64,000 nt of DNA from Nocardia vinacea (lineage in GTDB: Bacteria; Actinomycetota; Actinomycetes; Mycobacteriales; Mycobacteriaceae), in the NCBI RefSeq assembly GCF_035920345.1, contig NZ_CP109149.1:5518001-5582000 (forward strand), written 5' to 3'. This document shows, one piece after another, positions 1 to 64,000 of this stretch. A program made the position numbers and the translations under genes. How positions within the stretch are numbered: the first letter of the stretch is position 1; every line of letters begins with the position of its first letter. Under the pieces are notes generated by a model. It made no database searches. It was not told the origin of the DNA and worked only from the letters and a program-made list of their open reading frames with translations.

Positions 1-757
1 GCGCGACCTCCGACAGTTCGACACCGTCGCCGGTCACCATATTGATGACGCCCGGCGGCAGTCCCGCCGCCTCCAGCAGCTGCATCGTGTAGAAGGCCGC
101 GAGCGTCTGCGTCGGCGAGGGCTTCCACACCACGGTATTGCCCATCAACGCGGGCGCGGTCGGCAGATTGCCCGCGATCGCGGTGAAGTTGAAGGGCGTG
201 ATCGCGTAGACGAACCCCTCCAGCGGCCGGTAGTCCATCTGGTTCCACACGCCGGCGCTCGACTGCGGCTGCTGCTGCAGAATCTGGCTCGCGAAGGCGA
301 CATTGAACCGCCAGAAGTCGACCAATTCGCACGGCGCATCGATTTCGGCCTGCTGGACCGTCTTGGATTGACCGAGCATGGTCGCGGCGGCGACCGTCTC
401 CCGCCACGGCCCGGCCAGCAAATCCGCCGCGCGCAGGAAGACGGCAGCCCGCTCGCCGAAGGTCGTGCTGCGCCAGCCGGGCGCCGCCGCGATCGCGGCC
501 TCGATGGCGCCGTGGGCTTCCGAATGGGTGGTGTCGGTGTAGGTGCCGAGCACCTGCCGATGCCGGTGCGGGGCGACGATATCGTGCCGAGCCCCGATGC
601 CCGGCCGGTGTTTGCCACCGATGACCAGCGGAATATCGATGGATTCGGCGGCGATCTCGGTGAGCTTGGTGATCAGCAGTTCCCGCTCAGGGCTGCCCGG
701 CGCGTAGGAATGCACCGGCTCGTTGCTGGGGATAGGGACTACCGTGACAGCGTCCAT
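1..757 (-). CDS. pruA: 1-pyrroline-5-carboxylate dehydrogenase, N-terminal part
   Basis: Partial gene: the window edge cuts it after about 252 codons. The product oxidises glutamate-gamma-semialdehyde/P5C to glutamate with NAD, the second step of proline breakdown in the cytosol. The start is the ATG at 757 (MDAVTVVPIPSNEPV). The visible part is the cofactor-binding half of an aldehyde dehydrogenase: residues near 190-200 read TPFNFTAIAGNLPTAPALMG, followed by NTVVWKPS, both typical of the P5CDH branch. The catalytic Cys and Glu lie beyond the edge. It points the same way as dapC just upstream of it (51 bp away). In mycobacteria the pruA gene is also near dapC. Confidence 0.93.
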   Translation of the reverse strand, partial: MDAVTVVPIPSNEPVHSYAPGSPERELLITKLTEIAAESIDIPLVIGGKHRPGIGARHDIVAPHRHRQVLGTYTDTTHSEAHGAIEAAIAAAPGWRSTTFGERAAVFLRAADLLAGPWRETVAAATMLGQSKTVQQAEIDAPCELVDFWRFNVAFASQILQQQPQSSAGVWNQMDYRPLEGFVYAITPFNFTAIAGNLPTAPALMGNTVVWKPSPTQTLAAFYTMQLLEAAGLPPGVINMVTGDGVELSEVA

Positions 758-808
758 ACCCCAAGGCTAACGCCGTTCCCAGGCCGTCGGGCACGACTGC
801 GGGACGTG

Positions 809-1954
809 TCAGGCCAGGCGTTGCGCCGCGGCCTCGATGCGTTCGTCGGAAGCGGTCAGCGCGATGCGCACGTACTCCCCCGCGCCCGGTCCGTAGAAGT
901 CGCCGGGTGCGGCGAGGATGCCGCGCTCGGCCAGCCACTCCAGGGTGGTGCGGCACGGTTCGCCCCTGGTGGACCACAGGTAGAGGCCCGCTTCAGAGTG
1001 ATCGATGCGGAAACCGGCGCCCTGCAAGGCCTTTCGCAGCACCTCGCGACGCGCACGGTAGCGCTCACGTTGCACTGCCTCATGGGCGTCGTCACCGAGC
1101 GCGGCGGTCATGGCCGCCTGGATCGGGAACGGCACCATCATGCCGGAGTGCTTGCGCACCTCGAGCAATTCGGCGACGAGTTCCGCATCACCCACCACGA
1201 ATCCGGCGCGGTAGCTGGCCAGGTTGGAGGTCTTCGACAGCGAGTGCACCGCGAGCAGGCCGGTGTGGTCGCCGTCGCACACCTCCGGATCGAGGATCGA
1301 GACGGCGCCGCCCGGAGCGGAGCCTGCGGAGCGACCAGATGATACGGACCATGCCAAGCCCAAGTAGCACTCGTCGGAGGCCACGACCGCGCCGCGCTCA
1401 CGCGCGAACTGCACCACCTTGCGCAGATGCTCGACACCGAGCACCTTCCCCGTCGGGTTCGACGGGGAGTTCACATAGATAAGGGCAGGCGATTGCGGAC
1501 CCAACTGGGTCAGGCCATCCGCTCGCACCACTTTGGTACCGGCCAGCAGCGCACCCACCTCGTAGGTCGGGTAGGCGACCTCCGGGATGACGACCAGATC
1601 GTCCGCACCGAGCCCGAGCAGCCGCGGCAGCCCGGCGATCAGCTCCTTGGTGCCGATCACCGGCAGCACCGCGGCCGGGTCGAGTCCGGTGATCCCGTAG
1701 CGCCGCTTCAGTGCATCGACCGCCGCGGCCCGCAGTTCGGGCGTGCCGTGCGTGGTCGGATATCCGGGCACGTCGGCGACCGAACTCAATGCCGCACGGA
1801 TCAGCGGGTCCACCGGATCGACCGGGGTGCCGACCGAAAGGTCGACGATCCCGTCCGGATGCGCGGCGGCCTTGGCCTTCACCGACGCAATGGTGTCCCA
1901 GGGAAAATCGGGCAGCAGAGCGCTGACCCGGCGACGCGGTGACACAGAACTCAC
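809..1954 (-). CDS. dapC: N-succinyldiaminopimelate aminotransferase DapC
   Basis: PLP enzyme of fold type I that transaminates succinyl-amino-ketopimelate in lysine/meso-DAP synthesis. The 381-residue length, the PSNPTGK motif (about 164-170) and the Schiff-base lysine in SLSKTSNLASYRAGF support the family. The start is GTG at 1954. It follows the ferredoxin gene by 14 bp on the same strand, the same pair as fdxC-dapC in M. tuberculosis, so the two are probably co-transcribed. Between ECYLGLAW and ILDPEVCDGDH there is an extra Ser/Gly-rich stretch (SVSSGRSAGSAPGG) of about a dozen residues that I do not expect in mycobacterial DapC. Confidence 0.92.
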   Translation of the reverse strand: MSSVSPRRRVSALLPDFPWDTIASVKAKAAAHPDGIVDLSVGTPVDPVDPLIRAALSSVADVPGYPTTHGTPELRAAAVDALKRRYGITGLDPAAVLPVIGTKELIAGLPRLLGLGADDLVVIPEVAYPTYEVGALLAGTKVVRADGLTQLGPQSPALIYVNSPSNPTGKVLGVEHLRKVVQFARERGAVVASDECYLGLAWSVSSGRSAGSAPGGAVSILDPEVCDGDHTGLLAVHSLSKTSNLASYRAGFVVGDAELVAELLEVRKHSGMMVPFPIQAAMTAALGDDAHEAVQRERYRARREVLRKALQGAGFRIDHSEAGLYLWSTRGEPCRTTLEWLAERGILAAPGDFYGPGAGEYVRIALTASDERIEAAAQRLA

Positions 1955-1968
1955 TCAGTACCTATTAC

Positions 1969-2292
1969 TCATTCAGTCGCCATGGGCGGCAACTCTTTGA
2001 TGAACGGCGGGTCGTAATCCACCTTGCCGACCTTCGTCGCACCGCCGGGCGAACCCAGCTCGTCGAAGAAGTCGACATTGGCGTTCACGTAGCCGCCCCA
2101 CTGGTCCGGGGTGTCGTCTTCGTAGAAGATCGCCTCCACCGGGCACACCGGCTCACATGCACCACAGTCCACGCACTCGTCGGGATGGATGTACAGCATG
2201 CGACCACCCTCGTAGATGCAGTCCACGGGGCATTCTTCGATGCATGCCTTGTCCTTCACGTCAACGCACGGTTCAGCGATGATGTACGGCAC
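1969..2292 (-). CDS. fdxA: Seven-iron ferredoxin (3Fe-4S/4Fe-4S)
   Basis: Small cytosolic electron carrier of 107 residues, GTG start (MPYIIAEPCVDVKDKAC). The Cys pattern fits a 7Fe ferredoxin: CVDVKDKACIEECPVDC for the 3Fe-4S and part of the second cluster, then CVDCGACEPVCPVEAI for the 4Fe-4S cluster. The acidic C-terminal tail (PPFIKELPPM) is usual for actinobacterial FdxA/FdxC. It lies directly upstream of dapC. Known partners of such ferredoxins are cytochromes P450 and other reductases; the actual partner here cannot be read from the sequence. Confidence 0.93.
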   Translation of the reverse strand: MPYIIAEPCVDVKDKACIEECPVDCIYEGGRMLYIHPDECVDCGACEPVCPVEAIFYEDDTPDQWGGYVNANVDFFDELGSPGGATKVGKVDYDPPFIKELPPMATE

Positions 2293-2482
2293 TGCCGCTC
2301 TCCTAGTCTGTCCTCACGGGGATAGTCCGCCCAGCGTCACACTAGCCCGGCAGCCCAGGTTACTCCCGGTCAGCCTGCCCTAACTAACTTCATCCCGCAT
2401 ACCACTCGCTGGATATGAAACGCCGCTGACATCCGCGCCTTTGCGAATCGTCCGAGCACGACGACCGGGAATCTGGTATCGA

Positions 2483-5086
2483 CTAGCCCACTGTCAGTGG
2501 CAACGCCGCGGAGATCTTCCGTGGTGGTACCCCATAAGTGGTGGTCCGTTCGCGCACCGGACGGCCGATGCCCTCGGCGATCTCGGCGAGTTCCGCGACG
2601 GTTTTGGCGGAACCGTGTTGCGATCCGGCCATGCGGGAGATGGTCTCCTCCATCAAGGTACCGCCCAGATCGTTGGCACCGCCATTGAGCATCATGCGAG
2701 TGCCCGCCGTGCCGAGTTTCACCCAGCTGGTCTGGATGTTATCGATGCGGCCGTGCAGCATGATCCGCGCGAGGGCATGCGCCGCACGGTTGTCGCGGAT
2801 CGTCGGACCCGGTCGCGCCGCACCGGCGAGGTACAGCGGTGCGCTCTGGTGCACGAACGGCAGCAGAACGAATTCGGTAAAACCGCCTGTCTCGTCCTGG
2901 ATTCCGCGCAGCACCCGCAGATGTCCGACCCAGTGCTTCGGATTGTCGACGTGGCCGTACATCATCGTGGAACTCGAACGCATGCCGACCCGATGTGCGG
3001 TGGTGATCACCTCGACCCATGCGGAGGTCGGCAGTTTGCCCTTGGTCAGCACCCAGCGCACCTCGTCGTCGAGGATTTCCGCGGCCGTACCGGGAATCGT
3101 GTCCAGCCCGGCTTCCTTCAGCGCGACCAGCCAGTCGCGAATGCTCTGCCCGCCGCGAGATGCGCCGTTCACGATCTCCATCGGGCTGAACGCGTGCACA
3201 TGCATCGATGGCACCCGCTGTTTGATCGCGCGCACCAGATCGGCATAGCCGGTGACCGGGAGGTCCGGATCGATGCCGCCCTGCATGCAGATTTCGGTCG
3301 CGCCGTCGACGTGCGCCTCCCAGGCGCGGTCGGCGACCTCGTCCATGCTCAGGGTGAAGGCGTCGGCGTCACCCTTGCGCTGGGCGAACGCGCAGAAGCG
3401 GCAGCCGGTGTAGCAGATATTGGTGAAGTTGATATTCCGGTTCACCACGTAGGTGACATCGTCGCCGTTGACGTCGCGGCGCAGTTGGTCGGCGAGGGCA
3501 GCCACCGCATCCAGCGCTGGTCCCTCGGCCGTTGCCAGTGCCAGGTACTCGGCATCGGTGAGCCCGGCCGGATCGTTTTCGGCGGCTCGCAGCGCGGCGA
3601 GCACATCGGAATCGAGCCGCTCGGGTGCCGCGACGGCGAGGTCACGGGCCTGTTCGCGAATGGTGTCCCAGTCGCCGAAGGCCCCGACGACATCCTGGCC
3701 GAGCGCGGAATCGCTGCGGCTCTCGGTATTTCGGCCCTCGGTATCGATCGAGGTATTGAGGTCGATGCGGCCCGCGGAATCCCACGACTCGTCCGGTTCC
3801 TGCCAGGGCAGGCCGACCGGGAGCGCATCCGGATTCGCCAGACCGGTTTTCGGATCGGTGAGTGCGGCGACATGTGCGCCGATACGCGGATCGACCCATG
3901 GGTTGCCCGCGCGCACGTATTTCGGGTGCGCCGAGGTGCGTTCGACGAGTTGGTAGCCCGCGGCCTCGGTGATTTCGCGCAGCGTATCGAGGTTCGGCCA
4001 GGGCCGTTCCGGATTCACATGGTCGGGGGTGACCGGCGAGACGCCGCCCCAGTCATCGATGCCCGCATCGATCAGTGCCTGGCATTCCTCGTGAGACACC
4101 AGGTTCGGCGGCGCCTGCACCGGAACGTCGGGGCCGAGCAGCAGCCGGGTGACCGCGATGGTGGCCCGGAACTCCGCCATACCGGCGTCGGGAACATCGC
4201 GCATGGCGGTATCGTCCTTGGCGCGGAAGTTCTGGATGATCACTTCCTGGATATGCCCGAATGCCTTGTGCTGCTTGCGAATCGCCATAATCGACTCGGC
4301 GCGCTCGGTCAGCGTTTCGCCGATACCGACCAGAATGCCGGTGGTGTAGGGCACCGAAAGCCGTCCGGCGTCGGTAATGGCGCGCAACCGCACCGCCGGA
4401 TCCTTATCCGGACTCCCGTAGTGGCAGTTGCCCTTTTCGGTGAACAGGCGGGTGGCGGTGGTCTCGAGCATCATGCCCATGGACTGCGCCACCGGCTTGA
4501 GCCGCGAGATCTCCTCCCAGCTCATGACGCCCGGATTCAGGTGCGGCAGCAGACCGGTCTCCTCGAGCACCATGATCGAGACGGCGCGCAGGTAGTCCAG
4601 CGTGGAGTCGTAGCCGCGTTCGTCGAGCCACTGCGCGGCCTCCGGCCAGCGGTCCTCGGGCCGGTCACCGAGGGTGAACAGGGCTTCCTTACAGCCGAGC
4701 TCGGCACCTCGACGCGCGATTTCCAGCACCTCGTCGGGCTCCAGGAACATGCCCTTGCCCTCGGCGCGCAACTTGCCCGGCACCGTGACGAAGGTGCAGT
4801 AGTGGCATTTGTCCCGGCAGAGCTTGGTCAGCGGGATGAAGACATTGCGGGAATAGCTGATGGTCTTCGGCCGACCAGCCGATTCCAGTCCGGCATCGCG
4901 CACCCGGGCGGCGCTGCGACACAGGTCGACGAGGTCGTCACCGCGTGCGTGCAGCAGCACGGCCGCCTCGTCCACATTCAGTGTCACACCGTCGCGGGCC
5001 CGCCGCAGCGCACGGCGCATTGCCGACGGCGTTGGCGGTGCGGGCGGGGCGCTCGGGGTCGCTAGCTCGGTCACGCCCTCGATCAT
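2483..5086 (-). CDS. fbiC: FO synthase FbiC (CofG-CofH fusion)
   Basis: Bifunctional radical-SAM enzyme of 867 residues that makes FO, the deazaflavin core of coenzyme F420, from tyrosine and a ribityl-diaminouracil. Two 4Fe-4S radical-SAM motifs are visible: CRDKCHYC with Cys90, Cys94 and Cys97 in the CofG half, and CYTGCRFC with Cys558, Cys562 and Cys565 in the CofH half. Length and domain order match the fused actinobacterial FbiC. Start ATG at 5086. The long opposite-strand open frame over this gene is a GC-skew shadow. Presence of fbiC implies F420-dependent redox chemistry in this organism. Confidence 0.97.
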
Positions 5087-5241
5087 GCGCTACACATCCT
5101 GGGCTGTCTCCCTCCAGTGCTTGTGAGGGGTGATAACTGTGAGGTCTCACGCAGTATTCCGATACGTCCGATCGAATTATTCCCGTGCAGGTAGGTGGGT
5201 TGGGGCGGACGAAGGAGACGGCCGCGCCATGACGTGGAACC

Positions 5242-5748
5242 ATGGCAAGCATGTCGCAGCCGCGCACGATCATGGCCGGTCCGGCCTGGCGTCCGAGCAC
5301 CAAGGCCAAGCTCTTGTGGACGATTCAGGCCGCGGTCGGCTGGGCGATTCCCGCCGTGGCGCTGATCTTGTGGGTTGTCGTCGACGCCGAGCACCGCGGT
5401 GCGCAGCTGGTGGTGTTCGCGGTGGCGCTCGTGCTCGCGGCGGTGAGCATCGGGGTGGTGCCGCTGTGGCGGTTTGCGGTGCATCGGTGGGAGGTGACCG
5501 ATGAGGCTGTGTACACCCGGGTCGGGTGGTTGACGGTGGAGAGCCGGGTGGCGCCGATCTCCCGGGTGCAGACCGTCGATACCGAGCGCGGGCCGCTGGA
5601 GCGATTCCTCGGGCTGGCGACGGTGACCGTCACGACGGCGTCCTCGGCCGGTGCGGTGCGGATCTCCGCGCTCGATCTGCCGGTCGCCGAACAGACCGTC
5701 ACGCGGTTGACCGAGATCGCCGCATTGCATCGCGGAGATGCGACGTGA
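5242..5748 (+). CDS. Membrane protein with bacterial PH domain (YdbS-like)
   Basis: Protein of 168 residues with two close membrane segments (about residues 24-67), then a bPH2 domain whose core WRFAVHRWEVTDEAVYTRVG and the RISRVQTVDTERGPLERFLG region (here APISRVQTVD) are typical of the YdbS/YdbT family. Members are envelope proteins of unclear function. The stop overlaps the GTG of the next gene by 4 bp, and the next gene holds the same domain in repeat, so the pair acts together. A second ATG nine bases downstream (5251) is an equally good start. Confidence 0.85.
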   Translation: MASMSQPRTIMAGPAWRPSTKAKLLWTIQAAVGWAIPAVALILWVVVDAEHRGAQLVVFAVALVLAAVSIGVVPLWRFAVHRWEVTDEAVYTRVGWLTVESRVAPISRVQTVDTERGPLERFLGLATVTVTTASSAGAVRISALDLPVAEQTVTRLTEIAALHRGDAT

Positions 5749-7364
5749 GTTTGTATGAGACCGATCTCACGCCGGAGACGGAGCAGCCGTGGTTGCGGCT
5801 GGATAAGCGAATGTTGTTGGTACACCCCGTCAACGAGGTCGTGAGGTTCATTCCGGTGCTGATCGGGTCGGTGATCCTCGGCACGAATACCGGTAATCCT
5901 GTCTGGGGGCTCACCGCATTGGCGGTGATCGTCGGCTTCGCGCTGACGCGCTGGTTCACCACCACCTATCGGGTCGGGCCGACCGACATCGAGTTGCGGA
6001 CCGGGTTGATTCAGCGCAAGAAGCTGTCGGTACCGCGGTCGCGGATCCGGTCGGTCGATATCGAGGCCGATCTGTTGCATCGCGTGCTGCGGCTCGCGGT
6101 GTTGGCGATCGGGACCGGGCAGCACGCGGATTCGGGTGAGAAGTTCAAGCTCGATGCGTTGGATGCGGATGTGGTGCCGCAGTTGCGGGCGGCGCTGCTC
6201 GCCCATACCGCCGGTTCGCCGGAACCTACTGCTGGACAACAGGTTCCAGATCTCCGGAAAGACCGTCCGGTGTCCGGGAACGCCCGGGAGATCGGTCGTT
6301 GGCAAGCGAGCTGGGTGCGTTACGCGCCGCTGTCGCTGACCGGTTTCGCGATCATCGCACCCATTGTCGGTTTGGCAATTCAGTACGGGTTCGACCAGAT
6401 CGTGGTCAGTTCGGACGCGGTGCACAGCGTCGAGGACGGTAGTACGGCGCTCATCGCCGTCGCCATCGCACTGCTGGTCGTCGCGATCGTGGTGATCGTG
6501 AGCCTGGCGGCCTGCGCACGTTATCTGACAACGTATTTCGGGCTGCGGGTGCTCGACGACGACCGCACATTGCATCTGCGCCACGGACTGTTCACGACCA
6601 GACAGATCACCCTGGATCTGGCTCGTTTCCGCGGCGCGACCGTCAACGAGCCGCTGCTGCTCCGCATGGCCGGTGCCGCCGAACTCGAAGCCATCATGAC
6701 CGGCCAGAGCCCGCGCCAGAAAATCCTCCCCCAGGCACCGCGCGCCGCCATCGAACGCACCCTCGCGGAATTGCTCGCACCCCGGGGCGCCCGACGCCCC
6801 ACTGCCATGAACGAACTCGCACGGGCCGGAGATTCGGTGAGCCGAGCGCCGCAACCGGAGCCGAGCGCAAGCCACGCGCCACGCGCCACGGTGAGCACCG
6901 CACCGCTGATCGCGCACGGCCCGGTCGCGCGCCGCCGCCGGTATACCCGCGCGCTGAGTCCGATCGTGATCCTCGCGGTCGCGATGCTGTACTTTTCCCT
7001 TGCCGGAGTGGACTTTTCACCATGGTGGTGGCTGTTGCCCGCACTCCCGGCCCTGATCGCCGTCGCGCTGGCCGCCGACCGCTACCGCGGCCTCGGCCAC
7101 GCCGTCCTGCCCGCCACCGACAGCAGTCCGGCGTGGCTCATCACCCGTTCCGGCTCGCTCGACCGCGATCGCGACTGTCTCGAGGCTCCCGGCATCATCG
7201 GTTGGACTGTCCGCCAATCCTTTTGGCAGCGCCGCTCCGGCATCGCCACCGTGGTGGCCGCCACAGCAGCCGGTAAGAAGCGCTACCTCGTCGTCGACAT
7301 CCCGCTCGAACAGGCCTGGGACCTCATCGAATCGGCAACGCCTGGCCGCCTGGGCACCCGCTGA
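5745..7364 (+). CDS. Membrane protein with repeated bacterial PH domains (YdbT-like)
   Basis: Predicted 539-residue membrane protein starting at the GTG of the GTGA overlap (SLYETDLTPETEQPWLRL). It has about six membrane segments in three pairs, each followed by a PH-like module: TTYRVGPTDIELRTGLIQRK with SVPRSRIRSVDIEADLLHRV, then TTYFGLRVLDDDRTLHLRHG, then a degenerate third. This is the usual YdbT layout. A longer open frame starting at 5526 exists, but it would overlap the upstream gene almost fully and is not credible. Function of the pair is not established; in Firmicutes relatives are linked to envelope stress or bacteriocin tolerance. Confidence 0.85.
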   Translation: MSLYETDLTPETEQPWLRLDKRMLLVHPVNEVVRFIPVLIGSVILGTNTGNPVWGLTALAVIVGFALTRWFTTTYRVGPTDIELRTGLIQRKKLSVPRSRIRSVDIEADLLHRVLRLAVLAIGTGQHADSGEKFKLDALDADVVPQLRAALLAHTAGSPEPTAGQQVPDLRKDRPVSGNAREIGRWQASWVRYAPLSLTGFAIIAPIVGLAIQYGFDQIVVSSDAVHSVEDGSTALIAVAIALLVVAIVVIVSLAACARYLTTYFGLRVLDDDRTLHLRHGLFTTRQITLDLARFRGATVNEPLLLRMAGAAELEAIMTGQSPRQKILPQAPRAAIERTLAELLAPRGARRPTAMNELARAGDSVSRAPQPEPSASHAPRATVSTAPLIAHGPVARRRRYTRALSPIVILAVAMLYFSLAGVDFSPWWWLLPALPALIAVALAADRYRGLGHAVLPATDSSPAWLITRSGSLDRDRDCLEAPGIIGWTVRQSFWQRRSGIATVVAATAAGKKRYLVVDIPLEQAWDLIESATPGRLGTR

Positions 7365-7456
7365 CCCCGCCGATCGAGTTCATGCAACCCGGTGACCGCG
7401 TGCCGATCCGACTCGCGCGGTGTCGCTGACCGATTGCTGACATCGCGCCGAGTTCA

Positions 7457-9304
7457 ATGGTGAGCGTGGTCGAGACCCCGGTATCACCGACGCGGGAGTT
7501 ACCCATCGCCGATCGCCGCGTGCGGCGGATGCAACGCGGCGACAAATATCGACTGACCGCGATCGGCGGTTTGTCGGCGTTATCGCTGGATGCGCTGTCC
7601 AGCGTGGCATACGGTCCCGAGGCGATCGTGCTGGTTCTGGTCGCGGCGGGCGCGGCGGCGGTGTCGTGGACGTTGCCGGTGTCGCTGGCGATCGCGACAC
7701 TGTTGCTGGTTTTGGTGCTGTCGTATCGGCAGGTTATCGCCGTACATCCGGATGGCGGCGGTTCCTATGCAGTGGCGAAGAAGGATCTCGGTCGCGGTGC
7801 CAGTTTGCTCGCGGCGGCGAGTCTGGTGGTGGACTACGTGCTGACCGTCGCGGTGAGTCTCGCGGCCGGTGCGGCCAGTTTGGCCAGCGCGTTTCCGGGG
7901 CTTGCCGATCATCTGCTGCTGATCACGCTGAGCGGACTGGCGCTGCTCACCGTGATCAATCTGATCGGGGTGGCCGAATCGGCGAAAGTGCTGATGGGGC
8001 CGACACTTCTGTTCATCGTCGCGATTCTCGCGGTGATCATGGTCGGACTGTTCCGCTCGACACCGGTCGCGGTGATCGGTACCGATCCGGGGCCGTTCGT
8101 GCCATATGACACCGTCGGAATTCTGTTGCTGCTCAAGGCATTTTCGGCCGGATGTTCGGCGTTGACCGGGGTCGAGGCGATTGCCAATGCCGTGCCGTCG
8201 TTCCGGTCGCCCGCGGTGCGACGGGCCCAGCACACCGAGGTCGCGCTCGGCGTGCTGCTGTGCACGATGCTGCTCGGTTTGGCACTGCTCATCCGTCGCC
8301 ATCACGCGGTGCCGCGCGGCGATGTCACCCTGCTCGCGCAATTGTCCGCGGCGGCATTCGGAACCGGGTGGCCGTTCTACGTGACCAGTCTGGCCGTCAC
8401 GCTGGCGCTCTGCCTGGCCGCCAACACCAGCTTCGGCGGACTGCCGGTGCTGCTGTCACTGCTGGCGAAAGACCACCGGGTCGCGCACCTGTTCGCGTTG
8501 CGCTCCGAGCGCCCGGTTTTCCGCTATGGCGTTGCGGCCCTCGCCATTCTGGCCGCCACTGTGTTGCTCGTCGTGCATGCCGAAACCCACCGTGTGCTAC
8601 CGGTTTACGCCGTCGGCGTCTTCATCGGGTTCACCATCAGCCAGACCGGGCTGGTGCGGCACTGGCGCGAGCAGCGTGGATCCGGTTGGATTCCGCGCGC
8701 CATCCTCAACGGCTTCGGTGCGCTGCTGACTGCCGTCGCCGCCGTGGTTCTGTTCATCGAGAAGTTCAACGAAGGCGCGTGGCTACTGCTGATCATCGTG
8801 CCCGCGTTGATAACCCTGTTCGCCCGCACCGAAAACTACTACCGCAGCGTCGCCGATCAACTCAGCCTCGGCCGAATCCCTTTCCTCCCACCGCAATCTC
8901 CGGATCAGGAACCGATGCTCATCGTGGTTCCAGTTGTCGCGGTCAGCGAGGTCACCGCCCGTGCCCTGCGCACGGCCCAAGCCTTCGACGGCGAAATCAT
9001 TGCCGTCGCAGCCGAAATCGACCACGCCGCTACCCGGCGACTCAGCGCCCAGTGGAAGCAGTGGGATCCGGGTGTCCCCCTCACCGTCCTCCCGAGCCCA
9101 CGCCGCAGTCTCATCACCACCCTCGTCGGCTACGTCCGCGCCCAAACCCGAGCCGGCCGCCAAGTCACCGTTCTCCTGGCCCAGGTAGAAGCCGCCCACT
9201 GGTATCACCGCCCCCTGCACAACCCGCGCGGCCCCGTCCTGGCCGCCACCCTCCGCGCCCGCACCGACGCGGTAATCGCCACCCTGGCCGTTCGCCTCGA
9301 CTGA
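7457..9304 (+). CDS. APC-superfamily permease, KimA-like potassium transporter
   Basis: Large integral membrane protein of 615 residues. The N-terminal motif DALSSVAYGPEAI (Asp45), the PDGGGSYAVAKKDLG segment and VVDYVLTVAVSLAAGAASLAS match the KimA/YdaO-type potassium transporters rather than ordinary amino-acid permeases. About 12 membrane helices are followed by a roughly 150-residue cytosolic C-terminal domain beginning at LIVVPVVAVSEVTARALRTA, also present in KimA. In Bacillus such proteins are proton-K+ symporters controlled by c-di-AMP. The 92 bp upstream are too short for a c-di-AMP riboswitch and show none. Substrate assignment is inference from the family. Confidence 0.75.
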   Translation: MVSVVETPVSPTRELPIADRRVRRMQRGDKYRLTAIGGLSALSLDALSSVAYGPEAIVLVLVAAGAAAVSWTLPVSLAIATLLLVLVLSYRQVIAVHPDGGGSYAVAKKDLGRGASLLAAASLVVDYVLTVAVSLAAGAASLASAFPGLADHLLLITLSGLALLTVINLIGVAESAKVLMGPTLLFIVAILAVIMVGLFRSTPVAVIGTDPGPFVPYDTVGILLLLKAFSAGCSALTGVEAIANAVPSFRSPAVRRAQHTEVALGVLLCTMLLGLALLIRRHHAVPRGDVTLLAQLSAAAFGTGWPFYVTSLAVTLALCLAANTSFGGLPVLLSLLAKDHRVAHLFALRSERPVFRYGVAALAILAATVLLVVHAETHRVLPVYAVGVFIGFTISQTGLVRHWREQRGSGWIPRAILNGFGALLTAVAAVVLFIEKFNEGAWLLLIIVPALITLFARTENYYRSVADQLSLGRIPFLPPQSPDQEPMLIVVPVVAVSEVTARALRTAQAFDGEIIAVAAEIDHAATRRLSAQWKQWDPGVPLTVLPSPRRSLITTLVGYVRAQTRAGRQVTVLLAQVEAAHWYHRPLHNPRGPVLAATLRARTDAVIATLAVRLD

Positions 9305-9340
9305 GCAGTGTGGGCGCGACACAGTCTTCCGACAGAAGAG

Positions 9341-9760
9341 TCAGTGGCTGCTGAACAGACCGGCGTTGCTTCGGATGTAGATGTAGAGGAGGGGCGGGAC
9401 AAGGCCGCAGAACAGGAGCAGCAGGGTGCGCCAGTCGCTGCCCAGCATGATGTCGCCACCGGGACCAGTTACGGAGCAGGTCAGGAAGCCGAGGGTCCAG
9501 GCGGCTACGGGGAGGAACATTGCGCTTACGCGGTGGGTTATGGAGCGGACTCCCATTACCAGGAGGACGTTTACTACCCCGGCCAGCACTGCGGAAAGGG
9601 GGAAGGCGATGGTGTTGATATAGGTGGGGAGGTAGAGGACCTCGAGGGCGAGGGCGATCAGGGCGTCCAAGACCAAGACGGCGATGATTGCCGGACCCAG
9701 AGGGAGGTTTTCATGGGTGCCGTAGGTGCGGTCCGGCGCCTTGTCGAAGGTGACGCTCAC
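9341..9760 (-). CDS. Conserved four-helix membrane protein (Rv1171-type position)
   Basis: Protein of 139 residues with four predicted membrane helices (about 22-43, 50-70, 82-100, 112-130) and no recognised domain. Start is GTG at 9760 (MSVTFDKAPDRTYG). It lies between fbiC and mshB in the same relative position as the small unknown gene Rv1171 of M. tuberculosis, which suggests orthology by position only. The start codon abuts a three-copy 80-bp tandem repeat, so its natural upstream region may have been replaced by the repeat. Confidence 0.75.
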   Translation of the reverse strand: MSVTFDKAPDRTYGTHENLPLGPAIIAVLVLDALIALALEVLYLPTYINTIAFPLSAVLAGVVNVLLVMGVRSITHRVSAMFLPVAAWTLGFLTCSVTGPGGDIMLGSDWRTLLLLFCGLVPPLLYIYIRSNAGLFSSH

Positions 9761-10000
9761 GGCTGCGCCTCGCTGACGCTCAGCTCCACCGTGCGCGACG
9801 GCGCGCTGTGCTTATGGTTCACTCGCTGACGCTCGCTCACGGCTGCGCCTCGCTGACGCTCAGCTCCACCGTGCGCGACGGCGCGCTGTGCTTATGGTTC
9901 ACTCGCTGACGCTCGCTCACGGCTGCGCCTCGCTGACGCTCAGCTCCACCGTGCGCGACGGCGCGCTGCGTTTACGGTTCACTCGCTGACGCTCGCTCAC
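9761..10000. repeat. Three-copy 80-bp tandem repeat
   Basis: Three direct copies at 9761-9840, 9841-9920 and 9921-10000. Copies 1 and 2 look identical. Copy 3 differs only near position 47-56 of the unit (tgcgtttacggt against tgtgcttatggt). Each unit itself holds two short near-copies of cgctgacgct. The array ends within the stop codon of the 52-residue gene on one side and touches the GTG start of the membrane-protein gene on the other. Confidence 0.97.
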
Positions 10001-10155
10001 GCGACCGGCGGGAAACCGAGGAGGGTGAGCAGGTGGCTCTGCATATCGACGAACGCGTACAGCACCGACATGTAGAGGTCGTGCTGTTGCTGCGCGCCAG
10101 GGCGCAGGCTGTCCACGAAGGCAGCGATGGCGTTCTGCAGATCCCAGTTGTACAT
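9997..10155 (-). CDS. Small protein of 52 residues, unknown
   Basis: Open frame from ATG 10155 to TGA 9997 (MYNWDLQNAIAAFVD... ending LLGFPPVA). The protein is mildly acidic and amphipathic with no signal peptide or Cys. Reasons to call it: natural-looking composition, an ATG start, position 20 bp downstream of the permease gene on the same strand, and a stop codon right at the edge of the repeat array, as if the repeats inserted directly behind a gene. No known family recognised. It could be a regulator-like microprotein of the neighbouring permease, but nothing in the sequence proves that. Confidence 0.55.
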   Translation of the reverse strand: MYNWDLQNAIAAFVDSLRPGAQQQHDLYMSVLYAFVDMQSHLLTLLGFPPVA

Positions 10156-10175
10156 GATCGGAGTCTAAGCCGAAA

Positions 10176-11642
10176 TCACTCGCCTTCAATGGGGATATTG
10201 GCGACGACCGGGAATTCTCCGGTATAGCCCTTGCGCATCCGGGCGATCTCGAGCACCCGTTTGCGGGCTGCGAACCAGCCGATGATCAGCATCGGAATGA
10301 GCACCGCGAGCGAGGCGACGGTCCAGGTGCCGACCGGATAGTCAACACCGGTGAGCACCACCACGAAGAACAGGAATACCAGCGTGATCAGGCCGGTCCA
10401 CGGCGCACCCCACATGCGGAACTGCGGCCGCTGGAGTTTGCCATGCTTCCACCAGCGCCACAGCTGCAACTGGCACAGCACAATGGTGGCCCAGGACGCG
10501 ACAATGCCGAGCGAGGCCATATTCAGCACGATCTCGAAGGCGCGCTCGGGCACGATGCCATTGAGCGCGATACCGCAGAGCGCGATCAGGCTGGTCAGCA
10601 TGATGCCGCCGTAGGGCACACCATTACTGCCCATCACCCCGGTGAACTTGGGCGCGCTGCCGTTCATCGACATCGACCGCAGAATGCGCCCGGTGGAATA
10701 CAGGCCCGCATTCAGACTGGAGAAGGCGGCCGTCAGCACGACGACGTTCATGATGCTGCCGATACCGGGCACACCGAGCATAGTGAAGAAGGTGACGAAC
10801 GGGCTCTCGCCGGACTTGTAGCTGGTGTAGGGCAGCAGCAGTCCCAGCAGTACGAGCGAGCCCACGTAGAAGACCGCGATCCGCAAGATGACCGAATTGA
10901 TCGCGCGCGGCATGATCTTCGCCGGATTCTCCGTCTCCCCCGCCGCGGTGCCCACCAATTCCACAGCGGCATAAGCGAATACGACACCCGAGGTGACCAC
11001 GACCAGCGGCAGGATCCCGGCCGGGAAGAGTCCGCCGTGATCGGCGACGACGCTCGGACCGGTCGCCGCACCCTTGACGGTGAATCGGCCGATCAGGAAT
11101 ACCGTGCCGATGATCAGGAACGCACTCAGCGCTGCCACCTTGACGAGCGCGGCCCAGAATTCCATCTCACCGAACCACTTCACCGAGACCAGATTGACCC
11201 CGAGCACGAGCACAAGCGCGATGAGCGCGAGCACCCACTGCGGTATATGAGTGAATCCGGCCCAGTAGTGAAAATATTGGGCAATCGCGGTGGTGTCCGC
11301 GATACCGGTCATCGACCAGTTCAGGAAGTACATCCATCCGGCGATGAATGCGGCCTTCTCACCGAAGAATTCGCGGGCATAGGAAACGAACGAACCGGAC
11401 GAAGGCCGGTGCAGCACCAGCTCACCGAGCGCGCGCAGAATGAAGAATACGAATACACCGCAGACCGCGTAGACCACGAACAGCCCTGGTCCCGCACTCG
11501 CGAGCCGACCGCCCGCACCGAGGAACAGACCGGTGCCGATCGCGCCGCCCATGGCGATCATCTGCAGCTGACGCGGTTTGAGACTCTTGTGGTATCCGTG
11601 ATCCTCGATGCTGAGGTGAGCCTTGTCGCCGACCGCTGTCAT
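10176..11642 (-). CDS. Amino acid permease, AnsP/GABA-permease type
   Basis: APC-family (AAT subfamily) transporter with 12 predicted helices; the first helix carries [17 protein letters not shown], the hallmark of this group, after LKPRQLQ. The next motif ([34 protein letters not shown]) resembles asparagine permeases AnsP1/AnsP2 of mycobacteria. About 488 residues from ATG 11642; an ATG at 11663 adds seven residues, but the later one has a better-placed GGAGGG. Substrate is inferred from family only. It sits downstream of mshB on the same strand with 97 bp between. Confidence 0.85.
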
Positions 11643-11739
11643 GAACCGCTTTGCCCTCCACATCGATGTCCGAAATCACAAAGACGGTACTCGCCGCCGA
11701 AAACGGCAACGACAGCAACCCTCAGGCAACGCTCGGAAA

Positions 11740-12612
11740 TTACAGGCCCGCGAACAAGTCGTGTTCACGCCCGTCGGCCCCGACCGGACCGCGCGTACCA
11801 CGGACCAAAATGAAGTGCTCCTCCGGAAGTACGGGCTGCGCAACATTATTGGACAGCACGAACTCGCGCCCCGACGGCGCGACCGTCACCTGCGTGGCAT
11901 GCGCCCGCAATGCCGCCCGCTTGGCGGCCAGCGAATCGGATACATCGATGGTGGTCGTCACCGTATGACTCGGCACGCTCGCGAGTTCCCCCGTGCCGGG
12001 CAACCGCCAGCCGCGCGGCAATGCGCCGGGCAGCCCCTCCACGGTCCGCCGGGCCAGCGCCTCGGTGTGCAGGCGCAACATATCTGCGTCGGTGACCGTC
12101 CAATAGACCTTCGGGGTGTCCCAGCCCTGCTCGACCGCAGCGGTCACCGCCGCCGAGGTTACCCAGTGCGCCCGAATATGGTCCGGATGCCCGTAACCAC
12201 CGCGCGGGTCATAGCCGACCACCACCTCGGGCCGCAGTTCCAGCACGATCGCGGTCAGTGCCTCCACCGCGGCAGCACCGGAATGCACGAAGGCCCGCGG
12301 ATTCTCAGCCGCCGCCGTGCCCGCCATACCGGAGTCGCGCCAGCGGCCCGCACCGCCGAGGAACCGCGGCGGCCCGGCCTTCAGCGCGGTCAGCGCGGTG
12401 GTCAGCTCCGCGATCCGGTAGCCGCCCAACTGATCGGCGTGCTCGGCGGCCAATTGTGCCCATTCGTCGCCGATCACCTCACCCTCTTCACCGAGAGTGC
12501 AGGTCACCACCGTCACCGGTACGCCGCGGCGGCGGTAGTGCGCGATGCTGCCGCCGGTGGTGATGGACTCGTCGTCCGGATGGGCGTGCACCAGCAGCAG
12601 TCCACCGGTCAT
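11740..12612 (-). CDS. mshB: Mycothiol deacetylase MshB
   Basis: Zinc hydrolase that deacetylates GlcNAc-inositol in mycothiol synthesis. The N-terminal motif LLLVHAHPDDES supplies the metal ligands and the catalytic Asp (HPDD), and GGYGHPDHIRAH supplies the second His. About 290 residues from ATG 12612, close to the mycobacterial length. I choose this start because its ATGA overlaps the lpqW stop by 4 bp; an upstream ATG at 12627 would add MAQDP. Mycothiol is the actinobacterial glutathione substitute, which fits the organism. Confidence 0.94.
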   Translation of the reverse strand: MTGGLLLVHAHPDDESITTGGSIAHYRRRGVPVTVVTCTLGEEGEVIGDEWAQLAAEHADQLGGYRIAELTTALTALKAGPPRFLGGAGRWRDSGMAGTAAAENPRAFVHSGAAAVEALTAIVLELRPEVVVGYDPRGGYGHPDHIRAHWVTSAAVTAAVEQGWDTPKVYWTVTDADMLRLHTEALARRTVEGLPGALPRGWRLPGTGELASVPSHTVTTTIDVSDSLAAKRAALRAHATQVTVAPSGREFVLSNNVAQPVLPEEHFILVRGTRGPVGADGREHDLFAGL

Positions 12613-14369
12613 GGGATCCTGCGCCACATCGCCGCATCACCGAAGATGCCGACCTGAATGGCGCCGCTCAACGACGCACCGTCCACGCGCGGGCCGGATG
12701 CGGCGACCACATTGTCCTGCACGATCGGCAGCACCGTCGCCAATGCCCACAGCCGCGGCTCTGCATCGGCCAGTGCCCGGCCAACCTCGACACCGCGCAA
12801 TGATTCGTCGATCGAGGGCTGCAGTCCGGGCTCGCAGATGCCGGACAGATTGCTCGGCGCCTTCTTGGCCGCCTCGATGGCGGTCTGCGAATCCCCGTTG
12901 GTGGCACCGGTATCCACCGGCGGGCAGCCGTAACGTGATGCGAGCACGGTGGCCGGATCCGAACCGGCGACCTCCCAGCCGACGATAGCGTCCACGCCGC
13001 TCTCGGTGAGTTCCTTGCCGTAGAGGGCATCGGCCGCGAGACTGCGCACGCTGGCATCGATTCCGGCACTGCGCAATTGGTCCGCGGCGGTATTGGCGAC
13101 GGCGAGCGCGGTGGCGTCACCGGTTACCGCGCCGATCCGAATCGCCAGTGCCTTACCGTTTTTCGCGACCGAGCGGGGCTGCGGTGCGGGTGAGGTAGGC
13201 GACTGTACCGGCGGTGTCTCCGGCGCCCGACCGTAACCCGCCTCAGCCAACAGTGCGAACGCCTCCTCGGCGGACGGTCGCGGCGGCGCGGTCGGTGCAT
13301 ATCCGGGATCCGACGGTGTCAAGATCTGCGCGCGCACCGGCTCGACCCAGCCGCCGGTCTGCCCGGCGACGGTGGCCAGCAGCGTCGGATCGATCAGCGC
13401 GGTCACCCCGCGCCGCACCCGTGGATCGCTGAGATCGCCACTGCGCCCATTGATTGCGAATTGCAGCTCACGCGACTGCGGCATGATCACGGTGCGCACC
13501 GACGGGATCGCCGCCAGCTGCGCCTGGGTCGCGACACCACCGTGCACCAGCGCCATCTGCGCGTCACCGGTGCGCAGCGAATCGGCCAGCTGCGCGGGAG
13601 TTCCGCCGCGGCGCAACAGAATCTGATCCGGAGCCGCGGGCGTACCCCAGTACCGATCATTGCGTTCGAGCAGGATCTCGTCGCGTCCGCGGTCGGTCGA
13701 TTTGATCCGGAAGTTGCCGCCCGACACCTGAACGCCCTCGACCAGACCGGTGGCGAAACCGCCGGGCTGGTCCTTGATCAGATGCGAGGGCAGCAGATTC
13801 GTGAACAGCTCACGCCAGGCCGGATACGCCTCGGTCATCGTGACGGTGACCGTCTTGCCGCCGCCGGAGGAGCTGATATCGGCAATGTGGCGATAGCCCG
13901 CCGGATCGACGACACCCGGCTGGGTGATCATCTGCTGCCACAGGAACCGGAAGTCCTCCGCCGCGATCGGCGCACCATCGGACCAGTTCGCCTGGTTGCG
14001 CAGCGTATAGGTGATGGTGAACGGTTCCTGCGCGGTCACCTCGGCCGAGACCACCAGCGCGGTATCCGGCACCCATTCGGTGGCGCCGGGCACGCCGGGA
14101 TTCGGTACCGGCCGAAACGGGCTCGGCAGCACCATCGAGCTCACCGCAGCGGTGGCCGGTGACTGATCGGAACGCAGGTGCGGATTGAACCCGATGCCGA
14201 TGTCGTCGATGGCCACCACGACGGTGTTCTTGCCGGGCTTGGCCGGTGTCGTCTTCGGGCTGTCGGTGCTCTCGATCGGCGGTGGCGGATTCGCGGTGCA
14301 GCTGGCGAGCACCACGGAGGAGGCCGCCATCATGATCAGCATCGCGCGTCGTATAGCCCCCGAGCTCAC
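12609..14369 (-). CDS. lpqW: LpqW-like lipoprotein (family 5 substrate-binding fold)
   Basis: Exported lipoprotein of about 586 residues: GTG start at 14369, short hydrophobic signal and lipobox VLASC, then a Pro/Ser/Thr-rich linker and a family-5 (DppA/OppA-like) solute-binding fold. In mycobacteria and corynebacteria LpqW does not import peptides but steers mannolipid flow into lipoarabinomannan synthesis. I assign it by position: between mshB and typA and near pimE, as in M. tuberculosis. A GC-rich open frame starts further upstream (14438) but would bury the signal peptide. A true oligopeptide-binding role cannot be ruled out from sequence alone. Confidence 0.82.
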   Translation of the reverse strand: MSSGAIRRAMLIMMAASSVVLASCTANPPPPIESTDSPKTTPAKPGKNTVVVAIDDIGIGFNPHLRSDQSPATAAVSSMVLPSPFRPVPNPGVPGATEWVPDTALVVSAEVTAQEPFTITYTLRNQANWSDGAPIAAEDFRFLWQQMITQPGVVDPAGYRHIADISSSGGGKTVTVTMTEAYPAWRELFTNLLPSHLIKDQPGGFATGLVEGVQVSGGNFRIKSTDRGRDEILLERNDRYWGTPAAPDQILLRRGGTPAQLADSLRTGDAQMALVHGGVATQAQLAAIPSVRTVIMPQSRELQFAINGRSGDLSDPRVRRGVTALIDPTLLATVAGQTGGWVEPVRAQILTPSDPGYAPTAPPRPSAEEAFALLAEAGYGRAPETPPVQSPTSPAPQPRSVAKNGKALAIRIGAVTGDATALAVANTAADQLRSAGIDASVRSLAADALYGKELTESGVDAIVGWEVAGSDPATVLASRYGCPPVDTGATNGDSQTAIEAAKKAPSNLSGICEPGLQPSIDESLRGVEVGRALADAEPRLWALATVLPIVQDNVVAASGPRVDGASLSGAIQVGIFGDAAMWRRIP

Positions 14370-14441
14370 GTGCCGCACTCTACTTGGCCTCGCCGTCGCT
14401 CGGCCGAGTAGATCGCGACCTTGCCGAAATGGCCCCATGCC

Positions 14442-16340
14442 TTACAGCGCAGCCCGGTCCCGAGCCTTCCGTCGCGACAGTTCGCGACCGCGTTCGGTGG
14501 CACCGAGGATGACCTTGCGCACCCGCACGATCTCCGGCGTGACCTCGACACATTCGTCGGCGGCACAGAACTCCATCGCCGCCTCCAGGTCGAGTTGCAG
14601 CGGCTTGGCGAGTGTCTCCATCACATCGGCGGTCGAGCTGCGCATATTGGTCAGCTTCTTCTCGCGGGTGACATTGATATCGAGATCCTCGGCGCGCGGG
14701 TTGATGCCGACGACATGCCCCTCGTAGGTGTCCGCACCCGGCTCCACGAAGAACTGACCGCGATCGGCCAACTGGATCATGGCGAACGGGGTCACCGAGC
14801 CCGCGCGGTCGGAAACCAGCGAACCGGTGTGGCGGGCGCGGATCTCACCGGCCCACGGTGCGTAGCCGTGCGAGACCGCGTTGGCGATACCGGTGCCGCG
14901 GGTTTCGGTGAGGAAGTCGGTGCGGAAGCCGATCAGGCCGCGCGATGGAACGATGAACTCCATCCGCACCCAGCCCGCGGCGTGGTTGTTCATCTGGACC
15001 ATCTTGCCCTTGCGGGCGGCGAGCAGCTGCGTGATCGCGCCGAGGTACTCGTCGGGGCAGTCGATGGTCAGCTCTTCGTAGGGCTCGTGCACCTTGCCGT
15101 CGACCTGTTTGGTGACCACCTGCGGCTTGCCGACGGTCAACTCGAAGCCCTCGCGACGCATCTGCTCGACCAGGATGGCCAGCGCCAGCTCACCGCGGCC
15201 CTGCACCTCCCAGGCGTCCGGGCGGCCGATATCGAGTACACGCAGCGAGACATTGCCGACCAGCTCGGAGTCCAGCCGCGACTTCACCATGCGCGCGGTC
15301 AGCTTGTGGCCCTTCACCCGGCCGACCATCGGTGAGGTGTTGGTGCCGATGGTGACCGAGATGGCCGGCTCATCAACGGTGATACGCGGCAGCGCGACGG
15401 GATTGTCGATATCGGCAAGGGTGTCGCCGATCATGATCTCCGGGATCCCCGCGATGGCCACGATGTCACCGGCCTCGGCGACCTCGCCGGGCTGACGCTC
15501 GACGCCGATGGTCTGCAGCAGTTCGGTGATCTTGACCTGCTTGATGCCGTCGCCGTGCATCCACGCGACGTTCTGGCCCTTGCGCAGCTCACCGCTGTAG
15601 ATGCGGACCAACGCGAGGCGACCCAGGAAGGCCGAGGCGTCGAGGTTGGTGACGTGCGCCTGCAGCGGCGCGGTCGGATCGCCCTTGGGCGCCGGGATGT
15701 TCTCCAGCAGCACGTCGAACAGGGCGTCCAGGTTGTCCGCGGCCGGCGCGCTGCCGTTCTCGGGACGTTCCTTGGAGGCCTTGCCCGCACGGCCGGAGGC
15801 GTAGAGGACCGGCAGGTCCAGCGCGAGTTCGGCGGCCTCGGCAGCCTCGTCGTCCAGATCGGAGGCCAGGTCGAGCAGCAGATCGTGGCTCTCCTCGACA
15901 ACCTCTTCGATGCGGGCGTCGGGGCGGTCGGTCTTGTTCACCACCAGGATGACCGGCAACTTCGCGGCCAGCGCCTTGCGCAGCACGAAGCGGGTCTGGG
16001 GCAGCGGTCCCTCGGACGCGTCGACCAGCAGCACGACACCGTCGACCATGGACAGACCGCGCTCGACCTCACCACCGAAATCGGCGTGGCCCGGAGTGTC
16101 GATGACGTTGATCACGGTGACCGAACCGTCCTGATGGTGCCGGTGCACCGCGGTGTTCTTGGCGAGAATGGTGATGCCCTTCTCGCGCTCCAGGTCACCG
16201 GAGTCCATCACACGATCGACGAGCTCGGCGCGTTCGGCGAAGGCGCCGGACTGGCGCAGCATGGCGTCGACCAGCGTCGTCTTACCGTGGTCGACGTGGG
16301 CCACGATGGCGACGTTGCGAAAATCGCGTGCAGACGACAC
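14442..16340 (-). CDS. typA: Ribosome-associated GTPase TypA/BipA
   Basis: Translational GTPase of 632 residues, GTG start. G1 is AHVDHGKTT (residues 14-22), G2 region [12 protein letters not shown]3 DTPGHADF, G4 NKTD, followed by EF-G-like domains III and V and the BipA-specific C-terminal domain. It binds the 70S ribosome and helps 50S assembly and stress adaptation. Located directly upstream of lpqW in transcription order (72 bp), so co-transcription is possible. Confidence 0.97.
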
Positions 16341-16480
16341 GCCTCAATCCTCCTGCTGTTGGTATAGATGCCGGCCGACCCTTTGCAAACAGGTGGAGAA
16401 TCGATACTCACCAGGGCATTGCGGCCAGTTACACAGTACCGGCATTCGAATGGCTCGCAGACCACGCACTCCGCTAAGGG

Positions 16481-16494
16481 TATGCTAACCAATC
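16481..16494 (+). promoter_or_regulatory. Possible -10 element for a leaderless transcript
   Basis: The hexamer TATGCT at 16481-16486 ends 8 bp before the ATG of the small Cys-rich gene. No Shine-Dalgarno sequence lies between. This spacing predicts transcription starting at or next to the ATG. The -35 region is not convincing. Confidence 0.4.
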
Positions 16495-16671
16495 ATGGGC
16501 AAGGTCAAGGCGAAGAAGGTTTCTAGCCTCAAACCGAAGAAGAAGTGCTGTCGCAAGAAGACGCGCTGCTTGAAGTGCCCGGTTGTCATCATGCGGATGA
16601 AACGCCTGGAAGCGGCCGGTTGCTGCGGTAAGGAACTGAAGAAGGGCCTCAAGAAGGCCCGCGCCGCCTGA
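16495..16671 (+). CDS. Small basic Cys-rich protein, 58 residues
   Basis: Encodes MGKVKAKKVSSLKPKKK followed by CCRKKTRCLKCPV, MRMKRLEAAGCCGKELKK and GLKKARAA. It is very basic, with about 18 Lys and 6 Cys arranged as CC-x5-C-x2-C and a later CC. This could be a zinc-binding, nucleic-acid-associated microprotein; the pattern recalls small ribosomal proteins, but no family is recognised. It is divergent from typA and 54 bp ahead of phhB. Codon usage is normal for the genome, and the stop/start geometry and Lys/Cys bias are not what random high-GC frames give. Confidence 0.75.
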   Translation: MGKVKAKKVSSLKPKKKCCRKKTRCLKCPVVIMRMKRLEAAGCCGKELKKGLKKARAA

Positions 16672-16725
16672 TCGACGAATTCGGATTCCCTGATGGCTTC
16701 GCGCGCCACGGGGTACAACTCAGCC

Positions 16726-17022
16726 ATGAGCGAACCGAAACTAACTGAGGCAGAACTCACCGAAGCTTTGACCGAGCTGTCGGACTGGACCCGGTCCGGC
16801 GACACCATCACCCGCACGATCGAGGCCGAGACCTTTCCCGCGGGCATCGAACTCGTGCGTCAGGTCGCCGAAGTCGCCGAGAAAGCGAACCATCATCCGG
16901 ATATCGATATCCGCTGGCGTCGGGTGACCTTCGCCCTCTCGACCCACGACTCGGGCGGACTCACCGCGCTGGACGTGTCGCTGGCTCGCGAGATAGATCG
17001 GCTTGCGGCGCAATCCGATTGA
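16726..17022 (+). CDS. phhB: Pterin-4a-carbinolamine dehydratase
   Basis: PCD/DCoH family, 98 residues from ATG 16726 (MSEPKLTEAELTEAL). The signature EKANHHPDIDIRW followed by TALDVSLAREID matches the family, with the HH-P motif in the active site. It dehydrates the carbinolamine of tetrahydropterin or may help in molybdopterin/pterin recycling. In M. tuberculosis the ortholog (Rv1159A) is likewise beside pimE. Its last 62 bases overlap the 3' end of pimE on the other strand. Confidence 0.92.
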   Translation: MSEPKLTEAELTEALTELSDWTRSGDTITRTIEAETFPAGIELVRQVAEVAEKANHHPDIDIRWRRVTFALSTHDSGGLTALDVSLAREIDRLAAQSD

Positions 17023-18187
17023 CCATGCGCCCGGACCAGATCACCCAGCCGTAGAGCACCAGCACGCCGAGCACGTCCACGGCACCGAGCCAGGACAGCA
17101 CCCCCGGCCGCGAGATGGTCCAGATCGACGGCTGGGCGAACGAGAGCACCCACGGCACGCCGACCAGGGTCGTGACCAACCAATATCCGGCGAGTATCCG
17201 AGCGCCGGGCGCCTGCCGCAGCGGCCCGTACACCAACCACATCACCGTGGGCAGCAGCCACACGAAGTGATGCGACCAAGAGATGGGCGAGACCATCAGC
17301 CCGAACAGTTGCACGATGATCAGGGTGCCCAACCGATCGTCGGGACCCAGTGCGCGCCAAGCGAAGAAGGCCAGGATGGCGACCACCGCGACGGACGCCA
17401 ACCACCACGGCCCGGATTGGACGTCATGACCGAGCAGACGGCTCAGCGCACCGCGTAGGGACTGATTCCAGACCGAGCCCACCGGACCGATCCGATCCGC
17501 GTCACCGAGCAGCGTGCCGAAGTACCGTTTGGCCTCCTTGTGGTTGATCAGGAAGCTGACCCCGACCGTCGCACCGAAAACCACCGCCGACCACACCGCG
17601 GTCCCCCACCGCCGCCGCGCTACGAAGTACAGCCCCGAAATCGCCGGTGTCAGTTTGATTCCCGCGATCACACCGATCAGTCCGCCGGACAGCCACCATC
17701 GCGAACTACGCACCGCGAGCATGGCCCCGAGCACCAGGAACACATTGACCTGGCCGTAGTCGATGGTGGTCCGCACCGGCTCCATCCAGATGCCGATCGC
17801 GGTCCACCAGACCGCGGCGGTGCGCCACCGCGGCTCGCCCATCCGCTCCGCACCGAGGATCAATTCGAAGGCGATCCACACCACTACATACAGCGCGACG
17901 ACAATGGCCAGCAGCCAGAGCACCGCGATCACGGTGAACGGAAAATAGTGCAGTGGGAAGAAGACGAGCGCCGCGAACGGCGGATAGGTGAACGGCAGCG
18001 GGAAGTCCGGGGTCTTCTCGGCGTAGGTGAAGTCATAGAGCCGGTCGGTGAGCAGGGCCGCCGAACCGTCGACATAGACGTGCAGATCGACGAGATTCAT
18101 CCCGTTCTTCGTCAGCAGCATCCACAGCAGCCTGGCCAATACGGACAGACCGAGCACCGGCACAGCCAATCGGAGACTTCGGTTCAA
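16961..18187 (-). CDS. pimE: Mannosyltransferase PimE
   Basis: Multi-spanning GT-C glycosyltransferase (GT87/DUF2029 family) of 408 residues with about 10 helices. It uses polyprenyl-phosphate mannose to add the alpha-1,2 mannose in late PIM synthesis at the plasma membrane. The periplasmic loop after helix 1 holds NLVDLHVYVDG; Asp34 fits the conserved catalytic Asp. Start TTG at 18187. Neighbours phhB and the Ala/Pro-rich exported gene are the same as in M. tuberculosis. The last 20 codons run over phhB on the opposite strand. Confidence 0.87.
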   Translation of the reverse strand: MNRSLRLAVPVLGLSVLARLLWMLLTKNGMNLVDLHVYVDGSAALLTDRLYDFTYAEKTPDFPLPFTYPPFAALVFFPLHYFPFTVIAVLWLLAIVVALYVVVWIAFELILGAERMGEPRWRTAAVWWTAIGIWMEPVRTTIDYGQVNVFLVLGAMLAVRSSRWWLSGGLIGVIAGIKLTPAISGLYFVARRRWGTAVWSAVVFGATVGVSFLINHKEAKRYFGTLLGDADRIGPVGSVWNQSLRGALSRLLGHDVQSGPWWLASVAVVAILAFFAWRALGPDDRLGTLIIVQLFGLMVSPISWSHHFVWLLPTVMWLVYGPLRQAPGARILAGYWLVTTLVGVPWVLSFAQPSIWTISRPGVLSWLGAVDVLGVLVLYGWVIWSGRMVNRIAPQADLSREPATRPAR

Positions 18188-18494
18188 TTCGCAGGCTTTC
18201 GAGTCGGTTCCGGGAAGGCTGCGACTAGCCTAACCGGCGCCGTGAGAGATCCCATCAATCCCCTGGACCGACCCCGGCGTGCGCATCGAGCCCGGAGACG
18301 GTAGCTTTCGTACCGCAACCGCCGATTACCACTGATAACATTTGCATCACCTTTCACTCTGGTAACAGCGGAAAAGCGCTAGCGTCTGATAACACTGAGC
18401 GTCCACAACAGAAGTAGGGGCACGGCGGCTGTACAACATGCAGTCATGTCCCTAGAGTGACCCCGAAACGATGGCTTTTTGCATCGCTCCTGTG
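18188..18494. other. Intergenic region between pimE and exported protein gene
   Basis: Divergent promoter region of about 300 bp. It is more AT-rich than the surroundings around 18325-18410 and holds two copies of ctgataaca (about 18331 and 18387) that could be part of promoters or operators. No gene, tRNA or riboswitch seen. Confidence 0.6.
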
Positions 18495-19319
18495 ATGTAC
18501 CCGAGGTTAAGGACGGCTAGACCAGTGCTTCGCACCCGAGGATCGCGGATTGCCTTGTCCGCGCTCGCCATCGCAGCGAGCGCGTCGCTCGTTGCGCCGT
18601 CGACGGCAGTCGCGGCACCGGCCCCCGCGCCCGTTGCACCGAGGAACACCATTCCGATGGTTCCCGAGGGCGTCCCGATCGATGCGCTCGCCTCGCTGGC
18701 CCCGGCCATAGTCGGCGCCATCGCTGGGCCCGCCGATGCCAAGCCGATCGCGGATGCCCCGAAGAACACCATCCTCGACCAGGTCCGAGCGCTGCTCAAC
18801 GCGCTGAACCTGCCGCCGCAGATCAAGTCCACGCTGGAACGGATCATCACCTTCCTGGACGGCAGCGGCGGCGGCGGCCCGGAGGTCCCGCAGGGCGGCC
18901 CGGCCATCGCTCAGTTCCTCTATCCGAGCATCGGCAAAGGTTGCATCGGCGACGGCGCCGATTCGATCGGCACCGCACTCGCCGTCCCCGGCCCGGCCGA
19001 GCTGCCGCCGCCGGGACCGCAGGCCGGTCAGACCGGATTCGTATTCACCGCGCTCGGCACCAAGTCGCCGACGCCGGATCAGAATCCGCCGATGACGGTC
19101 CAGTGGCTGAACCTCGACACCCGTCAGTCCGGCGTCCAGCCGCTGACCGACGAGGCGAAGATCAACCCGGACGGTCCGGCCACGCTTTCCGCGATCGTCA
19201 ATACCGGCTCGGGCCGGGTCGTCGCGGTCGTCGGCGGTTCGCTGACCACCCAGGCCGCTGACGCCGCCCCGCGGACCTGCTCGTTCCTGCCGATGCTCGG
19301 CTTCTTCACGGTCGCCTAG
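18495..19319 (+). CDS. Exported Ala/Pro-rich protein (Rv1157c-like)
   Basis: Secreted protein of 274 residues. An N-terminal basic stretch and hydrophobic segment (ALSALAIAASASLVAPS) end at AVAA-PAPAP, a good signal-peptidase site. The mature part has a Pro-rich start, a helical segment LDQVRALLNALNLPPQIKST, a Gly linker and a C-terminal domain with two Cys (GCIGDG and RTCSFLPMLG). Position next to pimE matches the Ala/Pro-rich Rv1157c/Rv1158c family of mycobacteria. ATG 18495 is preferred over in-frame 18471. Function unknown; envelope location is likely. Confidence 0.8.
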   Translation: MYPRLRTARPVLRTRGSRIALSALAIAASASLVAPSTAVAAPAPAPVAPRNTIPMVPEGVPIDALASLAPAIVGAIAGPADAKPIADAPKNTILDQVRALLNALNLPPQIKSTLERIITFLDGSGGGGPEVPQGGPAIAQFLYPSIGKGCIGDGADSIGTALAVPGPAELPPPGPQAGQTGFVFTALGTKSPTPDQNPPMTVQWLNLDTRQSGVQPLTDEAKINPDGPATLSAIVNTGSGRVVAVVGGSLTTQAADAAPRTCSFLPMLGFFTVA

Positions 19320-19332
19320 CTGCTGGTGCTTT

Positions 19333-19368
19333 CGAAGCCCGGTGCACCTGAGGGGTCACCGGGCTTCG
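19333..19368 (+). terminator. Rho-independent-like terminator
   Basis: A 12-bp perfect stem (cgaagcccggtg with caccgggcttcg), loop of 12 nt, followed by ctcttt. It starts 14 bp after the stop of the exported-protein gene. Confidence 0.8.
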
Positions 19369-19442
19369 CTCTTTGTCGACACACGTGGTGCGAATCGCTG
19401 CGATAGCGCGCCGTCATGAAGGGACTGTGGTAGACCGAAGTC

Positions 19443-19820
19443 ATGGCGACTGTCGATGATTCGCTTCGGTCCGGTCCCTCGATCCATCCGGGTCATTCGA
19501 TCCGGAGCAGGCGTTCGCGTCGATCGATCCTGTCCTTCCGCTCGGAAGGCTCGATTCTGTCCATCGGCTCGGCCTACTCGATCCTATCGATCGGCAGCGT
19601 GGGCTCGGTGCTGTCCATCGGGGCCGTCGGATCCTTCGGCTCGGTGATCTCGTCCTTCTCCATCGGCAGCGTCGGCTCCGCCTTTTCCGGCATCTCCCGC
19701 TGGTCGCTGTTCTCCTGGCGCGGCGACCACGAGGCACCCGACAATCGGCCCATGCTCCGTGTGGTTCCCGACGACGAACCCGAACTCCGCTTGGCGCCCA
19801 CCTGCCACTGCCAGACTTGA
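19443..19820 (+). CDS. Serine/glycine nonapeptide-repeat protein, unknown
   Basis: Protein of 125 residues. After a basic start (SIRSRRSRRS) comes a run of 9-residue units with consensus S-[IV]-L-S-[IF]-G-S-[AV]-[GY], about four clear copies (SILSFRSEG, SILSIGSAY, SILSIGSVG, SVLSIGAVG) and two degenerate ones, residues about 28-85. Regular small/aliphatic alternation suggests a beta-solenoid or a hydrophobic beta-stack. The C-terminal 40 residues are polar and acidic (VVPDDEPELRLAP) and end THCHCQT-like with a CHC motif (TCHCQT). No signal peptide. Monocistronic, between two terminating genes. No family recognised. Confidence 0.75.
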   Translation: MATVDDSLRSGPSIHPGHSIRSRRSRRSILSFRSEGSILSIGSAYSILSIGSVGSVLSIGAVGSFGSVISSFSIGSVGSAFSGISRWSLFSWRGDHEAPDNRPMLRVVPDDEPELRLAPTCHCQT

Positions 19821-19981
19821 CCGCCTCCCCGAATATTTAGGCCATAGCAGTAAGTGCCACTGAAGTTACGTTCAGGTCCTGCGTCAGATACCTGGTCGGA
19901 TTTTGGAGGTACCCGACGAGGTTCTTCCGAAATCAGTTGGTCAGTCGGCATTCGCCGGAACTACATGACCCTCAAATATCT

Positions 19982-20689
19982 TCACCACTGGCCGTACTCG
20001 GGGGCCAAGACATTGTTGACATCGACACCGATGCCGTCGATGGCGCGTTTGTCGATCTCGATCTGGTGTAGATGCGCGGACGGGTGTACGAAACCCTTGG
20101 GTGTGCCCCAATTGTGCTGCCAGTACCAGGAACCCAGGCCCGCGGCGCGTGCCAGTTCGATGGTCGGCGCATTGGCGTAGATGCCGACGTTCTGTTTGCC
20201 GAGCACCGACTCCCAGCCGAGGATGTACGCCGCGATCATGGTCGCGAAATCTGCCGGGGTCGGATTGTCATCGATGGACGCGTAAATCGGCCGGTTCTCC
20301 GGACCGCCCGCGGCCAGATGCAGTTCCAGGCCGCGGTCGGCATGCTTCTTGCCCGCCTCCAGGCCACCGCGCCAATCGGCGGTCGGACCCTTGCCGAACT
20401 GGTAGTTCGACACGATCGTCAGCCCGGCAGCGTGCAGTTGGTCGACCTCCCTTGCGCGCAATGGCTTCCCCTCCATCCATTCGGCACCGGGACGACGATC
20501 GGAGACGTAGCGGATGACGCCGAGGTGACCGTCATCCAGGATCGCGCCGGCGGACGGAACACCGCCCGCGTAGTCGACGAGGGTGCCGAGCACACCGGCC
20601 GCCGAAGCGCGGGGCGCGGCGATCCCGACGGCGGCGGCCGCGGCGGTGTAGGTGAACAGCTGGCGGCGAGACACAGAAATGGAACGCAT
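19982..20689 (-). CDS. Tat-exported DUF1906 glycoside-hydrolase-like protein
   Basis: Protein of 235 residues with a twin-arginine signal (SVSRRQLFTYTAAAAAVGI, cleavage near ASAAG). The mature domain is a TIM-barrel like DUF1906 (Rv2525c type): DYAGGVPSAGAILDDGHLGV, IYASIDDN, AYILGWESVLGKQNVGIYAN, SWYWQHNWG. These proteins resemble GH25-type hydrolases and affect cell-wall homeostasis; Rv2525c is Tat-exported. ATG 20689 places the RR motif near the N-terminus; a longer frame to 20758 is less likely. Acidic residues in the barrel (IDDN) could be catalytic, but activity is unproven. Confidence 0.87.
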   Translation of the reverse strand: MRSISVSRRQLFTYTAAAAAVGIAAPRASAAGVLGTLVDYAGGVPSAGAILDDGHLGVIRYVSDRRPGAEWMEGKPLRAREVDQLHAAGLTIVSNYQFGKGPTADWRGGLEAGKKHADRGLELHLAAGGPENRPIYASIDDNPTPADFATMIAAYILGWESVLGKQNVGIYANAPTIELARAAGLGSWYWQHNWGTPKGFVHPSAHLHQIEIDKRAIDGIGVDVNNVLAPEYGQW

Positions 20690-20868
20690 CGCAGGACTCC
20701 TTCGCGCAACCCCGACATGGACAGGTAGCGTGCCCGGCGCACCTTCCCCAAGGTTCACTCGCGCGCCGGGAGCCTCGAACGTGCACTCATTTCACCATAT
20801 TCACATTGGAACCGCCAGACCCACTGGAAACAGGAATTTACACTTGCCACACAGGTGAAGGGCTGGTT

Positions 20869-22017
20869 CTAGACGATGCTGTCGAGCCGCGCCGCGACAT
20901 CGATCGTGCGGCCCGAACTTTCGCTGAGTTCCTCGCGCACCACCCCGGCAACCTGCGCGACGACCTGCTTCTTGATCCCGGCCAGCACACCGAGCGTCGC
21001 CGCCCGCATCCCGCGCGCCTTGAACTCCAGCCGCAGGTCGTCGGCCGCGGGCGGCGGCACATCGATCACGATCAGCAGCGGATCGGCGGCCCGCGCGGTC
21101 AGCACCAGTGGAATCTCGACGTCGGCGCGATAGTGGTTGGCCTTGAGCACATCGACGGTGATATCCAGGCTCACCGGCAGTGTCAGATCGAAGGAAACCG
21201 GCTCGGCCGAGCGATCCGTCAGCTGCGGCACTCGAATATCGCCCTGCACCGTGACGGTGGCGGAGTCGCGCGGTCCGGCGCGCAGCGGCCCGACCTCGAT
21301 AGGACGGCCCGCCATCCGCTCGACGAATTCGAAGACCCGATCGCGGGTCACGATGCGGGAGAAGAACTGATGTCCGAATTCGTCGTAGCCGATCCAGTCG
21401 AATTCGGCCTGGTCGACGTGCTCGGAATGGACGCCGTTGATGATGGCCTCGACGTCGAAGACCCGGCCGCGCCGCGCCTGCGGTTCGGCGAGCATCGCAT
21501 TCACCCGATTGGCGACCTCGCGCTGCACCACCCCGGCGATCGGATCGAGCAACCACTCCCAGGCCGAATCGATGGCCTGGGCGCGCAGCACGAAGCTGAC
21601 ATCACGCGAGGTGATCGGCGGGATATCGATGACGATGAGCAGCGGATCCGCGGTGCGCGCATGCAGCGTGAGATCGATTTCGGCGACCGCCTCCAGCCGC
21701 ATTTTCCGCCCGCCGAGCAGCACCTTCACCGACATCGTCAGCGGCACGGTCACCTCGAAGGTGACATGCGGGCCGTTGCGCAGAATGACCGGCTTGCCTA
21801 CCTTGCCCTCGGCCATGAATCCGGCCAAACCCACTGGTCCGAGAGAGAACGGGCCGATTGTGATGCCGTGATCGGTCATCGCGGAGACGGCGGCCTCGAT
21901 CCGTTCGGCCGTCACCGCGTGGGTGACGAACCGTTCCCCGAAGTCGGCATAGTCGATCCACACGGGATCGTCGGTCTTTTCCTCGATTGGCAGCATCAGA
22001 GTTTCCGAAACCCTCAC
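20869..22017 (-). CDS. Tandem-duplicated domain protein, unknown
   Basis: Protein of 382 residues without signal peptide. It contains the same ~180-residue domain twice: WIDYADFGERFVTHAVTAER...TADPLLIVIDIPP and WIGYDEFGHQFFSRIVTRDR...AADPLLIVIDVPP. Each ends with an amphipathic helix followed by V..EV/V..EL (VVQREVANRVNAML and VVREELSESSGRTIDVAARL). Strand-rich repeats ending in long helices recall lipid-binding TULIP or DUF2993 folds, but this is only a visual guess. ATG start at 22017. Stands alone after a strong terminator. Confidence 0.75.
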   Translation of the reverse strand: MRVSETLMLPIEEKTDDPVWIDYADFGERFVTHAVTAERIEAAVSAMTDHGITIGPFSLGPVGLAGFMAEGKVGKPVILRNGPHVTFEVTVPLTMSVKVLLGGRKMRLEAVAEIDLTLHARTADPLLIVIDIPPITSRDVSFVLRAQAIDSAWEWLLDPIAGVVQREVANRVNAMLAEPQARRGRVFDVEAIINGVHSEHVDQAEFDWIGYDEFGHQFFSRIVTRDRVFEFVERMAGRPIEVGPLRAGPRDSATVTVQGDIRVPQLTDRSAEPVSFDLTLPVSLDITVDVLKANHYRADVEIPLVLTARAADPLLIVIDVPPPAADDLRLEFKARGMRAATLGVLAGIKKQVVAQVAGVVREELSESSGRTIDVAARLDSIV

Positions 22018-22088
22018 CTCTCAACGGACAACCGACACGGTACGCGACGCAGATTTCGGCGAGGTCGGGCCGACATCCCCCACCCAGA

Positions 22089-22129
22089 GGTCCCTGTCCT
22101 GCTGATGAGGGGGTAGCAGGACAGGGACC
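22089..22129 (-). terminator. Strong terminator hairpin
   Basis: A 15-bp perfect stem (ggtccctgtcctgct with agcaggacagggacc) with an 11-nt loop, lying about 105 bp after the CHAP-protein stop and 70 bp before the start of the duplicated-domain gene. There is no long T-run. Confidence 0.75.
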
Positions 22130-22234
22130 CGAAAGACGGCGCTGCCGGGCGCCGCCTAGTCAATGGTAAGTGCTAGCGGAGGACCCGCCGACAATGCATA
22201 GCCACTAGGAAGACCGGCTGAGTCCCAACACTAT

Positions 22235-22840
22235 TCACAAACGACCGAATCCCACCACCCCCGGCACCTCCACCAGTGCGAAACGATGGATCGCGACCTC
22301 GCCGAATTCATTGCCGCCGACGGTCGTCACGGTCCCGTTCGCGGCCGTGAGCACGAAATTCGTGTGCTGGTCGAAGGGGCTCCCCTCGGCATAGAGCAGC
22401 ACGTCACCGGTGCGCGGCTGATACCCCGAACCGATCGGCGCGAAGCGGTCCGCGCCTTGGTAGTACTCCTGCAGCGTGTACACACCCGGAATCCGCCACG
22501 ATCCGGAATTCGGATTGGCCAGCGGCGCCCCCGCCTCCCGCAGCACCCAGCTGACGAAGTCGGCGCACCACGGTTCGTCGGAACCTTCGCTGTACTTCGG
22601 ACTATCACCCTGCGCCTTGAACTCGCGTTCGAGAACCGCGACGATCCGTCCCTGCGTGGGGTCCAGCCCGGACCTGTCGATCGCGGGAAATGCGGTCAAG
22701 CGGTCTCCGGTGATTGCGGGTTGTGCGCGATCCTGCCACCAGCGCACCCCGACCACACCGGCCGCGACCAGCGCAACCACCACCAGGCCCAGCAACGGCC
22801 ACCAATACCGTCGCCGCTGGGCCACCTCGTGCTCCGACAT
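22235..22840 (-). CDS. Membrane-anchored CHAP-domain protein
   Basis: Protein of 201 residues from ATG 22840 (MSEHEVAQRRRYWWPLLG), with one N-terminal membrane anchor (about 12-33) and an extracytoplasmic CHAP domain. The catalytic Cys is in EPWCADFVSWVLREAG and the His in FDQHTNFVLTA; GDVLLYAEG and VTTVGGNEFG are typical of the family. Such domains cut peptidoglycan (amidase or endopeptidase), so a role in cell-wall remodelling is likely. The frame can be extended to 23098, but RBS and composition favour 22840. Divergent from the solute ABC operon. Confidence 0.85.
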   Translation of the reverse strand: MSEHEVAQRRRYWWPLLGLVVVALVAAGVVGVRWWQDRAQPAITGDRLTAFPAIDRSGLDPTQGRIVAVLEREFKAQGDSPKYSEGSDEPWCADFVSWVLREAGAPLANPNSGSWRIPGVYTLQEYYQGADRFAPIGSGYQPRTGDVLLYAEGSPFDQHTNFVLTAANGTVTTVGGNEFGEVAIHRFALVEVPGVVGFGRL

Positions 22841-23058
22841 ATTCCTTCCCCTCGAGGCTTTCGACTCCTGATCCTTAGGACGAACGGGGCCGCCTCGTGG
22901 TTCCCGCGGATGTGGTTTCAACTGGATGGGTGCGGGGCAGTCTCTCGAAGGCACAGCGGCGGTGGACAATTGCCGACTGCCGTACCGCGCGAATTTCGTC
23001 CGGTCGAGCGGCAGGCGCGATAGTCTCGGAGGACACCGGGCGACGGGGAGGTACGGCC

Positions 23059-23709
23059 CTGGACACACTGTGGACATTCGTGGTGCATCGGCGCGCACAG
23101 CTGGTCACCGATTCGTATTTGCATGTCTCGGCGGTGGTGCAGTCGATACTGCTCGCGACGATCGTGGCCGTGCTGATCGGCATCCTGGTCTACCGCAGCC
23201 CGTTCGGATCCTCGGTGGCGACGGCGCTGGCCAGCGCCATTCTCACCGTTCCGTCGTTCGCACTGCTCGGGCTGCTGATTCCATTCCTCGGACTCGGTGT
23301 CGGACCGACCATTACCGCGCTGGTGCTCTATGCCCTGCTGCCGATTCTGCGCAACACCATCATCGGGTTGGCCTCGGTGGACCCGGCGATCGTGGACGCC
23401 GCGCGCGGGGTCGGCATGAATCGGCTCCGGGTGCTCGCGCGCATCGAATTGCCGCTGGCCTGGCCATCGATCCTGACCGGGATGCGGGTCAGCACTCAGA
23501 TGATCATGGGCATTCTGGCCATTGCCGCCTATGCCAAGGGACCCGGACTCGGCAACCTGATCTTCTCCGGCCTGGCCCGGCTCGGTAGCCCGAATGCGGT
23601 GCCGCAGGCGCTGGTCGGGACGATCCTGATCGTCGTACTCGCGCTGGTCCTCGATGGGATCTTCGTCATCGTCGGGCGACTCACCACCTCGAGGGGAATA
23701 CGTGACTGA
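23059..23709 (+). CDS. Compatible-solute ABC permease (OpuCB/ProW-type)
   Basis: First gene of a four-gene importer operon. The protein (about 216 residues) has the OpuC/ProW layout: LDTLWTFVVHRRAQ at the start, six helices, and the coupling loop DPAIVDAARGVGMNRLRVLARIELPLAWPS. No ATG or GTG fits the family start. The best Shine-Dalgarno (ggggaggt at 23045-23052) is followed 7 nt later by a CTG at 23059, so I propose a CTG start; an ATG far upstream (22897) would add 54 unlikely residues. The stop overlaps the next gene by 8 bp. Confidence 0.85.
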   Translation: MDTLWTFVVHRRAQLVTDSYLHVSAVVQSILLATIVAVLIGILVYRSPFGSSVATALASAILTVPSFALLGLLIPFLGLGVGPTITALVLYALLPILRNTIIGLASVDPAIVDAARGVGMNRLRVLARIELPLAWPSILTGMRVSTQMIMGILAIAAYAKGPGLGNLIFSGLARLGSPNAVPQALVGTILIVVLALVLDGIFVIVGRLTTSRGIRD

Positions 23710-24895
23710 TACCGAAATCCGCGGCGACAGTACGGCATCGGCGGTATCCGGCGTCGAGATCGTGCTCGACGAGGTCACCAAACACTATCCGGGCCAACGT
23801 GATCCGGCGGTCGACCAGGTTTCGCTGACTATCCCGGCGGGCGAAATCGTCGTCCTCGTCGGGCCGTCCGGCTGCGGTAAGACCACCACCATGCGGATGA
23901 TCAACCGCCTCATCGAGCCGACATCGGGCACCATCACGATCGGCGGACGCGATGTCACCGGTGTGAATCCGGACCAATTGCGCAGGGGCATCGGCTATTC
24001 CATCCAGCAGGCCGGGTTGTTTCCGCATCTGACGGTCGCGAAAAACGTTGCGACAGTGCCGGGTCTGATCGGCTGGGATCGCAAGAAGGTCGCCGCGCGG
24101 ACCGACGAAATGCTCGAGCTGGTCGGCCTCGATCCCGATACCTACCGCGACCGCTATCCCAGGCAGCTCTCTGGCGGCCAGCAGCAGCGCGTCGGAGTGG
24201 CCCGTGCTTTAGCCGCCGATCCGCCGGTGCTGCTGATGGACGAGCCGTTCGGCGCGGTCGATCCGATCACCCGCGGTCTACTGCAGGACGAGCTGCTGCG
24301 GCTGCAATCCGAACTGGGTAAAACCATCGTGTTCGTCACCCACGATTTCAACGAGGCGGTGAAGCTCGGCGACCGAATCGCGGTGCTGGGCAATCAATCC
24401 CGCATTCTGCAGTACGACACCCCGGCGGCGATACTGGCAGATCCCGCGGATGAGACCGTGGCCGGTTTCGTCGGCGCGGATGCCTCGCTCAAGCAGCTCA
24501 CCCTCACCCGGGTCCGCGATGTCGAGCTCGGCAGCTGCCCGACGGTCCCGGAGTCCGATTCGGTCGACAGCCTCCGCGCCGCGCTGGCCGGACGGGATTG
24601 GCCATGGGCGCTGATTCTCGACGCGCAGCAGCGGCCATTGCGTTGGGTGTCGAGTGAGCAACTGGCACAGGCGAATTCGTTGCGTGATGTCGGCTCTTCA
24701 GTCGGTGAGCAGCTTTCACTGCAATCGACACTGCAGGATGCGTTGGAGGCCTTGCTCGCCGAACAGACCGCGACCGCGGTCGTCACCGGTCGGCGCGGTG
24801 AATACGCCGGATTGATCACGATCGACACGCTCGTCGGCCATCTGTCGGCCATGCGCGCCACGCATGCGGGCGCCGAGACGGATGCGACGACATGA
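23702..24895 (+). CDS. Compatible-solute ABC ATPase with CBS region (OpuCA/ProV-type)
   Basis: ATP-binding subunit of 397 residues, GTG start. Walker A GPSGCGKTT (about 54-62), Q-loop SIQQAGLFPHLTVAKNVA, signature LSGGQQQRVGVARAL, Walker B VLLMDEPFGAVDP and switch HDFNEA are complete. After about residue 280 there are two CBS-like segments (GDLGSC... VDSLRAALAGRDWP and LSLQSTLQDALEALLAEQ), which in OpuA-type systems sense ionic strength. Shares overlaps with both neighbouring genes. Confidence 0.9.
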   Translation: MTDTEIRGDSTASAVSGVEIVLDEVTKHYPGQRDPAVDQVSLTIPAGEIVVLVGPSGCGKTTTMRMINRLIEPTSGTITIGGRDVTGVNPDQLRRGIGYSIQQAGLFPHLTVAKNVATVPGLIGWDRKKVAARTDEMLELVGLDPDTYRDRYPRQLSGGQQQRVGVARALAADPPVLLMDEPFGAVDPITRGLLQDELLRLQSELGKTIVFVTHDFNEAVKLGDRIAVLGNQSRILQYDTPAAILADPADETVAGFVGADASLKQLTLTRVRDVELGSCPTVPESDSVDSLRAALAGRDWPWALILDAQQRPLRWVSSEQLAQANSLRDVGSSVGEQLSLQSTLQDALEALLAEQTATAVVTGRRGEYAGLITIDTLVGHLSAMRATHAGAETDATT

Positions 24896-25671
24896 CCACG
24901 GCGACCACCGCACCGGCCACCGCATCGCCGACGACACTGCGTCGGGCCGAACGCATCCGGCTGCTGGTCCAACCGGCGGTCGTGCTCGTGCTCACCGCGG
25001 GTGTGCTGGTGTGGGCATTCCGGCGCGATCTCACCGTCACCCAGCAGGCCAGTATCAGCGTTTCCAATATCGCGACCGTCACCTGGCAGCATGTGTTGAT
25101 CACCGCGACAGTCGTGGTGATCGTCGTCGCGGTAGCGGTACCGCTGGGCACACTGCTCACCCGCCCCGGATATCGCCGTCTGGCACCACTTTTCGTCGGT
25201 ATCGCCAATATCGGCGCTGCCGCACCCGCGATCGGCCTGATCGTGCTGTTCTACCTCGCTACCCATACCACAGGGTTCTGGATCGGCGTCGCGCCGATCG
25301 CCTTCTATTCACTACTTCCCGTGCTGCGCAATACGATCCTCGGCTACCAGCAGGTGGATCCCGCCGTCATCGATGCCGGACGCGGCCAGGGCATGTCGGC
25401 ACCGACAGTATTGCGCCGCATCGAATTTCCGCTCGCCATTCCCTACATCCTGGCCGGGCTGCGCACCTCGCTGGTGCTGGCCGTCGGCACCGCGACGCTG
25501 TCGTTCCTGGTGAGCGCGGGTGGTCTCGGCATTCTGATCGATACCGGGTACAAGCTGCGCGATAACGTCACGCTGGTGGTCGGAGCCGTCCTCGCGGTCG
25601 CGCTGGCGCTGCTCGTCGACTGGCTCGGCGCGTTGGCCGAACAGTACTTGGGGCCGAGGGGGTTGAAGTGA
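24892..25671 (+). CDS. Compatible-solute ABC permease (OpuCD/ProW-type)
   Basis: Second permease of the importer, 259 residues with six helices. ATG overlaps the ATPase stop (ATGA). The coupling loop reads DPAVIDAGRGQGMSAPTVLRRIEFPLAIP, and TATLSFLVSAGGLGILIDTGY is typical of this group. Compared with the first permease it carries an extra N-terminal polar extension of about 50 residues (ATTAPATASPTTLRRAERIR). Confidence 0.9.
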   Translation: MTTATTAPATASPTTLRRAERIRLLVQPAVVLVLTAGVLVWAFRRDLTVTQQASISVSNIATVTWQHVLITATVVVIVVAVAVPLGTLLTRPGYRRLAPLFVGIANIGAAAPAIGLIVLFYLATHTTGFWIGVAPIAFYSLLPVLRNTILGYQQVDPAVIDAGRGQGMSAPTVLRRIEFPLAIPYILAGLRTSLVLAVGTATLSFLVSAGGLGILIDTGYKLRDNVTLVVGAVLAVALALLVDWLGALAEQYLGPRGLK

Positions 25672-26633
25672 GGACATGGGTGCTGGGCCTTGCGGCCGCA
25701 TTCGTATTGAGCGCCTGCGGATTACAGTCCGGGAGCGCGGTGCCGCTGCGGGTAGGTCCCGGCAGTATTCGTCCGGTGCCCGAGCTCGACGGTGTCTCGA
25801 TTACGGTGGGCTCCAAGGACTTCACCGAGCAGAACATCCTGGGATATCTCATCGAATTCGCCCTGTCCGCGGCGGGGGCGCAGGTCCGGGATCTGACGAA
25901 TATCCAGGGCTCCAATAGTGTTCGCGATGCCCAGCTGCACGGTCAGATCGATATCTCCTACGAATACACCGGCACCGGATGGATCAACTATCTCGGCAAC
26001 GAGACACCGGTTCCGGATGAGGTCGGGCAGTTCGAGGCGGTTCGCGACGCGGATCTGGCCGCGCACGGCATCGTGTGGACGGATATGGCCCCCATGAACA
26101 ACACGTACGCGCTGGTGATGAGCGCCGATACCGCGAAGGAGACCGGTGTCGTCACGCTGTCCGACTATGCCCGGCTGATCGCTACCGACCCGGCCGCCGC
26201 CGCGACGTGCGTCGGCACCGAATTCAATGTGCGCCAAGACGGTTATCCCGGAATGGCGCGCAAGTACGGAATCGATGTCGGCAAGGTGCGCAAGCAGATC
26301 GTGCAGGATGCGGTCGTCTATCAGGCCACCGCCGATGCCAAGCAGTGCCGGTTCGGCTCGGTCGCCGCCACCGACGGCCGGATTCCGGCGCTCGGGCTCG
26401 TCTTGCTGAAGGACGATCTGGGCTTCTTCCCGAAATACAATGCGGCACTGGTGATGCGGAAATCCTTCGCCGACGCGCATCCACAGGTCGCCGACATCAT
26501 GGCACCGATATCGAAGAAGCTGACCAATGAGGCGATCACCGAATTGAATCGCCAGGTCGACGTTGATGGACGCGAACCCGCTGAGGTAGCGCGGGATTGG
26601 ATGGTGGCGGAAGGGTTCGTCACAGCTCGCTGA
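25668..26633 (+). CDS. Compatible-solute binding lipoprotein (OpuCC/ProX-type)
   Basis: Extracellular binding protein of 321 residues, GTG start overlapping the permease stop (GTGA). Signal MRTWVLGLAAAFVLSAC gives a lipobox LSAC. The mature domain starts VSITVGSKDFTEQNILGYLI, which is the signature of glycine betaine/choline/carnitine-type OpuAC domains; QIDISYEYTGTGWINYLG and the DDLGFFPKYNAALV region match too. Exact ligand cannot be read; osmoprotectants are the best guess. Last gene of the operon. Confidence 0.9.
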   Translation: MRTWVLGLAAAFVLSACGLQSGSAVPLRVGPGSIRPVPELDGVSITVGSKDFTEQNILGYLIEFALSAAGAQVRDLTNIQGSNSVRDAQLHGQIDISYEYTGTGWINYLGNETPVPDEVGQFEAVRDADLAAHGIVWTDMAPMNNTYALVMSADTAKETGVVTLSDYARLIATDPAAAATCVGTEFNVRQDGYPGMARKYGIDVGKVRKQIVQDAVVYQATADAKQCRFGSVAATDGRIPALGLVLLKDDLGFFPKYNAALVMRKSFADAHPQVADIMAPISKKLTNEAITELNRQVDVDGREPAEVARDWMVAEGFVTAR

Positions 26634-26674
26634 CGGGTCTGAGCGTGCACTTTGCACGCTCGGACCCGGTCGAG

Positions 26675-27328
26675 TCAGGCTTGCGGATCGCGACCCAGGT
26701 AGCGCAGCAATTCGGCGACCGCCGTGTCATCCTCCGCGCCGTCGACGATCGCGGCGTAGGCGCCCCACTGACGCAGCGGCTCAACAATTTCCGCCTCTGA
26801 ACCGCCGCCGGGCGCGGGGTTGAGGGTCCGCGCCGCAGTGAGCAGGTGACCGGCGAGTTCATCGTTCAACGGGGACGGCTGTCCGGTCGCGATCGCGATA
26901 TCCCAGGCGTGCACAGCCGCGTCCAAGGCGCACATGACCGCGGCGACCGGGGTCGGCAGCGCGCCGTGCGGCAGCGGGGTGGGTACGGTCTCGGTCTCGT
27001 CGGTGACGGTGGCCCAGGCGGTCGCGGTCTGCTCGACCGCATCGCGCACCAACTCGGCGGCCGTGCCGTCGATGGCACCGGACGGGGCGAAGGGATTGTA
27101 GGTGGGGCCGATTCCGATACCGAGCGCCTTGGCGAAGGCGAGCTGATCGCCTGCGGCGTGCTGAATCACCTGCGTGACATCCCATTCCGAGCACGGGGTC
27201 GCCAGCTGCCACTGGTCGTCGCCGATACCGGGGACCACATCGGTCAGAGCGCGGTAGGAGGTGGCGAGGACATCGCGCCAGACGGGGCGCAGGGTCGCGG
27301 TGGCGTCGGCGGCGGTGGTGATGTTCAT
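26675..27328 (-). CDS. TIGR03086-type DinB/maleylpyruvate-isomerase-like protein
   Basis: 217 residues. PCSEWDVTQVIQHAAGDQLAF and ALDAAVHAWDIAIATGQP hold the His residues expected for the divalent-metal site of the DinB/MDMPI fold, and the length and C-terminal GGGSEAEIVEP match the TIGR03086 family. In actinobacteria this family is linked to mycothiol-dependent reactions, though most members are untested. It is divergent from a WYL regulator, which probably controls it. Confidence 0.82.
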   Translation of the reverse strand: MNITTAADATATLRPVWRDVLATSYRALTDVVPGIGDDQWQLATPCSEWDVTQVIQHAAGDQLAFAKALGIGIGPTYNPFAPSGAIDGTAAELVRDAVEQTATAWATVTDETETVPTPLPHGALPTPVAAVMCALDAAVHAWDIAIATGQPSPLNDELAGHLLTAARTLNPAPGGGSEAEIVEPLRQWGAYAAIVDGAEDDTAVAELLRYLGRDPQA

Positions 27329-27365
27329 GGCTGGCCTTTCGTTTTCCTTCTTGCTGATGTCACCA

Positions 27366-27386
27366 AGCCTATGAGGCCATTAGGCT
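27366..27386. promoter_or_regulatory. Inverted repeat, likely regulator operator
   Basis: AGCCTA and TAGGCT form 6-bp arms with a 9-bp spacer, in the 110-bp region between the divergent DinB-like and WYL-regulator genes. Probable binding site for that regulator. Confidence 0.4.
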
Positions 27387-27438
27387 AGTTTCGTTCCTAA
27401 TACATCGGCTTCATCCAAAAAGATTTCCGGAGGCGACG

Positions 27439-28410
27439 GTGGCGGCCACCACAACACGAGTTCTTCGCCTGCTCTCGCTGCTGCAGGACCGCGCACATAC
27501 CGGCCGTGAGCTGGCCGAACGGCTCGACATCACGGACCGGACGCTGCGCAACGACATCCAGCGACTGCGCGAACTCGGCTATCCGGTGCATGCCGAGCGG
27601 GGTGCGATCGGCGGCTACCGGCTCGGTCGCGGCAGCACCATGCCGCCGCTGCTGCTCGACGACGACGAGGCCGTCGCGGTGGCCGTGGCCATCGGCCTGG
27701 CCGAGGACGGCTCCACCGGCATCGCCGATATCACCGAGAACGCAGCGCGCGCACTAGCGAAGCTCGACCAGATCCTGCCGAAACGCTTGCAGCGCAAAGT
27801 AACCGCGCTGCGCGACGCGACCGCCATCGGCCCGGCGACCACCGGCTCACGCGAACCGGATGCCCCGGTCCCGGCCGCGATACTGACCACGCTTGCGAGC
27901 GCTATCCGCGATGGCGCCACCGTGCGGATCGGGCTGGATCCCGACGCGGACAACGAAATCGAGCCCTATCGTCTGATCAACTGGCAGCGCCGCTGGTATC
28001 TGGTCGCCTACGATCTCGAAACCCATTCCTGGCGTGCGATTCCCGTCGCCCAGTTACAGCGCGCCGGCGCGGGGTCGCGCCGCTTCGCCGCACGGTCACT
28101 GCCCGACGACGATCTGGTGGCCTTCGTCATGCGCCATATCGCCAGCACGGGCTGGAAGGTGCATGCCCGGGTGACGGTCCTGGCGCCCGCCGAGACGGTG
28201 ATCGCCCGCATCAACCCGGCCGTCGGCGTGGTGGAGGCCATCGACGCCGATACTTGCATCCTGCTGACCGGCGCGGATGCCCTGGAGACAATTGCCATCT
28301 ACCTGAGCATGCTCATGATGGACTTCCGGGTCGACGGCCCGCCGGAACTGGTTGCGCACCTGCGCACCCTCGCGCGGCGTTATACCGAGTCCGTCGAACT
28401 GGCACCGTAG
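27439..28410 (+). CDS. WYL-domain HTH transcriptional regulator
   Basis: YafY-type regulator of 323 residues, GTG start. N-terminal winged helix (HTGRELAERLDITDRTLRNDIQRLRELGYPV, about 21-51) and a WYL domain (INWQRRWYLVAYDLETHSW, about 182-200), then the WCX tail. WYL domains often bind ligands or nucleic acids. Divergent from the DinB-like gene and probably its regulator; a separate WYL gene at 43.6 kb has a similar arrangement. Confidence 0.88.
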   Translation: MAATTTRVLRLLSLLQDRAHTGRELAERLDITDRTLRNDIQRLRELGYPVHAERGAIGGYRLGRGSTMPPLLLDDDEAVAVAVAIGLAEDGSTGIADITENAARALAKLDQILPKRLQRKVTALRDATAIGPATTGSREPDAPVPAAILTTLASAIRDGATVRIGLDPDADNEIEPYRLINWQRRWYLVAYDLETHSWRAIPVAQLQRAGAGSRRFAARSLPDDDLVAFVMRHIASTGWKVHARVTVLAPAETVIARINPAVGVVEAIDADTCILLTGADALETIAIYLSMLMMDFRVDGPPELVAHLRTLARRYTESVELAP

Positions 28411-28475
28411 CGTTATCTAACGTCGCGGCAAGGCTTTTAGGTCGAAATTAGGGTGGAGTGGGTATGTGAACGGGG

Positions 28476-28494
28476 GGGATCAACTCTTGATCCC
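28476..28494. promoter_or_regulatory. Perfect palindrome upstream of HTH regulator
   Basis: gggatcaa-ctc-ttgatccc: 8-bp arms and 3-bp spacer, 25 bp upstream of the MmyB-like gene start and overlapping its leader. Likely autoregulatory operator; as RNA it could also form a hairpin before the RBS (aggagg at about 28502). Confidence 0.5.
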
Positions 28495-28519
28495 GAGGGA
28501 ATCAGGAGGCATCAGCACC

Positions 28520-29248
28520 ATGGCGGATACCCGCCCTTCGATCGCCCGCTATCTGCGGGAACGCCGGGAAGCCGCCGGACTGACCCAGGCCGCGATGGCC
28601 GTGGCCACCGGATTCCCGCAGACGGTGATCCAGGATTTCGAACAGGGCGTGGTCGCGCCGACCTCGGCGACGCTCGGCCGGTTGTTCGATGCGCTGGGTG
28701 TACCGGTGTTCTTCCGCGACCACATCGTGAGTCTCACGCAGGCGAGCCAGTTTCCGGAGACCTTCGGCCCGGTGCCGAGCGCGCCGCTGCCCACCGATCT
28801 GCGCACTTTGCGCGGCCTTGCCCAGCCCGCCTGGTTCCAGATCGTGCCGACCTTCGATCTGGTCGCCGCGAACTCCGCGTACCTGCGGCTATTTCCCGGA
28901 CTCGAGCCCGGCGACAATATCCTCGAGTGGACGATGCTGAATCCGGAGGCCAGACAGGCCGTGCACGAGTGGCACAAGGAAGCGCATCTGATGGTCTACG
29001 CGCTGCGGATGATGGCGCCGGGGTTGGTGCCGCCGGAGCGGCTGGACAAGATCATCTCTGCCTGCCGGTCGGCGCCGGAGTGGGAGCAACTGTGGCTCAC
29101 TGATGTCGCACCGGCCGATATCGCCAGGCAATGGATCCACGTGCGTGATCCGGCCCGCCGCGAACTGCGCCGAATGACATTGAACGTCTTCATGTCCGAA
29201 TTCCCGCGGCGGCCATGGTGGATGTACACCCTGGTGCCGATCGACTGA
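28520..29248 (+). CDS. XRE-family regulator with MmyB-like ligand domain
   Basis: 242 residues from ATG 28520, which is preceded by a good caggaggc. N-terminal helix-turn-helix (TQAAMAVATGFPQTVIQDFEQG, about 22-43), then an MmyB/MLTR-type ligand-binding domain (WFQIVPTFDLVAANSAYLRLFPGLEPGDN, IHVRDPARRELRRMTLNVFM). In related Streptomyces regulators this domain binds lipids or fatty acids. It probably regulates itself; it is convergent with the MFS gene, so that target link is weak. The frame can extend to 28466, but the RBS argues against it. Confidence 0.85.
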   Translation: MADTRPSIARYLRERREAAGLTQAAMAVATGFPQTVIQDFEQGVVAPTSATLGRLFDALGVPVFFRDHIVSLTQASQFPETFGPVPSAPLPTDLRTLRGLAQPAWFQIVPTFDLVAANSAYLRLFPGLEPGDNILEWTMLNPEARQAVHEWHKEAHLMVYALRMMAPGLVPPERLDKIISACRSAPEWEQLWLTDVAPADIARQWIHVRDPARRELRRMTLNVFMSEFPRRPWWMYTLVPID

Positions 29249-29340
29249 ACCCCCTGGCAGCCGGCTCGCCACCCAGGCGGACATTCATCGGCCCGAATGC
29301 GTGGCCGCGGTGGGGCTCGATCCGGCCATCAAACGACAAC

Positions 29341-29372
29341 GGGGCCGATCCTCGCCGTTGCGGATCGGCCCC
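29341..29372. terminator. Bidirectional terminator hairpin
   Basis: An 11-bp perfect stem (ggggccgatcc with ggatcggcccc) and a 10-nt loop between two convergent genes. No clear T-tract on either side. Confidence 0.7.
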
Positions 29373-29400
29373 GTGGCCGTTCGGGCTCGTGACCCGATGA

Positions 29401-30858
29401 TCAGGCGTGCCCGGCCTTATCGGCGGCATCGGCTGCCTTGCGCATCGGAATGATCAGCGTGAGCACGATGGCGACCAGGGCTGCGGCCGTGGCGATCAGG
29501 AAGGTGGTGTGGAAGCCGTCGCGCGAGGGCAGTACATGCGAGCCGAGCTGCATCGTCATGTGGGCGAGCACCACGCTCATCACCGCCGCCGAGGTCGAGG
29601 TACCGATCGAGCGCATCAGCGAATTGAGGCCGTTGGCCGCGGCAGTCTCCGTGAGCGGCACCGCGCCCATGATCAGCGCGGGCATCGCGGCATAGGCCAG
29701 ACCCACACCGCCCGCGACGATCATCGCCGCGATCATCAGCTCCCAGACGCTGTTCATCAGCACCACGGCACACAGATAACCGACCGCGATCACCGCCGAA
29801 CCGAGCGCCAGCGTGACCTTCGGGCCGCGCGCCGCCGACAGCCGCGCCGAGACCGGCGACAGCAGGATCATCACGAATCCCGTCGGGGCCAGCGCCAATC
29901 CGGCATTGACCATGGACAGGCCGAAGCCGTATCCGGTTTGTTCCGGCGCCATCATCAGCTGCGGGAAGGTCAGCGACATGGCGTAGAGCGCGAAACCGAC
30001 CGCGATGGAAGCGAGGTTGGTGAACAGCACGCGCGGCCGCGCCGAGACCCGCAGGTCGACCAGCGGCGAGCGCTGCTTCAGTTCGAAGAACCCCCAGACC
30101 AGGAATACCACCAGAGACAGCGCGAACAGGCCGAGTGTGCTCGCACTGCCCCAGCCCCAGTCCGCACCCTTGGTGATCGGAATCAGCAAGGCCAGCAACG
30201 CAATCGACAGTCCGACCGCACCACCGAAATCGAAACGCGCAGGCGTGCGCACCGGCGACTCCGGTACGAAGACGAAAACCAGTGCGGCACAGACGACACC
30301 TAGCCCGGCCGCGGTCCAGAACAGCATGTGCCAGTCCGCATTCTGCGCGATCGCCGCCGCCAGCGGCAGGCCGAGCGCGCCACCGACACCGAGTGTCGCA
30401 CTCATGATCGCCATCGCGGACCCCACCTTCTCGGCGGGCAATTCGTCACGCATGATGCTGATGCCGAGCGGGATCGCGCCGACCGCCGCACCCTGCAGCG
30501 AGCGCCCGATGATTTCGGGCGCCAGCGCGGAGGACAGCGCGCACACCACCGAACCGGCGACCATCGACACCAGATTGGCGAACAGCACCCGGCGCTTGCC
30601 GAACATATCGCCGAGTCGGCCGCTGATCGGGGTCGCGACGGCACCGGCCAGTAGGGCCGCCGTGATCACCCAGGAAGCATTGGACGCCGAGGTGTCCAGC
30701 AGCGTCGGCAGCGTGGGAATGATCGGAATGACCAGCGTCTGCATCAGCGATACGACGACACCGACCATGCCGAGGGTCGCGATGAGTAGGCCGGATGCAG
30801 GACGGCGCCGGGCGTCGTTCTCGGTGACGGTCGAAGACGCGTCGGCTGCAACAGTCAT
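29401..30858 (-). CDS. DHA2-family MFS transporter
   Basis: Drug/proton antiporter-like protein of 485 residues, 14 predicted helices. The motif GRLGDMFGKRRVLF (motif A, about 81-94) and SLQGAAVGAIPLG (antiporter motif-like) point to the DHA2 group of multidrug pumps. Divergent from a MarR-type regulator with two operator-like palindromes between, so inducible by substrate is likely. Substrates cannot be read. Confidence 0.9.
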   Translation of the reverse strand: MTVAADASSTVTENDARRRPASGLLIATLGMVGVVVSLMQTLVIPIIPTLPTLLDTSASNASWVITAALLAGAVATPISGRLGDMFGKRRVLFANLVSMVAGSVVCALSSALAPEIIGRSLQGAAVGAIPLGISIMRDELPAEKVGSAMAIMSATLGVGGALGLPLAAAIAQNADWHMLFWTAAGLGVVCAALVFVFVPESPVRTPARFDFGGAVGLSIALLALLIPITKGADWGWGSASTLGLFALSLVVFLVWGFFELKQRSPLVDLRVSARPRVLFTNLASIAVGFALYAMSLTFPQLMMAPEQTGYGFGLSMVNAGLALAPTGFVMILLSPVSARLSAARGPKVTLALGSAVIAVGYLCAVVLMNSVWELMIAAMIVAGGVGLAYAAMPALIMGAVPLTETAAANGLNSLMRSIGTSTSAAVMSVVLAHMTMQLGSHVLPSRDGFHTTFLIATAAALVAIVLTLIIPMRKAADAADKAGHA

Positions 30859-30863
30859 GAATA

Positions 30864-30894
30864 TGTACGGTACACATCCTATGTATCGTGCACA
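30864..30894. promoter_or_regulatory. Two operator-like palindromes for MarR regulator
   Basis: TGTACGGTACA (30864-30874, perfect, central G) and a related degenerate site TGTATCGTGCACA (30882-30894) stand 18 bp apart, in the 75-bp gap between the divergent pump and MarR gene. The first starts 6 bp upstream of the pump ATG. They suit a MarR dimer that represses both genes. Confidence 0.65.
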
Positions 30895-30933
30895 ATTTGC
30901 AATCGGCGTGATTCAGCCGACATAGTGTGGGCC

Positions 30934-31413
30934 ATGCCCGAATCAGGTCCCGAGGATGACGATGAGCTCACCCGCCTCGTCTTCGAGTTGACCCTGCTCT
31001 CCCGGCACTTCCCGGCCTCGCTGCTGCGCCGGCCCGGATTCCAGCTCGACCGGTCGGCGTATCTGATCCTGACCAGGCTGGAGATGGACTTCCCGCTCAG
31101 CCTGCGCGAACTATCGGAGGCCTTCCAGCTCGATATCTCCACCATCAACCGGCAAGTCGCCGCGATGCTGAAGCAGGGCTTGGTCGAGCGCGTCCCCGAT
31201 CCGGACGGCGGTATTGCCCGCAAGATCCGGGCCAGCGCCAAGGGCCTGGAATTAGTGACCGCCGATCGCGAGCAGAGCCAGGAGGGCATCGGCGCGGTCG
31301 TCGCCGACTGGACGGCCGCCGATATCGCGCAGTTGAGCGGACTCATCTCTCGGTTCAATACGTCGATAGAGCATCTCGAGGAGAATCCGTGGCCGCGCCC
31401 GCCCGCCCGGTAG
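30934..31413 (+). CDS. MarR-family transcriptional regulator
   Basis: 159 residues from ATG 30934; a GTG at 30925 is an alternative. The winged helix is clear: LILTRLEMDFPLSLRELSEAFQLDISTINRQVAAMLKQGLVERVPDP, with the DPDGG wing loop. Acts as a dimer on palindromic DNA and is usually released by a small aromatic ligand. Its neighbour is the divergent MFS pump. Confidence 0.9.
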   Translation: MPESGPEDDDELTRLVFELTLLSRHFPASLLRRPGFQLDRSAYLILTRLEMDFPLSLRELSEAFQLDISTINRQVAAMLKQGLVERVPDPDGGIARKIRASAKGLELVTADREQSQEGIGAVVADWTAADIAQLSGLISRFNTSIEHLEENPWPRPPAR

Positions 31414-31459
31414 GCCACCGAGTGGCGCGGCCCCCGGGGCGTCGGGCAATATCGCTGCG

Positions 31460-32080
31460 GTGAGGTTCGGGTTCGGGGTGGTCGCGGCGTCACTGTTCGT
31501 GGCGTCGCCGCTCGCCGTCGGCTGCGGACTCGATACCGAGGCCGACGAATGGAACGGCTGGACGGTGACGGTGTATTACACGGCGGTCGAGTCCTATCAT
31601 TCCGGACCGCTCGAAACCGTACGCGGCTGCAGCGATCTCGAATGCACCGACGCCAACGTCGAAATAGGCTCGCTGCCAGAGGATTTCGTCGACGTGGTAC
31701 GTGATGAGGGCACCGGCCGGATCACCAGCGGCGAGCACGCGGGTCGATATCTGAACTGGTCCTACGATGTCGGCTTCTGGGTTGACACCGAACCGCGGGA
31801 CACCCGAGGCGAGGCGCTGCATCCGTTCGAGAGTGCGGCCGCCGATGGCATCGAGCCGGGAACCCGATTGCGGCTCACCGGTTGCGGGAACGCAAGGGCC
31901 GACAGCGTATGCGGCAAATTCAGTGCCGCAACTTGGACGATCGGCGACGAATTCACACCGGGACTCGGCGGCCCACGGCATCTGGACCTCTACATCGGCG
32001 AGGAAACTTCCGAAAGTTTCACCGAGGGACCGGATTTCGTGACATTCACCGGTGCGACGCTCGAACCCGTCGGGCCCTGA
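31460..32080 (+). CDS. Exported lipoprotein-like protein, unknown
   Basis: 206 residues from GTG 31460. A hydrophobic signal (VVAASLFVASPLAVGC) ends with a Cys in a lipobox-like context. The mature part has Cys pairs (RGCSDLEC, TGCG...DSVC) and a central ASYDVGFWVDTEP-like region (SYDVGFWVDTEPRD). The YYTAVESYHS start and the RLRLTGCG segment suggest a small beta-barrel, but I recognise no family. Its last 91 bases overlap the 3' end of an AraC remnant on the other strand. Confidence 0.7.
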   Translation: MRFGFGVVAASLFVASPLAVGCGLDTEADEWNGWTVTVYYTAVESYHSGPLETVRGCSDLECTDANVEIGSLPEDFVDVVRDEGTGRITSGEHAGRYLNWSYDVGFWVDTEPRDTRGEALHPFESAAADGIEPGTRLRLTGCGNARADSVCGKFSAATWTIGDEFTPGLGGPRHLDLYIGEETSESFTEGPDFVTFTGATLEPVGP

Positions 32081-32328
32081 CCCCCTTCGAAGTACACGCC
32101 GGGCGCAATGCCGTAGCAGCGCCGGAACCAGCGGGTCAGATGGGCTTGATCGGCGAATCCGGCCTCGATCGCCGCCTGGCTGATCGGTCGGCCCGCGGCG
32201 ATCAATCTGCGAGCCGTGCGCAGCCGCAGCAGTCGTTGGTAATCGCTCGGTGCCAAACCGTAGTTGGTGCGGAAGGCGCGATACAGTGCGAATCGGCTGC
32301 ATTCCGCGGCTTCGGCCAGATCGTCCAT
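31990..32328 (-). pseudogene. AraC-family regulator remnant, C-terminal domain only
   Basis: Only the two-HTH DNA-binding domain remains: SMDDLAEAAECSRFALYRAFR and RPISQAAIEAGFADQAHLTRWFRRCYGIAPG. Family resemblance continues upstream of the ATG to about 32365 (VRTVLHDRYLDPI) and then stops. A normal AraC regulator would have 150-200 more N-terminal residues. On the other strand, a transporter remnant starts at the same point (32381). I read this as a deletion scar. A stand-alone DNA-binding domain could still be made from ATG 32328. Confidence 0.65.
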
Positions 32329-32380
32329 GGAGATGGGGTCGAGATAGCGATCGTGCAGTACCGTACGGACCCGTCGTGCG

Positions 32381-32626
32381 ACCGCCCTCGCATATGTCCT
32401 CTACTACTGCGCGGTGAGTCAGGTCGGACCGGCGACCGCAGCGGCGGCGATGTTCCTCGTGCCCGCGTTCGGTCTCAGCTGCGCGTGGATGTTGCTCGGG
32501 GAGTCCATCTCGCTGACGCAGGCCCTCGGGGCCGCACTGATGTTCGTCGGTGCCTGGCTGAATAGTCGCAGCAACGCGCCACGCGAAACGACGCCCGCGC
32601 CGGAGCCGGTCGACGTGCGTTCCTGA
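32381..32626 (+). pseudogene. EamA/DMT transporter remnant, C-terminal part
   Basis: The frame beginning TALAYVLYY at 32381, then VGPATAAAAMFLVPAFG, AWMLLGESISL and QALGAALMFVGAWLN, is the last two to three helices of a drug/metabolite transporter (EamA). A complete protein has ten helices. An in-frame stop lies about 48 bp upstream, so the rest is gone. It abuts the truncated AraC gene, and the pair probably was a divergent regulator-transporter unit. Confidence 0.75.
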
Positions 32627-32690
32627 GGTTTGGATGGCCGCTGGCGAGGCATTACGTGGATGACACGACCGTCTGGGCTAGGAGGATCGC

Positions 32691-33254
32691 GTGTCTTCTG
32701 CAGTGATAGCAATAGTGGTCGTCGTGGTGCTGGTTTTTGTCGTGGCCGGGTTGCTGGTCGCGGCTTGGCCGGTGCTGCGGAGAAAGCGGCTGCGCAAGAA
32801 GTTCGGGCCCGAGTACGACCGGACCATGGAAGAGATGGAGAGCCGGAAAGCCACCGACCGGGAGCTGACCGAACGGGAGCGGCGCCATGCCGAACTCGAT
32901 ATCCGGGAACTGTCGGAGCAGGAGAAGCAGCGGTATCGCACCGAGTGGGCGCAGATGCAGGAGCACTTCGTCGACGCTCCGGCGGATGCGGTGACAGCAG
33001 CCGATGTGCTGGTGGCCGACATCATGGCCGAGCGCGGCTACCCCACTGAAGGGTATGACCAGCAGCTCGCCGATCTGTCCGTCGAGCACGCGGCGACGGT
33101 GGGCCACTATCGCGCCGCGCACGAGATCGCGATCCGGCGCTCCGATACCCGAATCTCCACCGAGGACATGCGATTCGCGGTGGTGCAGTACCGCGAGTTG
33201 TTCGAGGACCTGCTCGGCGGCACGCCGGACGAGAAGAAGGAAGTAAAGCAATGA
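32691..33254 (+). CDS. Membrane-anchored conserved actinobacterial protein
   Basis: 187 residues, GTG start, one N-terminal membrane segment (about 4-25) and then a charged helical region. The core RTEWAQMQEHFVDAPADAVT with AADVLVADIMAERGYP and a later MRFAVVQYRELFEDLLGG is found in many actinobacterial surface-facing proteins of unknown role. Most of the protein is likely outside the membrane or as a coiled coil at its face. The next gene carries the same domain, with ATGA overlap. Confidence 0.75.
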   Translation: MSSAVIAIVVVVVLVFVVAGLLVAAWPVLRRKRLRKKFGPEYDRTMEEMESRKATDRELTERERRHAELDIRELSEQEKQRYRTEWAQMQEHFVDAPADAVTAADVLVADIMAERGYPTEGYDQQLADLSVEHAATVGHYRAAHEIAIRRSDTRISTEDMRFAVVQYRELFEDLLGGTPDEKKEVKQ

Positions 33255-33907
33255 GCACGGGGCAGGACCGGGAGCGGAGTCTGGAAAACGAAGTGCCGGA
33301 AGGGGTTTCGCCAACCGGGACACGTACCGGGACCGAAGGCGATTCGGCTGCGTCGTATGGGTCGGCGCCGATATCGGAGGCTGAGGCGAGCGGGGCCGGG
33401 GCTACGTCGGCTGCGGGCTCGGCTGGGAGTGAGAGCGCTGCGGACGAGCGCATAGCTGCGGGCGAGAGCACGGCGGCGGCAGACGAGCGCACGGCCGGAG
33501 GCGCAGCCGAGCGTACTGCGGCAGCCACGAGCACGGGTGAAGCCGAACGCACGGCCACAGACAAGAGCACGGGAGAAGCCGAACGCACGGCCGCAGGCGG
33601 GAACGCAGCCGCAGGGAAGCAGGAAATCGGAGATCAGCCGCTCTTCGGCGCCGCCGATGTCGAGCGCTTGCGCACCGCATGGCGGCAGTTGCAGGGCAGT
33701 TTCGTGGACAGCCCGCACGACGCGGTGACGCAGGCCGACGATCTCGTCATGGCGACCGTTCAGCAGTTGTCCGCCACGCTGGCCGAGCGCAAGCAGTCGC
33801 TGGAACGGCTGTGGTCGCGCGAGGAGGACGGCGATACCGAGGATCTGCGGCTGGCGCTGCGCAGCTACCGCGCGTTCTTCGACCAGTTGGTCGGCACCGG
33901 GAAGTAG
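33251..33907 (+). CDS. Paralog of upstream protein with low-complexity N-terminus
   Basis: 218 residues, ATG overlapping the previous stop (ATGA). Residues about 1-125 are Ala/Gly/Glu/Thr-rich and hold repeats of STGEAERTA(T/A). Residues about 135-218 repeat the neighbour's core (RTAWRQLQGSFVDSPHDAVT, QADDLVMATVQQL, LRLALRSYRAFFDQLVG). No membrane anchor. It may bind to the anchored paralog. After the TAG at 33905 the same frame stays open for 22 further codons (NLRDNILAGLDRLISADR). Confidence 0.72.
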   Translation: MSTGQDRERSLENEVPEGVSPTGTRTGTEGDSAASYGSAPISEAEASGAGATSAAGSAGSESAADERIAAGESTAAADERTAGGAAERTAAATSTGEAERTATDKSTGEAERTAAGGNAAAGKQEIGDQPLFGAADVERLRTAWRQLQGSFVDSPHDAVTQADDLVMATVQQLSATLAERKQSLERLWSREEDGDTEDLRLALRSYRAFFDQLVGTGK

Positions 33908-34032
33908 CGCGGTTCAGGCCCCAACCTGCGCGACAACATCCTCGCCGGACTGGACCGCCTCATCTCCGCCGATCGATGACGCATGTGAAACGCGTATGTC
34001 GCATGGGCGCGCCCATACCATAGGCTTGCGCC

Positions 34033-36018
34033 GTGATTTCCGAGCGTGCAGTGGTCGACGGGCGTTTCGAGTTGCTCGAGCCGCTCGGTAGCGGCGGTAT
34101 GGGGACCGTGTGGCGTGCATATGACCTCGCGCTGCATCGCGAAGTCGCGCTCAAGGAGGTGCGAGCGGAGACGGATGGCGCAGGCTCGCCCGGCGTGCAC
34201 CGCGAGCGGGTGCTGCGGGAGGCCAGGGCGCTGGCCCGGATCGGTCATCCGAATGTCGTTGCCATCCACCACATCGTGGATTCACCCGAAGTGGCACATC
34301 CATGGATCGTCATGGAACTGGTTCGCGGACAGAGTCTCGCCGATCACCTGGCGGCTGGACCGATGCCGCCTGTGCAAGTGGCGCACCTCGGCCGTGGCAT
34401 CCTCGCCGCCCTCCGTGCCGCGCATCAGGTGGGTGTACTGCACCGCGATATCAAACCCGCGAATGTGCTGCTGCGCGAAGACGGTTCCCCGGTTCTGACC
34501 GATTTCGGTATCGCAGCGCTCAACGATATGACCGGTCTGACCTCCACCGGCAGTGTGGTCGGCTCGCTGGATTATGTTGCGCCGGAACGGCTCAGTGGCC
34601 AGGAGGGGCACACGGCCTCTGATCTGTGGTCGTTCGGCCTGCTGCTGTATTTCGCAGTCGAGGGGTTTCACCCGATGCGGCGGGAGTCGACGGTTGCCAC
34701 GCTGGCGGCGGTGATCAGCGGGGCAGTGCCGCCGCCGCAGCGGGCTGGGGTGTTGACTGCGGTTTTGACGGCACTGTTGGTGCCTGATCCGAATCGTCGG
34801 CCGAGTGCCGAGCAGGTGGATCTGATGCTTGCGCGAGCGATTGGGTTCGGTGCTGCGCCCGGAGTGTTCGGTGGGGCGGGCGCGGGTAGCGGGCCGGGAG
34901 CTTCTGGTTGGCAGGGTGGGAGCAGTGATCCGGGGGCTGTTGGTGGACCTAGCGCGGGCAGCGGTCCAGGAGTTCTTGGTGAACCCGATGCGAGCAGCGG
35001 TCCAGGGGCTATTGGTGGACCTGGGGCAGGCAGTGGCCCCCAGGCTTTTGACGGGCAGAGTGGGTTTGGTACGCCGAGTGCGGCCGATGCGCCGGGTGGA
35101 TTCAATCCCCCAGGTGCGGCGTATGGACCCGGATTCAGCACGCCAGGCGCGGGCTATGGCCCCGGCGGGTACAGCACTCCCAGCGCATTCGACACCCCCG
35201 GTGCAAGCAATACACCCGGCGCATTCAGCACACCGGGTGTGGGCAACACACCCGCATTCAGCACACCCGGTGCCTTCAATTCGCCTGGCTCAGTCGAAGA
35301 TTTCCACGGACCCAGCGGCATGACACCCGCCATGCACCCATATGGCTCCACGAATCCCCCTGCGCACAAACAACTCTCACGCGGGATGGTCATCGGCCTC
35401 GCGGCTGCCGCACTCATCGCTGCCGTCGTCGCCACGATCACGATAGTGGCCCTGCTCCCCGATTCGACCGACAACCAGGCCGATCCGAGCAATCCCCCCA
35501 CCACAATTGAATTCCCTGCAACAAGCCGAGCCGCACTCCCGACATCCGGAGCACCCGTAACCGGCAGAACCGTCGACCTCCTGACCCCGACCAGCATCCG
35601 CCAGGCCATCGCCGCACTCGAAAAGGTCTCCGGCAGCGACGAATTCAACGAAGCAACGTTCTACCCGACCTACGCCAACGTCGGCGCACCGGTCAAAAAC
35701 AAACCCGACCTCTACGACCTCTTCGTCTATCGCGACGGAACAGCCACCCGGAAAGGCGCAGGCGGCCCACTCTCCGACAAGGCCACCGTGAAGCTGAGCT
35801 CGATCAACTGGGACATCCTCCCCGACCTGTTCCGCACCGCCGACGAAAGCCTCGGCATCCCCACCCCCACCCTCCGCTACGTAATCGTCGACCCGGCCTG
35901 GACCTTCAACAACGACCAACCAACCGTCATGGTCTACCTGACCGACGACTACGGCGGCGCCTACCTGGCCGCCAACACCGATGGCACCGTGGTAACCAAA
36001 TACCCCAGAGGCCGTTAG
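34033..36018 (+). CDS. Membrane Ser/Thr protein kinase
   Basis: 661 residues, GTG start with no RBS and a TAGGCT hexamer 7 bp upstream, so possibly leaderless. Eukaryotic-type kinase domain: GSGGMGTV (about 18-25), VALKEV lysine, HRDIKPANVLL catalytic loop, DFGIA, and APERL. Kinase ends near residue 275. A Gly/Pro/Ser repeat linker of about 175 residues (AxNTPGAFSTPG type) leads to one membrane helix (VIGLAAAALIAAVVATITIVALL) and a 170-residue outside domain, which has no PASTA repeats. Probably a sensor kinase of the PknB/PknD class. Confidence 0.9.
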   Translation: MISERAVVDGRFELLEPLGSGGMGTVWRAYDLALHREVALKEVRAETDGAGSPGVHRERVLREARALARIGHPNVVAIHHIVDSPEVAHPWIVMELVRGQSLADHLAAGPMPPVQVAHLGRGILAALRAAHQVGVLHRDIKPANVLLREDGSPVLTDFGIAALNDMTGLTSTGSVVGSLDYVAPERLSGQEGHTASDLWSFGLLLYFAVEGFHPMRRESTVATLAAVISGAVPPPQRAGVLTAVLTALLVPDPNRRPSAEQVDLMLARAIGFGAAPGVFGGAGAGSGPGASGWQGGSSDPGAVGGPSAGSGPGVLGEPDASSGPGAIGGPGAGSGPQAFDGQSGFGTPSAADAPGGFNPPGAAYGPGFSTPGAGYGPGGYSTPSAFDTPGASNTPGAFSTPGVGNTPAFSTPGAFNSPGSVEDFHGPSGMTPAMHPYGSTNPPAHKQLSRGMVIGLAAAALIAAVVATITIVALLPDSTDNQADPSNPPTTIEFPATSRAALPTSGAPVTGRTVDLLTPTSIRQAIAALEKVSGSDEFNEATFYPTYANVGAPVKNKPDLYDLFVYRDGTATRKGAGGPLSDKATVKLSSINWDILPDLFRTADESLGIPTPTLRYVIVDPAWTFNNDQPTVMVYLTDDYGGAYLAANTDGTVVTKYPRGR

Positions 36019-36096
36019 CCTCAACAACTTTCACCCCGACCGACACGAAACCCCTGCACCTGGCTCGAATTAGGTGCAACAGCGGATTCAACAGCC

Positions 36097-36333
36097 TCAA
36101 ATATTCGTACCGGGAATAACACACCGCCCATCGGGCCCGATATTCCCGATGATCATCCCATCCGACAACGTACAAAAGCTGCCGATCTGAACGCACTCCC
36201 GATGCGTATTCATAACCATCTGGTCCCCACAGGGCGTCCCCGGATCATCCGGACCAGCCTGCGCACTCACGGGAAAAAGCGCCGCGGCAATCCCTGCAGC
36301 ACCAGCAGCAACCAATAGCGAAATACGAAGCAT
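36097..36333 (-). CDS. Small secreted four-Cys protein
   Basis: 78 residues from ATG 36333. Signal peptide MLRISLLVAAGAAGIAAALF ending VSAQA-GPDD. The mature 50-residue domain has four Cys (TPCGDQ, RECVQ, SFCTLS, GRCVIPG), probably two disulphides. Unknown function; similar small exported Cys proteins occur in actinobacteria. AT-richer DNA follows upstream of it. Confidence 0.7.
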   Translation of the reverse strand: MLRISLLVAAGAAGIAAALFPVSAQAGPDDPGTPCGDQMVMNTHRECVQIGSFCTLSDGMIIGNIGPDGRCVIPGTNI

Positions 36334-36942
36334 GATCAATCCTCCAAACCGATGACGGATCGCGAGCACTTCTCTATTCGGACCGTCCCAATCGTCGGCA
36401 TTTCACACCGAACAAAACCCATCCCCGACCAGCACGATCCTACTCTCCAGCACTCCCAAATACCCCCAATTACACCACTGCCCATATTCCATACTCCAAA
36501 TATTTGCCCGTACGATTGCAGCCGGTCATCAGGACGGAGACACCTCCGGATTGTCGCAGTCGGCCAGCCGCCCTGATGCCCTACATATGGGCAGGAGCCC
36601 ATTCGGTACGTCCTTTTCCAGTGGCTCGATTGCGGTCGGGGAGAAATCGCGGTCCGCTGCTGCAGTCCATCGAATTAGCCGGTGCAACAACAGCTTTCAG
36701 AGTGCTAGTGCCGCGTCCAGATAGCTTCTGCCGTATCGAGCCTTGGTTCGGAGGGTTCTGTCGAACGCAGTCGAATGGTGGTCGCCCACACCGCATTCGA
36801 CCGGCGAGCAGGGTGGTGACGCCGATCCGCGGAGATGAGCAGGATGTCCTGAACACCCAGCAGAGCAACCGTTCACCATCGGTACATATGTGCCGGACGC
36901 GGGGTTCGCTCCGAGACCAGCCATACGCAGATCGCTCGGCGC
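36334..36942. other. 609-bp stretch without a supported gene
   Basis: The first 200 bp are clearly AT-richer than the flanks and hold no good frame. On the minus strand, frames in 36581-36924 hold short segments that look as if they come from one frameshifted protein (VRQNPPNQGSIRQKLSG, then TLRTKARYGRSYLDAALAL in another frame), possibly decayed mobile-element sequence. I cannot assign it to a family. Confidence 0.4.
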
Positions 36943-37749
36943 TCAGAAACGATTCTTATGTTCGGCCACCCATTCAGCGAAAGTGCGGGCGGGCCGACCG
37001 AGTATCCGCTCGACGGTGCCATCCGGAGTACGCGCCGACTCCGGCGGATCGGCATACCAACCGACGACGTACTCGGCGTCGGCCCGCGACACCCCCTGCT
37101 GCCGTAACCGCTCGACGGCCTGCTCATTGCTGATCTGTTCAAAGGCGAGGTCACGGCCGAGCGCGTCGGCGAGCATCGCGACGCGCTCCCTCGTGGTCAG
37201 CGCCTGAGGTCCGTTGAGGTTGTAGGCCCGGCCCGCATGCCCGTCTTCGATCAGGGCGGTCGCGGCCACCGCGCCTAGATCGGCCTCGTGCACAATCGCA
37301 CTTGGGAAGTCGAAAGGCTCACGCACCACGGCCTCGTCTCGGATCGAGTCGACCCACGTGAGTGCATTGGACATGAACTCCTGCGGCTCGAGCCTGGTCC
37401 AGGCAACACCCGATTCCGCCACCGCGGTCTCCGCGGGGCCGACGTACCCGCCCCACAGGATGGTGATGCGCTCGACGCCGGCGGACACCGCCCGGCGGAC
37501 CAGTTCGGGTCCGGTCTCGGCCACGCCGGCGGTCACGGTGATGTGTAGCCCGGTGACACCGCCCAGCGCGGCATCGAGTGTGCCCGGCTCGGTGTGAGTG
37601 CCCGCCACCAGCTCCGCACCCGCGGGCAGCAGATTCGCGGCACGCTGCGGATCGCGGGTCAGCGCACGCACTGCTCGCCCCCTCCGCAGTACCTCGGCGA
37701 CCACGTGCCGTCCGGTGTTTCCCGTTGCGCCCGTTACCAATATCGTCAC
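36943..37749 (-). CDS. NmrA/SDR-type NAD(P)-binding oxidoreductase
   Basis: 268 residues with an N-terminal Rossmann motif TGATGNTGRHVV (about 6-17) and the atypical extended SDR layout of NmrA/quinone-oxidoreductase-like proteins (LTRDPQRA after strand 2). Such proteins use or sense NAD(P) and often reduce quinones or azo dyes. An ACCTCAAT-x4-ATTGAGGT palindrome lies in its promoter. Substrate not known. Confidence 0.85.
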   Translation of the reverse strand: MTILVTGATGNTGRHVVAEVLRRGRAVRALTRDPQRAANLLPAGAELVAGTHTEPGTLDAALGGVTGLHITVTAGVAETGPELVRRAVSAGVERITILWGGYVGPAETAVAESGVAWTRLEPQEFMSNALTWVDSIRDEAVVREPFDFPSAIVHEADLGAVAATALIEDGHAGRAYNLNGPQALTTRERVAMLADALGRDLAFEQISNEQAVERLRQQGVSRADAEYVVGWYADPPESARTPDGTVERILGRPARTFAEWVAEHKNRF

Positions 37750-37779
37750 AGTGAACTCCCTTCCGGGCGCGACGCTATA

Positions 37780-37799
37780 ACCTCAATAAGCATTGAGGT
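37780..37799 (-). promoter_or_regulatory. Palindromic operator over the oxidoreductase promoter
   Basis: ACCTCAAT and ATTGAGGT are perfect 8-bp arms with a 4-bp spacer. On the minus strand TTGACC and TATAGC flank it with 17-bp spacing, so it lies inside a good promoter. The spacing and CCTCAA arms recall MerR/SoxR-type boxes. The regulator is not adjacent. Confidence 0.65.
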
Positions 37800-37939
37800 C
37801 AAACGCTTGTTGCGGCCGATCTGCCGAAGGCAGATGCGAGAATGCTTGCGCGACAGGCCACCTCCGCGACTATGCGCCGTCGGCGACTACGCTCACCGCA
37901 ATATCGGCATAGGTGATGTGATCAACGGGGGAAGGCGTA

Positions 37940-38194
37940 ATGGAGGATCTCGCCGCGCGATTCGAGGAGCTGGGTCGCCTTGTACCGATCCCCTACCCAT
38001 GGGACATAACGGAATACATCGCGCGGGTGGCAGAGTACCGGGGACGGCCGATCACGTTGTGCCCGATCGACGTCGGCGCACTCTCGAGGAACGGATGCGG
38101 CACCGGAAGCGGCCTGTGGATTGCCCGGGAAGGCGACGACGTGATCATGTACGGGGCCGACTCCGAATGGCATGCCGATCACATCATCGTCCAC
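37940..38194 (+). pseudogene. ImmA/IrrE-like metallopeptidase gene, 5' part, interrupted by RIT element
   Basis: Good RBS (gggggaagg) and ATG at 37940. Residues 1-85 match the start of actinobacterial ImmA/IrrE-type proteins: VAEYRGRPITLCPIDV, SGLWIAREGDDVIMYG, and HADHIIVH at the end. In the family HIIVH is followed by ExGH; here the frame runs into the insertion (CTATGCCGAGG) and stops at 38242. The missing E-I-G-H-M-L-L sequence begins at 41593, after the element. The truncated 100-residue product could still be made but lacks the catalytic HExxH. Confidence 0.85.
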
Positions 38195-38219
38195 CTATGC
38201 CGAGGTGGGAACTATGCCG
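38189..38219 (+). repeat. RIT left inverted repeat
   Basis: 31 bp, gtccacctatgccgaggtgg then gaactatgccg. It matches the reverse complement of 41536-41566 with one mismatch (position 38208, gg against ag). The first 6 bp are also the host codons Val-His, so the true element end may be at 38195. Confidence 0.9.
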
Positions 38220-38292
38220 CTGCGGCAGGGATCGTGACGTGAAAGCCCTGGTAATGGCGGCAGAAGGACTCGGTATGGCGGCGAAACGGCCT

Positions 38293-38302
38293 GCATAGTT
38301 CC
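38293..38302. promoter_or_regulatory. Internal arm-type repeat of RIT element
   Basis: GCATAGTTCC is the exact inverse of GGAACTATGC at 38208-38217, about 75 bp further in, and close to the sequence GGCATAGTTC near the right end. It could be an accessory recombinase site or part of the ritA promoter region. Confidence 0.45.
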
Positions 38303-38331
38303 AGCGGCAGCACTGATACTTCTTCTGATGG

Positions 38332-39543
38332 GTGAGTGCGTCAGATGGAGGCGTGATCATGGTCGGGACTCGGAGAAAGCCGGGCAGGATGGGCCCATAC
38401 ATCGCCGGTTACCGAAATCATCTGGAGGAGTGCCGATACACCTCCGCCACGATCCGGAACATGTTGCAGATCATCGGCGATCTGGGACGCTGGATGATCG
38501 AGCAGGACGTGACGGCAGAGCAGCTGACCGCGAAATCTCTGGAGGAATTCCGCAGGGTCTGTTGCGAAGCGATGCGCCACCCGCCGACCGCGAAGAGCCT
38601 CAACCCGCTCATCGACTTCCTGAAATCGGAAGGGCTACTGACAGATCCGCCAGTCGTCCTCGATCCGCTGGACCCCTTGATCGGCGAATACCGTGCATGG
38701 CTGGTGAGCGACCGAGGTCTAGCGGCGACCACGATCGTCCGCTACGAGAGCCTGGCCCGCCGGTTCCTGGCCGAGGCATGTCCAAGCGGACCTGGCGAAC
38801 TGGATGGCGCGGACATCGTCGCGTTTCTGCTGGCCGAAAGCCCGCGAGTCAGCGTCGGCGCGATCAAAGGCCGTGTCGCAGAGCTGCGGTCGCTGCTGAA
38901 GTTTTTGTATCTGCGCGGGCTGCTTCCACACCCGTTGACTTCGGCGGTTCCGCCGGTCGCTGGCTGGCACGACACCGGCATCCCGAAGTCGATCACCGCT
39001 GGGCAGGTCCAGCGACTACTCGACACCTGCGACCGCGATGACCCGGTCCAGATCCGCGACTACGCCATCTTGACCATGATCGCGAGGCTGGGACTGCGCT
39101 CGATCGAGGTCGCACGCCTGGAAGTGGGCGATATCGATTGGCGGGGCGGGCGGATCATCTTGCGCGGCAAAGCGTCCCGCGAGGATGCAATGCCGATGCC
39201 GTTCGACGTCGGGGAGGCCATCAGCGCCTATCTGACCGCTGTCCGGCCGACGACGACGTTGCGCCCGGTATTCGTGACCTGCAAAGCGCCCCTGCGCGGC
39301 ATCCGCGCCGATTTGGTCAGCGATGTCACCCGCCGAGCCTGCGATCGGGCGGGTCTGCCGCGCGTCGGCGCTCATCGGCTGCGACACTCGCTGGCCACCG
39401 AAATGCTGCGCCGCGGAGTTCCGCTCGTCGATATCAGCCAGGTCCTTCGCCACCGAGACCTGGCCACGACCGCGATTTATGCGAAGGTCGACCTCTCCAC
39501 GCTGCGCGACATCGCCGCCGAATGGCCCGGAGCGCCACGATGA
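38332..39543 (+). CDS. ritA: RIT tyrosine recombinase A
   Basis: 403 residues from GTG 38332 (ATG at 38359 possible). A SAM-like core-binding domain (GPYIAGYRNHLEECRYTSAT, repeated as EYRAWLVSDRGLAATTI) and a tyrosine-recombinase catalytic domain. Catalytic residues: Arg in ARLGLRSIEVARL, HRLRH (His-x-x-Arg), His in QVLRHRDLATT, Tyr in AIYAKVDL. First of three ATGA-linked recombinase genes in the element. All three act together in RIT elements as far as is known. Confidence 0.9.
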   Translation: MSASDGGVIMVGTRRKPGRMGPYIAGYRNHLEECRYTSATIRNMLQIIGDLGRWMIEQDVTAEQLTAKSLEEFRRVCCEAMRHPPTAKSLNPLIDFLKSEGLLTDPPVVLDPLDPLIGEYRAWLVSDRGLAATTIVRYESLARRFLAEACPSGPGELDGADIVAFLLAESPRVSVGAIKGRVAELRSLLKFLYLRGLLPHPLTSAVPPVAGWHDTGIPKSITAGQVQRLLDTCDRDDPVQIRDYAILTMIARLGLRSIEVARLEVGDIDWRGGRIILRGKASREDAMPMPFDVGEAISAYLTAVRPTTTLRPVFVTCKAPLRGIRADLVSDVTRRACDRAGLPRVGAHRLRHSLATEMLRRGVPLVDISQVLRHRDLATTAIYAKVDLSTLRDIAAEWPGAPR

Positions 39544-40472
39544 GCCGGTTGTCTCAGGCTGCTACCGACTACCTGGATCTGCGCAAACGGCTCGGCCACG
39601 ACCTGGCCGAGCACCATCGACTGCTGCCGCGGTTCGTCGCCTATCTCGACCATATCGGGGCGCCGACAGTCACGATCAACGCCGCAATGGACTGGGCCCT
39701 GGCACCCGAGGTCGATGCGGCGACCTCGAACCCGGCACGCCGGATGACGATCGCCCGCCGCTTCGCCCAGCACATGGCCGGGCTGGACCCGCGCACCGAA
39801 GTCCCACCACCAGGGTTGATCTCGTTCCCTCAACGCTGGCATCCGCCGTTCATCTACACCCGAACCGACCTGGAAACACTGACCACTCAGGCGCGACGCC
39901 AGGTCCAGGGTCGGCTGCCGGCGGCCACTCACTCCACGATGCTGGGCCTGCTCGGCGCCACTGGTCTGCGGGTCGGCGAAGCGATCCGCCTCGACCGCAC
40001 CGACATCGACTGGACAGACCAAGCACTGCTGATCCGAGAATCGAAATTCGGCAAATCCCGACTGGTTCCGATCCTGCCATCCACCGTCACTGCCCTGCGC
40101 GACTACGCCGACATCCGCGACGAGCACCACCTGAACGCGGCAACGGCTAGCTTCTTCGTCTCCCGCCGCGGCGCCCGGATGGTCTATCCCTGCGTTCATG
40201 CGATCTTCCGGAAGTTGTGTCACACCAACGGAATCGGGGCCGAAGCGCCCCGCCCACCACGCATCCACGACCTGCGGCACTCGTTCGCGGTCAACACGTT
40301 GCTGCGCTGGCATCGAACCGGCGAGGACGTCGAAGCGAAACTTCCGACGCTGTCGACCTATCTCGGTCATCGGGACCCGCGCTCGACCTACTGGTATCTG
40401 TCGGCGGCCCCGGAGCTGCTGAGTCTTGCCGCACAGCGGCTCGAATACTCGGTCCAAGCGAGGCCGTCATGA
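39540..40472 (+). CDS. ritB: RIT tyrosine recombinase B
   Basis: 310 residues; ATG overlaps the ritA stop and the stop overlaps the ritC ATG (both ATGA). Catalytic set is complete: Arg in GLRVGEAIRLDR, HDLRH, GHRDPRSTYWYL with nucleophile Tyr. Shorter N-terminal domain than ritA. A GC-rich open frame starting at 39138 is only an upstream extension. It belongs to the usual RitB type, whose N-terminal domain (ATDYLDLRKRLGHDL) is distinct from A and C. Confidence 0.9.
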   Translation: MSRLSQAATDYLDLRKRLGHDLAEHHRLLPRFVAYLDHIGAPTVTINAAMDWALAPEVDAATSNPARRMTIARRFAQHMAGLDPRTEVPPPGLISFPQRWHPPFIYTRTDLETLTTQARRQVQGRLPAATHSTMLGLLGATGLRVGEAIRLDRTDIDWTDQALLIRESKFGKSRLVPILPSTVTALRDYADIRDEHHLNAATASFFVSRRGARMVYPCVHAIFRKLCHTNGIGAEAPRPPRIHDLRHSFAVNTLLRWHRTGEDVEAKLPTLSTYLGHRDPRSTYWYLSAAPELLSLAAQRLEYSVQARPS

Positions 40473-41458
40473 CCGCGATCGCCGCCACCCTGCAGAACTT
40501 CTTCACCGAACGGCTTATCAAACACCGCCACGTCAGCCCGCGCACGATCGCCTCCTACCGCGACTCTCTGAAACTGTTGCTGGGCTTCGTTTCCCAACGC
40601 GCGGGGAAACCAGCGTCCGACCTGGACTGGGCCGACCTGAACGTCGACACCATCAGCGCGTTCCTCGATCACCTCGAACACGAGCGCAGTAACAGCCCCC
40701 GCACCCGCAACCTGCGGCTGACCGCGATCCGGTCCCTGTTCACCTATGCCTCCCTGCGACACCCCGAGCACGCCGAGCTGATCCAGCGAGTGCTGGCGAT
40801 CCCACCCAAACGGTTCGACAAACAGCTCGTCGCGTTCCTGACCAGCACCGAGATCGACGCCCTGCTCGCAGCACCGAACCGCGATCGCTGGGAAGGTCGC
40901 CGTGATCACGCCCTGCTGTTGGTCGCGGTCCAAACCGGGCTACGCGTCTCCGAACTGACCGGGCTCAACTGCGGCGACATCAGTCTCGGCGCTGGAGCCA
41001 ACCTCCGCTGCCTCGGCAAGGGGCGCAAACACCGCGCAGTTCCGCTGACCACTCCCACACAGCGGGTGCTGCGCGTCTGGACCGACGAACGAGCCGGCGA
41101 AGCCCCTCAGCCCTTGTTTCCGACCCGCACCGGCCGACGGCTCAGCGCCGACGCTATAGAACGCCTGGTCCGCCGACATGCGACCACCGCAGCCCAATCC
41201 TGCCCCAGCATCCGGCCGGCCGACCTGCATCCACACGTCCTGCGACACAGCTGCGCGATGGCGTTATTGCACGCTGGCGTCGACACCGCTGTCATCGCAC
41301 TCTGGCTCGGCCACGCCGACATCCGATCCACCGGAATCTATCTGCACGCCGACATGACCATCAAGCAACGCGCACTCGACCAGACAACCCAGGCTTCAAC
41401 ACCGCCGGGCATCTACCGCCCGACAGACACCCTCTTGGCCTTCCTCGAAAACCTGTGA
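40469..41458 (+). CDS. ritC: RIT tyrosine recombinase C
   Basis: 329 residues. Core-binding domain (FFTERLIKHRHVSPRTIASYRD) and catalytic domain with Arg in GLRVSELTGLN, HVLRHSCAM, and GHADIRSTGIYLHAD giving the Tyr. The XerC/D-like layout HADIRSTxxYLH is usual for this class. Ends 77 bp before the right inverted repeat. No stem-loop terminator is obvious behind it. Confidence 0.92.
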   Translation: MTAIAATLQNFFTERLIKHRHVSPRTIASYRDSLKLLLGFVSQRAGKPASDLDWADLNVDTISAFLDHLEHERSNSPRTRNLRLTAIRSLFTYASLRHPEHAELIQRVLAIPPKRFDKQLVAFLTSTEIDALLAAPNRDRWEGRRDHALLLVAVQTGLRVSELTGLNCGDISLGAGANLRCLGKGRKHRAVPLTTPTQRVLRVWTDERAGEAPQPLFPTRTGRRLSADAIERLVRRHATTAAQSCPSIRPADLHPHVLRHSCAMALLHAGVDTAVIALWLGHADIRSTGIYLHADMTIKQRALDQTTQASTPPGIYRPTDTLLAFLENL

Positions 41459-41535
41459 TCAGACCGACCGCTGGATATCACTAGCTGCGGAACATGCTGC
41501 GCTGCTACAGATTCGATGTCATGCGCCGATCTGCT

Positions 41536-41566
41536 CGGCATAGTTCTCACCTCGGCATAGGTGGAC
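41536..41566 (-). repeat. RIT right inverted repeat
   Basis: 31 bp, cggcatagttctcacctcgg then cataggtggac. It pairs with 38189-38219 with one mismatch. Confidence 0.9.
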
Positions 41567-41587
41567 CTATGCCGACGTCGGCATAGG
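41566..41587. repeat. Perfect 22-bp palindrome at RIT right end
   Basis: cctatgccgac followed by gtcggcatagg, with no spacer. It lies between the right inverted repeat and the peptidase fragment and has no counterpart at the left end. Confidence 0.95.
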
Positions 41588-41592
41588 TCGAC

Positions 41593-41850
41593 GAGATCGG
41601 TCACATGCTGCTCGGCCACGGAGGGACCGCGAGCGGTCCCGGTGGTGCTGCGGCTGATCTGCCGTTGCGCGAATTGATGCCCTCGCTGTCGCTGGAAACC
41701 ATCCGCAGCGTACTGCGCCGCCAGGACTACGGCAGTGAGCGCGAGCGCGCCGCCGAAACCTTCGCCGACCTGCTGCTGGTCGAAGCGATGCTACCGAAGC
41801 GGTCGGCGAGCCGGTTCCGCTCGACGTTCTTCCGGAACCGGCATCGATGA
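41593..41850 (+). pseudogene. ImmA/IrrE-like metallopeptidase gene, 3' part
   Basis: Continues the frame of the 5' part: EIGHMLLGHGGTASGPGG, the second half of the HExxH zinc motif, then LPLRELMPSLSLETIRSVL and ERERAAETFADLLLVEAM, where the conserved Glu-rich helix (third zinc ligand region) is expected. Ends 1 bp before the next ATG. Starting at an in-frame ATG (41605) would give 81 residues lacking the catalytic HE. It is therefore a dead fragment unless the RIT element excises. Confidence 0.85.
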
Positions 41851-41851
41851 G

Positions 41852-43018
41852 ATGACCTCCCCGGTTCCGGCTCTGATCACCTGGCCCGTCCTGACAGGTC
41901 TCACGTTGGTGCTCGCCGGTCGGTGGTGGCTGTTGCGGGACAGCCTCGTCGACCGACTCATCAACCGCGCGCTCGCCGCCGCTCTCTGCGAAAACCTGTT
42001 GCGGGACGCATGGTTCGAACAGTCACTGGCCTGGCTGCTGCCCGGCGACGACCGCGACGTGGTGAACATCGCCCGACAGCTCTCGCTGGGAGCAACCCTG
42101 TTGGGCATCTCGAATATCTACGGCTTTGCCAAGTTGTGGGCAGGTGCCGATCCCGCCCACACATGGCGCCGGCAGTGGCGCTATTACCTCGTCACGATCA
42201 CCGCCACCGCCGTCATCCTGATCGCAGGGACGCCCGCCCGCCACGCCGACCAGTTGATCGACCAAGCCCTCGGCTGGCCGGCTGTCGTGGTCTGCCTCGC
42301 GTTTTCCCTGCCGCTCGGCGCTACAGCCCTGCTCCTCAGCCGGGTAAGTGTGCGCGAGATGCGCGCCGTCGGCGCCACCACCTGGCAGGAACGTGCACTG
42401 TACACAGCGGTCCTGGGCACCATAGTGGGCCTGGGGGCCATAGCGGTCGGATACCCGCTCGGGACCATCATCAGTCTCATCACAGGCCAACCGTCATTCG
42501 ATCCCGAGATGCACTGGGAAGCATGGAGCGGCTTCCTTCTCTCGGCCGTCGGCGCTCCCGCCGTGGTCACGGTGCCGCTGATCAGCACCCTGCTCACCCA
42601 TATCGGATGGGACCGCACCGGCCGATACTGCCGTCGCCTGCGGCCGATGTGGGCCGATCTCACCGCAGCCGCACCCGAAATCGTCCTGGAGATGCGGCGC
42701 GACCACACCGGCCGAGCAGACCCGGCCATCCGTCTGCACCGCATGACGGTCGAGATCCGCGACAGCCTGCTGCATCTCAAGCGCTACAGCGACAGCCCTG
42801 ACGATCTGGCCGCCACAGGCGGTGACCCACATATCTATGCCCGCCGCATCGCCGAGGCCATTGCCACCAAAGCTGCCGGGCACCCGCCGAGCGCGAGCCG
42901 GTTCACGCCACGGCACCAAGTCCAACCGGGGGCACGGGATCTCACCGCGGAGCTGCGCCAGCTACTCGCACTTGCCAAGGCATGGCCACACGTCCGCAGC
43001 TTGACAAAATCGCCGTAG
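41852..43018 (+). CDS. DUF6545/MAB_1171c-type membrane protein
   Basis: 388 residues from ATG 41852 (MTSPVPALITWPVLTGL). Six to seven membrane helices (to about residue 260), then a C-terminal cytosolic domain with RADPAIRLHRMTVEIRDSLLHLKRY, the region typical for the DUF6545 tail. It sits just behind the ImmA/IrrE-like gene (1 bp), and this peptidase-membrane-protein pairing recurs in actinobacteria as an unknown two-gene system. The insertion upstream probably affects its translation coupling. Role unknown. Confidence 0.8.
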   Translation: MTSPVPALITWPVLTGLTLVLAGRWWLLRDSLVDRLINRALAAALCENLLRDAWFEQSLAWLLPGDDRDVVNIARQLSLGATLLGISNIYGFAKLWAGADPAHTWRRQWRYYLVTITATAVILIAGTPARHADQLIDQALGWPAVVVCLAFSLPLGATALLLSRVSVREMRAVGATTWQERALYTAVLGTIVGLGAIAVGYPLGTIISLITGQPSFDPEMHWEAWSGFLLSAVGAPAVVTVPLISTLLTHIGWDRTGRYCRRLRPMWADLTAAAPEIVLEMRRDHTGRADPAIRLHRMTVEIRDSLLHLKRYSDSPDDLAATGGDPHIYARRIAEAIATKAAGHPPSASRFTPRHQVQPGARDLTAELRQLLALAKAWPHVRSLTKSP

Positions 43019-43029
43019 CGTCGCGCCAT

Positions 43030-43115
43030 CGAGCAGCAATCCCCCCGCCGGTGAGCTTCTCGAGGAGGGCTTCGGCCGTGCAGCCGTAGACACCGATCGT
43101 CACGCTGCGCCTCAT
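43030..43115 (-). pseudogene. Remnant of a DUF488 gene, N-terminus
   Basis: Frame starting MRRSVTIGVYGCTAEALLEK (43115) looks like the first strand of DUF488 proteins (typically xxTIGVYGFTxExFLxxL). After about 30 codons (GGGIAARWRD) the similarity is lost close to the end of the neighbouring gene, so the rest of the gene is missing. Assignment rests on this one motif only. Confidence 0.45.
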
Positions 43116-43180
43116 CGCAGCACCCGGCCGGCTCGGTGGCGTGGCGGTGGGCTCGGTCACGCCGGCCCACCGCCGCTCGG

Positions 43181-43534
43181 CTACGGCACGAGTGCCGGCT
43201 GGTCCACGGACCACAGCCACGACCCGTCCGGCTGACGACGGGCGATCTCGACGGTCACCTCGCCGGTGGTCAGCGTGGACGCTGTCAGTGCCAGGTCACC
43301 GCTCACCAGCGCTGGATGCTGCCTACCCGGGGAGAGCACCGGCGCGGCCGCGACGAACTGCTCGTACACCTTGCGGATCTCCGCATGTCCGGTCGCGAGA
43401 TTGCCCGGCGGGAACGCCAGTACGGCGTCCGGCTCGTACAACGCCACCAGCCCGTCGACGTCGCCCGCGTTGGCGCGCTCGATGAAGTACCTGCCCAGGT
43501 CGTTCGGTTCAGTGGCCACGATCTTGTTTGTCAT
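43181..43534 (-). CDS. SnoaL-like/NTF2-fold protein
   Basis: 117 residues. YFIERANAGDVDGLVALYEPDAVLAFPPGN and TGHAEIRKVYEQFVAAAP are typical of YybH/SnoaL_3-type small proteins with the cone-shaped NTF2 fold; members can be hydrolases/isomerases or binding proteins. Divergent from a WYL regulator, 61 bp away, which likely controls it. Confidence 0.85.
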   Translation of the reverse strand: MTNKIVATEPNDLGRYFIERANAGDVDGLVALYEPDAVLAFPPGNLATGHAEIRKVYEQFVAAAPVLSPGRQHPALVSGDLALTASTLTTGEVTVEIARRQPDGSWLWSVDQPALVP

Positions 43535-43556
43535 ATTGCCAAGCCTCCCAACGAAT

Positions 43557-43575
43557 CACGACATCCTGTGTCGTG
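43557..43575. promoter_or_regulatory. Palindromic operator between SnoaL-like gene and WYL gene
   Basis: CACGACA and TGTCGTG (7-bp arms, 5-bp spacer), in the middle of a 61-bp divergent gap. Candidate site for the WYL regulator. Confidence 0.6.
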
Positions 43576-43595
43576 TATTCCCATAGACTTTTCGT

Positions 43596-44570
43596 ATGCG
43601 CGCCGACCGGTTGGTCTCGCTGGTGCTGCTGCTGCGCCGGCACGGTCGGCTGTCCGCGCCCGCGCTGGCCCGCGAGCTGGAGGTATCCACCCGCACCGTG
43701 CTACGCGACATCGAGGCGCTGTCCGCAGCCGGCGTCCCGGTCTACGCCGAACGCGGCAGGCATGGTGGTTTCGCATTGTTGCCCGGTTTCCAGACCGAGC
43801 TGACCGGACTGAATCACGACGAGGCACTTGCCCTGCTGGTCGCCGGATCACGGCGCGGCGCACAGGCATTCGGCCTCGGCTCGGCGCTCACTTCGGCCAT
43901 GCGCAAGGTCGTCGACGCGCTACCCGAAAGCCATCGGGCCACCGCGGCCGGCGCGGCCCAGCGACTGCTCATCGACCCCGAGACCGACCTCCTCGCACGC
44001 CGACTGGTCGCTGAAGAGGTGCCCGACACCGTCGTGACCGAGGTCCGGCGCGCGGTGTTCGCCGGACACAAGCTGCGCATCCACTACGCGGCTGTGGACC
44101 AGACCCCGACGTGGCGCACGGTGGACCCGATCGGCCTGGTCACCGTCCGCGACCAGGTCTACTTGCTGGCCACCAGGTCCGGCGCGGACCGCACCTACCG
44201 GCTGTCCCGGGTCTTGGCCGCCGAGGAACTCCCCGAACCAGCACAGCGACCGAACCGGGTCGATCTGGGCCGGGCCTGGCAGGAACGCAGCACGCAGTTC
44301 CGGACCGGCGGCGACCAAGTCACCGTGCTGGTACGGGTGAACCCCGCGCGGCGGGAGGACCTGGTGGGCACCGCGCTGACCGTCCGCGCCGAAGAAACCG
44401 ACGCAGACGGCTGGCTGCGACTAGAGGTGACCTTCCAAGATCCGAAACACGCCGAATGGGCACTATGGCAACTAGCCACGGACGCGGAAGCCCTTGCCCC
44501 GCAATGGTTGCGCAACTCTTTGCGCGACCGCGCCGCCGCGATCGCCACCAGCTACGGAGTGGCACCGTGA
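43596..44570 (+). CDS. WYL-domain HTH transcriptional regulator
   Basis: 324 residues. HTH GRLSAPALARELEVSTRTVLRDIEALSAAGVPV (about 17-49), then WYL core HYAAVDQTPTWRTVDPIGLV with RDQVYLLATRSGADR. Different subfamily from the regulator at 27.4 kb: the WYL aromatics are less conserved. Divergent from the SnoaL-like gene; ends convergent with ychF. Confidence 0.88.
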   Translation: MRADRLVSLVLLLRRHGRLSAPALARELEVSTRTVLRDIEALSAAGVPVYAERGRHGGFALLPGFQTELTGLNHDEALALLVAGSRRGAQAFGLGSALTSAMRKVVDALPESHRATAAGAAQRLLIDPETDLLARRLVAEEVPDTVVTEVRRAVFAGHKLRIHYAAVDQTPTWRTVDPIGLVTVRDQVYLLATRSGADRTYRLSRVLAAEELPEPAQRPNRVDLGRAWQERSTQFRTGGDQVTVLVRVNPARREDLVGTALTVRAEETDADGWLRLEVTFQDPKHAEWALWQLATDAEALAPQWLRNSLRDRAAAIATSYGVAP

Positions 44571-44630
44571 GAGTTGCCGCCTTCCACGGGCCGCCGCCGA
44601 AGCCGACAAGCGTTCGCAGAAGCTGAAACG

Positions 44631-45710
44631 CTATACGTTGAAACGGAATTCGACTACGTCGCCGTCGGACATGACGTAGTCCTTGCCTTCCATGCGGACC
44701 TTGCCCGCGGCCTTGGCGGCGGCCATGGAGCCGGCGGCGATGAGGTCGTTGTAGGCGACTACTTCGGCCTTGATGAAGCCGCGTTCGAAGTCGGTGTGGA
44801 TTACGCCGGCAGCCTTGGGGGCGGTGTCGCCTTGGTGGATTGTCCAGGCGCGGGCCTCTTTTGGACCTGCGGTGAGGTAGGTCTGCAGGCCAAGGGTGTG
44901 GAAGCCGGTGCGGGCCAGGGCGTGCAGGCCGGGTTCGTTTTGGCCGATCGACTCCAACAACTCCAGGGCGGACTCGTCGTCGAGTTCGAGGAGTTCGGCT
45001 TCGACCTTGGCGTCGAGGAAGACCGAATCCGCCGGTGCGACAGCGGCTTTCAGCTCGGCGACCTTCGCCTCGTCGGTGAGCACCGACTCGTCGGCATTGA
45101 AGACGTAGAGGAAAGGCTTGGTGGTGAGCAGCGAAAGTTCTTTCAGCAGTTCGCCATCCAGTTGGGCGCGGGCGGAGAAGAGGGTTTTGCCGCTGTCGAG
45201 AACTTCCTGTGCGGCCTTGGCCGCGTCGAGCAGCGGCTTGCGGTCCTTCTTGACCTTGGCTTCCTTCTCCAGCCGCGGGATCGCCTTTTCCAGGGTCTGC
45301 ATATCGGCGATGATCAGCTCGGTTTCGATTACCTCGATATCGGCGAGCGGGTCGACGCGTCCGTCGACGTGCACCACATCATCGTCGGCGAAGACTCGCA
45401 CCACCTGGCAGATGGCATCGGCCTCACGGATATTGGCGAGGAACTTGTTGCCGAGCCCGGCGCCCTCGGACGCACCCTTCACGATGCCCGCGATGTCGAC
45501 GAACGACACCACGGCGGGCAGGATGCGCTGGGAGCCGAAGATCTCGGCCAGCTTGTCCAGTCGCGGGTCGGGCAGTGGAACCACCCCGACGTTCGGCTCG
45601 ATGGTCGCGAACGGATAGTTCGCGGCCAGCACGTCGTTCTTGGTCAGCGCATTGAACAACGTCGACTTTCCGACGTTGGGCAGGCCGACGATTCCGAGGG
45701 TGAGACTCAC
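44631..45710 (-). CDS. ychF: Redox-regulated ATPase/GTPase YchF
   Basis: 359 residues. G1 GLPNVGKS (9-16), G3 DIAGI, and the NADES motif at G4 in place of NKxD, which is the reason YchF proteins prefer ATP. A coiled coil in the middle (about 135-165) and a C-terminal TGS domain (TYLTAGPKEARAW through VMSDGDVVEFRFNV). Acts with the ribosome/proteasome and in stress; conserved in all bacteria. Confidence 0.97.
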   Translation of the reverse strand: MSLTLGIVGLPNVGKSTLFNALTKNDVLAANYPFATIEPNVGVVPLPDPRLDKLAEIFGSQRILPAVVSFVDIAGIVKGASEGAGLGNKFLANIREADAICQVVRVFADDDVVHVDGRVDPLADIEVIETELIIADMQTLEKAIPRLEKEAKVKKDRKPLLDAAKAAQEVLDSGKTLFSARAQLDGELLKELSLLTTKPFLYVFNADESVLTDEAKVAELKAAVAPADSVFLDAKVEAELLELDDESALELLESIGQNEPGLHALARTGFHTLGLQTYLTAGPKEARAWTIHQGDTAPKAAGVIHTDFERGFIKAEVVAYNDLIAAGSMAAAKAAGKVRMEGKDYVMSDGDVVEFRFNV

Positions 45711-45818
45711 GAGGAAGAGAGTCTACGCGGCGCACGCGGTCGTCCTGCCCGCAGGCCATTGCCGGTATCGGCTGGCCGCGACGGCGCGGGCACCGAATCG
45801 AGCAGTCCCGGGCGCTCC

Positions 45819-46745
45819 TCAGGGAATCAGGATGACCTTGCCGAGGTTCGAGCGGTTCTCGATGACGGCGTGCGCCTCGGCGGCGTCTTCCAGCGGGAAT
45901 TCCGCGTGAACAACGGGGCGGAGTAGGCCGGAGGCGAAGTATTGCCAGAGCTCTTGGCGCCAGTGTTCGTACAGGTCCGGGGAGTTGCGGGCGATGCGGG
46001 CCAGTTGGAAGCCGATCACCGATTTGGCGCCGACGAGCAGGTCGTAGGCCTGGATGGTGCCGCCGCCGGAGCTGTATGCGACGAGTCGGCCGCCGGGGGC
46101 GAGGGCCCCGATGGCCGGGGTGAGGAGGTCGCCGCCGACGGCGTCGAGGACGTAGTCGACGGGCTCGCCCCAGGATTCCTGGTCGTAGGCGACGATCTCG
46201 TCGGCACCGAGGCCGCGGAGGAAGTCGGCCTTCGCGAGGTCGGAGACCGCCGCAACCACGCGTGCTGCCCCGCGCACCCGCGCCAGCTGCAGGGCAAGGT
46301 GGCCGACACCGCTGGCGGCGGCCGTGATCAGGGCAGACTCGTCCGCCTTGGGATTCGCGGCGTCGAGCGCACCGAGTGCGACCAAACCGCTGCGGACCAG
46401 CGCGACCGCATCGACGGCGGAGGCACCGTCGGGAATCGGCGAGGCCATGGCGGCGGAGAGGAGTGCGTAGTCGGCATAACCGTGGCCGAAGACCAGACCT
46501 GTGACGCGGTAGCCGGGCATACAGCTGGTCACGCCCTCACCGACCGCGACCACCTCGCCCGCAACCTCGCCACCCAATGCGATCGGCTCACGCGGCTCAC
46601 GCACCTTGCGAACCACCGGCAGTGTCACACCAACCGCGTCGACGCGGACCAGCAGTTCCCCGGGGCCCGGCGTCGGCACCTCGGCCGACACCACCTCGAG
46701 TACCTCCGGACCACCGCTGCGCTGGTATTGCACCCGCCGCATCAC
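45819..46745 (-). CDS. Zinc-type/quinone oxidoreductase (MDR superfamily)
   Basis: 308 residues. MDR pattern: LLVRVDAVGVTLPVVRKVRE, GGEVAGEVVAVGEGV, then the NADP-binding AASGVGHLALQLARVRG (AxxGVG) and GGRLVAYSSGGG. No structural-zinc Cys set, so it belongs to the quinone-reductase (QOR) side. Substrate unknown. Two ATG codons at the start (MM). Confidence 0.87.
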   Translation of the reverse strand: MMRRVQYQRSGGPEVLEVVSAEVPTPGPGELLVRVDAVGVTLPVVRKVREPREPIALGGEVAGEVVAVGEGVTSCMPGYRVTGLVFGHGYADYALLSAAMASPIPDGASAVDAVALVRSGLVALGALDAANPKADESALITAAASGVGHLALQLARVRGAARVVAAVSDLAKADFLRGLGADEIVAYDQESWGEPVDYVLDAVGGDLLTPAIGALAPGGRLVAYSSGGGTIQAYDLLVGAKSVIGFQLARIARNSPDLYEHWRQELWQYFASGLLRPVVHAEFPLEDAAEAHAVIENRSNLGKVILIP

Positions 46746-46964
46746 ACCTCCAAAAATCCTTAGGAGCGGTAAAGGTAGCCCGACGCTGCGACAACCCCCA
46801 CCTATTTACCGCGCTGAGTGCGATATCTCACCGCAGCCGTCGTCCGGGTGAGAGCCGCTAGTCCTGCTCGACCTGGCGGCGGATCCGCGGTCGATCCACC
46901 ACCACATCAACGTTGCCGGCCGACTCGCCTTGCGACAGCCGATCGGCGGCGTAGCGTTCCGGGT

Positions 46965-47801
46965 ATGGAGCCGACCACCGAAGTGGTGACGGCACGTCCG
47001 GCACCTGCGCTCGCGGCGTTCATCGATGGGTACCTTGGGTATCGACTGAGCGGGTTCGCGCCCGGGTTGCATCGGGGGCTGCCGTCGCGGCATATGACGT
47101 TCATCGTGTCGATCGGGCCGAGTATCGACGTTGTGGCGCAGACGGATTCGCGGCAGTCGCCGGAGGATTACCGGTGTGTACTGAGTGGGTTGCAGGCCAG
47201 TTCGGCGGTTATCTCGCACAACGGTTATCAGGAGGGGATCGGGATCGAGTTGACGCCGCTCGGGAGCCGGGCCCTGTTCGGGCTGCCCGCGAGTGCGCTG
47301 TGGAACACCTCGGTGGAATGCGCCGAGGTGGCGGGGCCAGTCGGGCGGCAGCTGTGGGAGGAATTGCAGGAGTTGTCGTCCTGGCCGGAGCGGTTCGCCG
47401 CCTGTGATCGGGTATTGACCAGGCTGGCCTGTCATGATCGCCTGGTGACGCCCGAATTGACTTGGGCCTGGCGCACTTTGGTCGAATCCGATGGTGCGGC
47501 GCAGATCGGCCCGCTCGCCGAGGAGATCGGTTGGAGCCGTCAACATCTGGCCCGACGCTTCGGTGCCGAGTTCGGGCTCGGTCCCAAACTCGCCGCTCGG
47601 ATCGCCCGCTTCGAACGCGCCAGGCGGATGATCGGACACACGCCGTCCTATGTGACGATCGCGCAGGTGGCCGCGACCTGTGGATATTACGACCAGGCCC
47701 ACCTCGACCGCGACTTCGCGGAACTCGCCGGTTGCAGCCCGACCGCATGGCTCGCGGAGGAGATTCCATCTGTACAAGACCCGGAGAGGTCCGGCGGGTG
47801 A
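46965..47801 (+). CDS. AraC-family transcriptional regulator
   Basis: 278 residues from ATG 46965. N-terminal sensing region (FIDGYLGYRLSGFAPGLHRG, about 15-35) without a classic cupin motif; C-terminal two-HTH domain (IGPLAEEIGWSRQHLARRF and VTIAQVAATCGYYDQAHLDRDF). Similar to regulators controlling AraC/VOC pairs in actinobacteria. The VOC gene follows 10 bp downstream on the same strand, so one transcript is likely. A frame from 46818 is open but without RBS. Confidence 0.88.
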   Translation: MEPTTEVVTARPAPALAAFIDGYLGYRLSGFAPGLHRGLPSRHMTFIVSIGPSIDVVAQTDSRQSPEDYRCVLSGLQASSAVISHNGYQEGIGIELTPLGSRALFGLPASALWNTSVECAEVAGPVGRQLWEELQELSSWPERFAACDRVLTRLACHDRLVTPELTWAWRTLVESDGAAQIGPLAEEIGWSRQHLARRFGAEFGLGPKLAARIARFERARRMIGHTPSYVTIAQVAATCGYYDQAHLDRDFAELAGCSPTAWLAEEIPSVQDPERSGG

Positions 47802-47811
47802 GGCTGGATCC

Positions 47812-48240
47812 ATGACGACACCAACGGATTCACCGCAGACCACAGCAACTCGCACCGCCGTGTGGCCGTGCCTCAATTTCACCGATGCTCGCGCGGCAGT
47901 GGCCTTCCTGACCAGCACATTCGGCTTCGAGGAGGTTGCGCTCTACGCCAGGGAGGACGATCCGTCGTTCATCGAGCACGGTCAGCTGCGCTGGCCGCTC
48001 GGCGGCGGAATCATGTTCAGTTCCATCGGCAAGGGCGACAACCCGTTCTGTGAGCGCGGGCCGGGCACCGATTCGATCTACCTCGTCTGCGAGGAACCCG
48101 ACGCCCTGCACGACCGCGCGGTCGCGGCGGGCGCGGAGGTGGTGCGCGGCCTACGCGATGAGGACTATGGTTCGCGCGGCTTCACCGTCCGTGACCCGGA
48201 GGGCAACCTTTGGAGCTTCGGCACCTACTGGGGCGAGTAA
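47812..48240 (+). CDS. VOC (glyoxalase/bleomycin-resistance-like) protein
   Basis: 142 residues from ATG 47812. The N-terminal VWPCLNFTDARAAVAFLTSTFGFEEVALY and C-terminal RDPEGNLWSFGTYWG are typical of glyoxalase_6-type VOC domains. The family includes isomerases and antibiotic-binding proteins; without metal ligands all visible (one Glu in DPEGN), the activity is unclear. Overlap with the AraC reading frame upstream is only an out-of-frame extension. Confidence 0.88.
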   Translation: MTTPTDSPQTTATRTAVWPCLNFTDARAAVAFLTSTFGFEEVALYAREDDPSFIEHGQLRWPLGGGIMFSSIGKGDNPFCERGPGTDSIYLVCEEPDALHDRAVAAGAEVVRGLRDEDYGSRGFTVRDPEGNLWSFGTYWGE

Positions 48241-48267
48241 TAACGACGGCCGCCATCAGCGCGGCCG

Positions 48268-49173
48268 TCAACGCCCGCCCAGACCGGATGCCGCGATGCC
48301 CCGCACGAACGCCCGCTGCGCGATCGCGTAGACGACCACCAGCGGCAGCAGAATGACCACCGCCGCGGCCATGAGAATCGGCCATTGCGTATGGTACTGG
48401 CCTTGTAGCCGCACCAAACCCAATGTGGCGGTGGCGATGTCGTTGCGCTGGATCATGATCAGCGGCCACAGGAAGTCGTTCCAGACCGTGATCCAAGTCA
48501 GCACCCCCAGCACCATGAGCCCAGGACGGGTGTGCGGCAACAAGACTCGCCAGAACACCTGCCAGGTGGTGCACCCGTCGATGATCGCCGCTTCCTCGAG
48601 TTCGGCGGGCAAGGTTCGGAAGAACTGGCGCATCAGATAGGTGCCGAATGCGCTGCCGAACAGACCAGGAACGATCATCGCCCACGGTGTATCCACCCAG
48701 CCGAAGGCGCGCATGATCAGAAATTGCGGAATCACGGTAACTGTCAACGGCACCATCAGCGTGCCGAGGTAGGCGAGGAAAAGTACGTCCCGCCCGCGAA
48801 AACGCAAGCGCGCGAACGCATATCCGGCCAGCGAGCAGAAAAAGACCTGCCCCGCCGTGACACATAACGCATAGAACGCGGTGTTGAGCAACATCCGCCC
48901 AAGCGGCAGCAGGTCGAAGACCTTCCCATAGTTGGACCACTGCGGACGCGCGGGAACCAGTGACGGCTCGGTGATCTCGCCATCGCGCTTCAACGAACCC
49001 GACAACGCCCACAGAATCGGAAACAGCGCACACCAGGCGACACCGACGAGCGCCACATAGATCAGGACGCCACGCACCGTCCGGCGCAGAATGGCCCGCT
49101 CCACCCGACCGGTACTGCGTGCCCGCACACCGATCCGCACCGGAAGCGACCGAACCGCCTCGTACGCATTCAC
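48268..49173 (-). CDS. Sugar ABC permease, MalG-type
   Basis: 301 residues, GTG start overlapping the stop of the preceding permease (GTGA). Six helices and the EAA loop EEAAIIDGCTTWQVFWRVLLPHTRPG. Last gene of the import operon; ends 27 bp from the VOC gene, which is convergent. The open frame upstream of the chosen start is a GC-rich shadow. Confidence 0.9.
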   Translation of the reverse strand: MNAYEAVRSLPVRIGVRARSTGRVERAILRRTVRGVLIYVALVGVAWCALFPILWALSGSLKRDGEITEPSLVPARPQWSNYGKVFDLLPLGRMLLNTAFYALCVTAGQVFFCSLAGYAFARLRFRGRDVLFLAYLGTLMVPLTVTVIPQFLIMRAFGWVDTPWAMIVPGLFGSAFGTYLMRQFFRTLPAELEEAAIIDGCTTWQVFWRVLLPHTRPGLMVLGVLTWITVWNDFLWPLIMIQRNDIATATLGLVRLQGQYHTQWPILMAAAVVILLPLVVVYAIAQRAFVRGIAASGLGGR

Positions 49174-50096
49174 GACTCCACCTCCGACCGGCGCGCGAAC
49201 CACAGCTGTAAGAGCGTCAGCACCAGCAGGATCGCGAAGATCACCCAGGCCAGCGCCGCCGCATAGCCGACCTCGTAGAACCCGAAGGCATTCTGGAACA
49301 ACATGATTCCGAGCAGATAGGTTCCGGTCTCCGGTCCGCCATTGCCGCCGGTCAAGGCATAGGCCTGATCGAAGGCCTGCACCGAATTGATGATGGTGAT
49401 GACGAAGACGAACGACAGCGGCCCGCGAATCAACGGCAGCGTCACCGACCAGAAGCGCCGCAGCGCCCCCGCACCATCGATGCGCGCCGCCTCGTACAGC
49501 GTCTCCGGTACCCCCTGCATCGCTGCCAGCAGGATGACCGTCGCGAAAGGCACGCTCTTCCATACGGTCACAATGCTCAGCGAGACCAGCGCCCAGTCCG
49601 GGTCGGTCAGCCACGGCATCGGATCGATGCCGACCCAGCCGAGCATGATGTTGAGCAGCCCGTCATCGGTGGTGAAGATGAAGCGCCACACCACCGCCAT
49701 GGCCACGGTCGAAGCGACCAGCGGCAGGAACGCGATGGTTCGAAAGATGCCGATACCAGCCAGCTTTCGATTGAGGACGGCCGCAACGGCGAGGCCGATC
49801 ACCACCGTCGGCACCAGCGTCAATACGGTAAACACGGCAGTATTGCGTAATGCGATGAGGAACAACGGATCCGACACGAACAGCCGTCGATAGTTCGATA
49901 CCCCCACGAACCGTGGCGCACTGAACAAGTCCCACGAGTGCAGACTCAGATACAACGAAACCCCGAGCGGAAACAGCAAGAACACCAGCACCGCCGCCAG
50001 ATTCGGTGCCACGAAGACCCAGCCCGCCCGCTCGCGCCGCCGCGCAAGCCGCCCTTGCTCGTGTGGCGCACGCATCCGGCTACCGATCAGTTTCAT
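49170..50096 (-). CDS. Sugar ABC permease, MalF-type
   Basis: 308 residues with six helices after a polar N-terminus (RMRAPHEQGRLARRRERAGW). EAA loop YEAARIDGAGALRRFWSVTLPLIRGPL. ATG overlaps the binding-protein stop (ATGA). Confidence 0.9.
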   Translation of the reverse strand: MKLIGSRMRAPHEQGRLARRRERAGWVFVAPNLAAVLVFLLFPLGVSLYLSLHSWDLFSAPRFVGVSNYRRLFVSDPLFLIALRNTAVFTVLTLVPTVVIGLAVAAVLNRKLAGIGIFRTIAFLPLVASTVAMAVVWRFIFTTDDGLLNIMLGWVGIDPMPWLTDPDWALVSLSIVTVWKSVPFATVILLAAMQGVPETLYEAARIDGAGALRRFWSVTLPLIRGPLSFVFVITIINSVQAFDQAYALTGGNGGPETGTYLLGIMLFQNAFGFYEVGYAAALAWVIFAILLVLTLLQLWFARRSEVES

Positions 50097-51385
50097 GAGG
50101 ATTCCAGAAGAGTATTGATATCGGCTGTCAGGGATGCGCTCATGGATTCAGCGGTTGCGGCACCGCGTAGCACCCGATTGCCACCGCGCTCGAGCAGCGC
50201 GGAAACCTTGCCCCACACCGGAGTAACCGGCAGCGCTCGCGAATTCTCCGGTCCCTCCGTGAACACCTGGAGGTTGCGTATCTCGCGATGCGCGTCCGCG
50301 AATCCGGCCGCGCCCATTGCGGATTTCAGCACCGGCACGAACAGTCCGGAGGCGGCGATAATGGCCTGCCCAACCGGCCCGGTCGCGAATTTTACGAATT
50401 CCCATGCTTGTTCGATGCGCGGACTATCCGCGGCAATCGACAACCCGGTGCTGCCCACATCGGTAATTGCCCCCGGGCCGCCATGCGGGCCGACCGGCAA
50501 CACCGTGACATCGATGGGCAGATCATCCTGTCCGGCGAACTCGGAATACAGCCAATGCCCACCCATCGCCATAGCCGCCCGCCCACGGCGGAACAGGTCG
50601 GGCGCCGAAATCGACTGCTGGTCGGCAACTTTCGGCGCAACCCGGTGGCGAACCGCGAGATCAGCATAGAACTGGAATCCCTCGGCGAAGCGCGGATCAC
50701 CGAGATTGGTCCTGATCGGATCCACCGACGGCGAGAACCACTCCGCCCCATTGTTCATACCGAAACACGCGGCCGAGAAATACGGCACCCAGGCGTCGGC
50801 AAAGCCCCACTGCTGGTTCCGCCCTGATGACTCATGCCGCGTGAGTGCCCCTGCGGCATCGAGGAATTCGGCGAAGGACCAGGCATTCCGCCACCGGGTA
50901 GGCGCGGTCACCCCGGCTTCGGCGAACAGCTCCCGGTTGTAGTAGAGAAACACCCCCGACCACTGTTCCGGCAGCGCATACTGCCCACCGCCGTAGGTGA
51001 AGGTGTCGTAGAGCGCCGGATAGCTGTCGGCACGCAGTGCGGCAGCGTATTCGGGCTCCCGATCGAGCAGCGTGCGCAGATCCAGCAGCACGCCACGTTC
51101 GGCGAGTCCGGCATAAAGCAACTCCCACGCCATCATGACGTCGGGACATTTGCCGCCCGCACAGTAGGTCAGCATCTGCTGCAGCGGATCCGGCCCGGAC
51201 ATGATGGTGCGAATCCGGATCTCCGGATGCCGCCGCTGGAACTCGTCGATGATCTTCAGCCGGACCCGTGCCTCTTCCGGCCTGGCCTGAAAGAAGAAGG
51301 TCAGCGCGTCGTCATCGGATCCGCAGCCGGTGGCGGCGAGCAGCGGCGCGGCCAGCACCGAGCCGAGCAGCGTGCGCCTGCGCAA
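50093..51385 (-). CDS. Sugar-binding lipoprotein of ABC importer (family 1)
   Basis: About 430 residues from TTG 51385, which follows a strong ggagga 8 nt upstream. Signal RRRTLLGSVLAAPLLAATGC with lipobox Cys; the mature domain is a typical extracellular family-1 solute-binding protein (LTFFFQARPEEARVRLKIID, CPDVMMAWELLYAG, WSGVFLYYNRELFAEAG, AMAMGGHWLYSEF). The operon has binding protein, MalF and MalG but no ATPase, as in Das- or Usp-type importers that borrow a shared ATPase (MsiK/SugC). Sugar not identifiable. Confidence 0.88.
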   Translation of the reverse strand: MRRRTLLGSVLAAPLLAATGCGSDDDALTFFFQARPEEARVRLKIIDEFQRRHPEIRIRTIMSGPDPLQQMLTYCAGGKCPDVMMAWELLYAGLAERGVLLDLRTLLDREPEYAAALRADSYPALYDTFTYGGGQYALPEQWSGVFLYYNRELFAEAGVTAPTRWRNAWSFAEFLDAAGALTRHESSGRNQQWGFADAWVPYFSAACFGMNNGAEWFSPSVDPIRTNLGDPRFAEGFQFYADLAVRHRVAPKVADQQSISAPDLFRRGRAAMAMGGHWLYSEFAGQDDLPIDVTVLPVGPHGGPGAITDVGSTGLSIAADSPRIEQAWEFVKFATGPVGQAIIAASGLFVPVLKSAMGAAGFADAHREIRNLQVFTEGPENSRALPVTPVWGKVSALLERGGNRVLRGAATAESMSASLTADINTLLESS

Positions 51386-51589
51386 CGAGGCCCTCCTCCA
51401 GGCGGGTGTGGAGCTTGGCGGAATCGCATGGCAGCATACGTTCGGCAACACCGACGTGATGGCCGACACACGAACAAAACTTAACGTTGTCCAAAGCCGA
51501 TCGGAAACAAGCCCGGTCGACATCACCAATCGGATACGTTGTCAGATGTTTGAGCAGGGATCCTGCGCGTTTTTCAGGAGAGTAAGCGG

Positions 51590-53902
51590 ATGGCGACAAT
51601 CGAATATTTGCGGACGGATCCCGATCTGCCGCCCGTCGGGGTGGTCGATCACTCCCCGATCACGCCACGGAAGAAGGCGATCTTCGGAGCGATCGCGGTC
51701 GTCGGAGCGATAGCCTGGGCCATCCTCGCCATCTCCCGCGGTGAGAACGTGAACGCGGTGTGGATCGTGATCGCGGCGGTCTGTACCTATGTGACCGCCT
51801 ACCAGTTCTACGCCAGGCTGATCGAATACCGGATCACCAAGCCGCGCGACGATGTGGCCACGCCCGCCGAGGAATTGGAGAACGGCAAGGACTACATGCC
51901 GATGGACCGGCGGGTGCTCTTCGGGCACCACTTCGCCGCCATCGCGGGCGCCGGTCCACTGGTCGGACCGGTGCTGGCCGCGCAGATGGGTTATCTGCCG
52001 GGCACGATCTGGATCATCGTCGGCGTCGTCCTCGCCGGCGCGGTGCAGGACTACCTGGTGCTGTGGGCCTCGTCGAAGCGCCGTGGTCGCAGCCTCGGGC
52101 AGATGGCCCGCGACGAACTCGGACCGATCGGCGGTGTCGCCGCGATCGTTGCCGTGCTGGTGATCATGATGATCCTGCTCGCGGTGCTCGGCATCGTGGT
52201 CGTGCAGGCGCTGGCGGCGGTCAAGGGGCCGGACGGCGCGCTGCACGGCGGCAGCCCGTGGGGTGTGTTCTCCATCGGCATGACCATCCCGATCGCCCTG
52301 TTCATGGGTCTGTACCTGCGCTTCGTGCGGCCGGGCCGGGTCGGCGAGGTATCGGTCATCGGCTTCGCACTGCTGCTGTTCGTGATCATCTCCGGCCGTT
52401 GGGTTTCCGAATCCGGTTGGGGCCGTGACCTGTTCACGCTGTCCGGCACCACTATCGCCTGGCTGCTGATCGTCTACGGTTTCATCGCCTCGGTACTGCC
52501 GGTGTGGTTGCTGCTCGCACCGCGCGATTACCTGTCGACGTTCATGAAGATCGGCACCATCGGTTTGCTCGCGCTCGGCATCGTGTTCACCATGCCGGTG
52601 CTGAAGGCGCCCGCAGTATCGCAGTTCGCGCACAACAGCAACGGTCCGTCCTTCGCAGGCAGCCTGTTCCCGTTCCTGTTCATCACCATCGCATGTGGTG
52701 CGCTGTCCGGATTCCACGCCTTGGTCTCCTCCGGCACCACGCCCAAACTGCTGGAGAAGCAGTCGCATGCGCGGATGATCGGCTACGGCGGCATGTTGAT
52801 GGAGTCGTTCGTCGCGATCATGGCGATGATCACCGCGAGCATCATCGACCAGCACCTGTACTTCGCCATGAACGCGGGCGCGGGTCTCACCGGCGGTACC
52901 GCCGAGAAGGCCGCCGCATACACTAATTCCCTTGGTCTGAGCGGTGATCCGATCACCGCGGGTGAGTTGACCCAGACCGCCAAGGATGTCGGCGAGACCA
53001 GCGTCATCTCGCGCACCGGTGGCGCGCCGACGCTGGCGATCGGCATGTCCCAGGTGATGTCCGGATTCCTCGGCGGCTCCGGGTTGAAGGCGTTCTGGTA
53101 CCACTTCGCGATCATGTTCGAGGCGCTGTTCATCCTCACCACCATCGACGCCGGTACCCGCGTCGCGCGCTTCATGCTCTCGGATTCGCTCGGTAATCTG
53201 GGTGGTCCGGCGAAGAAGTTCAAGGATCCGTCGTGGCGGCCCGGTGCGTGGCTGTGCTCGGCCATTGTGGTCGCGGCCTGGGGTTCGGTGCTGCTGATGG
53301 GTGTCACCGATCCGCTCGGCGGCATCTATACGCTCTACCCGCTGTTCGGCATCTCCAACCAGTTGCTGGCCGCGATCGCGCTCACCGTCGTGCTGACCAT
53401 TCTGATCAAGAAGGGTCTGGTGAAGTGGGCGTGGATTCCCGCGCTGCCGCTGATCTGGGATCTGACCGTGACTATGACCGCGTCCTGGCAGAAGATCTTC
53501 TCCGCCGATCCGAAGCTCGGCTACTGGAAGCAGCACGGTAACTACAGTGCCGCCCGCGATGCCGGAAAGTTGTTGGCGCCCGCCAAGAATGCCGACGATA
53601 TGGACAAGATCGTGCGCAACACGTTCATCCAGGGCACGTTGTCGATCATCTTCGCGGTGTTGGTGCTGGTCGTCGCGGTGGTCGGTGTGGTGGTCTGCTT
53701 CCGTGCCTGGCGGGCGGGCGGTGGACCGAGCAGTGAAACGCCGGACGAACCGTCGAAGATCTTCGCACCGCGCGGCTTCATCGCCACCGCGGAAGAGAAG
53801 GCGGTGCAGCAGGAGTGGGATGCCCTGATCGAATCGGGGCAGGTCCGGGCACCTGGCGCCGCACATGCCAGGGGCGCGACAGCGGATACCGTGGAACATT
53901 GA
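51590..53902 (+). CDS. cstA: Carbon starvation protein CstA (pyruvate/peptide transporter)
   Basis: 770 residues, about 18 helices. Hallmarks: YARLIEYRITKPRDDVATPA, LFGHHFAAIAGAGPLVGPVLAAQMGY, QDYLVLWASSKRRGRSLGQM. CstA-type proteins take up pyruvate or peptides during starvation. RBS caggagag precedes ATG 51590. Followed by a YbdD-like gene, its usual partner, with TTGA overlap. Confidence 0.96.
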   Translation: MATIEYLRTDPDLPPVGVVDHSPITPRKKAIFGAIAVVGAIAWAILAISRGENVNAVWIVIAAVCTYVTAYQFYARLIEYRITKPRDDVATPAEELENGKDYMPMDRRVLFGHHFAAIAGAGPLVGPVLAAQMGYLPGTIWIIVGVVLAGAVQDYLVLWASSKRRGRSLGQMARDELGPIGGVAAIVAVLVIMMILLAVLGIVVVQALAAVKGPDGALHGGSPWGVFSIGMTIPIALFMGLYLRFVRPGRVGEVSVIGFALLLFVIISGRWVSESGWGRDLFTLSGTTIAWLLIVYGFIASVLPVWLLLAPRDYLSTFMKIGTIGLLALGIVFTMPVLKAPAVSQFAHNSNGPSFAGSLFPFLFITIACGALSGFHALVSSGTTPKLLEKQSHARMIGYGGMLMESFVAIMAMITASIIDQHLYFAMNAGAGLTGGTAEKAAAYTNSLGLSGDPITAGELTQTAKDVGETSVISRTGGAPTLAIGMSQVMSGFLGGSGLKAFWYHFAIMFEALFILTTIDAGTRVARFMLSDSLGNLGGPAKKFKDPSWRPGAWLCSAIVVAAWGSVLLMGVTDPLGGIYTLYPLFGISNQLLAAIALTVVLTILIKKGLVKWAWIPALPLIWDLTVTMTASWQKIFSADPKLGYWKQHGNYSAARDAGKLLAPAKNADDMDKIVRNTFIQGTLSIIFAVLVLVVAVVGVVVCFRAWRAGGGPSSETPDEPSKIFAPRGFIATAEEKAVQQEWDALIESGQVRAPGAAHARGATADTVEH

Positions 53903-54162
53903 CCGCAGCAGCGCAGCCGAATGACGGCCGGTCACCTCGACCGGCCGTCATGCGGCGTCTGCGGGTGGCCGGAAGTGCCTGTGCGGCAAGGGTTCGCGCA
54001 TTCGGTTCATGGTTCAACGCGGTGCTCGGCGGTCAGGATTACCAGCGCTATGTGGACCATCTGCAGCGCAATCACCCCGGTTGCGAGATTCCGTCGGAGC
54101 GCGAGTATTGGCGACGTCGGCACGCGGATGCGGATACCAATCCGCAGAATCGTTGCTGCTGA
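53899..54162 (+). CDS. YbdD/YjiX-family protein (DUF466)
   Basis: Small partner of CstA-type transporters. The core GGQDYQRYVDHLQRNHPGCEIPSEREYWRRR and final NPQNRCC match YbdD. Two starts are possible: TTG 53899, overlapping the cstA stop (TTGA), giving 87 residues, or ATG 53950, giving 70 and directly behind a hairpin. I favour TTG because of coupling, but family length (about 65-75) is closer to the ATG form. Confidence 0.85.
   Translation: MTAAAQPNDGRSPRPAVMRRLRVAGSACAARVRAFGSWFNAVLGGQDYQRYVDHLQRNHPGCEIPSEREYWRRRHADADTNPQNRCC
53923..53949 (+). promoter_or_regulatory. Stable hairpin between cstA stop and ybdD ATG
   Basis: gacggccggtc-acctc-gaccggccgtc: a perfect 11-bp stem with a 5-nt loop, ending directly before ATG 53950. 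It could hide or replace ribosome loading, or pause transcription; no T-run. Confidence 0.7.
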
Positions 54163-54171
54163 ACGATCCGA

Positions 54172-54690
54172 CTAATCGATAGTCAACTGAGCTTCGCCAC
54201 GCTCGTGATCCAACAGCCAACGCTTGACCGGCAGCCCCCAACGGAACCCGCCGAGCGCTCCCCCGATGCGCAGAACCCGGTGGCACGGCACGAAAAGCGC
54301 CGCGGCATTGCGGGCGCAGGCATTGGCGGCGGCGCGGGTGGCGTCGGGACGGCCGGAGATGGCAGCGTATTCGGTATAGGTAACCGGATCGCCCGCCGGG
54401 ATCTTGCGCAGCACTTCCCATGCGTGTATGAGGAATTCGCCGGATTTCTGACGCACCTCGATCGCGTCGATGGCGGTCAGCTCGCCGCGGTGATAGGCGG
54501 TGATCGCACGGGTCACCTCGCCGAGGTCATCGCGCCCGCGTAGCTCGCTGGGCCGCAGACTCGGGTGGATCAACTGGCGCAAGTTCTCGGCGTCGGCGGT
54601 CCAGCCGGAGGCGAGGACGGCACCGTCCGCATCGACGAGCGCGGTGAACGGGCCGATCGGAGTGTCGGAGGTCGCGAAATCGGTTGTCAC
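54172..54690 (-). CDS. ogt: Methylated-DNA-protein cysteine methyltransferase
   Basis: 172 residues from GTG 54690, whose GTGA overlaps the stop of the Ada-AlkA gene. The active-site motif is VPCHRVL with Cys136, preceded by the HTH TYTEYAAISGRPDATRAAANACARN. It repairs O6-alkylguanine by self-methylation. Same operon order as alkA-ogt in mycobacteria. A longer frame from 54936 exists but would overlap the upstream gene. Confidence 0.95.
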   Translation of the reverse strand: MTTDFATSDTPIGPFTALVDADGAVLASGWTADAENLRQLIHPSLRPSELRGRDDLGEVTRAITAYHRGELTAIDAIEVRQKSGEFLIHAWEVLRKIPAGDPVTYTEYAAISGRPDATRAAANACARNAAALFVPCHRVLRIGGALGGFRWGLPVKRWLLDHERGEAQLTID

Positions 54691-56315
54691 GATCGGGTCT
54701 TCGCTTTCGGTGCGGCGACGGACTTCGTCGCGGATGCTTTCGGCGGTGTGGCCTTGCGGCCGGCGAGCGCGGCCTTCCACAGGTGCATGGATAGATACGA
54801 ACGCCACGGGGCCCAGCGCGCGGTATCGGTGAGATCGACGCCGAGGAGGGTGGCGCCTTGGCGGACGACGAGATCGGTGTCGAGCAGCACATCTGGATCG
54901 GCGAGCAGTCGCATGGTCACATAATCGGCGGTCCACGGTCCGACACCTTCCAGCGCCAACAGGTCGCGGCGCAGGTCGGTGGCGGTGCGGCCCTGGTGCA
55001 GCACCAGATCGCCGGCGGCGAGCGCCGAGGCCACACCGACAATCGAGCGGATCCGCCGCGCTGGGCCGGTCAATACCTCGGCCCCGCGTTCGGCGATCGC
55101 AACCGGTGTCGGGAACAGCCGTGCGACCGGTCCGTCGATCGGCTCGCCCAGCGCCTCGACCAGTCGAGCGGTGTGGGTCGCGGCGGCGGATACCGAAATC
55201 TGCTGACCGATCATGGTGCGCAGCAATAACTCTGGACCATCGAGCGCGCCGGGCACTCGGATACCGGGAGTGAACGGCGGGCGGGCCCGGCCCCGGCGGA
55301 CGGTGGCCGCACCGACATTGAAGGGATGGTCGGCCGGTGCCGCACCGGCATCCGGGAGATCTCGTCCGGACGTCTCGATGACGTCGGTATCGGCGGGCAC
55401 CACGCCGAGCGCCTCATCGATGCCGACCGGGTCCGCGTCCAGGTCCAGCAGATGCCGCAGCCGTGCGACGGTCGGTGCGAGATCGCGCATATCGTGCAGG
55501 GACAGTTCGGCGCGCACGTGATCGCGTTGGAAACTCAGCCGCGTCGTCGCATGTCCGTGCGGGGTACGCAGGCTCCGGGTGTAGGCGCGGTCTTCCCATA
55601 GCTCCATACCCGGCACGACGTGCGAGGAGAGGAACCACTCGAGCCAGCCGCGGTCCAGCGGCTCCCGAAAAGGCAGCCGCAGCGTCAGCGATCCATTGGT
55701 GGCGGACACCAGGTGGCTGCCGGAGCGGGTCACCCGCTGCGCCTCGGTGCGCATGGTGGTCGGACTGACCGCGAATACCTCGCGGACGGTGTCGTTGAAC
55801 TGGCGAATGCTGGCGAATCCGGCCGCGAAGGCGATATCGGACATCGGCATATTCGTGGTCTGGATCAACAGCCGCGCGGTGTGCGCGCGATGCGCCCTGG
55901 CCAGCGCCAGCGGACCGGCGCCCAGTTCGGTGGTGAGCACCCGGGTCACCTGGCGCTGTGAATAGCCCAGCGTGGCGGCCAGTGCGGGCACGCCGCCGCG
56001 CTCGATGACGCCGTCGCCGATGAGTCGCATCGCCCGTGCGGCCAGATCGGCGCGGGTATTCCACAGCGGTGATCCGGGTGCGGCATCGGGCAGGCAGCGG
56101 CGGCAGGCCCGGTATCCGGCCTGCTGCGCGGCAGCGGCCGTCGGCAGGAATGTCACATTCGACGGCTTCGGCGTGATCGCCGGACATGAAGGGCGGCAAT
56201 AGATTCCGGTAGTTCGCACCGCGGTGAAGAACTGGCCGTCGAATCGGGAGTCCCGGGTCGACACCGCTCGATAGCAGCGTTCGAAATCCAAAGCCGTGAT
56301 CGTCACCCAATCCAC
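54687..56315 (-). CDS. alkA: Ada-AlkA fusion (methylphosphotriester sensor, HTH and glycosylase)
   Basis: 542 residues in three parts: AdaA zinc domain with Cys40, Cys44, Cys71 and Cys74 (GIYCRPSCPA and ACRRC), AraC-type HTH region (about 95-190), and AlkA DNA glycosylase with HhH motif LEGVGPWTADYVTMRL and catalytic Asp in DVLLDTDLVV. The protein senses methyl-phosphotriesters, induces the adaptive response and removes alkylated bases. Matches the AdaA-AlkA fusion of M. tuberculosis (Rv1317c). The C-terminal tail (RKATPPKASATKS) is Lys/Ala-rich. Confidence 0.95.
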   Translation of the reverse strand: MDWVTITALDFERCYRAVSTRDSRFDGQFFTAVRTTGIYCRPSCPAITPKPSNVTFLPTAAAAQQAGYRACRRCLPDAAPGSPLWNTRADLAARAMRLIGDGVIERGGVPALAATLGYSQRQVTRVLTTELGAGPLALARAHRAHTARLLIQTTNMPMSDIAFAAGFASIRQFNDTVREVFAVSPTTMRTEAQRVTRSGSHLVSATNGSLTLRLPFREPLDRGWLEWFLSSHVVPGMELWEDRAYTRSLRTPHGHATTRLSFQRDHVRAELSLHDMRDLAPTVARLRHLLDLDADPVGIDEALGVVPADTDVIETSGRDLPDAGAAPADHPFNVGAATVRRGRARPPFTPGIRVPGALDGPELLLRTMIGQQISVSAAATHTARLVEALGEPIDGPVARLFPTPVAIAERGAEVLTGPARRIRSIVGVASALAAGDLVLHQGRTATDLRRDLLALEGVGPWTADYVTMRLLADPDVLLDTDLVVRQGATLLGVDLTDTARWAPWRSYLSMHLWKAALAGRKATPPKASATKSVAAPKAKTRS

Positions 56316-56430
56316 AATGGCAGCAACCCGCGCCGGACGCTAGCGGAAATCCGCCACAACCCCCTGTGGCCCCCCGGACGAGACCGACCAGAACAGAAAG
56401 CGGTGGGCACGCAATGATCAGCACGTGCGC

Positions 56431-59400
56431 TCAGGCGACGGTGGTGCGGAGTTGGGAGCCCGCTCGCCCGCGTATGACGTGCAGGCGGCTCGGAATACGC
56501 TGGCGCATTTCGTCGACGTGGCTGACCACGCCGACCACACGCCCGCCGGCACGGAGCTCGTCGAGAACGCCCATGACCGCGTCGAGGGTGTCGGCATCGA
56601 GTCCGCCGAAACCCTCGTCGATGAAGATGGTGTCGAGCACCACGCCGCCGGACTCGGCCGCCACGGTATCGGCGAGACCGAGGGCCAATGACAGTGCGGC
56701 CATGAAGGATTCGCCGCCGGAGAGGGTTTTGGCGGGGCGGACGGCGGCGGTGTAGTCGTCGCGGATATCGAGACCGAGGCCACCGCGACGGCCGCGCGGG
56801 CCCGCCTTGTCGGAGTGCACGAATTCGTAGCGGCCGCCCGACATTCGGCGCAGGCGGACCGAACCCGCCAATGCCACCTCTTCCAGCCGGGCAGCAAGTA
56901 CATAGGAGCGCAACGACATTCGGCGGTTGTTCTCGCCTCGGCCCGCGACGACTTCCGCGAGTGCCGCCAGTTCCTCGTGGGCGCGCTGTACCGGGGCGAT
57001 CCGATCGACCGCGGCCCACAGCTGACCACCCAAATCCTCCAGCAGGTTCACCCGGCGAGTGGCCTCCGCATGCGCGGCGACGGCTGCGTTCAGTTGGGTC
57101 TGCGCGGCGGCCACAGCGGACTCCAGCTCCTCGAGATCGCCGGGTTCGGTCGAGGCAGCCGCTTGGATCTCCGGCTCCGCGAGGACGGCCTCGGCATGCG
57201 CGCGAGCCCGATCCGCAGCCACCAATACCGCTTCGATCTCGTTCTGCCGCTGCGTGGTTCGCGAGGCAGCGGTGACTACTCGCGCGTATGCCGTCAACAA
57301 GGCCACGTCATCGCGTGGTCGCGCGTCGGCTTCGACGACCGCCGAACCGACTGCGCTCCTTGCGGCTCCCGGATGGTCGACGCTCGCCTCGATCGAATCG
57401 GAGACCGCACCAGCACCAGAACCGTCGGCGTCGGCGTCGGCGTCGATGACCGCATCACCACTGGCTGTGCCCCCCGGATCGACGACCCGCGAAGCACTCG
57501 GACCAGCCGCCCGACCGGATGTTGCCCCCGGACCGGTTGCGACGGAGTTCTCAGCCGACTCGATGGCGAAACCTGCTGCCAGCGCAAGACTTTCGACTCG
57601 GTCGGCGATCACGGTGACCTGCTCGATTGCGGCCGACTCGTCCTTGCGTGTGTCGCGGAGGGCAGTGGCGTCGCCGATCAGGGTGTCGAGGCGGGTGCGG
57701 CGGCGGTCGATGGTTTCGTCGGCGCCTGCGGCAGTGCGCAGGCGGTCGGTGAGTTCGGTGAGGCGCGCGGTGGCGGCGGCGATGCGGGTGGTGACGGTGC
57801 TGCGGCGGGTGTCGGATTCGCGGAGTTCGTCGTGCAGGCGCGATTCGTCGGTGCGCAGGCGGGACAGTTCGGCGGTGAGGCTGTCGGAGAGGGTGGCGAG
57901 TTCGGCGGCGTCTTCGTAGCGGTCGGTCGCGGCGCGCAGGGCGGCGGCCAGTTCGACGCGGTCGGCATCGCCGCCGCGGGCGATGAGGGCGTCGATTTCG
58001 CGTTCCAGATCGGTGATTCGGGCCAGCACCCGGTCGCGGGCATCCTCGGCCGCGCGCTCGACGGTGGCCGCCGCATCCTCGACGTCCTTCGATACCGCGC
58101 TGGCTGCGGCGCGAGCCGGTGCTGGGTGGTCGGCGGAGCCGCATACCGTGCACGGCTCCCCGTCGAGCAGCTGACCGGCGAGTTCGGCGGCCATTCCGGC
58201 CAGCCTGCGCTCACGCAGGTCGAGTACGCGTTCCTTGGCATCGAGGTGCGCCGCGCGGACCGACTCCAATTCGATCCGGGCGTGATCGAGAGTTGTTCTG
58301 CGACCGGCGAGTTCGACCGCCGCCGTCGCCGACGCCTGCAGGCGTTCGCATTCGGCGGTCATGGTGGGCAGTTTGGCCGCGGCCTCGGTGGTTTCGCGCA
58401 GCCGAGCCTCGATGGTGGCGATCGATTCGGGCAGTTGCTGACGCATTCGGTTCAGCTTGTCCACGCGGCCGGAGAGTGTGGTGTCCTCATCGCGCAGCGT
58501 GCCCAGTTCGGAGGTGAGCCGGGTCGCGGTGGTCGCATCGGCGCTCACCTCGTCGAGCGCGCCGATCTGGGCGCTCCACCGTCGAATGGCCGCATCGACA
58601 TCCGCGTCGGCGGCGACGGTCGGCACCCCGTCCTGGCCGCGCTCGACCGCGATCAGCTCCAAGCCCGCGACATCGACGCCAGCGGGTTCGGCGAGCAGTG
58701 CGGCCAATCGTGCTGCGATGCGGTGGGTTTCGTCCGATTTGCGCCTGGCGTGCACTACCGCCGCGCGTGCCTCATCGATGGCCTCGGCGACCGGCGCGGC
58801 ACGGCGGGCCGATTCGAGTTCGGCCTGCAGGTCGGCGCGATGGTCGGCTGCGGCCGCGTATTCGTCGAGCCGCTCCCGGGCCGCGGTCATGCGACGGCGC
58901 AGTTCGTGCAGGCGACGTTGCTCCTCGGCACGGGACCTGATGCGCACCGATTCCTGTTGGCAGCGTTCGGCTTCCGCCGCGGTCGTGGTGAGTGCTGCAC
59001 GCGCGATCGCGAGCAGATCCTGCGACCAGCCGACTGCCTCGAGCGGCCCGACGGTTTCGGCCGCCGTCTCCCCCGCAGCCACCGCGACCTGTGCGATCAA
59101 CCGATCGATGCCTTGCTTGCGCGACTCCACGTCCGCGGTCGAGGCCCGGCGCTTGTCTGCCAACCACTGCTCGGCACTGCCGAAACGTTCGGTGTCGAAG
59201 AGCTTTTCGAGAAGCTTCTCGCGCTCCTCGTTCTCCGCGCGCAGAAATCGCGCGAAATCACCCTGGGGCAACAGCACGACTTGGAAGAACTGGTCCGCGC
59301 TCATGCCGAGCAGGCGGATGATCTCGTCGCCGATATCGGTCAGGCGAGCGAGGTTCGCGCCGCGCCCGTCCAACCATTCCAGCGTCGCGGCGGCATTCTC

Positions 59401-59733
59401 TTTGACCCAGCCGCTTTTGGCCCGTTTGCTCGGCCGCTGGAATTCCGGCGAGCGCGTCAACCGCACTCGTCGGCCACCCAGCGTCGCCTCCAGCACGACC
59501 CGCGGCGGCGTCTGCTCGTCGGCATGATCGGAATGCAGGCGCTTACTCTCGCCACGTGCGCCCGGCACGCTGCCGTACAACGCGAATGCGATCGCATCCA
59601 GCACCGTCGTCTTTCCGGCCCCGGTCTGCCCGTACAGCAGAAACAGCCCATCGGCGCCGAGCGCGTCGAAATCGACAACCGTGGTCTCGGCGAACGGACC
59701 GAATGCGGTCATCTCCAGCCGGTGCAGCCTCAT
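56431..59733 (-). CDS. sbcC: Exonuclease subunit SbcC
   Basis: 1100-residue SMC-like ATPase. Walker A GQTGAGKTTVLDAI near the N-terminus, zinc hook GEPCTVCGS (Cys528 and Cys531) at the coiled-coil tip, signature LSGGESFMAALSLALG and Walker B DTIFIDEGFGGLD near the C-terminus. In the second coiled-coil arm (about residues 725-815) there is an unusual Ala/Gly/Asp-rich insertion. It works with SbcD on hairpins and DNA ends. Coupled to the small gene before it by an ATGA overlap. Confidence 0.95.
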   Translation of the reverse strand: MRLHRLEMTAFGPFAETTVVDFDALGADGLFLLYGQTGAGKTTVLDAIAFALYGSVPGARGESKRLHSDHADEQTPPRVVLEATLGGRRVRLTRSPEFQRPSKRAKSGWVKENAAATLEWLDGRGANLARLTDIGDEIIRLLGMSADQFFQVVLLPQGDFARFLRAENEEREKLLEKLFDTERFGSAEQWLADKRRASTADVESRKQGIDRLIAQVAVAAGETAAETVGPLEAVGWSQDLLAIARAALTTTAAEAERCQQESVRIRSRAEEQRRLHELRRRMTAARERLDEYAAAADHRADLQAELESARRAAPVAEAIDEARAAVVHARRKSDETHRIAARLAALLAEPAGVDVAGLELIAVERGQDGVPTVAADADVDAAIRRWSAQIGALDEVSADATTATRLTSELGTLRDEDTTLSGRVDKLNRMRQQLPESIATIEARLRETTEAAAKLPTMTAECERLQASATAAVELAGRRTTLDHARIELESVRAAHLDAKERVLDLRERRLAGMAAELAGQLLDGEPCTVCGSADHPAPARAAASAVSKDVEDAAATVERAAEDARDRVLARITDLEREIDALIARGGDADRVELAAALRAATDRYEDAAELATLSDSLTAELSRLRTDESRLHDELRESDTRRSTVTTRIAAATARLTELTDRLRTAAGADETIDRRRTRLDTLIGDATALRDTRKDESAAIEQVTVIADRVESLALAAGFAIESAENSVATGPGATSGRAAGPSASRVVDPGGTASGDAVIDADADADGSGAGAVSDSIEASVDHPGAARSAVGSAVVEADARPRDDVALLTAYARVVTAASRTTQRQNEIEAVLVAADRARAHAEAVLAEPEIQAAASTEPGDLEELESAVAAAQTQLNAAVAAHAEATRRVNLLEDLGGQLWAAVDRIAPVQRAHEELAALAEVVAGRGENNRRMSLRSYVLAARLEEVALAGSVRLRRMSGGRYEFVHSDKAGPRGRRGGLGLDIRDDYTAAVRPAKTLSGGESFMAALSLALGLADTVAAESGGVVLDTIFIDEGFGGLDADTLDAVMGVLDELRAGGRVVGVVSHVDEMRQRIPSRLHVIRGRAGSQLRTTVA

Positions 59734-59951
59734 TCAGCGGCCCCTTCGAGCGCAGTCGACAGCGCGGGCATGCGGTGCGTCGTCCGGCGAACCAGGAAAC
59801 GTCCACCGAGCGCGCCACCGCTCCAAGAACCCACGCCCGAGGCAAAGCTGTTGCGATAACCAATGCCGCGAAGGGTGTTCCGCATGCCCGGCACGGATTC
59901 TCCGAAGCGGTGTCCGCTGGTGACCGGCCTGAGCGCACGACGGCCGCTCAT
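59730..59951 (-). CDS. Small 73-residue protein inside the sbcDC operon
   Basis: The ATG overlaps the sbcD stop (59948-59951 ATGA) and its stop overlaps the sbcC ATG (59730-59733 ATGA). The product is basic (start MSGRRALRPVTSGHRFGES, end ALSTALEGAAE) and Gly/Arg/Ser-rich with no signal, Cys or recognised domain. Third-codon positions are GC-rich at about 70%, less than in sbcC but within gene range. The double coupling is the main reason to call it. A 214-bp gap between sbcD and sbcC would be odd otherwise. Confidence 0.65.
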   Translation of the reverse strand: MSGRRALRPVTSGHRFGESVPGMRNTLRGIGYRNSFASGVGSWSGGALGGRFLVRRTTHRMPALSTALEGAAE

Positions 59952-61129
59952 GCGGACAGTTCCCCAGCAAGCGTGACCGCTGCGGGCACCTCGCGGTCGG
60001 GTTCACGGATCGCGGCGGCGAGCGCCCGTTCCAGCCAGGCCATTTCACCCGGGGTGGGTTCGCCGCGGACGTCGGTGAGGAAGCTCTGCGCTACTTCGGT
60101 ATCGCGGCGACCGTGCACGCGCTCACGGTAGCGCAGTTCCGGGTTTCCTTCCGGACGTGACCATTCCACGTGCACCGCATGCGGGAAGCGTTCGCGCAGT
60201 TTGCGCATGGCGTCGACGGGGCGGGCGTAGTCGGTGAGCGTCGCCGAGACGTAGTGCTCCTCGGCCTCGGAATAGGCTGTGTCGCCGAGCAATTCGTCGA
60301 GGGTACCGCTGAGGCGGCTCAGCCCGCGCACGAGCGGGAGGTCGCGGCGCTGCACCGAATGCAGGCCGGTGGCGTCGAGATCGACGAGCCATACCGCCTT
60401 GCGGTGCGAGGTCTCGGCGAACGAATACGGCAGCGGGGAACCGGAATAGCGCACCGATTCCGAGAGCGTCTGCGGTGAATGCAGATGTCCGAGCGCCACA
60501 TAGTCGATGCCGTCGAATGCCGACAGCGGCACCGTCTCCACGCCACCGACCGAGATCGAACGCTCGGAACCGGTCGCCTCGCCACCGACCACGAAGGCAT
60601 GAGCGAGTACCACCGTGCGGGTGCCGGGACGCTCGGCGATATCGGCCCGGATCCGGCTCATTGCCGCATCCAGGATATCCGCATGCGAACGTGCTTGCGG
60701 CACACCGAGTTCGGCGCGAGTTATCTCCGGTTCGAGATACGGGATGCCGTAAAAGGCGATCGCGCCGTGCTCGTCGGACAACAACACCGGCTGATCGGCA
60801 GCGGCGACCGTCGTGCGCAGATGCAGCCCGCCCGCCGCCGCGAAACTCGCACCGGCACCGAGCCGCGTCGGTGAATCGTGATTGCCGGAGGTCGCGATGA
60901 TCTGCGCCCCGGCCGCGCGGATGGCCTCGAATCCCTGGATACACACCGCGATCGCGTCGGCGCTCGGAATGGATCGGTCGTACACGTCCCCCGGCAGTAC
61001 GACGACGTCAACGGATTCCGCGGCCACCAATCCGGCGATGGCCGCGAGCGCGGCGGCCTGATCGGCGAGCAGATCGACCCCATGGAATGTGCGCCCGATG
61101 TGCCAGTCCGAGGTGTGCAGCATCCGCAT
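59948..61129 (-). CDS. sbcD: Exonuclease subunit SbcD
   Basis: About 393 residues from ATG 61129 (MRMLHTSDWHIGRTF); no RBS, but TACGGT about 8 bp upstream suggests a leaderless start. Metallophosphoesterase motifs: DWHIG, GDVYDR, GNHD, then LAHAF and GHLHSPQ. Nuclease partner of SbcC for hairpins, replication-fork ends and palindromes. Preceded by the 139-bp tandem repeats. Confidence 0.95.
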   Translation of the reverse strand: MRMLHTSDWHIGRTFHGVDLLADQAAALAAIAGLVAAESVDVVVLPGDVYDRSIPSADAIAVCIQGFEAIRAAGAQIIATSGNHDSPTRLGAGASFAAAGGLHLRTTVAAADQPVLLSDEHGAIAFYGIPYLEPEITRAELGVPQARSHADILDAAMSRIRADIAERPGTRTVVLAHAFVVGGEATGSERSISVGGVETVPLSAFDGIDYVALGHLHSPQTLSESVRYSGSPLPYSFAETSHRKAVWLVDLDATGLHSVQRRDLPLVRGLSRLSGTLDELLGDTAYSEAEEHYVSATLTDYARPVDAMRKLRERFPHAVHVEWSRPEGNPELRYRERVHGRRDTEVAQSFLTDVRGEPTPGEMAWLERALAAAIREPDREVPAAVTLAGELSA

Positions 61130-61222
61130 GCCGCGAAACCGTAGGCGATCGCACCGACACACTCAACAATTGGCTGTATCTTCGGCCGCGCCTTCGGCGC
61201 GGCGTGTTCGCGGCCCCCTGGT

Positions 61223-61289
61223 GTCTCGCGTCCGAGCCGTCGAGACTCGCGCCTGCGGCGCATGCGCTTCGACGGCTCGGACGCGAGAC
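61223..61289. repeat. 21-bp inverted repeat next to tandem array
   Basis: gtctcgcgtccgagccgtcga at 61223-61243 pairs perfectly with 61269-61289 (25-bp loop). The right arm is inside copy 1 of the 139-bp repeat. Confidence 0.9.
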
Positions 61290-61611
61290 GGGCCGCGAAC
61301 GGGTCGCTCGTAAGACTCGCTCCGTTGTGGCCGGCGATGGCGGATCGTTCGGCACCTGATGCCCTCATGCCGGGGGGTGGAGTTCCGCGCCTGCGGGCGG
61401 ATGCGCTTCGACGACTGGGATGCGAGATGGGCCGCGAACGGGTCGCTTGTAAGACTCGCTACGTTGTGGTCGCCGGTGGCGGATCGCTCGGCACCTGACG
61501 CCCTCATGCCGGGCGGTGGAGTTCCGCGCCTGCGGGCGGATGCGCTTCGGCCACTGGGACGCGAGACGGGCCGCGAACGGGTCGCTCGTAAGACTCGCTC
61601 CGTGGTGGTCA
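61248..61611. repeat. 139-bp tandem repeat, 2.6 copies
   Basis: Copies at about 61248-61385 (138 bp), 61386-61524 and 61525-61611 (partial), with few point differences. Each holds gggccgcgaacgggtcgctc followed by (t)aagactcgct, and the words cctcatgccggg and gagttccgcgcctgcgg. Confidence 0.92.
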
Positions 61612-61780
61612 CCAGAGCAGGAACCCGACCTTGCAACAGAGCGGGCACAGTGTTGCTGGGCTCGGTACGACGACGGACCGCACAGTTCGAAACCGCGGCT
61701 CATAGGCTTTCGTCGACGAACTGCTGCCCGATAGCTCACGGGTTTCGAACTTGTCGGTGCCATGCGGCACTATCTGCGCT

Positions 61781-62938
61781 ATGACCGCACCGATGCTCGT
61801 CGCACTGATGCTGGTGTTCGCCGCCGGGGTAGGGCTCGGCTGGCTCGGACATGCCGCGCGCGCCGGGCAACGCGCGACGGCAGCGGAGGCGAGACTGGCC
61901 GCAGCCACCGACAATGAGCGGCTACTGCGGCAATCGCTCACCGCGGCGAATGAGGATGCGGCACGCCGACATTCGCATGCCATCGGCGCGATGGTAGATC
62001 CGCTGCGCGAGGCCGTCGGCGCGCTGAACCAGCACATCCAGCAGGTCGAACATCACCGGATCAACGCCTATTCGAGTCTGCGCGAACAGGTCGCGGGGAT
62101 GCAGCGCACGTCACATCAGCTCACAAGCCAAACAAGTCAGCTCGTGGCCGCACTGCGCGCGCCGCAGGTGCGCGGGCGCTGGGGCGAGATCCAATTGGAG
62201 CGGGTGGTGGAACTGGCGGGCATGACCCGGCACTGCGATTTCGACACCCAGGTGAGCCGGGCCGCGCGCAGCGACGGGGCTACCGAACGCACCGGCATGG
62301 TACGGCCGGACCTTGTGGTCAATCTCGCAGGCGGCAGGCAGATCGTGGTCGACGCCAAGGTGCCGTTCACCGCCTACCTCGACGCCACCATGACCGACGA
62401 CCCGGACGAGCGCGCCGAACTGCTCGGCCGCCATGCCAAACATCTGCGTGCCCATATCGATCAGCTGGCCGATAAGGCCTATTGGCTGGCCTTCGATCCC
62501 GCGCCGGAGTTCGTGGTGCTGTTCGTACCGGGCGATCCATTCCTCGATGCCGCACTCACCACCGATTCCGGCCTGCTCGAGTACGCGTTCGGCCGCAACG
62601 TGATCCTCGCTACTCCGACGACTTTGATCGCGTTGCTGCGTACAGTCGCCTTCGGCTGGCGGCAGGAAGCACTGTCCCGGGATATGGCAACCGTTCAGCA
62701 ATTGGGTCGCGAGCTCTACAACCGGCTCGGCATGACCGGCCGACATCTGGACCGCCTCGGCGCGCAACTCGGTAAGGCCGTAGACGCTTTCAACTACACC
62801 GTCGCCTCGGTGGAGTCGCGGGTGATGGTCACCGCCCGCAAACTCCACGATCTTGAAATAGCCGAGCAGGAGGTACCGGCAATCCATCGAGTCGATTCAT
62901 TGCCGCGGGCGGTCGGCTTCGCCGACGCCGACGATTAG
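61781..62938 (+). CDS. rmuC: DNA recombination protein RmuC
   Basis: About 385 residues from ATG 61781. N-terminal membrane anchor (MTAPMLVALMLVFAAGVGLGWLG), coiled coil, then the RmuC nuclease-like domain: RGRWGEIQLERVVELAGM, RPDLVVNLAGGRQIVVDAKV, EFVVLFVPGDPFLDAAL, NVILATPTTLIALLRTVA. Limits inversions and rearrangements at short repeats in E. coli; the PD-(D/E)xK-like core has VDAKVP. In-frame ATG 61751 is upstream but has no RBS. Confidence 0.93.
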   Translation: MTAPMLVALMLVFAAGVGLGWLGHAARAGQRATAAEARLAAATDNERLLRQSLTAANEDAARRHSHAIGAMVDPLREAVGALNQHIQQVEHHRINAYSSLREQVAGMQRTSHQLTSQTSQLVAALRAPQVRGRWGEIQLERVVELAGMTRHCDFDTQVSRAARSDGATERTGMVRPDLVVNLAGGRQIVVDAKVPFTAYLDATMTDDPDERAELLGRHAKHLRAHIDQLADKAYWLAFDPAPEFVVLFVPGDPFLDAALTTDSGLLEYAFGRNVILATPTTLIALLRTVAFGWRQEALSRDMATVQQLGRELYNRLGMTGRHLDRLGAQLGKAVDAFNYTVASVESRVMVTARKLHDLEIAEQEVPAIHRVDSLPRAVGFADADD

Positions 62939-62994
62939 CCCTGCGACGGCCGTGCCGTAACGCCGCCGAGCGCGGCGGCAGTTAGTGTCATGGT

Positions 62995-63993
62995 GTGGCT
63001 GCTTCCCAACGTGTGCGAACCCGGGTGCCCGCGCCGCATCGTTCGATCCTGCCCTCGGTGCCGGGGATTCCGGCCGGGGCGGCGGTTCTGATCGCGGTGG
63101 CGTGCACATTTTTGGGGTTCCTGATCGATGCCCACGGCGAGAACAACGAGCTGACCGGGACGTTCAACACGTTGTACGTCCTCGGCTGCGTCGCGGCGGT
63201 GCTCGCCGTTCGCTATCGCGGACTCTTCACGACGATGGTGCTGCCACCGCTGTTGCTGTTCGTCGCGGTGCCGCTGGCTTATCAGCAGCTCACCGGTGGC
63301 GCTTCGACCGGCCTCAAAGACATCCTGTTGAATCTGGCGATCCCGCTGGTGAACCGGTTCCCGATCATGGCGCTGGCCACCGTGCTGGTGCTGGCGATCG
63401 GCGGCGGGCGGATCCTGCTACACAGGCGTGAGGAAGCCGCCGGACGCGCCGACGAATCCCGTCGCGGCACCAGCTGGGGCCGCAGCAGCGCAGCCAAACG
63501 CACCAGGTCGGAGCGCACCGAGCGCGGCTCGCTCGCCGATGCCGCGCGCCGACGCACTCGCCGTCCCCAGGCCGATACATCCGACCTCGATACCGATCTG
63601 CATCTGCCGCGACCGAGTCGGCGCGGTAGTTCGGAAGTAGCGGACACCCCACCGCGCGTCGGCGGCGCCGCAAAGAACGCCCGGGGTGACGAACGCCCGA
63701 GCCGCGAGCGCCGATCGAGCACCCGCGCCGCCCGCCCCGCCACGGCAGCGGCCCGCAACGAAGGCGAACCGACCCGAGCCGCACGACCCGCCACGGCAGC
63801 GGCCCGAAGCGAGGGCGAACCGACCCGGGCCGTACGACCCGCTGCGGCAACCCCTCGGGCCGATGCAGATTCGAGCCGAGCGGCAGCGACCAGGCGGCGC
63901 GGTGAAGCCCCACCGCCACACCCGCAGCCCAATGTCCGCTACCGCGAACGTGATTCGAGCCGCACCGAGCGCCGTCGACCGGAAAACCTCTAG
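62995..63993 (+). CDS. DUF6542-type membrane protein with basic low-complexity tail
   Basis: 332 residues from GTG 62995; TAGTGT 8 bp upstream suggests a leaderless start. Four helices in residues about 25-145 (PAGAAVLIAVACTFLGFLID and others) form a DUF6542-like domain; orthologs occur near ychF/lytB in mycobacteria. Residues 150-332 are Arg/Ala/Pro-rich, with a 17-residue repeat (RAARPATAAAR-x-EGEPT, 51 bp in DNA, about 63721-63850). Stop TAG at 63991, 7 bp before the window ends. Confidence 0.8.
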   Translation: MAASQRVRTRVPAPHRSILPSVPGIPAGAAVLIAVACTFLGFLIDAHGENNELTGTFNTLYVLGCVAAVLAVRYRGLFTTMVLPPLLLFVAVPLAYQQLTGGASTGLKDILLNLAIPLVNRFPIMALATVLVLAIGGGRILLHRREEAAGRADESRRGTSWGRSSAAKRTRSERTERGSLADAARRRTRRPQADTSDLDTDLHLPRPSRRGSSEVADTPPRVGGAAKNARGDERPSRERRSSTRAARPATAAARNEGEPTRAARPATAAARSEGEPTRAVRPAAATPRADADSSRAAATRRRGEAPPPHPQPNVRYRERDSSRTERRRPENL

Positions 63994-64000
63994 CCGAACC

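Follow-up and report, generated by a model that had tools for sequence, protein, structure and literature searches.

A locus of Nocardia vinacea, in which a RIT (recombinase-in-trio) element lies inside a gene for a putative ImmA/IrrE-like (M78) peptidase, bears on how such elements move, which targets they take and why they need three recombinases. Hereafter the window means the whole stretch of DNA analysed, 64 kb in length. Our overall reading, in which we have fairly good confidence, is that of a RIT transposon in the M78-like peptidase gene which would have entered by the insertion model described below, and its relatives suggest, as far as sequences can tell, how RIT elements select sites and insert. 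The comparison yields attachment sites at the level of bases, places the crossover within 6 bp, and leads to a rule of polarity and to a prediction for the circle junction, so that each step becomes testable in a laboratory strain. Moreover, it offers a candidate reason for the insertion into the peptidase gene, namely that the active-site codons resemble the usual site of the element in istB.

The element and the gene it splits

The inserted interval 38195-41592 (3,398 bp, the size given by the sequence-only reading) consists of a RIT body of 3,366 bp (38195-41560) and a 32-bp tail made of 6 bp, a perfect 20-bp palindrome (PAL) and another 6 bp. The size given earlier thus holds, while the insert is not a single block and its right end is more than a simple terminus. 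On the + strand the body carries three tyrosine recombinase genes in the RitA (38359-39543, 394 aa), RitB (39540-40472, 310 aa) and RitC (40469-41458, 329 aa) positions, joined by ATGA overlaps at 39540-39543 and 40469-40472 and each matched by PF00589 in a Pfam profile search, just as the ATGA-linked trio had been recognised before. These three are the only PF00589 recombinase ORFs identified between the terminal inverted repeats (TIRs) from the ORF list and Pfam, where the other long frames overlap them; the first one also shows a SAM-like match in Pfam at 110-187 and another at 14-56 that is weak and under the cutoff. The inverted repeats were likewise seen correctly: the left TIR (38195-38219, + strand, with two YTATGCC units) and the right TIR (41536-41560, - strand, placed by inverted-repeat comparison) have 1 mismatch in 25, and the match extends through 6 bp outside the body, giving a 31-nt repeat at 97% with the spacer included. 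The six bases before 38195 (38189-38194, + strand, GTCCAC, codons V-H, called s5 and lying on the native side) look like a crossover spacer. Their reverse complement GTGGAC forms the inner spacer s_in (41561-41566, +), followed by PAL (41567-41586), a single copy in the genome at <=1 mismatch, and by the outer spacer s3 (41587-41592, +, GTCGAC), which reads V-D where homologues read V/A-H and is taken as element-borne. The same genome holds another copy of the body at C1:977400-980765, adjoining an istB gene fragment and without a single difference in 3,366 bp. With a trio having short overlaps, a size and repeats (31 nt with the spacer, 25 bp within the body) in keeping with the roughly 3.5 kb and 28-34 bp of the class, and an identical second copy, the window element is a RIT element.

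The two gene fragments are the left, N-terminal one (37940-38194, +, 85 codons, of which s5 forms the last six bases) and the right, C-terminal one (41593-41850, +, defined by homologue alignment). In 30/30 uninterrupted homologues, comprising 29 loci from genomes of the genus and the own paralogue L015 and found with no joining of the flanks, both align to one gene, with left residue 85 directly before right residue 1. Relatives with two separate genes, or with another sequence joining the two parts, would have spoken against a single split gene; this comparison was run, and neither was seen in any of the 30. HExxH is read in all 30 as well. The target gene and the exact site, between the H and E codons, are borne out. 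The claim that joining the flanks restores the gene exactly needs one qualification: 29/30 homologues have Ala just ahead of the catalytic His and only L015 has Val, which makes the window Val unusual, and s5 differs at base 2 from 29/30 homologues. The peptidase profile PF06114 scores 16.8 bits (E 0.006) with the orthologue P0001, below the cutoff of 22, and 24.1 bits (E 3.3e-5) with the homologue P0050, above it. The split gene would be expected to be inactive.

A common layout at the ends of related elements

Among relatives, 76 loci were kept, duplicates included (L034 is nearly the same as L133, and L123 holds two), with RecC matches starting past query residue 60 and 36 RecC matches having no inverted repeat of at least 20 bp in reach excluded beforehand. 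Where at least 60 bp are present on both sides, 54/63 related RITs show the order T5, s5 (6 bp), the RIT facing one way or the other, s_in (6 bp), PAL (20 bp), s3 (6 bp) and T3, with T5 and T3 being the target flanks away from and next to the palindrome. A 20-bp palindrome with <=1 mismatched pair is found at the ends of 45/63 elements, although in 4 of these 45 (L140, L021, L126, L069) the strict match consists of arms around s_in and PAL adjoins it; the same criterion is satisfied in 20/1,260 body windows and 19/900 flank windows used as controls. In 5/63 elements (L130, L112, L052, L058, L075) no PAL is recognisable. At L033 the C-terminal side of a DUF3489 gene lies on a bare TIR, and the contig ends at the other side. 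A scan of viral contigs gave 2 loci.

One might suppose that PAL is a genomic repeat which served as a landing site and was there before the RIT inserted alongside. Its arms do resemble the TIR arms and may form a recombinase site; however, PAL is absent from intact targets in 30/30 homologues of the window gene and at 7/7 other loci, and a scan of 397 genomes with the exact spelling gave 9 PAL sites, none of them solo, which makes this supposition very improbable. All 9 of these sites abut a TIR, and PAL in this spelling as a scar of departed RITs is rejected on the same count. Comparison shows the inserted unit to be TIR-ritABC-TIR, 6 bp, the 20-bp palindrome and 6 bp.

Polarity and target sites

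For 10/10 recognised target-site types, PAL lies on a constant side of the target, and both RIT orientations occur in each. These types cover 39/60 ends, their patterns were written after inspection of the data and some rows are near-duplicates; L145 is misassigned in this count, the frame analysis giving ArdC, and of the 21/60 ends with no assigned type, L023, L025 and L048 fit theirs by eye. Guessed reading frames, wrong for several loci (e.g. the window and L019), were never used alone. Comparison thus shows that it is the target site which sets the side of the palindrome, and that the trio can face in both directions. That the trio direction sets the PAL side is ruled out, 22/53 non-redundant ends being RIT-minus. 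The PAL strand is not always linked to RIT orientation, as seen in L025 vs L126 and L027. With gene sides judged by eye, L018 and L149 have two T3 flanks and two PALs, and L029 has two T5 flanks and no PAL.

With a matrix made from the sites of close relatives, mostly istB, the window site scores above all 127,940 30-mers of the 64-kb window. This matrix, trained on 8 sites of which two share one T5, is a weak one, and its leave-one-out scores span -0.84 to 42. When the spacer is omitted, 3/127,940 positions reach the window-site score.

Spacers and the native side

Where a related locus has an intact close copy of its target, the native six bases equal s5 and s3 is foreign in 7/7 cases. These are 7 of 9 loci tried, hand-chosen, eight of them for s5 differing from s3 (in L118, s5 = s3); the empty sites of L122 and L118 were not found in their own genomes. 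In L169, a second relative of L146, the six bases match neither spacer. The His codon on the s5 side of the window agrees in direction with this rule. At the loci open to this test, comparison thus shows that T5 keeps the six bases of the target and T3 gains six foreign ones.

The sequence-only reading also raised the idea that the peptidase gene may be switched reversibly, if the element can excise. In favour of it, the insertion leaves the reading frame in register and all three recombinase ORFs are open. However, no locus was found here in both states, and s5 and s3 differ at the His codon, so that excision retaining the right-hand six bases would put an Asp codon in place of His (GTCGAC vs GTCCAC). 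Moreover, the window site fits the istB preference of the element, and the identical body at the istB gene in the same genome makes the peptidase site one of several. A switch is thus unsupported and, in our view, highly unlikely. SE (strand-biased circularizing integrative) elements, which have a common 6-bp footprint, are reported to yield no empty site (PMC10214605).

Spacers match one another more often than expected by chance. Of 53 non-redundant ends, 21 have s5 = s3 and 25 have s5 = rc(s_in), against permutation maxima of 5; where s5 differs from s3, rc(s_in) equals neither of them in 16/32 ends. L158 and L170, on two Acidiphilium plasmids, form a pair whose bodies are identical over 3,339 bp and inverted, whose palindromes are reverse complements, and in which rc(s_in) and s3 are exchanged while s5 is unchanged. 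Such a pair is what would be expected as the two products of a single circle with two crossover sites around PAL.

Another account would place a single attP at one end and let the orientations and the spacer exchange arise later, through in-place inversion of both body and palindrome by the RIT recombinases. TIR and spacer together are inverted repeats, as the 25/53 ends indicate, and thus a good inversion substrate, and at L144, L146 and L151 it is s_in, not s3, that agrees with the six native bases. Against this, the L158-L170 relation takes two separate inversions vs one choice of attP, and we regard the account as rather unlikely. As a counterpoint, two successive in-place inversions would also convert L158 to L170.

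Within one genome, the spacers of L122, L123 and L124 form a chain that looks like successive jumps. Of its two links, one agrees with the two-crossover model and the second would need a lost donor; L124 is seemingly a hybrid, and the chain is not relied on.

A proposed model of insertion

In the two-crossover model, the trio would form a circle joining both ends via x-PAL-y, i.e. two 6-bp crossover sites around the palindrome, and either TIR with its palindrome half may act as an equivalent attP. At integration the T5 arm would be linked to the TIR and the T3 arm to the palindrome, under a strand bias that retains the six bases of the target at T5, and the choice of attP would decide the orientation of the trio. 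In such a reading the need for three recombinases would come from having to join, at integration, four half-sites that differ from one another (TIR, palindrome, T5 and T3). The lineage of the window element appears to use mostly the Walker-B codons of istB (IIVDE-G), and the peptidase gene may have been targeted because its codons IIVHE-G resemble them. The spacers may retain traces of earlier sites, and GTCGAC at the right end of the window element is probably derived from an istB-type site. For the full scheme, i.e. a two-crossover circle, three recombinases, strand-biased insertion at catalytic-motif codons as in inteins and homing introns, and spacers that record earlier sites, we would give about an even chance.

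Comparison with known systems

Spacers of 6 bp between recombinase arms, carried from the donor to the new site, also occur in Tn916-type ICEs, as coupling sequences, and in Xer/dif-using elements. The former use one integrase with Xis and the latter the host XerCD; neither is known to have a trio or an end palindrome.

Published RIT elements measure about 3.5 kb and consist of neighbouring tyrosine recombinase genes, three in number and overlapping by ATGA, with inverted repeats of 28-29 bp and an overlapping palindromic sequence; they lie inside genes (radC, transposases) and occur in identical copies within one genome (PMC2864759, PMC3414803). These accounts share with the window element the trio, the ATGA overlaps, the size, the inverted repeats with a palindromic sequence, the in-gene insertion and the identical copies; within this open-licence literature, as far as consulted, the 6-bp spacers, the palindrome-side and native-side rules and the insertion at active-site codons go beyond them. 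Two core-binding domains are described for RitA, and an additional helix at the C-terminus for RitC (PMC8138268); a 2023 comparison tabulates RITs as untested for movement, target specificity and empty site (PMC10214605). GInts are like RITs in having several tyrosine recombinases per operon and site-specific integration, but have four gin genes and form larger islands (PMC5385486).

SE and Tn554 also have tyrosine recombinases, target specificity and a 6-bp footprint, with six donor bases flanking the newly occupied site on one side (PMC10214605); in the text consulted, a palindrome between two crossover sites, as in the RIT layout, is not described for them. SE has four proteins (IntA-Tfp-IntB-Srap) and Tn554 TnpA-TnpB-TnpC, whereas the window RIT has a recombinase trio; by its ORF list and PF00589 matches, the window element does not show the SE/Tn554 gene set. 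The 6-bp footprint found in 7/7 related RIT loci would by analogy point to a similar way of working, not to membership.

The split peptidase gene and the anatomy of the element

The genome carrying the window is a single contig (C1) of 10.36 Mb, in which the window lies at C1:5518001-5582000. The sequence-only reading of a RIT element interrupting a peptidase gene holds on both counts: three tyrosine recombinase ORFs that overlap one another at ATGA (38359-41458) place the element in this class, and the pieces at 37940-38194 and 41593-41850 are neighbouring parts of one gene in 30/30 uninterrupted homologues examined (29 fetched loci plus the own-genome paralogue L015; 108 of 148 genomes of the genus had a match), residue 85 of the left piece directly preceding residue 1 of the right piece in all 30. 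The reversible switch also proposed there is unsupported. For both the recombinase and the split gene, the nearest named relatives are from Nocardia. The 95 homologues of the split gene are mostly annotated as hypothetical, some as IrrE N-terminal-like, ImmA/IrrE metallo-endopeptidase or zinc metalloprotease, and for PF06114 the homologue P0050 scores above the cutoff and the orthologue P0001 below it. The uninterrupted paralogue L015 (C1:5319443-5319559) shows 57% identity to the left fragment and has GTCCAC at the equivalent site, identical to the window's six bases. The next gene (41852-43018), for a MAB_1171c family protein, putative transporter (NF042915), starts one base past the peptidase stop, and this pairing may be functional.

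From left to right, the site comprises a six-base spacer s5 (GTCCAC, 38189-38194), the RIT body (38195-41560), an inner spacer s_in (GTGGAC, 41561-41566), a 20-bp palindrome, PAL (CTATGCCGACGTCGGCATAG, 41567-41586), and a third spacer s3 (GTCGAC, 41587-41592). Both body ends are fixed by a second copy at C1:977400-980765 (L009, C1:972000-986000), which is identical to the window's over 3,366 bp. One flank of this copy is the N-terminal side of istB (PF01695) with the six bases GTCGAC, the other is unrelated to it, and the copy lacks a PAL; the arrangement looks as if recombination had occurred between two RIT insertions.

Conservation of the layout among relatives

Relatives of the third recombinase, RecC, were collected from named genomes (62 loci), viral contigs (2 loci), genomes of the order (12/397 positive at E 1e-70) and of the phylum (12/396), own genome counted in both, and plasmids (matches in 556 records, 12 hits being fetched for the survey). 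Among the RecC matches, 76 yielded an inverted repeat of 20 bp or longer and 36 yielded none. With T5 and T3 as the target arms and TIR as the terminal inverted repeat, the layout T5-s5-TIR..TIR-s_in-PAL-s3-T3 is found in 54 of the 63 elements that have 60 bp or more to either side, at a relaxed setting of at most 3 mismatched pairs. Two more (L048, L056) show it by eye at a different offset; among the 63, L009 and L029 have no PAL, and L130, L112, L052, L058 and L075 no recognisable one. At the strict setting an end palindrome occurs in 45/63 elements versus 20/1,260 body and 19/900 flank control windows. The exact PAL form has 9 sites in 5/397 genomes of the order, where a control pattern has 0, and all nine, four of them in genome G419, adjoin a TIR on inspection. 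We claim no novelty for the palindrome itself; features of RitA and RitC are given in PMC8138268. L123 holds two identical RIT copies that share identical flanks and are separated by about 4.9 kb, resembling a tandem duplication, and L142 (a stretch of a Rhodococcus opacus plasmid) holds, close by one another, recombinase genes from at least two RIT-like trios, one with incomplete ends.

The six-base footprint

PMC10214605 describes a 6-bp footprint for SE and Tn554, and lists three properties of RITs as untested: target specificity, the empty site and movement. Of 53 non-redundant ends, 21 have s5 identical to s3, 25 have s5 identical to the reverse complement (rc) of s_in, and 21 have s3 identical to rc(s_in); for the first two, permutation gave means of 0.92 and 0.95 (maxima 5). 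At the 32 ends whose s5 and s3 differ, rc(s_in) matches s5 in 10 cases and s3 in 6; at the other 16 it matches neither. The native six bases are those of s5, not s3, in 7/7 loci having an intact close target copy (for L123 in its own genome, 100% over 401 bases; for L144, L145, L146, L147, L148 and L151 on plasmids, 93-98%). In the window, s5 retains the His codon of the 30/30 homologues and s3 does not. Base 2 of s5 is T versus C in 29/30 homologues; either the strain's own native spelling differs, or the spacer is partly converted. The GTCGAC of s3 would derive from a site of istB type, the second copy's being one example; since GTCGAC is common at istB-type sites, the donor is not proved.

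Polarity of the palindrome and two proposed crossover sites

The 39/60 classified ends fall into 10 target-site types, each with a constant PAL side and with both orientations of the recombinase trio, where the type patterns were drawn up after data inspection, the set contains near-duplicate rows (L144 and L171; L116-L118; L123 twice), and the classifier misplaced L145, whose correct type is ArdC. With gene sides assigned by eye, two C-terminal flanks come with two PALs in L018 (istB) and L149 (tyrosine recombinases), and L029, bordered on either side by the N-terminal part of an IS256-type gene, has none. The exception is L033, where a bare TIR adjoins the C-terminal side of DUF3489 and the contig ends at the opposite side.

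The plasmids pACMV1 (L158) and pACRY01 (L170) carry, at the same ArdC site, bodies that match without a difference across 3,339 bp and lie in opposite orientations; their palindromes are reverse complements, s5 is unchanged, and rc(s_in) and s3 are swapped. A circle TIR-x-PAL-y-TIR using either crossover site would give exactly these two products, and two inversions in place would yield them too. Palindrome strand is linked to orientation in L019/L020 and L066/L068 also, and the link is absent in L025 versus L126 and L027. The integration mechanism read from this comparison is testable, with the circle step being one that we infer. In one genome with three RITs (L122, L123, L124), s3 is common to all and inner spacers match the s5 of another copy; these spacers could be a record of jumps, of which a single link fits the circle model without a lost donor.

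Target genes and choice of site

A Pfam run on the separate flank fragments (18 fragments, 17 loci) identified IstB (PF01695), ArdC with its zincin domain (PF08401, PF18818), IS256 (PF00872), IS66 (PF03050), IS3-type rve (PF00665), DDE_Tnp_1 (PF01609), DDE_5 (PF13546), tyrosine recombinase (PF00589) and DUF3489 (PF11994). The recognised junctions fall in codons of conserved motifs, which we take to be catalytic: D/E after hhhhD in istB, HE-x/x-H in ArdC, HxLR/H in the tyrosine recombinase and G/D in the IS3-type transposase, the slash marking the junction. The peptidase was probably targeted because its IIVHEIG codons resemble IIVDEVG codons. A site matrix built from istB- and IS701-type sites (eight in all) that close relatives use gives the window site a score of 18.6 and the next best 16.9, with 0/127,940 window 30-mers reaching 18.6 (3 of 127,940 reach the window-site score when the spacer is omitted); as the matrix is small and uneven, the score is support, not proof. 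With the ArdC junction, a zincin active site is targeted in another RIT lineage as well; RITs on proteobacterial plasmids (L144, L145, L146, L148, L158, L170, L171) lie at the HExxH codons, within the zincin domain that the antirestriction gene ardC encodes. In L151, the RIT lies closely after the start of a gene annotated as SOS-response-associated peptidase, at codons 3-5 (L151 and L168), just past the presumably catalytic Cys2.
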